Position numbers and translations under genes: made by a program. 33,980 nucleotides of DNA from an uncultured Alphaproteobacteria bacterium (GTDB taxonomy: Bacteria > Pseudomonadota > Alphaproteobacteria > Micropepsales > Micropepsaceae), in NCBI GenBank assembly GCA_903837555.1, contig CAILUV010000036.1, forward strand, positions 1 through 33,980, given 5' to 3'. Shown here piece by piece: positions 1-33,980 of this stretch (position 1 is its first letter; every line of letters begins with the position of its first letter). A model generated the notes under the pieces. That model made no database searches. It saw only the letters and a list, made by a program, of their open reading frames with translations, and was not told the DNA's origin.

Positions 1-588
1 GGCGGCCGTCTTCTTTTGGAGCTGTAAATGATTTGGACGTTCCATGCTCTCTCACTCAAGACAGGACAAGGACCCGGCGCTGTCTTATGCCCCCGGGTCC
101 GACAAAATTTCTTCGAGATCGATTTAAATCTAAGCCCGAAGTTCACCCAACCTGACGCCTATCCTGACGTCTTGCCGGCGCTTTTAAAGCAATCGGTTAT
201 CCTCTTTGCAAGAGGCATACGTATTACTTCAGCCGCGATCGGCGGATCATTCCACTATCCCTGTCGGAGGCAACGCTTTTGTGAATGGAGGCTGGCGCCT
301 TTTGCGGCGCACACTTCGCAACCGCAACATATCGAAACCGTCACCTTAGACCTTGGAAACAATAGGAAATCCCCATTACTAGCGACCAAAGCTGATCGTC
401 CAACTACGGAACATTGTGCGCGGGCGTCGCAAGAAAAGCTATTTTCGAGTTCCCTGTGTATACGCCATCTGACGTAGGCGCGGCGCAGCCAATGCGACAT
501 TGTTTCTCTATCGCCCCAGCCAACCGGGCGTGTGAGGACGCCGCGAAGCGCGATAAGGATTCTCGCGACAATTCGAAGGACACATTTG
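1..588. other. Left-edge region without a recognisable gene
   Basis: The first ~480 bases are visibly less GC-rich than the rest of the window and contain stop codons in most frames. The longest open frames here (for example 28-477 on +) translate to sequence without domain character, no good ribosome binding site and mixed codon use, so no gene is called. A short perfect hairpin lies at 201-215 (cctctt, loop tgc, aagagg). The last ~60 bases carry the ribosome binding site of the glyoxalase gene. The stretch may be an intergenic region, gene relics or the end of a transferred segment; nothing in it decides between these. Confidence 0.5.
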
Positions 589-1047
589 ATGCGATATCTG
601 CACACGATGGTGCGCGTTTCCGATCTCGACGCGAGCCTCGATTTCTATGTGAACAAGCTGGGCCTGGAAGAAGTCCGCCGCATGGAAAATGAAAAGGGCC
701 GGTTTACGCTGGTCTTTCTGGCCACGCCGGAAGACGCCAAGCGCATCAGGGCGCAAGGCAGCACGCAGCTTGCGGTCGAAAGCCCGGCGATCGAACTCAC
801 CTATAACTGGGACGAGAAGGGCTATACCGGCGGGCGCAATTTCGGCCACCTGGCCTACCGCGTCGACGACATCTATGCGGTGTGCCAGCGCCTGATGGAT
901 GGCGGCGTTACCATCAACCGTCCCCCGCGCGACGGCCACATGGCCTTCATCCGCTCGCCCGACGGCATCTCCATCGAGCTGCTGCAGGAAGGCACCCTGC
1001 CCCCGCAGGAACCCTGGGCTTCGATGCCCAACACAGGAAGCTGGTAG
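589..1047 (+). CDS. gloA: Lactoylglutathione lyase (glyoxalase I)
   Basis: Isomerises the hemithioacetal of methylglyoxal and glutathione to S-lactoylglutathione in the cytoplasm, the first step of methylglyoxal detoxification. The 152-aa product is a typical single-unit VOC-fold glyoxalase: N-terminus [19 protein letters not shown], and the four metal ligands are visible as His5, Glu69 (AIELTYNWD), His87 (NFGHLAYRV) and Glu130 (ISIELLQ). Presence of the NWD region and short length suggest the Ni/Co-type bacterial class, which is an inference. The ATG at 589 is chosen over an in-frame ATG at 532 because it has a gaagga ribosome binding site eight bases upstream and matches the family N-terminus. 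It stands alone, convergent with xthA, with a palindromic repeat between the two. Confidence 0.95.
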
Positions 1048-1055
1048 CCCTTCCC

Positions 1056-1116
1056 GTCATTCCGGCCGAGGCGCCCAGCGCCGAGCATCGGTGACGCGAT
1101 GCTAGCCGGGAATGAC
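1056..1116. repeat. Structured intergenic palindromic element
   Basis: Outer arms gtcattccgg (1056-1065) and ccgggaatgac (1106-1116) are complementary with one bulged base. Inside lie two further hairpins: ggcgc-cca-gcgcc around 1070-1083 and agcatcg-gtgacg-cgatgct around 1083-1103. The result is a cloverleaf-like element about 60 bases long between two convergent genes. Elements starting with GTCATTCC and ending GGAATGAC are common dispersed repeats in alphaproteobacterial genomes (family knowledge); it may also act as a 3' end processing or termination structure. Confidence 0.6.
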
Positions 1117-1167
1117 AAGCGCTTTAAAATAAACCGTTCGACCAGATCAGCGCACTGCGATGCGCCG

Positions 1168-1950
1168 TCATCGCGCAGCCTTCAGCTGAATCCAGGCGGG
1201 GGCATGGTCGCTGGCGCCCGGTTCTCCGCGCACCCATTTGTCAACGCCCGCCGCCTTCAGGCGTTTGTGCAGCGGCGCGTTCAGCATCAGGTGATCGAGG
1301 CGCAGGCCGCCATCCTTTTCCCACCGGCCCCACTTGTAGTCCCAGTAGCTGTAGATCCGCGCGCCGGGATGAAGGCTGCGGATCGCGTCCAGCCAGCCAT
1401 CGTCCTGCAGCGTCTGGAACCGCGCGCGCGGCTGCGGCTGGGTCAGCGCATCCTTGTCCCACGACTTGGTGGGATAGATGTCGAGCGTCAGATCGGGCAC
1501 GACATTGTAATCGCCCGCCAGCACCACCGGCACCTGCTCTTTGGAAAGCTTGCGCGCGTGCCGGATAAGCCGGTCGAACCAATTCAGCTTGTAGTCGAAC
1601 TTCGGACCGGGCCGGGGATTGCCGTTGGGCAGATAAAGGCAGCCGATGACAATGCCGCCCACCGCCGCTTCGATATAGCGGGCCTGATCGTCGCTGGCAT
1701 CGCCCGGCAGCTTGCGCCGTATCAGAACCGGCGCGGCCCCGCGCGACAGGATCGCCACGCCGTTCCAGGTGCGCTGGCCCTGCCACACGGCGTGATAGCC
1801 CGCGTCCTCGATGGCCGCGACGGGAAAGGCATTGGTGTCGGCCTTCAATTCCTGCAGGCAGACAACGTCCGGCTTGGCCACCTTCAGCCAGGCCAGCAGA
1901 TTGGGCAAACGCCGGTTGACGTTGTTGATGTTGAAGGTGGCGATCTTCAC
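1168..1950 (-). CDS. xthA: Exodeoxyribonuclease III
   Basis: AP endonuclease and 3'-5' exonuclease of base excision repair, EEP (endonuclease/exonuclease/phosphatase) family. The 260-aa length is standard. Visible active-site motifs are Glu34 in CLQELK, Asp147/Asn149 in AGDYN, LRLDHLMLN near 217 and Asp248-His249 in GASDHAP. The start codon is GTG: the codon at 1950-1948 reads gtg, and the N-terminus KIATFNINNVNRR fits the family. An in-frame TAG lies only two codons upstream (the stop of the small gene at 1957-2133), so no other start is likely. Probably co-transcribed with that small gene. Confidence 0.95.
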   Translation of the reverse strand: MKIATFNINNVNRRLPNLLAWLKVAKPDVVCLQELKADTNAFPVAAIEDAGYHAVWQGQRTWNGVAILSRGAAPVLIRRKLPGDASDDQARYIEAAVGGIVIGCLYLPNGNPRPGPKFDYKLNWFDRLIRHARKLSKEQVPVVLAGDYNVVPDLTLDIYPTKSWDKDALTQPQPRARFQTLQDDGWLDAIRSLHPGARIYSYWDYKWGRWEKDGGLRLDHLMLNAPLHKRLKAAGVDKWVRGEPGASDHAPAWIQLKAAR

Positions 1951-1956
1951 CGCGCA

Positions 1957-2133
1957 CTAGGCCGCGGGCGGAGCTTCCGCCGGCACGACCTGCTCGCGGC
2001 CGCTGAGCCGGTTCAGCCAGTGCTGAAGCCCGCCCAGCACCACCGCCTTGGGGCTGATGCCAAGCTTGTCCGCCCGGCGCTCGACCGCCAGCGCCAGTCC
2101 AAGCCCAAGGCCCAGCAACAGTATCTTCTTCAT
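1957..2133 (-). CDS. Small hypothetical protein upstream of xthA
   Basis: A 58-aa open frame starting at ATG 2133 with an aaagg ribosome binding site. It begins MKKILLLGLGLGLALA, a hydrophobic segment that could be a signal or anchor sequence, followed by ERRADKLGISPKAVVLGG and a tail rich in Ala and Pro. Its TAG stop is six bases before the GTG of xthA and in the same frame, so the two would be translationally linked, or joined by stop readthrough. The segment ADKLGISPKAVV looks like a soluble helix. Not recognised as a known family. It is too short to be certain; the good start context and operon position are the main support. Confidence 0.5.
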   Translation of the reverse strand: MKKILLLGLGLGLALAVERRADKLGISPKAVVLGGLQHWLNRLSGREQVVPAEAPPAA

Positions 2134-2264
2134 GGCGTGCCTTTCGGGTGATGCCGTTCACCCACAGCAACGCCCACTCATCCGCCGGGTTCCGCATACC
2201 TCTGTTCCGTTTCTGCGTCCCTTCTGTTCTGACTCTGTTTCTGCGCCAAAAGAGTGACCAAAGA

Positions 2265-2292
2265 AAAACCCCGGTGTCGCCACCAGGGTTTT
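2265..2292 (-). terminator. Rho-independent terminator of the SMP-30-like gene
   Basis: Read on the minus strand it is a 12-bp stem (aaaaccctggtg / caccggggtttt, one G-T wobble) closed by a gcga tetraloop and followed by ttcttt. It starts about 24 bases after the stop codon at 2316. The wobble would be a C-A mismatch on the plus strand, so the structure serves the minus-strand gene. Confidence 0.8.
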
Positions 2293-2315
2293 CTGTTTTC
2301 ACGAAGTCGTATGAC

Positions 2316-3185
2316 CTAGGGAATCGGCACCGCCGTCACGCGGTGCGCCGGACGTTCCACCACCCACAGCGTCTTGCCATGGGGCTCCAGCGCGCAGGGG
2401 CCTTCCATGCCTTCGCGGATCGTGGTGAGCGTGGCGACATCGCCCTTGATCGCAACACTGCTGACGATGCCGTTGCCGGCTTCGGCCAGGTACATCACGC
2501 CGTTCAGCACGCGCATGCCGTCGGGGCCCTTCAGCACGCGCGGGGTGTGGATCTGCACCGGTGGGCCGGCCTTGGCGCTGGTGGCCTGCGGAATGCGGTA
2601 CAGCCCGCCCGCCCACACCGTGTTGATGTAGAGCTCGCCATCCAGGAAGGCCAACCCGTCGGCGCCGTACAGCGCCGAGTTATGGCTGACCAGCTCGAAC
2701 GTGTTCGCGCCGGGGCGCAGGCGCAGCACCTTGCCGTTGGAGGTGTCGGCGACATACAGCGCCTTGTCGGGCCCCACGACGAAATCGTTGCAGATGTTGG
2801 TTTCTTCCGGCAGCGGCACGCTGATCTTGGGCGCGCCGCTCTTCAGGTCGAAGCCGCGCAGGATGCCCTTGCCCTTCAGCATCGGGGTGGAGCGGTCCAT
2901 GCTGACCATCTCGCAAGCCCACAGCGTGTTGGACGCGCCATCGGCCAGGACGCCCAGCACGAAGGCCGACGGGCGCATGTCGATGAACTGTTCGGCGGTG
3001 GCCTGGCCGGCGCGGGCGCGATAGATGCGCGCGTCCTTCTGCGAGCCGATATAGAGCGTGCCGTCCGGGCCCACCGCCATGCTTTCGGGCCGCGATTCCG
3101 GCTCGACGGGCGAGACATGGGTCTGGGCGAACGCGGTGGTGGACGCGGCAAGCAGCATGGCAATCGCTGCGGCGATCTTCTTCAT
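2316..3185 (-). CDS. Exported SMP-30/gluconolactonase-like beta-propeller protein
   Basis: 289-aa protein with a clear Sec signal peptide (KKIAAAIAMLLAASTTAFA, cut before Gln21). The mature part shows the repeats of a six-bladed SMP-30/LRE/gluconolactonase-type propeller: AVGPDGTLYIGS, CNDFVVGPDKALYVADTSNG, GADGLAFLDGELYINT, GPDGMRVLNGVMYLAEAG and a last ALEPHGKTLWVVE. In this fold Asn/Asp in the CNDF and GADG loops bind a divalent metal and the protein often acts as a lactonase; the substrate here is unknown. It would act in the periplasm. It is followed by its own terminator and has no obvious operon partner. Lactonase activity is only inferred; strictosidine-synthase-like relatives are not enzymes of sugars. 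Confidence 0.8.
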   Translation of the reverse strand: MKKIAAAIAMLLAASTTAFAQTHVSPVEPESRPESMAVGPDGTLYIGSQKDARIYRARAGQATAEQFIDMRPSAFVLGVLADGASNTLWACEMVSMDRSTPMLKGKGILRGFDLKSGAPKISVPLPEETNICNDFVVGPDKALYVADTSNGKVLRLRPGANTFELVSHNSALYGADGLAFLDGELYINTVWAGGLYRIPQATSAKAGPPVQIHTPRVLKGPDGMRVLNGVMYLAEAGNGIVSSVAIKGDVATLTTIREGMEGPCALEPHGKTLWVVERPAHRVTAVPIP

Positions 3186-3273
3186 GGAAACCCCCTCTGG
3201 TGGAAATGGCAGGCTGATGACGGAACGCCATCTTCGCCCACCATCTTGGGCGGATTTATGACTTCTGACCAGC

Positions 3274-3302
3274 CTGTCAGCCCAGTGTCAGCGAATCGTC
3301 AA
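3274..3302. promoter_or_regulatory. Phased direct repeats upstream of the SMP-30-like gene
   Basis: CTGTCAG (3274-3280) and GTGTCAG (3285-3291) are 11 bp apart with a 4-bp gap, and a weaker third copy (GTCA core at 3298-3301) continues the 11-bp period. The spacing is that of response-regulator sites of the OmpR/PhoB type, but the orientation is away from the minus-strand gene. Read on the minus strand the same repeats give ctgaca, which could serve as a -35 element. Confidence 0.3.
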
Positions 3303-3390
3303 AGTCCGACCGACGCCATCAGGCGAACGCCATGATCTTCCACGCGGCTCTTGGCGGGCGCTTCAGGACACAATCGCGGCAGCTTGCCGC

Positions 3391-3423
3391 AAACAAAAAG
3401 CCCCGCCATCGCTGACGGGGCTT
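3391..3423 (-). terminator. Rho-independent terminator of the autotransporter gene
   Basis: On the minus strand an 8-bp perfect stem (aagccccg / cggggctt, arms 3416-3423 and 3398-3405) is followed by a T-rich run (tttttgttt). It begins about 23 bases after the autotransporter stop at 3446. Confidence 0.85.
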
Positions 3424-3445
3424 GTTGATCCGAATGCGTGTTCTT

Positions 3446-6400
3446 TTAGATGCGGCCCAGCACGCTGATGGTGCCGACCTGCGTGGTCGAACCGTTGGAG
3501 CCGCGCAGCCAGTCATAGTTCACCCCGATATGCCAGGTGTCGGTGCCCAGGCCCAGGCTGGCACCCAACAGCGTGTTGCCCTTGTCCGGATCGGGGCCGA
3601 CAAAGGTCAGGATGTTGCCCGCCGTGGCCAGGCCGCCGGTCGATTCGAACGCGGCCTTCACCTTCACCGGCTGGCCCAGCAGCTCGTAGCGATAGCCGAC
3701 GCGCGCACCCGGCGTCAGATCCATGCCCCAGACCGCCACAGACTTCTTGAAGTCCACGCCCACCGCGGTGCGCAGCGAGTTGGCGTAATACGAACCGACC
3801 TGCAGGTTCATGCCGGTGCCGCCGCCGCGCTCGGTATAGCCTTCTTCGCGCAGGGTCATGCCGTCGAGCGAAACATAGGGATCGGTGTCGATGCCCAGGA
3901 AGCGCATCATCAGTCCGGTCTTGGCGCCCGCCGCGCCCATGATGCCGGCATGCTTGCTTTCGGCAACGCGGGTGCCGCCGCCCAGCGTCAGCGGACGGGC
4001 GGTGTTGAACTGGCCATAACCGGCGCTGAGGGTGGTGTCGAGGAACAGCTTCTTGCCCTGCCAGTGGGTATAGCCCGACAGCATGAACCACTGCGTGTCG
4101 GTCTTGCTGGAACGCGGCAACTGCTGCTTGACGTCGCCGGTATAGAAGGTGAAGGCGGCGCCGTACCAGCCGTTGCGCGGCCCTCCGCCATCCACGCCCA
4201 GCGCGAAGCCGAAGCCGTGATCCTTGAAGGCCGAGGTGGTGCCCGACGCATTCTTGCGGCCCTTGTTGTGGATCTGGCCGGTGAACTCTTCGCCCCACAG
4301 GGTCATTTCGCCCGGCACGCTGCCATATTGGCGCAGCAGGCGCTGACGCGCCGCCACCGGGCCGGTGGCCTGGTCGGTGATCATGATCGCGATCTCGCGG
4401 CCGCCGCCCGACGTATCGGGCGCGAATTGCGAGAAGACCTGCTGGGCCTGCTGCTGGCTGGCGGCGACGTTGATGCCGCTGCCCGCCACGCCCGGCGTGT
4501 TGTAGACGGTCATCGCGGTGGCGACGGCCGCGCCCAGGTCATTGTCGGTGGCCAGCGCCGCGGCAATGAAGGGGAAGTGGTTGCGCGTGTCGGCATCCAG
4601 GTTCAGGCCTGGCGTGCCGTTGGCGTTGAACTGGTTGACCGAGCGCGGACGCAGATTGAGCAACAGGGTCTGCTCGCCGCCCGATGTGCCGATCGACAGC
4701 GGCGCGATGCCGCTTTCCGCCGGGGTCTCGAACAGGAAGGGCGTGTTCTGGCCCAGCCGCGCATTCTGGTCGGCCAGCGTGGTGTCGATGAGGGTAGCGG
4801 CGCGGATCAACGTCACGGTCTGCACCGAGGGGTTGGCGACCGAGGCTGCGGTGAAGCCCGACGAGATGAAGGTGCCGAACTGCAACGCCAGGTTGGCGCC
4901 GCTCAGATTGGCGCTGTTGGCCTGCACCACCGGGGTCAGGCTGTTCAGGTTGGACTGCGATATGGAAAGGCCCAGCGTGGCGTTGGTGCTGGCGACGAAG
5001 CTGTTCGCCTGCAGCGCGGTGGTGGTGTTGGCGATGTACAGGATGCCGTTGTTGGAAACGGTGACATCCAGCGCGCCGACGCCCGAACGGATATCGGCAT
5101 TCATGTAGCCGAAGGCGCCGACATGCAGCTTGTGGCCGGTGCCCGAACCGAAATCCACCACCGCATGGTTGGCGCTGGGCGCACCCGTGTTCGGGCGGCT
5201 GATCAGCGACTCGCCGAGGATGGCGTAGTTGCTGGGCGTGTTGATGACGCCGGTGCCGTTGGCGGTATCCGCCGCGCCGGTATTGCCGACGTTCAGGACG
5301 TTGTTGTTGCCGGCCGCGCTGAACAGCACGTCGCCCAGGATGACGCCCGCATTGTTGATGGTGGTGCCGCCCGCGGTGGAGGCCGAGAGATCGACGGCGC
5401 GCTGGATCGACAGCACGACGGTGCCGGCCGACGGCGTCAGCACGGTGTTCACGGCGGTGATCGAGCCCGCATTGTTCAGCAGCTTCAGGCTGCCGGACTG
5501 GTCGACGATCGCCTGCGAGATCAGCGCGAAGGGCGAGGACGCCGTGGCCACGTCCGCCGCGGGCGAGATGGTGTTGGTTTCCACCTGGGCGATGACTGAA
5601 GCGCCCCGGCCGATATTGATCGCCGGAACGGTGGCGTTCTGGCCGATGGTGAGGGCGTTGGCGGTGCCCTGGCCTATACCCGACACCAGCGCCTTGACGG
5701 TGCCCTGGGTCTGGGTGCTGCCGCCCACGGTCTGCTGCTGGATGTCCAGGCGCGGAATGGTTGCGAAGGGGCCGACATAGATGGCGGCGGCCGAGACCGT
5801 GCCGCTGGCGCGGCTGGTGACGTTGGTCAGCGAGGTGGCCGAGATGTCGCCGGTCGACAGCAAGCCGCCGGTATTGAGCGCCGGGTTCCCGGCATTGACG
5901 CCGGTACAGGCGCCGACGCTGGCGCTGAGGCAGGTGTAATACGTGCTGGAATTGCCCTGGATGATAAGCGCGGCGGACGAAAGCTGCGCATCGAGCGGCT
6001 GCGCCTGGATGGCGCCGCGGTTGATGAAGGAATAGCCGGCATTGGCGCCGTCGATGTCGGTGGTGACGGGGCCCAGAATGGCCGGGCCGCGCGGCGTGGT
6101 CGTCAGCGCATTGACCGACCGGGACGGGTCGATCAGCACGGTGGGCTGCACCACGCCGCTGCTGACGATGCCGTTGGCCGCGATCAGCGCGACCGGAACA
6201 TTGCTGCCGGTGCCGGGGCCCGCATTGACGAAGCCGCCCGCGATCGAGCTGGCGATGATCACCGCCGAGCCGCTTTCGGGATTGTTGCCGCGCTGGTTGG
6301 GCGTGCCGGTGCCGGTCAGCGAGATCACGCCGGAGTTGACGAAGCTGCCGCCCGAAACGGTGGGGCAGGTAAAGCCGGCGGGCGCAGATCCCACGGCGCT

Positions 6401-7105
6401 GGCGCAGGAATTGATGCCGCCATTGACCTGGATGCCGATCAGGCCGGCACCGGCCGCCGAAATCTGGCCGGCATTGAAAAAGTTGCCGTTCAGCGCGCCG
6501 TCCAGCAGCACCACGATGGAGTCGGACTGGGTGGAATTGGTCGACCCATTCTGGATGATGCCGCCGCCGCCGAGCAGGATGTTGCTGGTGACCTTGGAGT
6601 TCTGCTGCAGCCAGAAGGCGACAGAGGTGTCACCCTGGATCAGCATCGAAGAGCTCTGGGTGGTCAGGCCGGTGCCCACGCCGGTCAGGCCGGTCAGCGA
6701 GATCGGACCATAATAAGTGCCGCCGCCGGTGACGACGATGCCGCGCTTGCCGGTGCCGTTGCCGGCCAGGTCGATGGTGCCGGTCGAGGAAAAGCCGGTC
6801 ACGGGCGGAAACAGCACGCCGCCGTTGGCGCTGGTGTCGATCAGCACGCCAGTGGCGTTGGCGGTGCCGGTGTTGGCGATAAAGCCGTTGTTGGTGACCG
6901 AGTTGTTGGAGTTGATGGTGATAGTCGGGCTGGCGGCGGTGATGCCGACGCCGCCATTGGCGCCGATGGAGATGTTGCCCGACGTGGCGGTGGTCAGCGC
7001 CGTCGAGGTGTTGGTGGTGATTTCGACATCGGCTTGCGCGCCAGTGGCGACCGCCAGCAGGGCAGCCGCAGCGGCGGAAAGCATCAAACGGTGCTTGGTC
7101 AACAC
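3446..7105 (-). CDS. Autotransporter (type Va secretion) with large passenger domain
   Basis: 1219-aa self-secreting surface protein. Residues 1-25 form a signal peptide ending ATGAQA. Residues ~26-930 are a Gly/Asn/Ser/Thr-rich passenger with repeated short motifs such as NAGSITAV, NNAGVILGD and VNSGVISLTG, typical of a right-handed beta-helix. The C-terminal ~285 residues (from LWGEEFTGQ near 935) are the 12-strand outer-membrane barrel. The passenger has two cysteine pairs (Cys234/247 and Cys392/400), uncommon in autotransporters. The last residue is Ile, not the usual Phe/Trp. The first codon is GTG at 7105; a TTG at 7102 is better spaced from the agagg site, so the start may be one codon later. 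No protease or esterase motif is seen, so adhesin or surface-layer roles are guesses. Confidence 0.9.
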   Translation of the reverse strand: MLTKHRLMLSAAAAALLAVATGAQADVEITTNTSTALTTATSGNISIGANGGVGITAASPTITINSNNSVTNNGFIANTGTANATGVLIDTSANGGVLFPPVTGFSSTGTIDLAGNGTGKRGIVVTGGGTYYGPISLTGLTGVGTGLTTQSSSMLIQGDTSVAFWLQQNSKVTSNILLGGGGIIQNGSTNSTQSDSIVVLLDGALNGNFFNAGQISAAGAGLIGIQVNGGINSCASAVGSAPAGFTCPTVSGGSFVNSGVISLTGTGTPNQRGNNPESGSAVIIASSIAGGFVNAGPGTGSNVPVALIAANGIVSSGVVQPTVLIDPSRSVNALTTTPRGPAILGPVTTDIDGANAGYSFINRGAIQAQPLDAQLSSAALIIQGNSSTYYTCLSASVGACTGVNAGNPALNTGGLLSTGDISATSLTNVTSRASGTVSAAAIYVGPFATIPRLDIQQQTVGGSTQTQGTVKALVSGIGQGTANALTIGQNATVPAINIGRGASVIAQVETNTISPAADVATASSPFALISQAIVDQSGSLKLLNNAGSITAVNTVLTPSAGTVVLSIQRAVDLSASTAGGTTINNAGVILGDVLFSAAGNNNVLNVGNTGAADTANGTGVINTPSNYAILGESLISRPNTGAPSANHAVVDFGSGTGHKLHVGAFGYMNADIRSGVGALDVTVSNNGILYIANTTTALQANSFVASTNATLGLSISQSNLNSLTPVVQANSANLSGANLALQFGTFISSGFTAASVANPSVQTVTLIRAATLIDTTLADQNARLGQNTPFLFETPAESGIAPLSIGTSGGEQTLLLNLRPRSVNQFNANGTPGLNLDADTRNHFPFIAAALATDNDLGAAVATAMTVYNTPGVAGSGINVAASQQQAQQVFSQFAPDTSGGGREIAIMITDQATGPVAARQRLLRQYGSVPGEMTLWGEEFTGQIHNKGRKNASGTTSAFKDHGFGFALGVDGGGPRNGWYGAAFTFYTGDVKQQLPRSSKTDTQWFMLSGYTHWQGKKLFLDTTLSAGYGQFNTARPLTLGGGTRVAESKHAGIMGAAGAKTGLMMRFLGIDTDPYVSLDGMTLREEGYTERGGGTGMNLQVGSYYANSLRTAVGVDFKKSVAVWGMDLTPGARVGYRYELLGQPVKVKAAFESTGGLATAGNILTFVGPDPDKGNTLLGASLGLGTDTWHIGVNYDWLRGSNGSTTQVGTISVLGRI

Positions 7106-7444
7106 AACCTCTTTAAAATCTTTGCGCGGCGGACCGGTCCTTCGGTCCGCAGCAATGCCTCAGGAAGGTCCGCTCTTCGAACCTGCGGTGCCTGGCCAAC
7201 CCGCCGGCAACCTACCCGTTTGTCTCGTCCGGTCCCCCCACCCCCAAAGGGGGCCAAAAAGGGGTCCGTTCAGCGCCTTTGTACCCGGCTATGGTCCCGG
7301 TTCAACAGCAATTTTCGCCTTTGCGGGCCTTCGCCAAAGAGGCCTGCACACACCGAAAACCGCGATTGCCGGGCTTATTAAGGGGACATTAGCGCCCTGG
7401 AGCGCAAAATCCCGCGTGAAAAAGGCTTAACCCGTGATCTTTCC
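7106..7444. other. Divergent intergenic region between autotransporter and pentapeptide genes
   Basis: 339 bases that must hold two divergent promoters. A perfect 8-bp hairpin (gcggaccg / cggtccgc, 7129-7150) lies ~25 bases before the autotransporter start and would be in its leader. A second G/C-run hairpin (ccccc-aaa-ggggg, 7241-7253) sits further upstream with imperfect outer arms ggtcccc / ggggtcc. No gene or clear -35/-10 pair is recognised. Confidence 0.5.
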
Positions 7445-8719
7445 ATGACCCAGGCCCGCCATACCGGTTTCGCCAAGCTCACCCAGAAAGACGTGAGCGC
7501 AGCCATCGCCCGCCACGAAATGCTCCAATCCGGGCGCATGGGCGGGGCGCGCGCGGTCTTCGCCTTCTGCGATCTGACCGGCCTGGACCTGGCGGGGCGC
7601 AACCTGGCCGATGCCGACTTCACCGGCGCGGTGCTGGAAGAAGCCAACTTCGCCGGCGCCAAGCTGGACATGGCCAGCTTCTTTGGCGCCGACATGCGCC
7701 GCTCCAATCTTGAAGGCGCCTCGATGCGCCGGGTGGACATGCGCGGGGCCTCGCTGCGCGGCGCCAATCTGATCGGCACCGACCTCTACGAAGCGGATTT
7801 GCGCGAAGGCACCATCGCCGAGAAGGACAAGTACGGAAACCTGCGCGTGCTGCAGCATGACATCGGCGCGTCGGAAATGCCCGCTGCGATGATGAACAGC
7901 GCCAACCTGTCGGGCGCCAAGATGACCGGCGCCATGGCGGTGCAGGCCGACTTCACCGACGCCATCATGAAAGGCTGCCGTCTGACCCGCGCCAACCTGC
8001 GCCAGGCGCGCCTGACCGGCGCGAATCTGGAGAATGCCGACCTGTCGGGCTGCAACCTGACCGGCGCCGACATGGCGGGCTGCATCCTGATCGGCGCCAC
8101 CATGGATTTCGCCACCACCCACGGCGCGGACATGACCAAGATTCTCACCCAGCAGGTCATGCCCGATATCGCCCAGACGCTGATCATCGACAATCTGCTG
8201 ACCGAACACACCAAGTGGGCCGAAAGCGACGGCCGCGAAGGCAAGCCCGCCGATCTGACCGGCATGGACCTGCGCCACGTCACCTCGCTGTCGCAGCGCC
8301 GCCTGACCGCGCTGATCGCGCCCGACGCGCTGCTGTATGGCGTCAACCTGGAAGGCGCGTCGCTGCAGGGCTCGAACCTGGGCGGCGCGGACCTGCGCTC
8401 CGCCAAGCTGGGCGGCGCGGACCTGCGCGGCTGCAATCTTTCGGGCGCGCTTCTCAACCATACCGACCTGCGCGACACCAAGCTGGGCCCGCTGATGATC
8501 GCGGGCGGCCGGCTGCTGCCCTCGCGCCTCGACAATGCCCAGGCCCGCTATGCCGACCTGCGCGGCGCCGACCTGCGCCGCGCCCGCCTGTCAGGCAGCG
8601 ACCTGTCCTATTCCAACATGACCGACGCCGACATGCGCGACACCGAAACCCTGGGCACGGATTTCTCCGGTGCGAAGTTGTCGACGCGCTTTGCAGAAGC
8701 CTTGCAGGCTTCTGCCTGA
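7445..8719 (+). CDS. Pentapeptide-repeat protein
   Basis: 424-aa protein largely built from tandem A(D/N)LXX pentapeptides, which fold into a right-handed quadrilateral beta-helix. Repeat blocks are visible at about 40-125 (CDLTGLDLAGRNLADADF onward), 150-215, 295-335 and 355-415, separated by a ~25-residue insert at 125-150 and a non-repeat region at ~225-290 (TTHGADMTKILTQQVMPDI onward) that could be helical. The N-terminal 40 residues, with KDVSAAIARHEMLQSGRMGG, are also non-repeat. No signal peptide, so cytoplasmic. Pentapeptide proteins include gyrase-protecting Qnr/MfpA and many of unknown role; this one is longer than Qnr (~215 aa) and function is not assigned. The ATG at 7445 lacks a strong ribosome binding site. 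Confidence 0.9.
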   Translation: MTQARHTGFAKLTQKDVSAAIARHEMLQSGRMGGARAVFAFCDLTGLDLAGRNLADADFTGAVLEEANFAGAKLDMASFFGADMRRSNLEGASMRRVDMRGASLRGANLIGTDLYEADLREGTIAEKDKYGNLRVLQHDIGASEMPAAMMNSANLSGAKMTGAMAVQADFTDAIMKGCRLTRANLRQARLTGANLENADLSGCNLTGADMAGCILIGATMDFATTHGADMTKILTQQVMPDIAQTLIIDNLLTEHTKWAESDGREGKPADLTGMDLRHVTSLSQRRLTALIAPDALLYGVNLEGASLQGSNLGGADLRSAKLGGADLRGCNLSGALLNHTDLRDTKLGPLMIAGGRLLPSRLDNAQARYADLRGADLRRARLSGSDLSYSNMTDADMRDTETLGTDFSGAKLSTRFAEALQASA

Positions 8720-8727
8720 CCCCCTCC

Positions 8728-8815
8728 GGTTTCAGCTTCCGCTCGGATCGCTACGCTCACCTCGCACGCTGAAACCACCTCCCCCGCCTGTGCGCTGACG
8801 CGCACGCAGGGGAGG
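8728..8815. repeat. REP-like double hairpin after the pentapeptide gene
   Basis: Two inverted repeats in tandem: ggtttcagc (8728-8736) with gctgaaacc (8768-8776), then cctcccc (8778-8784) with ggggagg (8809-8815) and inner tgcgc/gcgca. The outer arms of the second are shared with the element at 12356-12392, which suggests a dispersed family. It could also stop transcripts, although no T-run follows. Confidence 0.55.
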
Positions 8816-8834
8816 AAGGCCTATATATTCCGGC

Positions 8835-8863
8835 TTGACGCCTGCCCTATATTTCAATAATCC
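8835..8863 (+). promoter_or_regulatory. Putative arsR promoter
   Basis: A -35 element ttgacg (8835-8840) and a 17-bp spacer lead to taatcc (8858-8863) as a weak -10. Transcription would then start at about 8870-8871, on the A of the arsR start codon. Confidence 0.5.
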
Positions 8864-8872
8864 ATGAAATAT
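8849..8872. promoter_or_regulatory. Putative ArsR operator
   Basis: A perfect 8-bp inverted repeat, atatttca / tgaaatat, separated by 8 bp, covers the -10 region and the first bases of arsR. Size, AT-rich arms and position match ArsR/SmtB-type operators, where repressor binding blocks RNA polymerase until arsenite binds. Confidence 0.65.
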
Positions 8873-9227
8873 GGAATCCGAAAAAGCCGTTCAGAAGCTT
8901 TCGGCGCTGGCGCAGGATGCACGGCTGGCGGTGTTTCGGTTGCTGGTCAAGGCCGGGCCGGACGGCATGGCGGCGGGTGACATCGCCAGGAAGCTCAAGA
9001 CCGCGCCCAACACGATGTCGGCCCAGCTTCTTCTGCTGTCCAATGCCGGGCTGATCCGCGCCCGCCGCGACGGACGCTCCATCATCTATGCGGCGGATTT
9101 TGAGGCCATGAGCGACCTCCTGCTTTTCCTCACCGAAGACTGTTGCGGGGGGCGGGCGGAAATCTGCGCGCCCCTGGCATCCGTCGCCACCGGCTGCTGC
9201 CCACCCAAGAAGCGAGCCCGCGCATGA
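8871..9227 (+). CDS. arsR: ArsR-family arsenite-responsive repressor
   Basis: 118-aa winged-helix repressor. The helix-turn-helix lies at about 33-60 (AAGDIARKLKTAPNTMSAQLLLLSNAGL, shown here only for position) and the wing near 62-74. It lacks the classical helix-3 Cys triad and instead has Cys91-Cys92, Cys99 and Cys109-Cys110 at the C-terminus. This resembles the Acidithiobacillus-type ArsR, whose As(III) site is a CC plus nearby Cys near the C-terminus. First gene of an operon with two arsC genes and an aquaporin; its TGA overlaps the next ATG (ATGA, 9224-9227). No ribosome binding site precedes the ATG, and the predicted transcription start coincides with it, so the mRNA may be leaderless. 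Confidence 0.92.
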   Translation: MESEKAVQKLSALAQDARLAVFRLLVKAGPDGMAAGDIARKLKTAPNTMSAQLLLLSNAGLIRARRDGRSIIYAADFEAMSDLLLFLTEDCCGGRAEICAPLASVATGCCPPKKRARA

Positions 9228-9709
9228 CCTACAATGTCCTGTTCCTCTGCACCGGCAACTCCGCCCGCTCGATCATGGCCGAGGCCATCCTCAACAAGGT
9301 GGGCGAAGGCCGCTTCAAGGCCTACTCCGCCGGATCGCAGCCCAAAGGCGAAGTCCATCCGCAGGCGCTGGCCCTGCTTCAGCGCCTGGATCACGATATC
9401 AGCGGATTGCGTTCCAAGCCGTGGGACGAATTCGCGGTCCCCGGCGCGCCCAAGCTCGATTTCGTCTTTACCGTTTGCGACAATGCCGCCGGCGAAGCCT
9501 GCCCGGTCTGGCCCGGCCAGCCCATGACGGCGCATTGGGGCATGCCCGATCCGGCAGCGGCCGAAGGCAGCCCGGCGGAGATCGCCGTCGCCTTCGCCGA
9601 TACCTACCGCATGCTGACCAACCGGCTTTCCGCCTTCGCCAATCTCAAGATATCGGGACTGGACCGGATGTCGCTGCAAAACAAACTGTCGGACATCAGG
9701 AATATATGA
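9224..9709 (+). CDS. arsC: Arsenate reductase, low-molecular-weight phosphatase (thioredoxin-coupled) type
   Basis: 161-aa protein of the LMW protein-tyrosine-phosphatase fold. The P-loop C9-T-G-N-S-A-R15-S (CX5R) at the N-terminus is the arsenate-binding site, and Cys85 (FTVCDNA) and Cys93 (EACPVWPG) are placed as the resolving cysteines of the S. aureus/B. subtilis-type ArsC; the HWGMPDP segment holds the general acid Asp. It reduces arsenate to arsenite. Start at 9224 is set by the ATGA overlap with arsR and the family N-terminus. The stop overlaps the next gene in the same manner (9706-9709), so all are translationally coupled. C-terminal ~25 residues (NLKISGLDRMSLQNKLSDI) form an extension beyond the core fold. 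Confidence 0.92.
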   Translation: MTYNVLFLCTGNSARSIMAEAILNKVGEGRFKAYSAGSQPKGEVHPQALALLQRLDHDISGLRSKPWDEFAVPGAPKLDFVFTVCDNAAGEACPVWPGQPMTAHWGMPDPAAAEGSPAEIAVAFADTYRMLTNRLSAFANLKISGLDRMSLQNKLSDIRNI

Positions 9710-10125
9710 TCACCATCTATCACAACGCCGATTGCGGCACCTCGCGCAACACGCTGGCGATGATCCGCAATGCCGGCATCGAGCCGCGCGTCATCGAATA
9801 TCTCAAGACGCCGCCCAGCCGCGCCGAGCTGACCGAACTGCTGCGCCAGTTGGGCCTGACGCCGCGCCAGCTGCTGCGCGAAAAAGGCACGCCCTTCGCC
9901 GAACTGGGCTTGGACGATCCGGCCTTGACCGATGACCAACTGATCGACGCGATGATGGACCATCCCATCCTGATCAACCGGCCCATCGTGGTGACGCCGC
10001 TGGGCGCGAAACTGTGCCGTCCGTCCGAACTGGTGCTCGACATTCTGCCCGCGCCCCAACGCGGTGCCTTCACCAAGGAAGATGGCGAGCAGGTGGTGGA
10101 CGCCAGCGGCAAGCGGCTGGCATAG
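9706..10125 (+). CDS. arsC: Arsenate reductase, glutaredoxin-coupled type
   Basis: 139-aa ArsC/Spx-fold protein that reduces arsenate with glutathione and glutaredoxin, unrelated in fold to the reductase encoded just upstream. Catalytic Cys10 is in HNADCGTSRNTL. The three arsenate-binding arginines of the R773-type enzyme are represented by REKGTPF near 58, INRPIVVTP near 93 and KLCRPSE near 105. Length is the family norm (~140). ATG at 9706 overlaps the upstream stop (ATGA) and has a cagga-like site before it. The next gene begins two bases after its stop. Confidence 0.93.
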   Translation: MITIYHNADCGTSRNTLAMIRNAGIEPRVIEYLKTPPSRAELTELLRQLGLTPRQLLREKGTPFAELGLDDPALTDDQLIDAMMDHPILINRPIVVTPLGAKLCRPSELVLDILPAPQRGAFTKEDGEQVVDASGKRLA

Positions 10126-10127
10126 CG

Positions 10128-10787
10128 ATGACGCGCCGTCTTGCCGCCGAATTTGTCGGCACCGCCGCGCTGCTGATCGCGGTGGTCGGCTCGGGCATCA
10201 TGGCCGAGCAGCTTGCGGCCGGAAACGTGGCGGTGGCGTTGCTGGCCAATGCGGTGGCCACCGGCGCGGCGCTGGTGGTGCTGATCACGGTTTTCGCGCC
10301 TCTGTCGGGGGCGCATTTCAACCCCGCCGTTTCTCTCTTCTTCGCGCTGCGCGGCGAGTTGCCCTGGCAGGATGCGGGCCGTTACGCGCTGGTGCAGACG
10401 ATCGCCGCCGTCATCGGCGTGTGGCTGGCGCATCTGATGTTCGAGATGCCGGTGCTGCAGGTTTCGACGCATCTGCGCGACGGCCCCGCGCAATGGCTGG
10501 CGGAGTTCATCGCCACGTTCGGGTTGCTGCTGACGATCGCGGGCGGGCTGCGCGCCGCACCCGCATCCATCCCCATGCTGGTGGGACTTTATATCACCGG
10601 GGCCTACTGGTTCACCGCCTCGACATCCTTCGCCAATCCCGCCGTCACCATCGCCCGCAGCCTGACCGACAGTTTTGCAGGGATAGCGCCCTCGTCCGCG
10701 CCCGGCTTCATCGCGGCGCAGGTGCTGGCGGTGGCGCTTGCCGCGCCCGCGCTCAAATGGCTGTTCGCCAAACCCGCTACGGCCTGA
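10128..10787 (+). CDS. aqpS: Aquaporin/MIP channel of the arsenic operon (AqpS-like)
   Basis: 219-aa major-intrinsic-protein channel with six hydrophobic segments and two NPA boxes, Asn65-Pro-Ala in AHFNPAVS and Asn170-Pro-Ala in SFANPAVT. In Sinorhizobium meliloti an aquaglyceroporin, AqpS, replaces ArsB in the ars operon and lets arsenite leave the cell down its gradient once arsenate has been reduced (published knowledge). Position as last gene of this operon, with no arsB or acr3 here, supports the same role. Starts at ATG 10128, two bases after arsC. The symbol is assigned by analogy; it could also be named as a generic MIP protein. Confidence 0.85.
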   Translation: MTRRLAAEFVGTAALLIAVVGSGIMAEQLAAGNVAVALLANAVATGAALVVLITVFAPLSGAHFNPAVSLFFALRGELPWQDAGRYALVQTIAAVIGVWLAHLMFEMPVLQVSTHLRDGPAQWLAEFIATFGLLLTIAGGLRAAPASIPMLVGLYITGAYWFTASTSFANPAVTIARSLTDSFAGIAPSSAPGFIAAQVLAVALAAPALKWLFAKPATA

Positions 10788-10997
10788 TCACAGGCTGTAG
10801 CTGTCCTGCGCGTTCAGCGCCGCATTGCCGGGCTTGACGCGGGCGACCAGGCGGCTCCCGTCCCACACCTCGACGGCGCTCTTGTCCGAAAGCCGTTCGC
10901 CTTCGGCCAGCGCGTCCAGATCGTCGCGGCAGGAAAGTTCAAACGCCTGGAAGATGCGCCCCTGAGGGTCCAGCGAGCAGATGCGATAATTGTGCAT
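10788..10997 (-). CDS. Small conserved-looking hypothetical protein
   Basis: 69-aa protein, start at ATG 10997 with a strong aagggag ribosome binding site. The sequence MHNYRICSLDPQGRIFQAFEL, then a DDLDALAEGERLSDKSAVEVWDG stretch and a RLVARVKP segment, reads as a small alternating beta-alpha-beta domain of a soluble protein. This kind of short protein, with an N-terminal Y-R-I-x-x-L-D-x-x-G-R-I start, recurs in alphaproteobacteria without known function. The stop codon directly abuts the aqp stop, with no base between, so the two transcripts must converge and may run into each other. Confidence 0.8.
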   Translation of the reverse strand: MHNYRICSLDPQGRIFQAFELSCRDDLDALAEGERLSDKSAVEVWDGSRLVARVKPGNAALNAQDSYSL

Positions 10998-11213
10998 GCG
11001 ATACTCCCTTGTTGTGGCGGGAGCGCGGACAGCGTTCTGAACCCTGTCCCGAATGTCTCTCAACCGCCAGTGTGCGAACGTTGCTGACGACGTGGAGAAT
11101 GGTGCGCCTGCGCCGTGACAGAGTCACGACGAAACCGCAGTTCCCTGTGCAAAATCATCGATCCAAACGCCGCCTGCCGCGTTCTCACTTTCGAACAGCA
11201 GGGAGATTATCCA

Positions 11214-11363
11214 ATGAAATCCGCGATCCTTGGCGCCGCCGTTCTTACCGTCGCGCTAACCTTCCCGGCCGTCATCCTCCGGGATGACGTGATATTCGCG
11301 GATTTGCACTTCAGGAACGGCAGTCTGCTTGCGGGCCATGTACCGGCAACGCGCGAAGCCTGA
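11214..11363 (+). CDS. Small hypothetical protein with hydrophobic N-terminus
   Basis: 49-aa open frame from ATG 11214, preceded by a gggag site eight bases upstream. KSAILGAAVLTVALTFPAVIL is a likely membrane anchor or uncleaved signal; the remainder, from RDDVIFADLHF, is short and polar. It belongs to no family known to me. The good start context supports it, the short length argues for caution. Confidence 0.4.
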   Translation: MKSAILGAAVLTVALTFPAVILRDDVIFADLHFRNGSLLAGHVPATREA

Positions 11364-11383
11364 TTCTCTTTCCGCTTGGTGCG

Positions 11384-12256
11384 TCAGGCCGCCAGCGCCG
11401 CCGTTTTGGCGCGGATGAACTGGGCCAGGCGCGACAGCGAGACCTTGGCTTCATTGCGCGATCCGTCGAGCTGGAACAGATGGCCCATGCCGTCATAGAT
11501 CTCCACGCTCACCGGCACGCTGGCATCGGCGGCGCGGTCGCCCAGCTTGGACGCATCGTCGCGCAGAATCTCGCTCGCCCCCGCATGCACCATTACCGGT
11601 GGAAAGCCCGACAGCGGCGCCCAGGCGGGCGAGGCATAGGCGTCGCACGGATTGGATTTGCGCAAGTAAGACCGCGCGCAGAGGAACAGCCCGTCCCAGT
11701 CCAGCGCCGGATCGTTCTTGCGGTTGCCCAGCATCGAAAGTCCCGACAGCGACAGGTCGGCCCAGGGCGACAGCGCCACGACGCCGCCCGGCATGGCCAG
11801 CCCCGCATTCCTCACCGCCAGCGCCACGGCAAAGGCCAGCCCGCCGCCGGCTTCATCACCCGCCAGAATAATGGAAGACGCAGGTATTTTGGCGATCAGG
11901 GCGCGATAGGCATCAATGCCGTCGCGCACCGGCGCGGGGAAAAACGAACCGGGCGCCAACCGATAGGCGACGCTGAAGGCGGCAACGCCGCTGGCTTCCA
12001 CCAGCCTTCCCGCGATCGGGCGATGGGTCTGCGGGCTTCCGGCGACAAAGCCGCCGCCATGGAAATACAGGATCGCGCGGCCGGCATCGCTGCCTGGCCC
12101 CCGCAGCCATTCCCCGCCAATGGGACCAAGCTGGCCCGGCACCACCTCGACCGCGTCAGGCGCCGCGCCGAAGCGCGCGAACCGGGCGTCGTAACGCGCC
12201 CGCACCTCTTCGATGCTGGTTGGGGTTTTCGGCGCGGATTGCGGCCAGATCGCCAT
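11384..12256 (-). CDS. HSL-family alpha/beta hydrolase-like protein lacking the catalytic serine
   Basis: 290-aa protein of the hormone-sensitive-lipase (family IV esterase) type. The oxyanion motif HGGG is at 66-69 (YFHGGGFVAGSPQTH) and the family pattern SVAYRLAPGSFFPAP follows at ~95-109. The nucleophile motif, normally GDSAGG, reads GDEAGG at 133-138: Glu135 (codon gaa, 11854-11852) replaces Ser. The acid position is Glu229 in GASEILRDD and His259 (DGMGHLFQL) is present. Without serine a classical esterase reaction is not expected. It could be a pseudoenzyme, a hydrolase with changed chemistry or a sequencing artefact, though Ser to Glu needs more than one base change. No signal peptide, so cytoplasmic. 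Downstream of the hsp20 terminator, likely its own unit. Confidence 0.85.
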   Translation of the reverse strand: MAIWPQSAPKTPTSIEEVRARYDARFARFGAAPDAVEVVPGQLGPIGGEWLRGPGSDAGRAILYFHGGGFVAGSPQTHRPIAGRLVEASGVAAFSVAYRLAPGSFFPAPVRDGIDAYRALIAKIPASSIILAGDEAGGGLAFAVALAVRNAGLAMPGGVVALSPWADLSLSGLSMLGNRKNDPALDWDGLFLCARSYLRKSNPCDAYASPAWAPLSGFPPVMVHAGASEILRDDASKLGDRAADASVPVSVEIYDGMGHLFQLDGSRNEAKVSLSRLAQFIRAKTAALAA

Positions 12257-12290
12257 GCAGGACCGAAGCAGCGTTTGCCCGCGAATCCTA

Positions 12291-12327
12291 ACAAAAAAAG
12301 CGGGGCGCCCATATGGACGCCCCGCTT
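12291..12327 (-). terminator. Rho-independent terminator downstream of hsp20
   Basis: A perfect 10-bp stem (aagcggggcg 12298-12307, cgccccgctt 12318-12327) is followed on the minus strand by seven T residues. The nearest minus-strand gene upstream is hsp20, ~80 bases before. Confidence 0.85.
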
Positions 12328-12355
12328 CTTGCTTAATCGCAGCGACGCAGCCCCG

Positions 12356-12392
12356 CCTCCCCCTTCGCGGCGCAGCCGCGGCAAGGGGGAGG
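12356..12392. repeat. REP-like palindrome
   Basis: Arms cctccccctt (12356-12365) and aagggggagg (12383-12392), plus inner cgcggc/gccgcg with a gca loop, give a 16-bp stem with a 2-base bulge. It shares the CCTCCCC outer arms with the element at 8778-8815 and lies between hsp20 and its terminator. Confidence 0.6.
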
Positions 12393-12408
12393 TGGATTGA
12401 CGGCTTTC

Positions 12409-12846
12409 TTAGGCCGCCTTGCTACCCTCGATCGTCTTGAGCTCCGGCGCATTGATGGTGATGCGGCGCGGGCGCTTTTCTTCCGGCACGATGCGTTCCA
12501 GGTCGACATGCAGCAGGCCGTTTTCCAGGCGCGCCGCCTTGACCTCGACATGCTCGGCAAGCTGGAAGCTGCGCTCGAACGCGCGCCCGGCAATGCCCTG
12601 GTGCAGGAAGTTGGCCTTGGCGCCATCTTCGCGCTTGCCCGAAACGGTCAGCACCCGGTCCTTCACATCGACCGAAAGGTCCTTTTCGGCGAAGCCGGCG
12701 ACCGCGACGGTGACGCGGTAATTATTCTCGTCGCTGCGCTCGATATTGTAGGGCGGGTAGCCCTGGTCGGCGCTGGTGTCGAGCAGGTTGAGAAGATGGT
12801 CGAAGCCGACCGTGGAACGGTAGAAGGGGGAATAATCAATACGCAT
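12409..12846 (-). CDS. hsp20: Small heat-shock protein, Hsp20/IbpA type
   Basis: 145-aa ATP-independent holdase that binds unfolding proteins and passes them to DnaK/ClpB. The alpha-crystallin domain spans ~30-125: PPYNIERSDENNYRVTVAVAG at its start and the hallmark RAFERSFQLAEHVEVKAARL and ENGLLHVDLER strands later. The ExxPRRI motif of the C-terminal tail (KRPRRITI) gives the I-x-I-type anchor used in oligomer formation. Start is ATG 12846 with a ggagg site seven bases upstream; a longer frame exists but has no such site. Upstream lie an RpoH-like promoter and a leader in which the ribosome binding site is paired, both pointing to heat-shock control. Confidence 0.95.
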   Translation of the reverse strand: MRIDYSPFYRSTVGFDHLLNLLDTSADQGYPPYNIERSDENNYRVTVAVAGFAEKDLSVDVKDRVLTVSGKREDGAKANFLHQGIAGRAFERSFQLAEHVEVKAARLENGLLHVDLERIVPEEKRPRRITINAPELKTIEGSKAA

Positions 12847-12897
12847 GAGACAACCTCCAAAAAAAGCGTTGCGGTTTGCCCCCGCCGCGCGGCGGGG
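12847..12897 (-). promoter_or_regulatory. Candidate ROSE-like RNA thermometer in the hsp20 leader
   Basis: On the minus strand the last leader hairpin (12871 down to 12851) pairs CAAC with GTTG, then, past one bulged G (12867), CTTT with the GGAG of the ribosome binding site, closed by a T-rich loop. A stem with a bulged G opposite the ribosome binding site is the defining feature of ROSE thermometers. A strong second hairpin (7-bp ccccgcc/ggcgggg, 12880-12897) lies just upstream, also as in ROSE leaders. Confidence 0.6.
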
Positions 12898-12927
12898 AAC
12901 CGGGCCCAATGGCACCCGGCACCCTAA

Positions 12928-12956
12928 AATTTGGGATCGAAAATCGGCCTTCCAAG
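12928..12956 (-). promoter_or_regulatory. Putative RpoH (sigma-32) promoter of hsp20
   Basis: On the minus strand CTTGGAA (12956-12950), a 14-bp spacer and CCCAAATT (12935-12928) resemble the heat-shock consensus CTTGAAA-N11-15-CCCCATNT. The predicted leader is ~75 bases and includes the thermometer-like hairpins. Confidence 0.6.
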
Positions 12957-13012
12957 GGCTTGAAAACCCCTGTTAAGTGCCTACCACCCCACCCAAATCA
13001 CAAAAAAAATTC

Positions 13013-13960
13013 ATGATTCCCGCCGCCACCCTGTTCGATCCCCTGGCCATCAAGGCCGTCGGCGCCGACCTGCGCGCCGCCCGCTTCGACCCCGATCCGT
13101 CGGTGCCCCGCAAGGGCGTCTGCGTACTGCTGAACGGCCAGACCGAATGCATCGAGAAATACTTCGAGGTGATCGACGAGCTGCGCGGCCGGGGCTTTGC
13201 GGTGGCGACGATGGACTGGCGCGGCCAGGGCGGCTCATCGCGGCTTCTATCCGACGATCACAGGAAAAGCTTCATCGGCGATTTCGCCGAATACGACCAG
13301 GACCTGGAAACCCTGCTGAACTGGATCGTCACCCCCATGCTGAAGCCGGGCGAAAAGCCGGTGGCGCTGGCGCATTCGATGGGGGCGCACAATCTGCTGC
13401 GCGCCCTCGTGCGGGCGCCGGGCCGTTTCAAATGGGTGGTGCTGAACGCGCCGATGATCGCCATCTCCCTGCGCGGCCAGCGCGAATTCGTGGTCAAGGC
13501 CGTCACCGCCTTTGAAGTGTGGCGCGGCAACAAGTCGGGATGGGTGTGGGGCATGGAAGCGCGCGACCCGCACAATGTGTCGTTCACAACCCAGATGGTG
13601 ACGTCCGACCCGCAGCGGTTCGAACGCGCCCAGATGTTCCTGCGCGAAAATCCCGACCTGCGCATGGCGGGCGCGACCTGGGGCTGGCTGGCCGCAGCGC
13701 TGGCCTCGATGAAATGGCTGCGCGGCGAAGCGGCGAAAATCACCACGCCGCTATTGATCGTGGGCGCGGGCGAAGACCGCATCTGCCTGACGCCGGAGGC
13801 CAAAGCCTTCGCCGCGGCCACGCCGGGCGGCGACTATGTCGAGATCGCGGGCGCGGGCCACGAAATCCTGATGGAGAAAAACGCCATCCGCGCCAAGTTC
13901 TGGGAAGCCTTCGACGATTTCGTCAGCAAGCAAGACAAAGAAAAAACCGCGACCGGTTAA
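13013..13960 (+). CDS. Alpha/beta hydrolase, lysophospholipase/monoacylglycerol-lipase type
   Basis: 315-aa serine hydrolase of the Hydrolase_4 (serine aminopeptidase S33) group, which cleaves monoacylglycerols or lysophospholipids. The N-terminal strands VCVLLNGQTECIEKYFEVID and FAVATMDWRGQGGSSR are typical of PldB-like enzymes. The nucleophile is Ser122 in LAHSMGAH, the acid is in GAGEDRI and the His in GAGHEIL. It is unusual for the oxyanion motif to read NGQTEC in place of HGxxE. The ATG at 13013 is preferred over GTG 12977, but neither has a good ribosome binding site. No signal peptide. It starts within 60 bases of the divergent hsp20 promoter and ends inside a shared terminator. Confidence 0.85.
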   Translation: MIPAATLFDPLAIKAVGADLRAARFDPDPSVPRKGVCVLLNGQTECIEKYFEVIDELRGRGFAVATMDWRGQGGSSRLLSDDHRKSFIGDFAEYDQDLETLLNWIVTPMLKPGEKPVALAHSMGAHNLLRALVRAPGRFKWVVLNAPMIAISLRGQREFVVKAVTAFEVWRGNKSGWVWGMEARDPHNVSFTTQMVTSDPQRFERAQMFLRENPDLRMAGATWGWLAAALASMKWLRGEAAKITTPLLIVGAGEDRICLTPEAKAFAAATPGGDYVEIAGAGHEILMEKNAIRAKFWEAFDDFVSKQDKEKTATG

Positions 13961-13972
13961 GGCCGCGGTTTT
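13943..13972. terminator. Bidirectional terminator between convergent genes
   Basis: A 9-bp perfect stem aaaaccgcg (13943-13951) / cgcggtttt (13964-13972) encloses the stop codon of the hydrolase. A runs on one side and T runs on the other allow use in both directions; the gene on the other side ends at 13990. Confidence 0.75.
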
Positions 13973-13989
13973 CTCTCAACACATCACTG

Positions 13990-14688
13990 TTACTGGGCGA
14001 CCTGACCAGCCGACTGTTCCGGCTGGGCCTGGGCGGGAGCAGCCGCTTCCGCCGAAGGCATCGCCTCGGTCTGAGCATTGGCCGGGATGTCCTGCGCCGT
14101 GGTGGCATCCGCCGGCACGCTCACGCCGGGCGTCGGGCTGGCGACAGCCACATCAGACGGCGAAGGCGTGGGCGACACCGGCTCCGGCACGGTCGGCGTT
14201 ACTTCCGCCTGCTGGGTCGGCTGCGTCGTCACAGCCTGGCTGTCGGCGCCCATGCGCACCGCAGCGCCTTCAGAGATGGCCGGGGCGGCGGGTGACGCCA
14301 CACGCGCCGACCTTACGGGCGCAGGTGTCGCAACAGGCGCGGGCGTGAGGGCGGGCTCCGCCACCGGGGCGGCGTCAGCCGTGGTGGTATCCGCCGCCGG
14401 CGCCATCATGGGCGCGGGCTGGGCAGGCGGCGGCGCCGGCGTGTTGGCGGCGACGGCCACGGGCTGCGGATTGTTGGCCGGGCTCGACGCGCTATAGGCA
14501 TAGAGCCCCGCGCCGCCGACCATAAGCGCGACAGCAAGCGCGCCGACCATCTTGCCGGTGTTGTTGGGATGGCGTTCTTCCGGGCTGACGGTGTGAAAGC
14601 TGGACAGGCCCGAACCATTGCCCATCGGCTCATGGTGCAGGATCACAGTACGTTCGTCAGACGGGGTATTAAAATCGCGCAGGCTCAT
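13990..14688 (-). CDS. Pro/Ala/Thr-rich single-pass membrane protein
   Basis: 232 aa. Residues 1-46 are polar (SLRDFNTPSDERTVILHHE onward), one transmembrane segment follows at ~47-66 (MVGALAVALMVGGAGLYAY), and the rest is a low-complexity periplasmic tail dominated by Pro, Ala, Thr, Val and Gln. The layout is that of a type II membrane protein with a long, flexible wall-spanning tail, like the linker of TonB or of cell-division and stress proteins, but there is no recognisable C-terminal domain (no SPOR, OmpA or TonB fold). Start is ATG 14688 with an excellent aggagg site. No family assigned; function unknown. Confidence 0.75.
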   Translation of the reverse strand: MSLRDFNTPSDERTVILHHEPMGNGSGLSSFHTVSPEERHPNNTGKMVGALAVALMVGGAGLYAYSASSPANNPQPVAVAANTPAPPPAQPAPMMAPAADTTTADAAPVAEPALTPAPVATPAPVRSARVASPAAPAISEGAAVRMGADSQAVTTQPTQQAEVTPTVPEPVSPTPSPSDVAVASPTPGVSVPADATTAQDIPANAQTEAMPSAEAAAPAQAQPEQSAGQVAQ

Positions 14689-14941
14689 GCATTTCCTCCT
14701 GATGGAAGTCTGTTCTGTTACGGATAAGAGAACGTCAGGAAAGATGCCCGGTTGCGTACGGGATTAACAAAGGCAGATTGCGGCGAATATTAGAAACGGG
14801 CGCCATAATAGTAGCCAATACGCCTTTGTACTTGCGGTGCTTTCACGATGCTGGCGACGCTTGCGCCACAATCCGCCCCATCCACTTTGCGCGAAGGCCG
14901 CAAAGCGCATAGCCTGCGCCTTTCGCAAGGAGGAGCACGCA

Positions 14942-15157
14942 ATGGCCAAAAGCATCGCACAACGCCTCAGCGCCCTGGAAAAACTGATAGCGAGGATTCT
15001 CAAGCCCGAGAACCTGATCGCCACACGCAGGAAATCCAAAAAGAAGACGGCGAAAAAGAAGAAGCCCGCAGCCAAAGCCAAAACCAAGCCCAAAGCCAAA
15101 AAGCGCAAGGCGAAGCGCCGCGCGCCGGTGTTCATCCCCGCGCCGCCGCTGCTGTAA
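14942..15157 (+). CDS. Small lysine-rich protein, histone-H1-like
   Basis: 71-aa, strongly basic protein with a strong aaggagg site before ATG 14942. The first ~28 residues form an amphipathic helix (SIAQRLSALEKLIARILKP), the middle is a Lys/Ala/Pro tract (RRKSKKKTAKKKKPAAKAK) of the kind found in H1-like Hc1/AlgP tails, and the end is hydrophobic (APVFIPAPPLL). A second gene of the same plan lies at 16473-16703 on the other side of the CorA-type gene. Binding to DNA or RNA is inferred from composition only. It ends three bases before the convergent zntB stop. Confidence 0.7.
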   Translation: MAKSIAQRLSALEKLIARILKPENLIATRRKSKKKTAKKKKPAAKAKTKPKAKKRKAKRRAPVFIPAPPLL

Positions 15158-15160
15158 GCC

Positions 15161-16138
15161 TCAGCGCAGGATGCTGAAGCGGCGCAGCACCCAATAGACG
15201 CCGCCGGTCAGCGCCAGGCACAGCGCGAAGACGTACGCAAAGCCGTGCGGATGATCGGCCCAGGGTATGCCGTGCAGGTTCATGCCGAACGCGCCCGCCA
15301 GGAAGGTGGGTGGCAGCAGCAGGGTCGAGATCATGGTCAGCGCCGACAGGCTGCGGTTGGTGGTGGCGGCGATGCGGGTTTCGATTTCCTCGTTCAACAG
15401 CCGCGCCCGGTCCAGCAGCGCGTTGCAGTCGCGCTCGAAATCCTCCGCCTCCTGCAGCATCAGCGGCAGGTGTTCCAGCAGCGGGCTGGTATGCACCACA
15501 TTGCGGGCGCTGGTGGCGCGGTGGATCGCGCTGCGCAGCGAGGAGAATTCGCGCGCGTGGCGCGACAGCTCGCGCCGCAGCGGCCCCAGCGCGGCGGCGC
15601 CGTCGGCACGGTCGGCCAGCACCTGATCCTCGATGCGGGCCAGTTCGCGCGCCAGCACCGCCAGCCGCTGTTCGATCAGGGCGATCAGAAATTCCTGCTG
15701 CTGCGCCAGCGCTGCGGACGGGCCTGCCGGATTGATCCCGCTGTCGACCGCGTCGCGCAGATCTTCCGTCGCGCGCAAGGAATGACGCCGCGCCGTGACC
15801 AGCCGCGTGGCGTCCAGCCAGAAGCTGAGCCGCCCGGCTCCCAGGCTTTCGCCGGCAAAGTCCTGTTCGATATCCGGCAGCACGCCCCAGGCGCCGTCGC
15901 GCGTGAGATGAAACTGCACCCGGTCTTCGGCGCCCAGCATCGCGGCGCGCGCGTCCGGCGGCATGTCGGCAAAGGAATCGAGAAAGCGGCGGGCACGGGT
16001 GTCGCTGAGCGTTAGATGCAGCCAGAGCCAGTCATGCGGCTGCGTCAGCGCGGCGGCGAGCGTGTCGTCGCGCAGCCGCACCGCCTTTTGCGGGCCGAAC
16101 AGAAATCCGAAGACAAGCCCGGCGCAGCGCTCCAGCAT
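15161..16138 (-). CDS. zntB: CorA-family divalent cation transporter, ZntB type
   Basis: 325-aa inner-membrane transporter. The N-terminal ~260 residues form the cytoplasmic funnel (LWLHLTLSDTRARRFLDS, LARIEDQVLADRADG), with long helices. Two transmembrane helices are at the C-terminus, the first ending in the signature GMNLHGIPW (GMN motif), then FAYVFALCLALTGGVYWVL. The short loop HGIPW between helices and the H/R at the end are closer to ZntB, which imports Zn2+ (proton-coupled), than to Mg2+ CorA, but ion specificity cannot be read securely from sequence. Start is ATG 16138; a GTG ten codons upstream at 16168 is possible. Sits between two lysine-rich small genes and converges with the first. 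Confidence 0.85.
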   Translation of the reverse strand: MLERCAGLVFGFLFGPQKAVRLRDDTLAAALTQPHDWLWLHLTLSDTRARRFLDSFADMPPDARAAMLGAEDRVQFHLTRDGAWGVLPDIEQDFAGESLGAGRLSFWLDATRLVTARRHSLRATEDLRDAVDSGINPAGPSAALAQQQEFLIALIEQRLAVLARELARIEDQVLADRADGAAALGPLRRELSRHAREFSSLRSAIHRATSARNVVHTSPLLEHLPLMLQEAEDFERDCNALLDRARLLNEEIETRIAATTNRSLSALTMISTLLLPPTFLAGAFGMNLHGIPWADHPHGFAYVFALCLALTGGVYWVLRRFSILR

Positions 16139-16242
16139 GTGGCCTGCGGTACAGGCGCAATATTTCACTTTTGTGACAGCGCGAGGGGACGCTGCGTCGC
16201 GCTATCGCGCGGCAACACTTGGCGTTAGAGTTCCGCGCAATA

Positions 16243-16455
16243 ATGGGGACGGTGGTGGACAAGGACGGAACGCATCGCGGCATCGCCTATTCCATCTACC
16301 GGCTGAGCGAACAGCGCTGGACATGGCATGTCGAACCGCCCGCCTGCATCAAGGGCCTGCGCCATGAGAAGGGCGAAGTGTCGGGCGAACAGACCGACGC
16401 CGCCGCCGCCGCCCGCAACGCTATCGAAATTCAGATCCGTCAATTCACGCAGTAG
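16243..16455 (+). CDS. Small hypothetical protein upstream of the second lysine-rich gene
   Basis: 70-aa soluble protein, MGTVVDKDGTHRGIAYSIYR at its start, then WTWHVEPPACIKGLR and a C-terminal helix (DAAAAARNAIEIQIRQFTQ). The pattern of two beta-strand pairs and one helix resembles small dsRBD- or DUF-like domains common in alphaproteobacteria, but no family is identified. Start may instead be TTG 16219. It ends 17 bases before the next gene, so the two are probably one operon, divergent from zntB. Confidence 0.65.
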   Translation: MGTVVDKDGTHRGIAYSIYRLSEQRWTWHVEPPACIKGLRHEKGEVSGEQTDAAAAARNAIEIQIRQFTQ

Positions 16456-16472
16456 AAAATTCGGAGACGATC

Positions 16473-16703
16473 ATGGGAAAGAAGTGGGACAAGTTGATGG
16501 GGCGCATTGAGGCGCTGGAAAAGGCACTCGGCCTTGGCGGCAAGACGCCGAAGGCCAGCAAGCCCAAGCCGAAGAAAAAGCCCAAGGCAAAGAAAGCGGT
16601 AAAGCCCGCCGCCAAGCCTCCTGCCAAGCCCAAGCCGAAGAAGAAGGCCAGGCGGGCGAAGAAGGCATTGCCGCCCGTCCCCGCCATCATTCCCGGACTT
16701 TAG
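16473..16703 (+). CDS. Small lysine-rich protein, histone-H1-like (paralogue)
   Basis: 76-aa basic protein with ATG 16473 and a cggag site. It has the same three parts as the protein at 14942-15157: a short N-terminal amphipathic helix (KLMGRIEALEKALGLGG), a Lys/Pro/Ala tract (KPKPKKKPKAKKAVKPAAK and similar) and a hydrophobic Pro-rich end (ALPPVPAIIPGL). The Lys-Pro-Lys and Ala-Lys repeats are typical of H1-like tails. Probably co-transcribed with the 70-aa gene before it. Its TAG overlaps the TTA of hisN by three bases on the opposite strand, so the two genes overlap at their 3' ends. Confidence 0.7.
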   Translation: MGKKWDKLMGRIEALEKALGLGGKTPKASKPKPKKKPKAKKAVKPAAKPPAKPKPKKKARRAKKALPPVPAIIPGL

Positions 16704-17500
16704 GCCGTCTTTAAAAGCGCCATCGCCTGTTCGTGCACGCGCCTGTCGCCGCACGCCAGGATGGTCTTGCCGTCGCGGCAGTCGCCGCCGTCCCATGACG
16801 TGATGATGCCGCCCGCACCTTCGACCAGCGGGATCAGCGCGGCGATGTCCCACGGCTTGAAGCCCGCTTCGACGATGACATCGACAAAGCCCAGCGCCAG
16901 CGCCGCGAACAGGTAACAGTCGCCGCTGTAGCGGGTCATGCGCGCGGCTTTCGACACGCGGTCGAATGCAGCCGCCTGCTCCGGCGTGAAGTAGGAAAAA
17001 GGATCGGTGACGCAGACGATCGCGTCCTTGATGTCGGCGCATTCGCGCACTTTCAGCGCCGTGCGGGTGTCGCCGCTCACCAGCGTGCTGCGGCCATTGA
17101 CGCCGATGAAGCGCTCGCCCAGCACCGGCTGATCCAGAATGCCCAGCACCGGCACGCCGTCATGCTCCAGCGCGATCAGCGAGCCCCATTCGTGCCGCCC
17201 GGTGATGAAACCGCGCGTGCCATCGACGGGGTCCAGTACCCAGCGCCACTTGTTGGCCGACAACCCGGCGGGCTTTTCGCCATACTCCTCGCCGAGGATC
17301 GCATCCTGCGGCCGGTCGCGGTCGATGATGGCGCGGATGGCGCGTTCGGCGCCCCTGTCCGCCTCGGTCACCGGATCGAAGGCATGCACGCCCGGCTTGT
17401 GGGTCACATCAATGCGCTGGCGGAAATAGGGCCGGATCACCGAGCCCGACGCATCGGCCAGCCGGTTGGCGAAGGCGATCATTTTTTCATCGACTGTCAT
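16700..17500 (-). CDS. hisN: Histidinol-phosphatase, inositol-monophosphatase family
   Basis: 266-aa member of the IMPase superfamily. The metal and substrate motifs are all visible: DPVTEADRGAE near 41, GEEYG near 70, WVLDPVDGTRGFITG near 86-100 and the C-terminal KPWDIAALIPLVEGAGG near 212-228. The RGF after DPVDGT is the feature seen in HisN-type histidinol phosphatases (as in Corynebacterium and alphaproteobacteria) and not in inositol monophosphatase proper. It dephosphorylates histidinol-phosphate, the eighth step of histidine synthesis. No other his gene is next to it. Starts at ATG 17500 and its end overlaps the convergent lysine-rich gene. Confidence 0.87.
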   Translation of the reverse strand: MTVDEKMIAFANRLADASGSVIRPYFRQRIDVTHKPGVHAFDPVTEADRGAERAIRAIIDRDRPQDAILGEEYGEKPAGLSANKWRWVLDPVDGTRGFITGRHEWGSLIALEHDGVPVLGILDQPVLGERFIGVNGRSTLVSGDTRTALKVRECADIKDAIVCVTDPFSYFTPEQAAAFDRVSKAARMTRYSGDCYLFAALALGFVDVIVEAGFKPWDIAALIPLVEGAGGIITSWDGGDCRDGKTILACGDRRVHEQAMALLKTA

Positions 17501-17546
17501 GCACTCTTTATAGAGGCTGGCAGGCCAGATGGGCTAGAGGACAGCC

Positions 17547-18758
17547 ATGCAGCAGCAAGAAGACAGGCTTCAGAACGCCTGCGGTTCGGCATGGGAGGTC
17601 TTCCGGGTGTTTCTCGCGCTCGGCCTCACCTCTTTCGGGGGACCGGTCGCGCATATCGGATATTTCCGCCGCGAATTCGTCGTGCGGCGGCGCTGGACCG
17701 ACGAAAGCACCTTCGCCGATCTGGTGGCGCTGGGCCAGTTTCTGCCCGGTCCCGCCAGCAGCCAGGTCGGCTTTGCCATCGGCCTGTCGCGCGCAGGCTG
17801 GCGGGGCGGGCTGGCCGCCTGGTGCGGTTTCACCCTGCCCTCGGCGCTGCTGCTGTTTGCCTTCTTCTCTGCGTCGGCATCGCTGCACGGCGACGCCGCC
17901 GCCAACGCCCTTCATGGCCTCAAGCTGGTCGCGGTCGCGGTGGTGGCGCAGGCGGTGTGGGGCATGGCGCGCATGCTGACGCCCGACCTGGGGCGCATCG
18001 CCATCGCCGTAGCGGGCGCAGCGACCGTGCTCTTCGTCGGCGGCGCCTTCGGACAGATCGCCGCGATTCTGCTGGGCGGCGCGGCGGGATTGATCCTTTG
18101 CCAGGGCTTGTTCGCGCCGGTGACCGGGCGGGTGGGAACGCCTGTCTCGCCCGCGATGGGCGCGGTGCTGCTGACGGCATTCGTGCTGTTGCTGCTGGGC
18201 CTGCCGCTGGCCGCCGGCCAGTCGCACATGCTTGCGGTGTTCGAGGCATTTTACCGCTCCGGCGCGCTGGTGTTCGGCGGCGGACATGTCGTTCTGCCGC
18301 TGCTGCATGATGCGCTGGTCGCGCCGAACTGGATCACACCGGAATCTTTTCTGGCCGGTTATGGCGCGGCCCAGGCCGTTCCGGGTCCGCTGTTCACGGT
18401 TGCGGCCTATCTGGGCGCGGGCATGACGCTGTGGCCCAACGGGGCGGCGGGCGCAGCGGTGGCGCTGGCGGGAATCTTCCTTCCCGGCTTGCTGGTGATG
18501 GCGGGCGCCCTGCCTTTCTGGGACAGGTTTCGCACCGGCGTGAAGGCACAGGCCATGATGCGCGGCGTCAATGCGGCGGTGGTCGGCCTGCTGGCCGCGG
18601 CGCTTTATGATCCGTTGTGGAAATACGCGGTGCTGGACTGGACGGATGTGGCGCTGGTGCTGGCGGGACTGGGCTTGATGACGGTGGGCAAGGCGCCGCC
18701 GCTGCTGGTGGTCGTCTTTCTCGTGGTCGCGGCCATGGCGGCCGGACTGCTGGTCTAG
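17547..18758 (+). CDS. chrA: Chromate transporter
   Basis: 403-aa inner-membrane protein of the long-chain CHR family, formed by two homologous halves. The N-half shows the CHR signature FLALGLTSFGGPVAHIGYFR and ALGQFLPGPASSQVGFAIG; the C-half repeats it as LVFGGGHVVLPLLHDALV and GYGAAQAVPGPLFTVAAYLGAG. About ten hydrophobic helices are seen. ChrA expels chromate by proton antiport, giving chromate resistance. The ATG at 17547 has a gagga site. It stands alone with no chrB regulator beside it, and only 46 bases separate it from the divergent hisN. Confidence 0.92.
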   Translation: MQQQEDRLQNACGSAWEVFRVFLALGLTSFGGPVAHIGYFRREFVVRRRWTDESTFADLVALGQFLPGPASSQVGFAIGLSRAGWRGGLAAWCGFTLPSALLLFAFFSASASLHGDAAANALHGLKLVAVAVVAQAVWGMARMLTPDLGRIAIAVAGAATVLFVGGAFGQIAAILLGGAAGLILCQGLFAPVTGRVGTPVSPAMGAVLLTAFVLLLLGLPLAAGQSHMLAVFEAFYRSGALVFGGGHVVLPLLHDALVAPNWITPESFLAGYGAAQAVPGPLFTVAAYLGAGMTLWPNGAAGAAVALAGIFLPGLLVMAGALPFWDRFRTGVKAQAMMRGVNAAVVGLLAAALYDPLWKYAVLDWTDVALVLAGLGLMTVGKAPPLLVVVFLVVAAMAAGLLV

Positions 18759-18772
18759 GACGACAGCGACTT

Positions 18773-19102
18773 TCAGGCCAAAGAGCGGGGCCCGAACAAG
18801 ATCACCGCCATGCCCACCAGACAGATCGCCGCGCCGGTCAGGTCCCACGTGTCGGGCCGCTGGCCTTCGATCATCCAGCCCCACACCAACGCGGCCGCGA
18901 TATAGATGCCGCCATACGCGGCATAGGCGCGGCCCGCAAAGGCCGCATCCACCAACGTCAGCAGATACGCAAAACCCGCCAGCGCGATCACGCCCGGGAT
19001 TAGCCACAGCGCCGATTTGCCGAGCTTCAGCCACGACCAGAAGGCAAAGCAGCCCGCGATCTCCAGCACCGCCGCGCCGATGAAGGCGGCAAGCGATGTC
19101 AT
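18773..19102 (-). CDS. ynfA: YnfA-family (UPF0060) small membrane protein
   Basis: 109-aa inner-membrane protein with four transmembrane helices, related to small multidrug resistance (SMR) transporters. Signature segments are [20 protein letters not shown] and [18 protein letters not shown], followed by a final [17 protein letters not shown]. Function: published work on Shigella YnfA suggests efflux of cationic compounds; elsewhere unknown. ATG 19102 overlaps the nhaA stop as ATGA (19099-19102), so the two are translationally coupled and ynfA depends on nhaA expression. Confidence 0.9.
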
Positions 19103-20223
19103 GTCTTCACTCCTTTGGCGCCGGCCTGATGCAGCACCAGCCAGCCGCCCACACCGGCAATGAGCGAGCCTGCCAGCACGCCCAGCTTGGCCGCCGCCAC
19201 ATTGTCGGGACTCGTGAAGGCCAGCGCGCCGATGAAAAGACTGATGGTGAAACCGATGCCGCACAGCAGCGACACGCCATAGACCTGCACCCAGTTGGCG
19301 CGGACGGGCAATTTCGCAATGCCCAGCTTCACGCCAAGCCAGCAGGCGCCCAGAATGCCGATCTGCTTGCCGAAGAACAGCCCCGCCGCCACGCCAAGGG
19401 TGATGGGCTGCAGGAAGGTGGCGAAGGAAATGCCGCCCAGCGCGACACCGGCATTGGCAAAGGCGAATACCGGCACGATGCCGTAGGCCACCGGGTTGGC
19501 CAGCCCGTCTTCCAGCTTGCGCGCCGGCCAGTTGTCGCCAGGACCGTTGGGAATGACAAAGGCCAGCAGCACGCCCGCGATGGTGGCGTGGATGCCCGAC
19601 TTCAGCACGAAGAACCACAGCGCCGCGCCCACCATCAGGTAGGGCCATAGCTGCCGCACACCCAACCGGTTCATCGCGTACAGCACGGCCAGCGTTCCGG
19701 CCGCCAGGCCCAGAAACAGCGGCGACAGGCCGGAACCATAGAACAGCGCGATGATCAGAACGGCGAGCAGGTCATCGATGATGGCCAGCGCGGTGAGAAA
19801 GATTTTCAGCGATGCGGGCGCGCGCGATCCCAGCATCGCCAGCACGCCCAGCGAGAAGGCGATGTCGGTGGCGGTGGGAATGGCCCAGCCATGCAGCGCC
19901 CCGTTCCAGTTGAGCGCCGCATAGATCACGGCGGGCGCCACCATGCCGCCCACGGCCGCCAGGCCCGGCAAGGCGCGGCCCGCCCAGGTGGAAAGCTGGC
20001 CCTCGACCAGTTCATGGCGAATCTCCAGCCCGACCAGCAGGAAGAACAGGGCCATCAGCCCGTCATTGATCCAGTGATGCAGGCTGAGGCCCGCGACATA
20101 GCTGTGCAAACCGTCGAAATAGACCCCGGAAAAGGGCGAGTTGGCCACCAGCAGCGCCAGCACCGTCACCCCCAGCAGCAACACGCCGCTGGCCGCTTCG
20201 CTCTTGAAGAATTTGTCGACCAT
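19099..20223 (-). CDS. nhaA: Na+/H+ antiporter NhaA
   Basis: 374-aa inner-membrane antiporter that exports sodium in exchange for protons, for salt and alkaline-pH tolerance. Catalytic aspartates are visible: Asp150-Asp151 in [18 protein letters not shown] and Asp120 in [18 protein letters not shown]. The remainder matches the 12-helix topology of the E. coli protein, slightly shorter at the C-terminus. It is the first gene of a two-gene unit with ynfA. No NhaR-type regulator is next to it. Only 47 bases lie between it and the end of the upstream hydrolase gene, both on the minus strand, so it may also receive readthrough. Confidence 0.95.
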
Positions 20224-20270
20224 CGCGCCAGACTAGCCGCAGGCACCCGCCCGCGCGAGCAAAACCGGCA

Positions 20271-21560
20271 TCACTTCTCCGGGTTGACCAGCGCCCCATA
20301 GGTGAAGACGCGCGCCATCGGGCGCAGATCCTCGACGCCGCCGCTCAATCGCTGGACCATGCCGACAAAGAACAGGTCGTTGGTGGGGTCAGCCCAGAAC
20401 CAGGTACCGGCCGCGCCGCCCCAGTCATAGCTGTCCTTGCCGTCCATGCGCCCGATCGCGCGCGGGTTCATCACGATGCGAAAATCCATGCCGAAGCCGA
20501 CATGCTCGTTGAAGCCCTGCGTGCCCTGGAAATTTTTCAGCACATCCATCGGCACGACATTGGTGTACATCAGCTCGACGGCGGCAGGCGAAAGAATGCG
20601 CGCGCCGTCCAGCTCGCCCTTGTTCAGCAGCATCTGGCCGAAGCGTGCATAATCCCTCATCGTGGAAACAAGCCCGCCGCCGGCATTTTCGCGCAGCGTG
20701 GGACTGAGAAGATCGCGCACGATGCCCGGCGGCGCCGGCACCAGTTTTCCGCTTGCGGCATCGCCCTGATAGACCTCGGCAAGACGCGCCTGACGGGCGA
20801 CGTCCAGGCGGAACGAAGTATCGGTCATCTTCAGCGGCTGGAAGATGCGCTGGTCAAAGAACGCGCCCAGGCTTTGTCCCGACAGGCGTTCGACGATCGC
20901 GCCCTGGATATCGACGCTGATCGAATATGCCCAATCCGTGCCCGGCTGGAACTTCAGCGGAATATTGGCCAGCTTGTCGATCATCTGCTGCTGCGTGGCG
21001 GTGGGCAGCACATTTTCCTTCTGGATCATCCTGTCCACCGCATGCCGGTTATCCAGGCCATAGCCGAAACCGGCGGTGTGGCTCATGATTTCGCGCATGG
21101 TCGGCGGGCGCGTCACCGGCACGGTGATCATGTTGCCCTTCTTGTCGGTGCCGGTCATGACGCGCAGATTCTTGAACTCCGGCACGAATTTGGTGACCGG
21201 ATCGTCCATCTGCCATTTGCCCTCCTCGAACAGCATCATCATGGCGACGCCGGTGATGGGCTTGGTCATGGAATAGATGCGGAAGATGGTGTCCGCCGTC
21301 ATCGGCGTCCCTTTGGCCAGGTCCGCCTGGCCGTATATTCTGGAATGCACGATCTTGCCGTGCCGCACCAGCATCGTGGTCATGCCCGCCACGCGGCCAT
21401 CGGCCACCACCTTGGCCATGTAGTCATCCAGCTTTTTCAGACGGGCGGAATCAAAGCCCTGGCTTTCCGGGCTGGCGGTGGGCAACTGCGCGGCGGCAGG
21501 CAGCACGGTCAGCGCCGTCAGGGCGAGCGCGGCAACAAGCGCGGCGGATTTCTTCAGCAT
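20271..21560 (-). CDS. Exported serine hydrolase, class C beta-lactamase family
   Basis: 429 aa with a Sec signal peptide (KKSAALVAALALTALTVL, cut after PAAAQ or close). The beta-lactamase/transpeptidase-like fold is shown by Ser97-x-x-Lys100 in FRIYSMTKPITG, Tyr212-Ser213 in DWAYSISVD (Y-x-N variant with Ile at the third position) and the WGGAAGT segment as the third motif. Esterase EstB and D-aminopeptidases share this fold; a true beta-lactamase role is not implied. Acts in the periplasm. Start is ATG 21560, preceded by gggggaa. Divergent from the 168-aa membrane protein gene. Unlike the hydrolase-like protein at 30169, it keeps the nucleophile. Confidence 0.87.
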   Translation of the reverse strand: MLKKSAALVAALALTALTVLPAAAQLPTASPESQGFDSARLKKLDDYMAKVVADGRVAGMTTMLVRHGKIVHSRIYGQADLAKGTPMTADTIFRIYSMTKPITGVAMMMLFEEGKWQMDDPVTKFVPEFKNLRVMTGTDKKGNMITVPVTRPPTMREIMSHTAGFGYGLDNRHAVDRMIQKENVLPTATQQQMIDKLANIPLKFQPGTDWAYSISVDIQGAIVERLSGQSLGAFFDQRIFQPLKMTDTSFRLDVARQARLAEVYQGDAASGKLVPAPPGIVRDLLSPTLRENAGGGLVSTMRDYARFGQMLLNKGELDGARILSPAAVELMYTNVVPMDVLKNFQGTQGFNEHVGFGMDFRIVMNPRAIGRMDGKDSYDWGGAAGTWFWADPTNDLFFVGMVQRLSGGVEDLRPMARVFTYGALVNPEK

Positions 21561-21643
21561 GACGTTAAATTCCCCCAAATCTTTTGGTCTTGGGCCAAGC
21601 CTAGCCGCCACCGTGCTAGAATCGCAAATGAATCGAGGAGCGC

Positions 21644-22150
21644 ATGAAAGAACTGGCTGACAAGAACCTGCGCTTGGCCGCCGGGCTGTTCCTGGCATCG
21701 CCGCTGATCACCATCACCAGCTACTATCTGCTGATCGGGCTGATGGGCACCGTCATGGGCATCGGCATGGGCGGCGGCATCAAGGATTGGAGCACGGCGC
21801 TGTTTGCGGCCGTGATGTTCCTGGTCCCGATCGCCTTTCAGGCCGCAATGTGGCGCGGCTATTACCGGTACTTCGTCTCCGCGCATGCCAGCGCGCCGCC
21901 CGCCATCCTGGGCTCGCTGCTGATCGCCGCCGCGGGCTGGTGGGCTGGCACCGGCATGTTTCTGCTGTTTTTCGAATCCCGCACGCCCGGCTGGACGTTG
22001 CTGATGTTCGGCGCGGCGCTGGCCTGGGCCGTGATCACGGTGACAGCCGTCATCCGCCACAGGCGCGAGGCGCGCTGGACCCTGCTGGGCGCGCCCTTTG
22101 TGCTGTATGCGCCGGTGGTGTTCGTTTACGCCAAGGCGATGGGATACTAG
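21644..22150 (+). CDS. Hypothetical four-helix membrane protein
   Basis: 168-aa inner-membrane protein with four hydrophobic segments at about 10-45, 50-70, 88-110 and 122-160 (the last in two parts). Conserved-looking features are MGIGMGGGIKDWSTAL and a WRGYYRYF turn on a cytoplasmic loop. A clear gaggag site precedes ATG 21644. It ends 25 bases from the convergent sulP gene. No family recognised and no enzymatic motif. Confidence 0.75.
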   Translation: MKELADKNLRLAAGLFLASPLITITSYYLLIGLMGTVMGIGMGGGIKDWSTALFAAVMFLVPIAFQAAMWRGYYRYFVSAHASAPPAILGSLLIAAAGWWAGTGMFLLFFESRTPGWTLLMFGAALAWAVITVTAVIRHRREARWTLLGAPFVLYAPVVFVYAKAMGY

Positions 22151-22175
22151 GCGAAGGCGCACCCGCCCCTGCGCA

Positions 22176-23453
22176 TCAGGAAACTCCGCGCTCCCACCGC
22201 CGCAGTGCTGCGAGCACCGCCGCCACCGCGCATCCCGCCAGGATGCCCACGGTCACATCTTCCACCAGGGTCAGGATGAAAGTCGCCAGCAGCACGAGCG
22301 CGGTCCGCCAATGGCGCAGCAGGTTCAGGAACTCGCCCTTCTCCGCCATATGCCAGCACACCACCACCAGCACCCCGGCCAGCGCCGACAGCGGAATGTA
22401 TCCGGCCAGCGGCGCGGCGATGACCAGGAAGGCCAGCAGGAAGAAAGCGTGCAACAGGCCTGAAACAGGACTGTAGGCCCCGGCCCGCACATTGGCGGCG
22501 GTGCGCGCGATGGTGCCGGTAACGCTGATGCCGCCGAAAATCGCCGAGGCGATATTGGCCGCGCCCTGCGCCACCAGCTCCATGTTGGATCGATGCTTGC
22601 GCCCCGTCATGCCGTCGGCCACGCGCGCCGACAACAGGCTTTCCACCGCACCCAGCAAGGTGAAGGACAGCGCCATGGGCAGCACCTGCCACACCAGCGC
22701 GAGCGGCATGGCGGGCCAATGCGGCACCGGCAGGCTGCGCGGCAGTTCGCCGAAGCGGCCGGCGATGGTTTCAACTGGCAGCCCCAGCGCCGTGCACAGC
22801 ACAGCCGCCAGCACCACCGCGATCAGCATGCCCGGCCAGGCCGGACGCCAGGCCCGCAGAAGAAAAATCAGCGCCGCCACGCCGCAGCCGATGGCCAGCG
22901 CGATGGGATTGAAGGTCGGCAGCGCCGCAGCCAGCACGCCAAGCTTGGCCGGCAGGGCTCCGGGCTCGGCGACAGGCAGCCTGAGGCCGGCCAGATCTTT
23001 CAACTGGCTGGCCAGAATGATGACGGCGATGCCGCTGGTAAAACCGATCATCACCGCATGCGGGATATGGCGGATCAGCGAGCCCAGCCGCAGCAGGCCC
23101 ACCAAGATCAGCATCGCGCCCGACAACAGCACCGTCAGCAGCAGGCCCTCGATCCCGAACCGGGCAACGGTGGCGGCCACCAGCACGATGAAGGCGCCCG
23201 CCGGTCCGCCGATCTGAAAGCGGCTTCCGCCCAGCGCCGACACCACTGCGCCGCCGACAATGGCGGTGTAGAGCCCGCGTTCCGGCGAAACGCCGGACGC
23301 CACCGCGATGGCCATGGAAAGCGGCAGCGCCACGATGGCCACGGTCAATCCGGCCAGCGCATCCTTGCGAAAATTGTCGAAGCTGTAGCCCTGGCGCAGA
23401 ATGGTGGCCAGTTTGGGACGATACAGATGGGCGGTGGCGGAGCCGTCCGGCAT
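22176..23453 (-). CDS. SulP-family anion transporter lacking a STAS domain
   Basis: 425-aa SLC26/SulP carrier. Signature features are DALAGLTVAIVALPLSMAIA in helix 1, GLYTAIVGGAVVSALGGSR, IGGPAGAFIVLVAATV and GISVTGTIARTAANVRAGAYSP in the second half. Typical bacterial SulP proteins (~550 aa) end in a cytoplasmic STAS domain; this one stops at ALRRWERG directly after the last helix. Substrate (sulfate, bicarbonate, other anions) is unknown. The ATG at 23453 is used, although a ggagg sequence lies 15 bases upstream and a TTG start at 23468 would sit directly after it; neither spacing is good. Follows typA on the same strand with a strong palindrome between. Confidence 0.88.
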   Translation of the reverse strand: MPDGSATAHLYRPKLATILRQGYSFDNFRKDALAGLTVAIVALPLSMAIAVASGVSPERGLYTAIVGGAVVSALGGSRFQIGGPAGAFIVLVAATVARFGIEGLLLTVLLSGAMLILVGLLRLGSLIRHIPHAVMIGFTSGIAVIILASQLKDLAGLRLPVAEPGALPAKLGVLAAALPTFNPIALAIGCGVAALIFLLRAWRPAWPGMLIAVVLAAVLCTALGLPVETIAGRFGELPRSLPVPHWPAMPLALVWQVLPMALSFTLLGAVESLLSARVADGMTGRKHRSNMELVAQGAANIASAIFGGISVTGTIARTAANVRAGAYSPVSGLLHAFFLLAFLVIAAPLAGYIPLSALAGVLVVVCWHMAEKGEFLNLLRHWRTALVLLATFILTLVEDVTVGILAGCAVAAVLAALRRWERGVS

Positions 23454-23485
23454 GACTGTTTCGGCCAACCTCCAAACACGCGGGC

Positions 23486-23512
23486 GGCGCGATTCATAGC
23501 ATGAATCGCGCC
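23486..23512. promoter_or_regulatory. Perfect 12-bp palindrome between typA and sulP
   Basis: ggcgcgattcat (23486-23497) and atgaatcgcgcc (23501-23512) with a three-base loop agc. There is no T-run on either side, so a classical terminator is less likely than an operator or an RNA structure in the sulP leader; its centre is ~45 bases before the sulP start. Confidence 0.5.
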
Positions 23513-23538
23513 GCGCATGTCAGGATACCAAAGAGACC

Positions 23539-25362
<1,824 letters not shown>

Positions 25363-25377
25363 AGGGACCAGAATCAT

Positions 25378-25759
25378 AAGAGTGGGAGGGCGCGAAGGTG
25401 CGGCTTATACGGGCCGTCCTGCTGCGGAGCAACAAGTTGGCGGAAATCACTGTCAGGAAACTGTCAGAATTAACGTGTTTTATGAGGAATTCCGGGCATT
25501 TAGCGCCAATGCGATTCACAAATTCCGGGACAATTGTGAGAGGCTTTTTGCGTATAAGACACGTATAAATAGCGTGCGAAAGCCGGATCGGGCCGCCCTT
25601 ACGCGTTACTCAAGCGCATAAGCGGCGATCAAATGCCGCCCGATCACCCAGCTTGCACGGCCCGCCACCAGCACGGCGGGCATCAGAGGAAACGGTCTTC
25701 ATTTGCCACATCCGCCCCAGGAAGCGGTGAGGCCAGCTTGTGTCAGGACTTTTACGCCG
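25378..25759. other. Intergenic region with phased direct repeats upstream of the RND operon
   Basis: 382 bases, visibly less GC-rich, between typA and the RND adaptor on opposite strands. It holds three pairs of direct repeats spaced by 11 bp or a multiple: CTGTCAG at 25450 and 25461, AATTCCGGG at 25488 and 25521, CGTATAA at 25551 and 25562. The first pair, with spacer GAAA, matches the layout of a Pho box. No protein-coding gene is supported; the open frames here overlap each other and have no domain character. Confidence 0.5.
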
Positions 25760-26965
25760 ATGAATGTTCAGGTTCCCCCGCCCAAATCGCACAGCACGCA
25801 GGTTGCCCGCGCCCAGGTGGCGGCCATGCCCCCGGCGAAGAAATACCTGATCGGCGCCCTCGGCCTGGCCGTGGCGCTGGGGGGTCTGTGGTATTTCTCC
25901 AGGGAAGACGCCGCCCCGCAGCGCCGCGTGATGGCCGCCCCCGTGCGCGTCGCCCCTGTCGAACAGCGCGACATGAAGGTGATCGTCCGCACCATCGGCA
26001 CCGTGGTCGCCAATTCCACCGTGTCGGTGAATGCCCGCGTGCAGGGCCAGCTTACCCGCGCCTTCTTCCGCGAAGGCCAGATGGTCAAGACCGGCGACCT
26101 TCTGTTCCAGATCGATCCGCGCCCCTACCAGGCGACCTATGACAACGCCTCCGCCGCGGTTGCCAGCGCCAAGGCCAAGTTCGACCGCTACACTCGCCTG
26201 AAAGGCCAGAACGCCATCTCGCCGCAGGATGTCGACGACGCCCAGGCCGCCTATCTGGAAGCCCGCGCAACCGCCGAAAGCGCGCGCCTGAACCTGGAAT
26301 TCACCCAGATCCGCTCGCCGGTGAACGGCAAGACCGGCCCGATGCTGATCCAGCCGGGCAACATGGTGGCGTCCTCCTCCAGCGCCAATGCCAGCGCCAC
26401 GCCGCTGGTGACCATCAACGAAATCCAGCCGGTGAAAATCTCGCTGGCGCTGCCCCAGTCCGAACTGCCGCGCATCCAGCAGATGGTGAACACGCCCCAG
26501 GGCCTGAACATCACCATGAACCTGCGCGAAGCCGGCGCCGAAAAAGACATCGTCGCCAAGGTCGACTTCGTCTCCAACGCCGTGACCAACACCACCGGCA
26601 CCATCGAACTGCGCGCCACCTCGCCCAATACCGACCTGGCGCTGGTGCCCGGCCAGCTTGTAAACGTGGTGGCGGTGCTGTCGGAAATCAAAAACGCCAC
26701 TGTTGTCCCGCGCGAAGCGGTCAATACCGGCCCCGACGGCACCTTCGTCTACAAGGTGACGGACGATACCGCCCAGCAGGTGCCGGTGCGCGTGCTGTTC
26801 GATGATGGCGACAATAGCGCGATCAATGGCAGCCTGAATGCGGGCGACCGCGTGATCGTGGACGGCCAGATCCGTGTCGTGCCGGGCGCCAAGGTCCAGG
26901 TCAACGGAACGCGGGCGCAAGGCAATGGTCCCAGGACCAGCGGCCGCGGTCCGAACGAAGGTTGA
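25760..26965 (+). CDS. RND efflux periplasmic adaptor (membrane fusion protein, MdtA-like)
   Basis: 401 aa. An N-terminal anchor helix is at ~28-46 (KKYLIGALGLAVALGGLWYF). The adaptor order follows: barrel-sandwich half (VSVNARVQGQLTRAFFREGQ), helical hairpin (~100-165, DNASAAVASAKAKFDRYTR and ARATAESARLNLEF), second sandwich half (IRSPVNGKTGPMLIQPGN), beta-barrel and a membrane-proximal domain ending near NGTR. It bridges the inner-membrane pump to an outer-membrane channel of the TolC type, which is not encoded here. Start ATG 25760 with an aggac-like site. The next gene follows after 31 bases, in one operon. Confidence 0.93.
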   Translation: MNVQVPPPKSHSTQVARAQVAAMPPAKKYLIGALGLAVALGGLWYFSREDAAPQRRVMAAPVRVAPVEQRDMKVIVRTIGTVVANSTVSVNARVQGQLTRAFFREGQMVKTGDLLFQIDPRPYQATYDNASAAVASAKAKFDRYTRLKGQNAISPQDVDDAQAAYLEARATAESARLNLEFTQIRSPVNGKTGPMLIQPGNMVASSSSANASATPLVTINEIQPVKISLALPQSELPRIQQMVNTPQGLNITMNLREAGAEKDIVAKVDFVSNAVTNTTGTIELRATSPNTDLALVPGQLVNVVAVLSEIKNATVVPREAVNTGPDGTFVYKVTDDTAQQVPVRVLFDDGDNSAINGSLNAGDRVIVDGQIRVVPGAKVQVNGTRAQGNGPRTSGRGPNEG

Positions 26966-26996
26966 GACTTTTTTCTACCAGTGTGAGTAGACCCAG

Positions 26997-29900
26997 ATGA
27001 ATCTGTCGCTTCCCTTCATCGAACGTCCGGTGATGACCACGCTGTGCATGGCCGCGCTGGTGATCTTCGGCGGCTATGGCTATGCCGCCCTGCCGGTCTC
27101 GGACCTTCCCAACATCGACTTCCCGACCATCCAGGTCAGCGCCTCGCTGCCGGGTGCCGATCCCGACACGATGGCGTCATCGGTCGCCGCGCCGCTGGAA
27201 AACCGCTTCTCGACCATCCAGGGCATCGACCAGATGACCTCGACGAGCCAGCAGGGCTCCACCAGCGTGCAGATCCAGTTCAACCTGAACCGCGATCTCG
27301 ACGGCGCGGCGCAGGACGTTCAGGCCGCCATCAGCGCCGCCACCCGCGATCTTCCCAAGTCGATGCCGCAGCCGCCCACCTTCCGCAAGGTGAACCCGGC
27401 AGACATGCCCATCCTGTTCATGGCGATCCGTTCCAAGACGATGAAGCCGTCGGAAGTGAACGAATATGCCGAGACGCTGCTGGCCCGCCAGCTTTCCACC
27501 ATCGAGGGCGTCGCCCAGGTCAGCGTGTTCGGCAACGCCAAGTATGCCGTGCGCATCCAGGCCGATCCGGCCGCGCTGGCCACCCGCAATATCGGCATCG
27601 ACAAGCTGTCCAGCGCGGTTGCCGCCGCCAACGTCAACATGGCGACCGGCGCGCTGAACGGTCCCACCCGCTCCTCCATTATCCGCACCGGCGGCCAGCT
27701 CAACAATTCGCGCGAATTCGAAGAGCAGATCATCTCCTATGTCGACGGCTCGCCCGTGCGCCTGAAAGACGTGGCGCGGGTGCTGGACGGGCAGGAAAAC
27801 CCCTATGCCAAGAGCTGGTACAAGGGCGATCCGGCCATTCTGCTGGCCGTTTTCCGCCAGCCCGGTTCCAACACGGTCGGCGTGATTGATGCCATCCGCA
27901 AGGTGCTGCCGCAGTTCCAGGCCAACCTGCCGCCGTCGGTGACGCTGGACGTGGTGTTCGACCGCAGCCAGATGATCCGCGCCTCGATCAACGACGTGCA
28001 GCACCATCTGATCATCGCCGGCTTCCTGGTGGTGGGCGTGATCTTCGTGTTCCTGCGCCGCCTGTCGGCCACCCTCATTCCCTCGCTGGCGCTGCCCATC
28101 ACCATTGTGGGCACCTTTGCGGGCATGGCGGCCTTCGGCTTCAGCCTGGACAACCTGTCGCTGATGGCGCTGACTTTGTCGGTGGGCTTCGTGGTCGACG
28201 ATGCGATCGTGATGCTGGAGAACATCGTCCGGCATATCGAGAAGGGCATGGAGCCCTATGCCGCCGCCATCAAGGGGTCGGAGGAAATCGGCTTCACCAT
28301 CCTGTCGATGACGATTTCGCTGGCGGCGGTGTTCATCCCCATTGTCTTCATGGGCGGCATTGTCGGCCGACTGCTCTACGAATTCGCCGTCACCATCATC
28401 ATCGCCATTCTGATCTCGGGCATGGTGTCAGTGACGCTGACGCCCATGCTGTGCGCCCGCATGCTGAAGAACGAGCATGGCGAGAACCACAACGCCCTGT
28501 ATCGCTGGAGCGAGACCAGCTTCAACAAGATGCAGGATGCCTATGACCGCACCCTGACCTGGAGCCTGAACCACCGCCGCACCATCCTGGGCATGTTCTT
28601 CGCCAGCCTTGCCGCCAGCGTCGTACTGATGAGCGTGATGAAGCAGGACTTCCTGCCCGCCGATGACTCGGGCCGCATCCAGGGCAATATCCAGGCCGCC
28701 AACGGCACCTCGTTCGAGCAGATGGCCAAATACGTCAAGGATGTCACCGACATCATCGCGGCCGATCCCGATATCACCGGCGTGCTGGCCAGCATGGACG
28801 GCTCCAACGGCGCGGCGGGCACCAACAGCGCCCGTATGATGATGATCACCCTGCGCGAACAGAGCGTGCGCGAGTCCACGCCGGAGCAGGTTATCGCCCG
28901 CCTTCGGCCCAAGCTTTCGCGCATTCCCGGCGTGAACGTCTTTCTGACCAACCCGCCCACCATCCGGCTTGGCGCGCGCGGCTCGCGTTCCAACTACCAG
29001 TACACATTGCAGGGGCTGGACCAGGAACTGCTGCAGGAATATTCGGCCAGGCTGATGGCCGACCTGCGCGCCCGCCCCGGCTTTGTCGACATCACATCCG
29101 ACTATGAATCCGCGATGCCGTCGGTGCAGGTGGAAATCGACCGCGACCGCGCCGCCGCCTTCGGCGTCTCGGCAATGCAGATCCAGCAGGCGCTGGGCAG
29201 CGCCTTCGGCGGCCAGCGCATCTCCCAGATCAATACCTCGTCCAACCAGTACGAAGTGATCATGGAGCTCTTGCCCGAATACCAGCGCGACGCCGCATCG
29301 CTGGACCGGGTCTATGTCACGGGCGCCGGCAACCAGTTGGTGCCGCTGACAGCCGTGACCCGCACCACCACCTCGACGGTGCCGCTGTCGGTGAACCATG
29401 CCGGACAAATTCCCGCCATCACCATCGCCTTCGACCTGGCGCCGGGCCGGGCGCTGTCCGACGCGGTGACGGGCATCCGCGACGCCTCGGAAAAGATCGA
29501 AATGCCCGCGTCCATCCAGGGCAACTTCCAGGGCACCGCGGCGGCGTTCGAGGATTCCACCAAGAACATGGGCATGCTGCTGATCATCGCCATGGTGGTG
29601 GTCTACATCATCTTAGGGATACTCTATGAAAGCTTCATCCACCCGCTGACCATCCTGTCAGGCCTACCGTCGGCAGCGGTCGGCGCACTGCTGACGCTCT
29701 ACATCGCGCACCTGTTCTTCGTGATGGGGCTGACCAGCACCGACATGTCGCTGACGCTCTATGCGTTCGTTGGCATGATCATGCTGATCGGCATCGTGAA
29801 GAAGAACGCGATCATGATGATCGACTTCGCCCTGGGCCGGCAGCGCGAGGATGCGAGCGTGACGGCGGAAAGCGCCATCTACGAAGCCGCCATCACCCGC

Positions 29901-30134
29901 TTCCGCCCGATCATGATGACCACCATGGCGGCCCTGATGGGCACGCTGCCCATCGCGTTTGGCGCAGGCGCGGGCGCGGAATCGCGCCGTCCCTTGGGCC
30001 TGGCGGTGGCGGGCGGCCTTCTGGTTTCGCAGCTTCTGACGCTCTACATCACGCCGGTGATCTACACCTACCTGGACCGCTGGTCGCGCAAGATCGCGCC
30101 CAAGGAGCATCCCAGCGCGGTGCCTGCCGAGTAG
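26997..30134 (+). CDS. RND multidrug efflux permease (HAE1 family, MdtB/MuxB-like)
   Basis: 1045-aa proton-driven exporter with 12 transmembrane helices and two large periplasmic loops. The start NLSLPFIERPVMTTLCMAAL is characteristic of MdtB/MuxB/AcrB relatives. Asp401-Asp402 in GFVVDDAIVMLENI carry the proton relay, and the second half repeats the pattern with LYAFVGMIMLIGIVKKNAI. Length fits the family. Most MdtABC systems have two permeases; only one is encoded here. Substrate is unknown. Transcribed with the adaptor gene. A hairpin that covers the start codon of the following gene begins nine bases after its stop. Confidence 0.95.
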   Translation: MNLSLPFIERPVMTTLCMAALVIFGGYGYAALPVSDLPNIDFPTIQVSASLPGADPDTMASSVAAPLENRFSTIQGIDQMTSTSQQGSTSVQIQFNLNRDLDGAAQDVQAAISAATRDLPKSMPQPPTFRKVNPADMPILFMAIRSKTMKPSEVNEYAETLLARQLSTIEGVAQVSVFGNAKYAVRIQADPAALATRNIGIDKLSSAVAAANVNMATGALNGPTRSSIIRTGGQLNNSREFEEQIISYVDGSPVRLKDVARVLDGQENPYAKSWYKGDPAILLAVFRQPGSNTVGVIDAIRKVLPQFQANLPPSVTLDVVFDRSQMIRASINDVQHHLIIAGFLVVGVIFVFLRRLSATLIPSLALPITIVGTFAGMAAFGFSLDNLSLMALTLSVGFVVDDAIVMLENIVRHIEKGMEPYAAAIKGSEEIGFTILSMTISLAAVFIPIVFMGGIVGRLLYEFAVTIIIAILISGMVSVTLTPMLCARMLKNEHGENHNALYRWSETSFNKMQDAYDRTLTWSLNHRRTILGMFFASLAASVVLMSVMKQDFLPADDSGRIQGNIQAANGTSFEQMAKYVKDVTDIIAADPDITGVLASMDGSNGAAGTNSARMMMITLREQSVRESTPEQVIARLRPKLSRIPGVNVFLTNPPTIRLGARGSRSNYQYTLQGLDQELLQEYSARLMADLRARPGFVDITSDYESAMPSVQVEIDRDRAAAFGVSAMQIQQALGSAFGGQRISQINTSSNQYEVIMELLPEYQRDAASLDRVYVTGAGNQLVPLTAVTRTTTSTVPLSVNHAGQIPAITIAFDLAPGRALSDAVTGIRDASEKIEMPASIQGNFQGTAAAFEDSTKNMGMLLIIAMVVVYIILGILYESFIHPLTILSGLPSAAVGALLTLYIAHLFFVMGLTSTDMSLTLYAFVGMIMLIGIVKKNAIMMIDFALGRQREDASVTAESAIYEAAITRFRPIMMTTMAALMGTLPIAFGAGAGAESRRPLGLAVAGGLLVSQLLTLYITPVIYTYLDRWSRKIAPKEHPSAVPAE

Positions 30135-30142
30135 CTCTTTTT

Positions 30143-30171
30143 CATGGGGCGCGGCATAGTCGCGCCCCATG
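30143..30171 (+). promoter_or_regulatory. Hairpin enclosing the start codon of the 30169 gene
   Basis: Arms catggggcgcg (30143-30153) and cgcgccccatg (30161-30171) form a perfect 11-bp stem with a gcatagt loop. The right arm contains the ATG (30169-30171) of the next gene. No T-run follows, so it is not a standard terminator; it would hide the start codon in the mRNA. Confidence 0.55.
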
Positions 30172-31299
30172 CTGCACCCCATCAAGCTTGCCGTCTTTGC
30201 CGTGCTGCTGGCACTGCCCGCCGCGGCCCAAACCCCGTCCACCATCGACGCTCAGACACGGCGCATCATGGCCGCCACCGGCGCCAATGGCCTGGCCGTG
30301 GCCTTCATCGACCGTGGCCGCGTCACCCATGTCGCCGCCTTCGGCAAGCGCAACGCCAGCGGCGAACGCCTGCAGACCGACACGGTGATGCACGGCGCCG
30401 CACTGACCAAGACCGTGTTCGCCTGGCTGATGGTGCGGCTGGTGGATGAGGGCAAGATCGACCTCGACCGCCCGCTGGCGTCCTATCTGCCCAGGCCGCT
30501 GCCCGAATATCCCGCCTATGCCGCGCTGGCGGGCGACGCGCGCTGGCAGGCGATCACCGCCCGCCATGCCCTGACCCATTCCACCGGCTTCGCCAATTTC
30601 TTCTTCTTGGAGCCGGACAAGAAGGCGCGCATCCATTTCGCGCCCGGTAGCCGCTATGCCTATTCCGGCGAAGGGCTGCACCTGCTGCAGTTCGTGCTGG
30701 AAGAAGGCCTGAAGCTGGATATGGATGCACTTGCCAGTACCGAATTCGCCCGGCTGGGCATGACGCGCACATCGGTCAAATGGTGCGCCGATTTTTCCGG
30801 CAACGTGGCCGATGGCTGGAATGATCGCGGCGAGGCGCAGCCACACGAGCAGCGCGCCCGCGCGCGGATGGCCGGTTCGATGGACACGACCATCGCCGAC
30901 ATGGCGAAATTCGCCGCCGCGCTGGTGACGGGCAATGGCCTGTCGCCTGCGGCGGCCGCCGAACTTGCAAGGCCGCAGCTTGGCATCACCACCTGGCGCC
31001 AGTTTCCCACCTTGCAGCCCGAACTGCCGCCCGACACGCAGGACGACGACCTTTCGGCCGCGCTGGGTGTGGTGACGTTCCGGGGACGCGAAGGGCCCGG
31101 GTTCTACAAGAGTGGCCATGACGCGCAGACCGCCAGCACGCTGGTGTGCCTCAAGAGTTTGCAGCGCTGCGTGGTGCTCCTGTCCAACGATGTGCGGGCC
31201 GAAGCGGGCTTTGCCGATCTGGTGATCGCGATACTGGGCCAGACCGGCGTGCCCTATGCCTGGGAATATGGCCGCCGCGCCGGGAAGTCCGAACCCTAG
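30169..31299 (+). CDS. Exported class C serine-hydrolase-like protein lacking the catalytic serine
   Basis: 376 aa with a signal peptide (KLAVFAVLLALPAAAQ). It is of the beta-lactamase/penicillin-binding-like family: region DEGKIDLDRPLASYLPRPLP, THSTGFANFFFLEP, then FAPGSRYAYSGEGLHLLQFV with Tyr166-Ser167-Gly168. The nucleophile motif SxxK reads A78-L-T-K81 (GAALTK, codon gca at 30400-30402), so the acylating serine is Ala, although the general-base lysine is kept. The protein is otherwise full length and uninterrupted. It could be a pseudoenzyme that binds peptidoglycan or a lactam, or carry a recent loss. Its start codon lies inside a strong hairpin and no ribosome binding site is visible. 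Its stop overlaps the convergent gene by four bases. Confidence 0.85.
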   Translation: MLHPIKLAVFAVLLALPAAAQTPSTIDAQTRRIMAATGANGLAVAFIDRGRVTHVAAFGKRNASGERLQTDTVMHGAALTKTVFAWLMVRLVDEGKIDLDRPLASYLPRPLPEYPAYAALAGDARWQAITARHALTHSTGFANFFFLEPDKKARIHFAPGSRYAYSGEGLHLLQFVLEEGLKLDMDALASTEFARLGMTRTSVKWCADFSGNVADGWNDRGEAQPHEQRARARMAGSMDTTIADMAKFAAALVTGNGLSPAAAAELARPQLGITTWRQFPTLQPELPPDTQDDDLSAALGVVTFRGREGPGFYKSGHDAQTASTLVCLKSLQRCVVLLSNDVRAEAGFADLVIAILGQTGVPYAWEYGRRAGKSEP

Positions 31300-31952
31300 A
31301 CCAAAGCCCTGCGCCGCTGCCAGCCCATCAATTGCAGCATCAGCGCAACGGCGATCGCGGCTGAAGCGGTGCCGATCCAGCCCCATTCGGGCGCCTTCAC
31401 CCCGAACTGATAGGTCCAGGTGTGGACCGCGACCAGCGCGAAGGCCGCGTAATTCCAGCGCTGCAACTGTTTCCAGCCGGGGGTTCCCAGCTTGCGCAGG
31501 CTGGCGTCGTTGGAGGTCGCCAGCAGCACCAGAATGATCAGGGCGGCGACCAGGCCAGTGTGATTTCCCAGGCCGAACACGTCATAGCGCAGCGGCATGA
31601 CATGCCCATCACGCCAGTTCTCATAAACATAATAGAGCCAGGGCCGCCCGCGCAGATGCTCGAAATTGCCGATCACGGCATGGAAAATGCTCACCATCCC
31701 GGCCCAGATTCCCAGGTCGCGGCGCAGGTCCAGCGACACCGCGGGCCGCGATCCCGTCAGCGATTTCCACGGTCCCACCAGCAGGGTGGCAGCGACCAGG
31801 AACAAGGCGGGATAAGCGCTGGAAAAACTCAGCCGTGTGATCACATCGGGATAGGAGCGGGTGACATAGAGCAGTCCGGTCAAGCCAAGCGTGGCCAGGC
31901 CAATCGGCAGATGATGGCGCAGCAAACGCTGCGACAGGCGACGAGAAAGCAT
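31296..31952 (-). CDS. Ferric-reductase-like transmembrane protein
   Basis: 218-aa inner-membrane protein with about six hydrophobic helices. It resembles the heme-binding membrane part of the ferric reductase/MsrQ (YedZ) group: His91 in GIWAGMVSIFHAVIG, His131 in GLGNHTGLVAALI and His177 in VAVHTWTYQ are candidate b-heme ligands; segment ATSNDASLRKLGTPGWKQLQ is a typical helix-linking loop of these proteins. Partner and electron donor unknown; there is no msrP nearby. Divergent from the cytochrome-c-like gene with 84 bases between, so the two may be controlled together. The stop overlaps the upstream convergent gene. Confidence 0.75.
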   Translation of the reverse strand: MLSRRLSQRLLRHHLPIGLATLGLTGLLYVTRSYPDVITRLSFSSAYPALFLVAATLLVGPWKSLTGSRPAVSLDLRRDLGIWAGMVSIFHAVIGNFEHLRGRPWLYYVYENWRDGHVMPLRYDVFGLGNHTGLVAALIILVLLATSNDASLRKLGTPGWKQLQRWNYAAFALVAVHTWTYQFGVKAPEWGWIGTASAAIAVALMLQLMGWQRRRALV

Positions 31953-32036
31953 CTAGTATTTCCCCGACATTCTTTTTGTTTCTTTGGGCGCCAGAATGCG
32001 CCTTTATCATCAACAATTCGCAAAAGCGTGCAACCC

Positions 32037-32495
32037 ATGCAATCCCGAGCCCTGCTCCTGGCCGCCATGATCGTGTCGCTGGTGGCCGCGGGTCTCTGGA
32101 TTTTCCTGGGTCGCGAGCCTGCGGCACATTCCGACAATCGGCAGCAGATTGCCGCCGGAGAGAAAATCTACGCGGCCAACTGTGCTGCCTGCCGCGGCGC
32201 CAAGCTGGAAGGCGAGCCGAACTGGAAGGTGCGCAAGGAAAGCGGCCGGCTGCCGGCACCGCCTCACGACGCCACGGGCCACACCTGGCATCATTCCGAC
32301 GCGCATCTGTTCGGCATCGTCAAGGACGGGCTGACGGCTTATGCGCCTGCGGGGTATGCCACCGACATGCCCGCTTTCAAGGGCATTCTTTCCGACGCGG
32401 ACATTCGCGCCGTGCTGGCCTATATCAAAAGCACCTGGCCGCAGGACATCCAGGATCACCATCGCCAAATATCGGCGCAGCCTGCAAGCAACTAG
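32037..32495 (+). CDS. Membrane-anchored cytochrome-c-like protein with altered heme motif
   Basis: 152 aa with an N-terminal membrane anchor (ALLLAAMIVSLVAAGLWIFL). The class I cytochrome c domain runs from EKIYAANCAACRGAKLEGEP to the C-terminal helix ADIRAVLAYIKSTWP, with Met111 (DMPAFKG) as sixth ligand. The heme attachment motif CXXCH reads Cys49-Ala-Ala-Cys52-Arg53: codon cgc at 32193-32195 replaces the expected cac or cat of His, one A-to-G change. Without the His ligand heme attachment by the Ccm system would be impaired. Start ATG 32037 lacks a clear ribosome binding site; GTG 32028 in frame is possible. Next to the ferric-reductase-like gene and the Cu-type OMP. Confidence 0.82.
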   Translation: MQSRALLLAAMIVSLVAAGLWIFLGREPAAHSDNRQQIAAGEKIYAANCAACRGAKLEGEPNWKVRKESGRLPAPPHDATGHTWHHSDAHLFGIVKDGLTAYAPAGYATDMPAFKGILSDADIRAVLAYIKSTWPQDIQDHHRQISAQPASN

Positions 32496-32501
32496 CTGCG
32501 C

Positions 32502-33854
32502 CTATTCCGCGAGAATGCGCATGAACACCATGTTGCCATGCGGGGTTGATCCATAGCCCAGCGCTGCGGGCGCAAAGGCAAAGGCGTGCGAGGCGCCCAG
32601 CCCCAGCTTCCAGTTCTCGCTGATCCGCCAGTCATGCACCGCGCCGATGCTGAGCTGGCCCACACGGTTCACCGCATGGTGCGCCCCCAGTTCGGCATTC
32701 TCCACCCACTCGCCCCTTACGAACACCGACCAGGGATCGTTTGGCTTGTAGGTGGCCTCCAGCACGGCGGCGTTCAGATTGTTGCCGTCGCTGAGCTGCT
32801 TCAGTCCCCAGGCCGCCGTCATGGCGATGGATTGTTCGCCCCCCAAGGCGCGGAAATACTGCGCGCTGGCGGTGAAACGGTCTTCGTTCTTGCCGGGATC
32901 GAGCTGTTCGGGGCTGTTCAGGTGGCCCCAGCTTGCCTGCAGCGACCAGTTTTCGCTGGGGTTGAAGGACAGCCGCGCGGCGGTGGAATCGAATTTCGGC
33001 TTGTCGAAGTTGAAGCGGAACTGGTCCGGCTCGCGGCCTGTGAACTGCGAGACTTCCAGCTTCCACTTGTCATGCACGAAGCCCGCCGTCGCCACGCCAA
33101 AGGTGATATGCGTGGAATCCAACCAATGATGGGTGATCGGCGCCGACGGGTTCGCCGCCGCGCTGGCGCGGTGCATGAAGGCGGGCGGCCCCAGCGCCGG
33201 TTCGCCGGGATAGCCCAGATAGAGAAATGCGGAATCCGTATCGGACAGGCGGTGGCTGTAGCTGGCGGCCATTTCCATCACCAGCTCATGCGGATGCTGG
33301 CGGTCCAGCAAATGCCGACGCCCGTCGGCGGTCTCGCCGCTGGCCAGCAACAGCGGATAGCCGTCCTTGCCCATCAACGGATCGGGGCTGAGCATCAGCC
33401 GCAGGTTCAGCGTGCCGTCGCCAAAGTCGCGACGCGCCGCACCCATCGCCATGCCGGCCGCAAAGGCCTTGTCATCGCCGCGCGGACCCGACTGGTTGGA
33501 GTAGACGCCCGCCAGCGACAGATGCCCCATCAGCATCCAGTTGCCGGCCTGTTCATGCACCCCGCCATGGCGCGCGGCATCGGGCTGCCAGGCGGTGCCC
33601 GAGGCATCGCGGCTCATCGGATAGCCGCCCAGCGTGCCGGTCATGGGCATCTGGTGACTTGAATAATCCATTGGCATCACATGGCCGGCGTGCGGATCGG
33701 CTGCGGGGGGCTGATGCTGGTGCTCCTGCGCCAGCGCTGGCGCGGCCAGCGCGGCGAAGGGAATCAGGAATTTGAGCGACGCGGCGAACCACAGCCAGAA
33801 GCGCACCCGCGCGCTGTTGTTGCGCAGGGAGAGCGCCAGCAGCGCCGCGGTCAT
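32502..33854 (-). CDS. His/Met-rich outer-membrane protein with a BlaR1-like N-terminus
   Basis: 450 aa. Residues 1-36 (LALSLRNNSARVRFWLWFAA and FLIPFAAL) match the start of BlaR1/M56-type sensor proteases. Then APALAQEHQHQ gives a signal-peptidase-like site and the mature protein begins. It has a His/Met-rich segment (HAGHVMPMDYSSHQMPM) as in CopB-type copper proteins and about 350 residues with alternating strands typical of a barrel (LSLAGVYSNQSGPRGDDK, HHWLDSTHITFGVATAGF, WKLEVSQFTGREPDQ). Relatives of the mature part occur in copper- and metal-resistance loci; binding of copper is inferred. Its ATG overlaps the stop of the BlaI-type gene (ATGA, 33851-33854), so it is translationally coupled to the repressor. 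Confidence 0.8.
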   Translation of the reverse strand: MTAALLALSLRNNSARVRFWLWFAASLKFLIPFAALAAPALAQEHQHQPPAADPHAGHVMPMDYSSHQMPMTGTLGGYPMSRDASGTAWQPDAARHGGVHEQAGNWMLMGHLSLAGVYSNQSGPRGDDKAFAAGMAMGAARRDFGDGTLNLRLMLSPDPLMGKDGYPLLLASGETADGRRHLLDRQHPHELVMEMAASYSHRLSDTDSAFLYLGYPGEPALGPPAFMHRASAAANPSAPITHHWLDSTHITFGVATAGFVHDKWKLEVSQFTGREPDQFRFNFDKPKFDSTAARLSFNPSENWSLQASWGHLNSPEQLDPGKNEDRFTASAQYFRALGGEQSIAMTAAWGLKQLSDGNNLNAAVLEATYKPNDPWSVFVRGEWVENAELGAHHAVNRVGQLSIGAVHDWRISENWKLGLGASHAFAFAPAALGYGSTPHGNMVFMRILAE

Positions 33855-33980
33855 GCGTCTTTGCGCTTCTTGGAAAGGTCGCGCAGCAGCTTTTCGGCGT
33901 CCGCGACGTCCTTGGTGGTCAGGTTGCCCGCTTCGATAAGCTGGGCCATCACCGGCTGCATCCGGCCGCCGAACATGCCC
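33851..33980 (-). CDS. BlaI/MecI/CopY-family repressor, C-terminal part only
   Basis: The gene runs off the right edge; 42 C-terminal residues are seen, GMFGGRMQPVMAQLIEAGNL and then TTKDVADAEKLLRDLSKK. The FGG-x(3-5)-PVMAQLIEAG-L-T-x-KDVADAEKLL pattern is the C-terminal dimerisation helix of BlaI/CopY repressors, which are released from DNA by BlaR1-type proteolysis (BlaI/MecI) or by copper (CopY). The expected sensor protease is not encoded next to it. Confidence 0.8.
   Translation of the reverse strand, partial: GMFGGRMQPVMAQLIEAGNLTTKDVADAEKLLRDLSKKRKDA

Follow-up and report, generated by a model that had tools for sequence, protein, structure and literature searches.

A blaR1 remnant fused to an outer-membrane-type protein gene behind blaI, a likely product of natural deletion

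Which gene takes the place of the sensor-protease BlaR1 behind a BlaI repressor, and how did it come to be there? The question is posed by one end of the DNA analyzed here, a stretch of 33,980 nucleotides (the window) that constitutes the entire contig C36 of G000, a draft genome of 2.46 Mb assembled as 101 contigs. On the minus strand, a reading frame of 450 residues (32502–33854) starts at an ATG that overlaps the blaI stop codon (ATGA; stop at 33853–33851), stays open over all 450 codons and, as judged from homology on both sides, carries an N-terminal remnant of a BlaR1/M56 protein in frame with an outer-membrane-type protein (OMP). We hold it to be likely, with good confidence, that a natural deletion-fusion left the blaR1 remnant and the OMP as the second gene of the blaI operon. 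The BlaI–BlaR1 and MecI–MecR1 systems (PMC9834060, PMC2658668) share with this locus the repressor family and the repressor/sensor-protease pair that its relatives retain; by contrast, here the sensor-protease is gone, the repressor is kept and another gene occupies the sensor's place.

Two sources for one reading frame

The first part of the chimera (33741–33854, minus strand) comprises a start stub, an RNNSARVR loop and transmembrane helix 2 of BlaR1. Its approximately 38 residues (MTAALLALSLRNNSARVRFWLWFAASLKFLIPFAALAA) are homologous to M56/BlaR1 N-termini of the same genus: residues 2/3 to 38/39 are 86% identical to the protein of G036, 84% to that of G015, 74% to G012, 69% to G001 and 67% to G018, with weaker matches in G029 and G008, and residues 17–55 of G036 BlaR1 aligned with window positions 33854–33738 at 82% identity (E 6e-15) in an own-genome search. 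The isolated 43-residue start found no match in Pfam or NCBIfam, and the M56 assignment thus rests on the whole relatives, such as the open M56 gene of G001, which scores 119 bits to Peptidase_M56. The HEXXH zinc-protease domain is absent from the chimera, as had been proposed, and a search of the whole G000 genome for an M56 protease returned a best score of 16.4 bits against a cut-off of 31, leaving the repressor without such a protease above cut-off.

The remainder of the frame (32505–33728, minus strand) encodes a mature outer-membrane-type protein with a His/Met-rich start, whose relatives occur in heavy-metal clusters. Its Pfam matches are porin-type and all sub-threshold, and its AlphaFold model is strand-rich and weak (mean pLDDT 51.5). 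The OMP has three plasmid matches, and both of the contexts read lie near a heavy-metal or copper ATPase: a Sphingobium baderi plasmid (NZ_CP128178.1) has the order MerR, glutaredoxin, small, small, OMP, with a heavy-metal P-type ATPase close by, and on a Pontibacter plasmid a copper ATPase adjoins the OMP. The cleavage site follows 17–23 residues in all four relatives aligned (an inner start codon being chosen for two, L048 and L051) versus 42 in the chimera. Matches to the whole chimera protein occur in 23 of 61 genomes searched, and in none of the 61, except for the window itself, do the BlaR1 part and the OMP fall within a single match. An ordinary N-terminal extension of the OMP was considered and rejected, as the OMP begins far more briefly in the four relatives and it is M56 genes that the chimera's first residues resemble; a start that aligns with ordinary OMP N-termini and lacks M56 matches was looked for and did not appear. 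With separate relatives for each half, the initial reading of a BlaR1/M56 start fused to an OMP is borne out, and the overlap of its ATG with the blaI stop agrees with the claim that coupling to the repressor was kept.

Several features suggest that BlaR1 helix 2 could stand in as a Sec signal peptide ahead of the OMP's own APALA/Q site. First, the best 15-residue hydropathy mean of the chimera start is 1.8, and a charge of +3 lies within the first 18 residues, both of which suit a signal peptide; the hydrophobic stretch also holds a lysine (SLKF), which is unusual for one. Second, helices 2 and 3 of Staphylococcus aureus BlaR1 are linked by an extracellular loop that lies at the outer leaflet (PMC9834060). 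With that loop outside, helix 2 would run outwards from a positively charged cytoplasmic loop, N-in/C-out, in the sense of a signal peptide. Alternatively, codon 17, a GTG, might serve as an internal translation start (VRFWLW... would then be MRFWLW...); the signal peptide would be short and conventional, and the BlaR1 stub ahead of it a leader. The G036 OMP begins MRFSV..., and a start just ahead of the RF residues would resemble it. Nevertheless, no Shine–Dalgarno-like stretch was seen by eye upstream of the GTG, and the overlap of the ATG with the blaI stop is like the starts at intact blaI–blaR1 pairs (offset −3), making the internal start unlikely.

Junctions, contig end and gene order

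Comparison with G036 points to two deletions behind the fusion, with the upstream ATG retained as its start. The first would have removed 48 bases of blaR1 between exact copies of GCGCTGCTGG, two of which lie 48 bases apart in G036 blaR1 and one of which remains here (33836–33845, minus strand); the core of transmembrane helix 1 (DHLWQSTLVAALAALL) is gone. The second would have run from about BlaR1 residue 54 through to the core of the OMP signal peptide. Its junction (33741–33752, minus strand), placed by protein and base alignment, consists of Ala-Leu-Ala-Ala codons that both partners possess; the G036 genes for BlaR1 (from codon 51) and the OMP (from codon 12) are identical at 10 of these 12 bases, the longest exact run between the partners being 5 bases as judged from that genome, and the contexts are FAALAA/LGE in blaR1 and ALAA/PAWAQ in the OMP signal peptide. 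Both proposed deletions would thus end in Ala-Leu-coding stretches. What remains is the positive stretch RNNSARVR, BlaR1 helix 2 and the OMP's own cleavage motif, and the remnant differs from G036 with dN 0.13 and dS 0.56. Homology on both sides of the junction, together with sister gene order, agrees with the initial annotation that most of blaR1 was deleted and its helix placed before the OMP; the event stands, and its number does not, because two deletions are required and the 48-base one had been overlooked.

That such joins fall in frame may need little explanation. Among 36 pairs formed by nine genes, drawn from G036 and from the window (GC3 0.78–0.88; blaR1 taken up to its frameshift), 502 of 688 maximal exact matches of at least 9 bases (73%) were in the same codon phase, where one third would be expected without phase bias. 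Matches in phase numbered 15 of 17 between blaR1 and the OMP gene and 24 of 28 between blaR1 and the glutaredoxin-MauE gene, and phases were uneven too when one partner was reverse-complemented (202, 41, 297). Codon-shuffled genes gave the same in-phase share (74%): codon usage is by itself enough for fusions to fall in frame by default. With shared stretches mostly in phase, an in-frame join needs no selection, and 'in frame' is weak evidence for it, at least across the nine GC-rich genes tested.

The window ends inside the repressor gene, of which it holds the last 42 codons and the stop (33851–33980, minus strand). The complete blaI lies on another contig (G000:C6:18013–18396), downstream of a rhomboid-like gene named from its sequence, and encodes 128 residues with a Penicillinase_R domain (PF03965; 84.9 bits, or 84.4 in the genome search, against a cut-off of 22.6). 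The placing of a BlaI-type repressor beside the chimera is therefore sound as to identity, the complete gene being on C6, and not as to a whole gene within the window. The ends of C36 and C6 share 141 identical bases (33840–33980), an overlap of the kind that MEGAHIT leaves where its graph branches at k=141; the opposite end of C36 showed no such k-overlap. A graph branch here implies that some variant sequence exists at this point, and with G036 as reference it lies 4 bases ahead of the point where a sequence carrying the 48-base deletion would part from one lacking it. With the contig breaking beside the first junction, the sample may hold another variant of the blaI locus. The branch might reflect an intact blaR1 variant. 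Separately, window positions 1–200 are 97% identical to G000:C2:2671–2870, a repeat at the opposite contig end.

This branch bears on the possibility that the assembly wrongly merged reads from two loci or two strains into a chimera found in no cell. The genome is a draft, the edge of the 141-base overlap coincides with the first junction and variant sequence is nearby, and the fusion was seen in G000 alone. However, both junctions lie inside C36, and the shared stretches (10 bases; 10 of 12) look too short for a k-mer join. Moreover, the 450-codon frame is open, its halves are neighboring genes in G015, and two other sister assemblies join blaI to the same cassette with different breakpoints. 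We regard such an artefact as quite improbable.

Gene order in relatives gives the deletion-fusion its background. At loci where blaR1 has an unbroken frame, the order is rhomboid, blaI, blaR1, followed by one or more genes for a domain of unknown function (DUF) in G012, G071 and G080; the open loci of G012, G071, G079 and G001 also have an RND pump in convergent orientation (the G080 stretch ends earlier). Contig G036:C7 reads DUF, MerR, glutaredoxin-MauE, Met-rich, OMP, cytochrome b, bla and RND, placing the cassette between the DUF gene and the same pump, with MerR and bla pointing left and the four genes from glutaredoxin-MauE to cytochrome b pointing right. We infer from the gene order that contig G036:C53 adjoins C7; their sequence overlap, of 9 bases only, was not accepted. 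In G015 the order is blaI, broken blaR1, OMP, cytochrome b, RND, and in G064 it is blaI, a fusion of BlaR1 helix 1 with MauE, Met-rich, OMP, cytochrome b, RND. Ancestrally, the locus probably ran from rhomboid, blaI and blaR1 through the DUF gene(s) to a metal cassette of MerR, glutaredoxin-MauE, Met-rich, OMP and cytochrome b, and on to the convergent RND pump. By comparison with G036 and G064, the larger deletion in G000 probably also took the intervening DUF, MerR, glutaredoxin-MauE and Met-rich genes.

The Sphingobium baderi cassette (NZ_CP128178.1) has the G036:C7 order, with glutaredoxin upstream of the OMP and a divergent MerR gene; in contrast, the OMP of G000, G064 and G015 stands behind blaI, and the MerR gene has no match in the stretches read of these three genomes. 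Each sister keeps sequence lost elsewhere, most of blaR1 in G015 and the MauE half with the Met-rich gene in G064, indicating that the final junctions arose independently; some sisters may share an earlier loss of the DUF gene and MerR part. As to the DUF gene itself, four tandem matches lie downstream of blaR1 at L123 (4637–7999, G080:C195), the last cut by the stretch end; G012 has two matches, and the G036 copy has no Pfam family at E 0.01.

BlaR1 loss and BlaI retention across the genus

A search of 69 genomes of the genus (cut-off E 1e-40) yielded 29 blaI loci in 18 genomes, 14 in group I (at least 80% identity) and 15 in group II (58–70%); G029, with frameshifts in both blaI and blaR1 (blaI E 6e-31), fell outside the cut-off. 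The BlaI frame is open at all 29 loci. BlaR1, scored as open when its frame is unbroken and not by its individual active-site residues, is open and full-length at 18 of them (7 of 14 in group I, 11 of 15 in group II), open up to a contig end at one locus in each group, and broken at nine (six in group I, three in group II); next to the G000 blaI only the remnant stands. In a tree of rhomboid and BlaI sequences, G000, G036, G064 and G015 are set apart with 100% support, and at the seven loci of this clade BlaR1 is broken seven times and BlaI open seven times.

No lesion was seen to be shared among the clade BlaR1 genes. In the group I locus of G064 (L114, about 5063–5460, G064:C19), BlaR1 helix 1 is in frame with the MauE domain and the glutaredoxin domain is lost; the junction is an in-phase GGCGCTGCT common to G015 blaR1 and the G036 glutaredoxin-MauE gene, and the fusion scores 47.0 bits to Pfam MauE versus 46.8 for the whole G036 glutaredoxin-MauE protein. 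Group I blaR1 carries a frameshift and a stop in G015. Its single frameshift in G036 falls in a stretch of seven consecutive G and may be an error of assembly. In group II, blaR1 is cut near codon 51 in G064, has lost codons about 38 to 200 and gained a stop in G015, and is cut at about codon 15 in G036 (L119, G036:C7, near record position 39178). Also in group I, blaR1 of G016 and of G018 is reduced to a stump that runs into the 3′ end of the DUF gene. Behind the cut blaR1 of L119 stands a DUF2946-like gene (23.4 bits against a cut-off of 23.7), followed by a TonB-receptor-like gene, another possible capture.

Do these losses reflect anything beyond neutral decay? BlaR1 may simply be dispensable in a small-genome clade, the fusions being by-products and BlaI being kept by chance or for other targets, a reading to which we give nearly even chances. 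Nine of 29 BlaR1 genes are broken by differing lesions, the four clade genomes measure 2.4–2.8 Mb as assembled, in-frame joining is the default (502/688) and the conserved element ahead of blaI, described below, may be partly a ribosome-binding site. The idea that BlaI was specifically spared found no significance in a length-only test, in which the chance of nine lesions in BlaR1 and none in BlaI is 0.13 (assumed lengths 1490 and 384). By contrast, BlaI still looks constrained in the clade, with dN/dS of 0.06–0.17 among the four sisters for group I (0.04–0.21 among three for group II; 0.10–0.23 among four for the OMP), although the losses may be too recent for this to count. Also difficult for decay alone is that in three sisters, through different final junctions, one and the same OMP cassette has come to follow blaI or its blaR1 remnant immediately.

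A more ambitious reading, which we offer tentatively and think doubtful as it stands, is that the repressor has been captured repeatedly. In the clade, BlaR1 would have been lost by different lesions while BlaI stayed under selection, and the second operon position would have been refilled by membrane or exported proteins of the metal cassette via in-frame, helix-for-helix swaps, creating a new BlaI regulon with the repressor unchanged. Such swaps would be easy because the GC-rich Ala-Leu codons of helices give short shared stretches that are mostly in phase.

More broadly, the locus looks like a set of natural replicates of the deletion-made fusion and operon capture described in laboratory evolution. 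In experiments with Pseudomonas fluorescens SBW25 (eLife 2015;4:e07074, PMC4395868), deletions made gene fusions and captured promoters. As there, deletions here would bring the beginning of one gene into frame with another gene farther downstream, which may gain a new promoter, and they recur at one locus. Unlike there, the hosts are natural sister species, the captor is the repressor's own operon, and the fused part is a membrane or signal helix. Literature searches, judged by title and abstract, for losses of BlaI or BlaR1, for copper regulators of the BlaI family and for fusions at microhomologies returned no report of such a case, and the natural recurrence and the helix-for-signal-peptide swap are new as far as that literature goes. 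Because sister breakpoints differ at one locus, the order of sensor loss, repressor retention and gene capture is testable.

Regulation and neighboring genes

If the deletion-fusion is as we propose, a full-length BlaI with an operator-like element ahead of its gene would now regulate its own operon, with the OMP as the principal product. The candidate operator is a 22-base element (C6:17985–18006), an imperfect CTATTACGATTGTAG-type sequence that ends 6 bases before the blaI ATG. The four sisters have 20 of its 22 positions in common where the flanking bases differ, and it occurs once in G000 within 3 mismatches (0 for a reversed-pattern control); clear CTACTAC..GTAGTAG dyads are found in relatives G078 and G075b. 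The element also contains AGGTGG, which at 6 bases from the ATG is likely to be a ribosome-binding site, and because of this overlap its conservation is only partial evidence for an operator. As read from the sequence, BlaI most likely still represses its own operon, OMP included, without its known inactivator; lacking an M56 protease, it would either stay a fixed autorepressor or be released by some other route. In strains with truncated mecI/mecR1 (PMC2658668), mecA control is taken over by blaR1/blaI or becomes constitutive.

The initial annotation had also raised a copper response of the CopY type, which would make this BlaI a copper-sensing repressor of a copper gene. CopY_TcrY is indeed the best NCBIfam match of BlaI, and the OMP family occurs in metal clusters. 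However, that match, at 49 bits, is far under the TIGR02698 cut-off of 122, and the relatives of BlaI are paired with M56 proteases. The metal site of CopY is a C-terminal CxC, and this BlaI has no cysteine at all, so that the site is absent. The copper-sensing proposal thus finds no backing here, and we consider it very improbable. For annotation more generally, the presence of BlaI need not imply BlaR1 or a beta-lactam response.

The genes beyond the OMP recall the cassette seen in relatives. A cytochrome-b/ferric-reductase-like membrane protein (31296–31952, minus strand; 26.3 bits, just below the 28-bit cut-off) corresponds to the gene that follows the OMP in the cassettes of G036, G015 and G064. 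Between it and the OMP, and convergent with the latter, lies a cytochrome-c-like gene (32037–32495, plus strand; 48 bits) with no match in the stretches read of those three genomes; its product has CAACR in place of the heme motif CxxCH. Farther along is an RND efflux pump (26997–30134, plus strand), named from its sequence, which is the convergent neighbor of the locus in most relatives read. Lying between the pump and the cytochrome-b gene, a serine hydrolase of the beta-lactamase family (PF00144; 30169–31299, plus strand; 130.6 bits) is a conserved neighbor in G036. It reads GAALTK versus GASLTK in the 78% identical G036 orthologue, so that the presumed SxxK nucleophile is an alanine.
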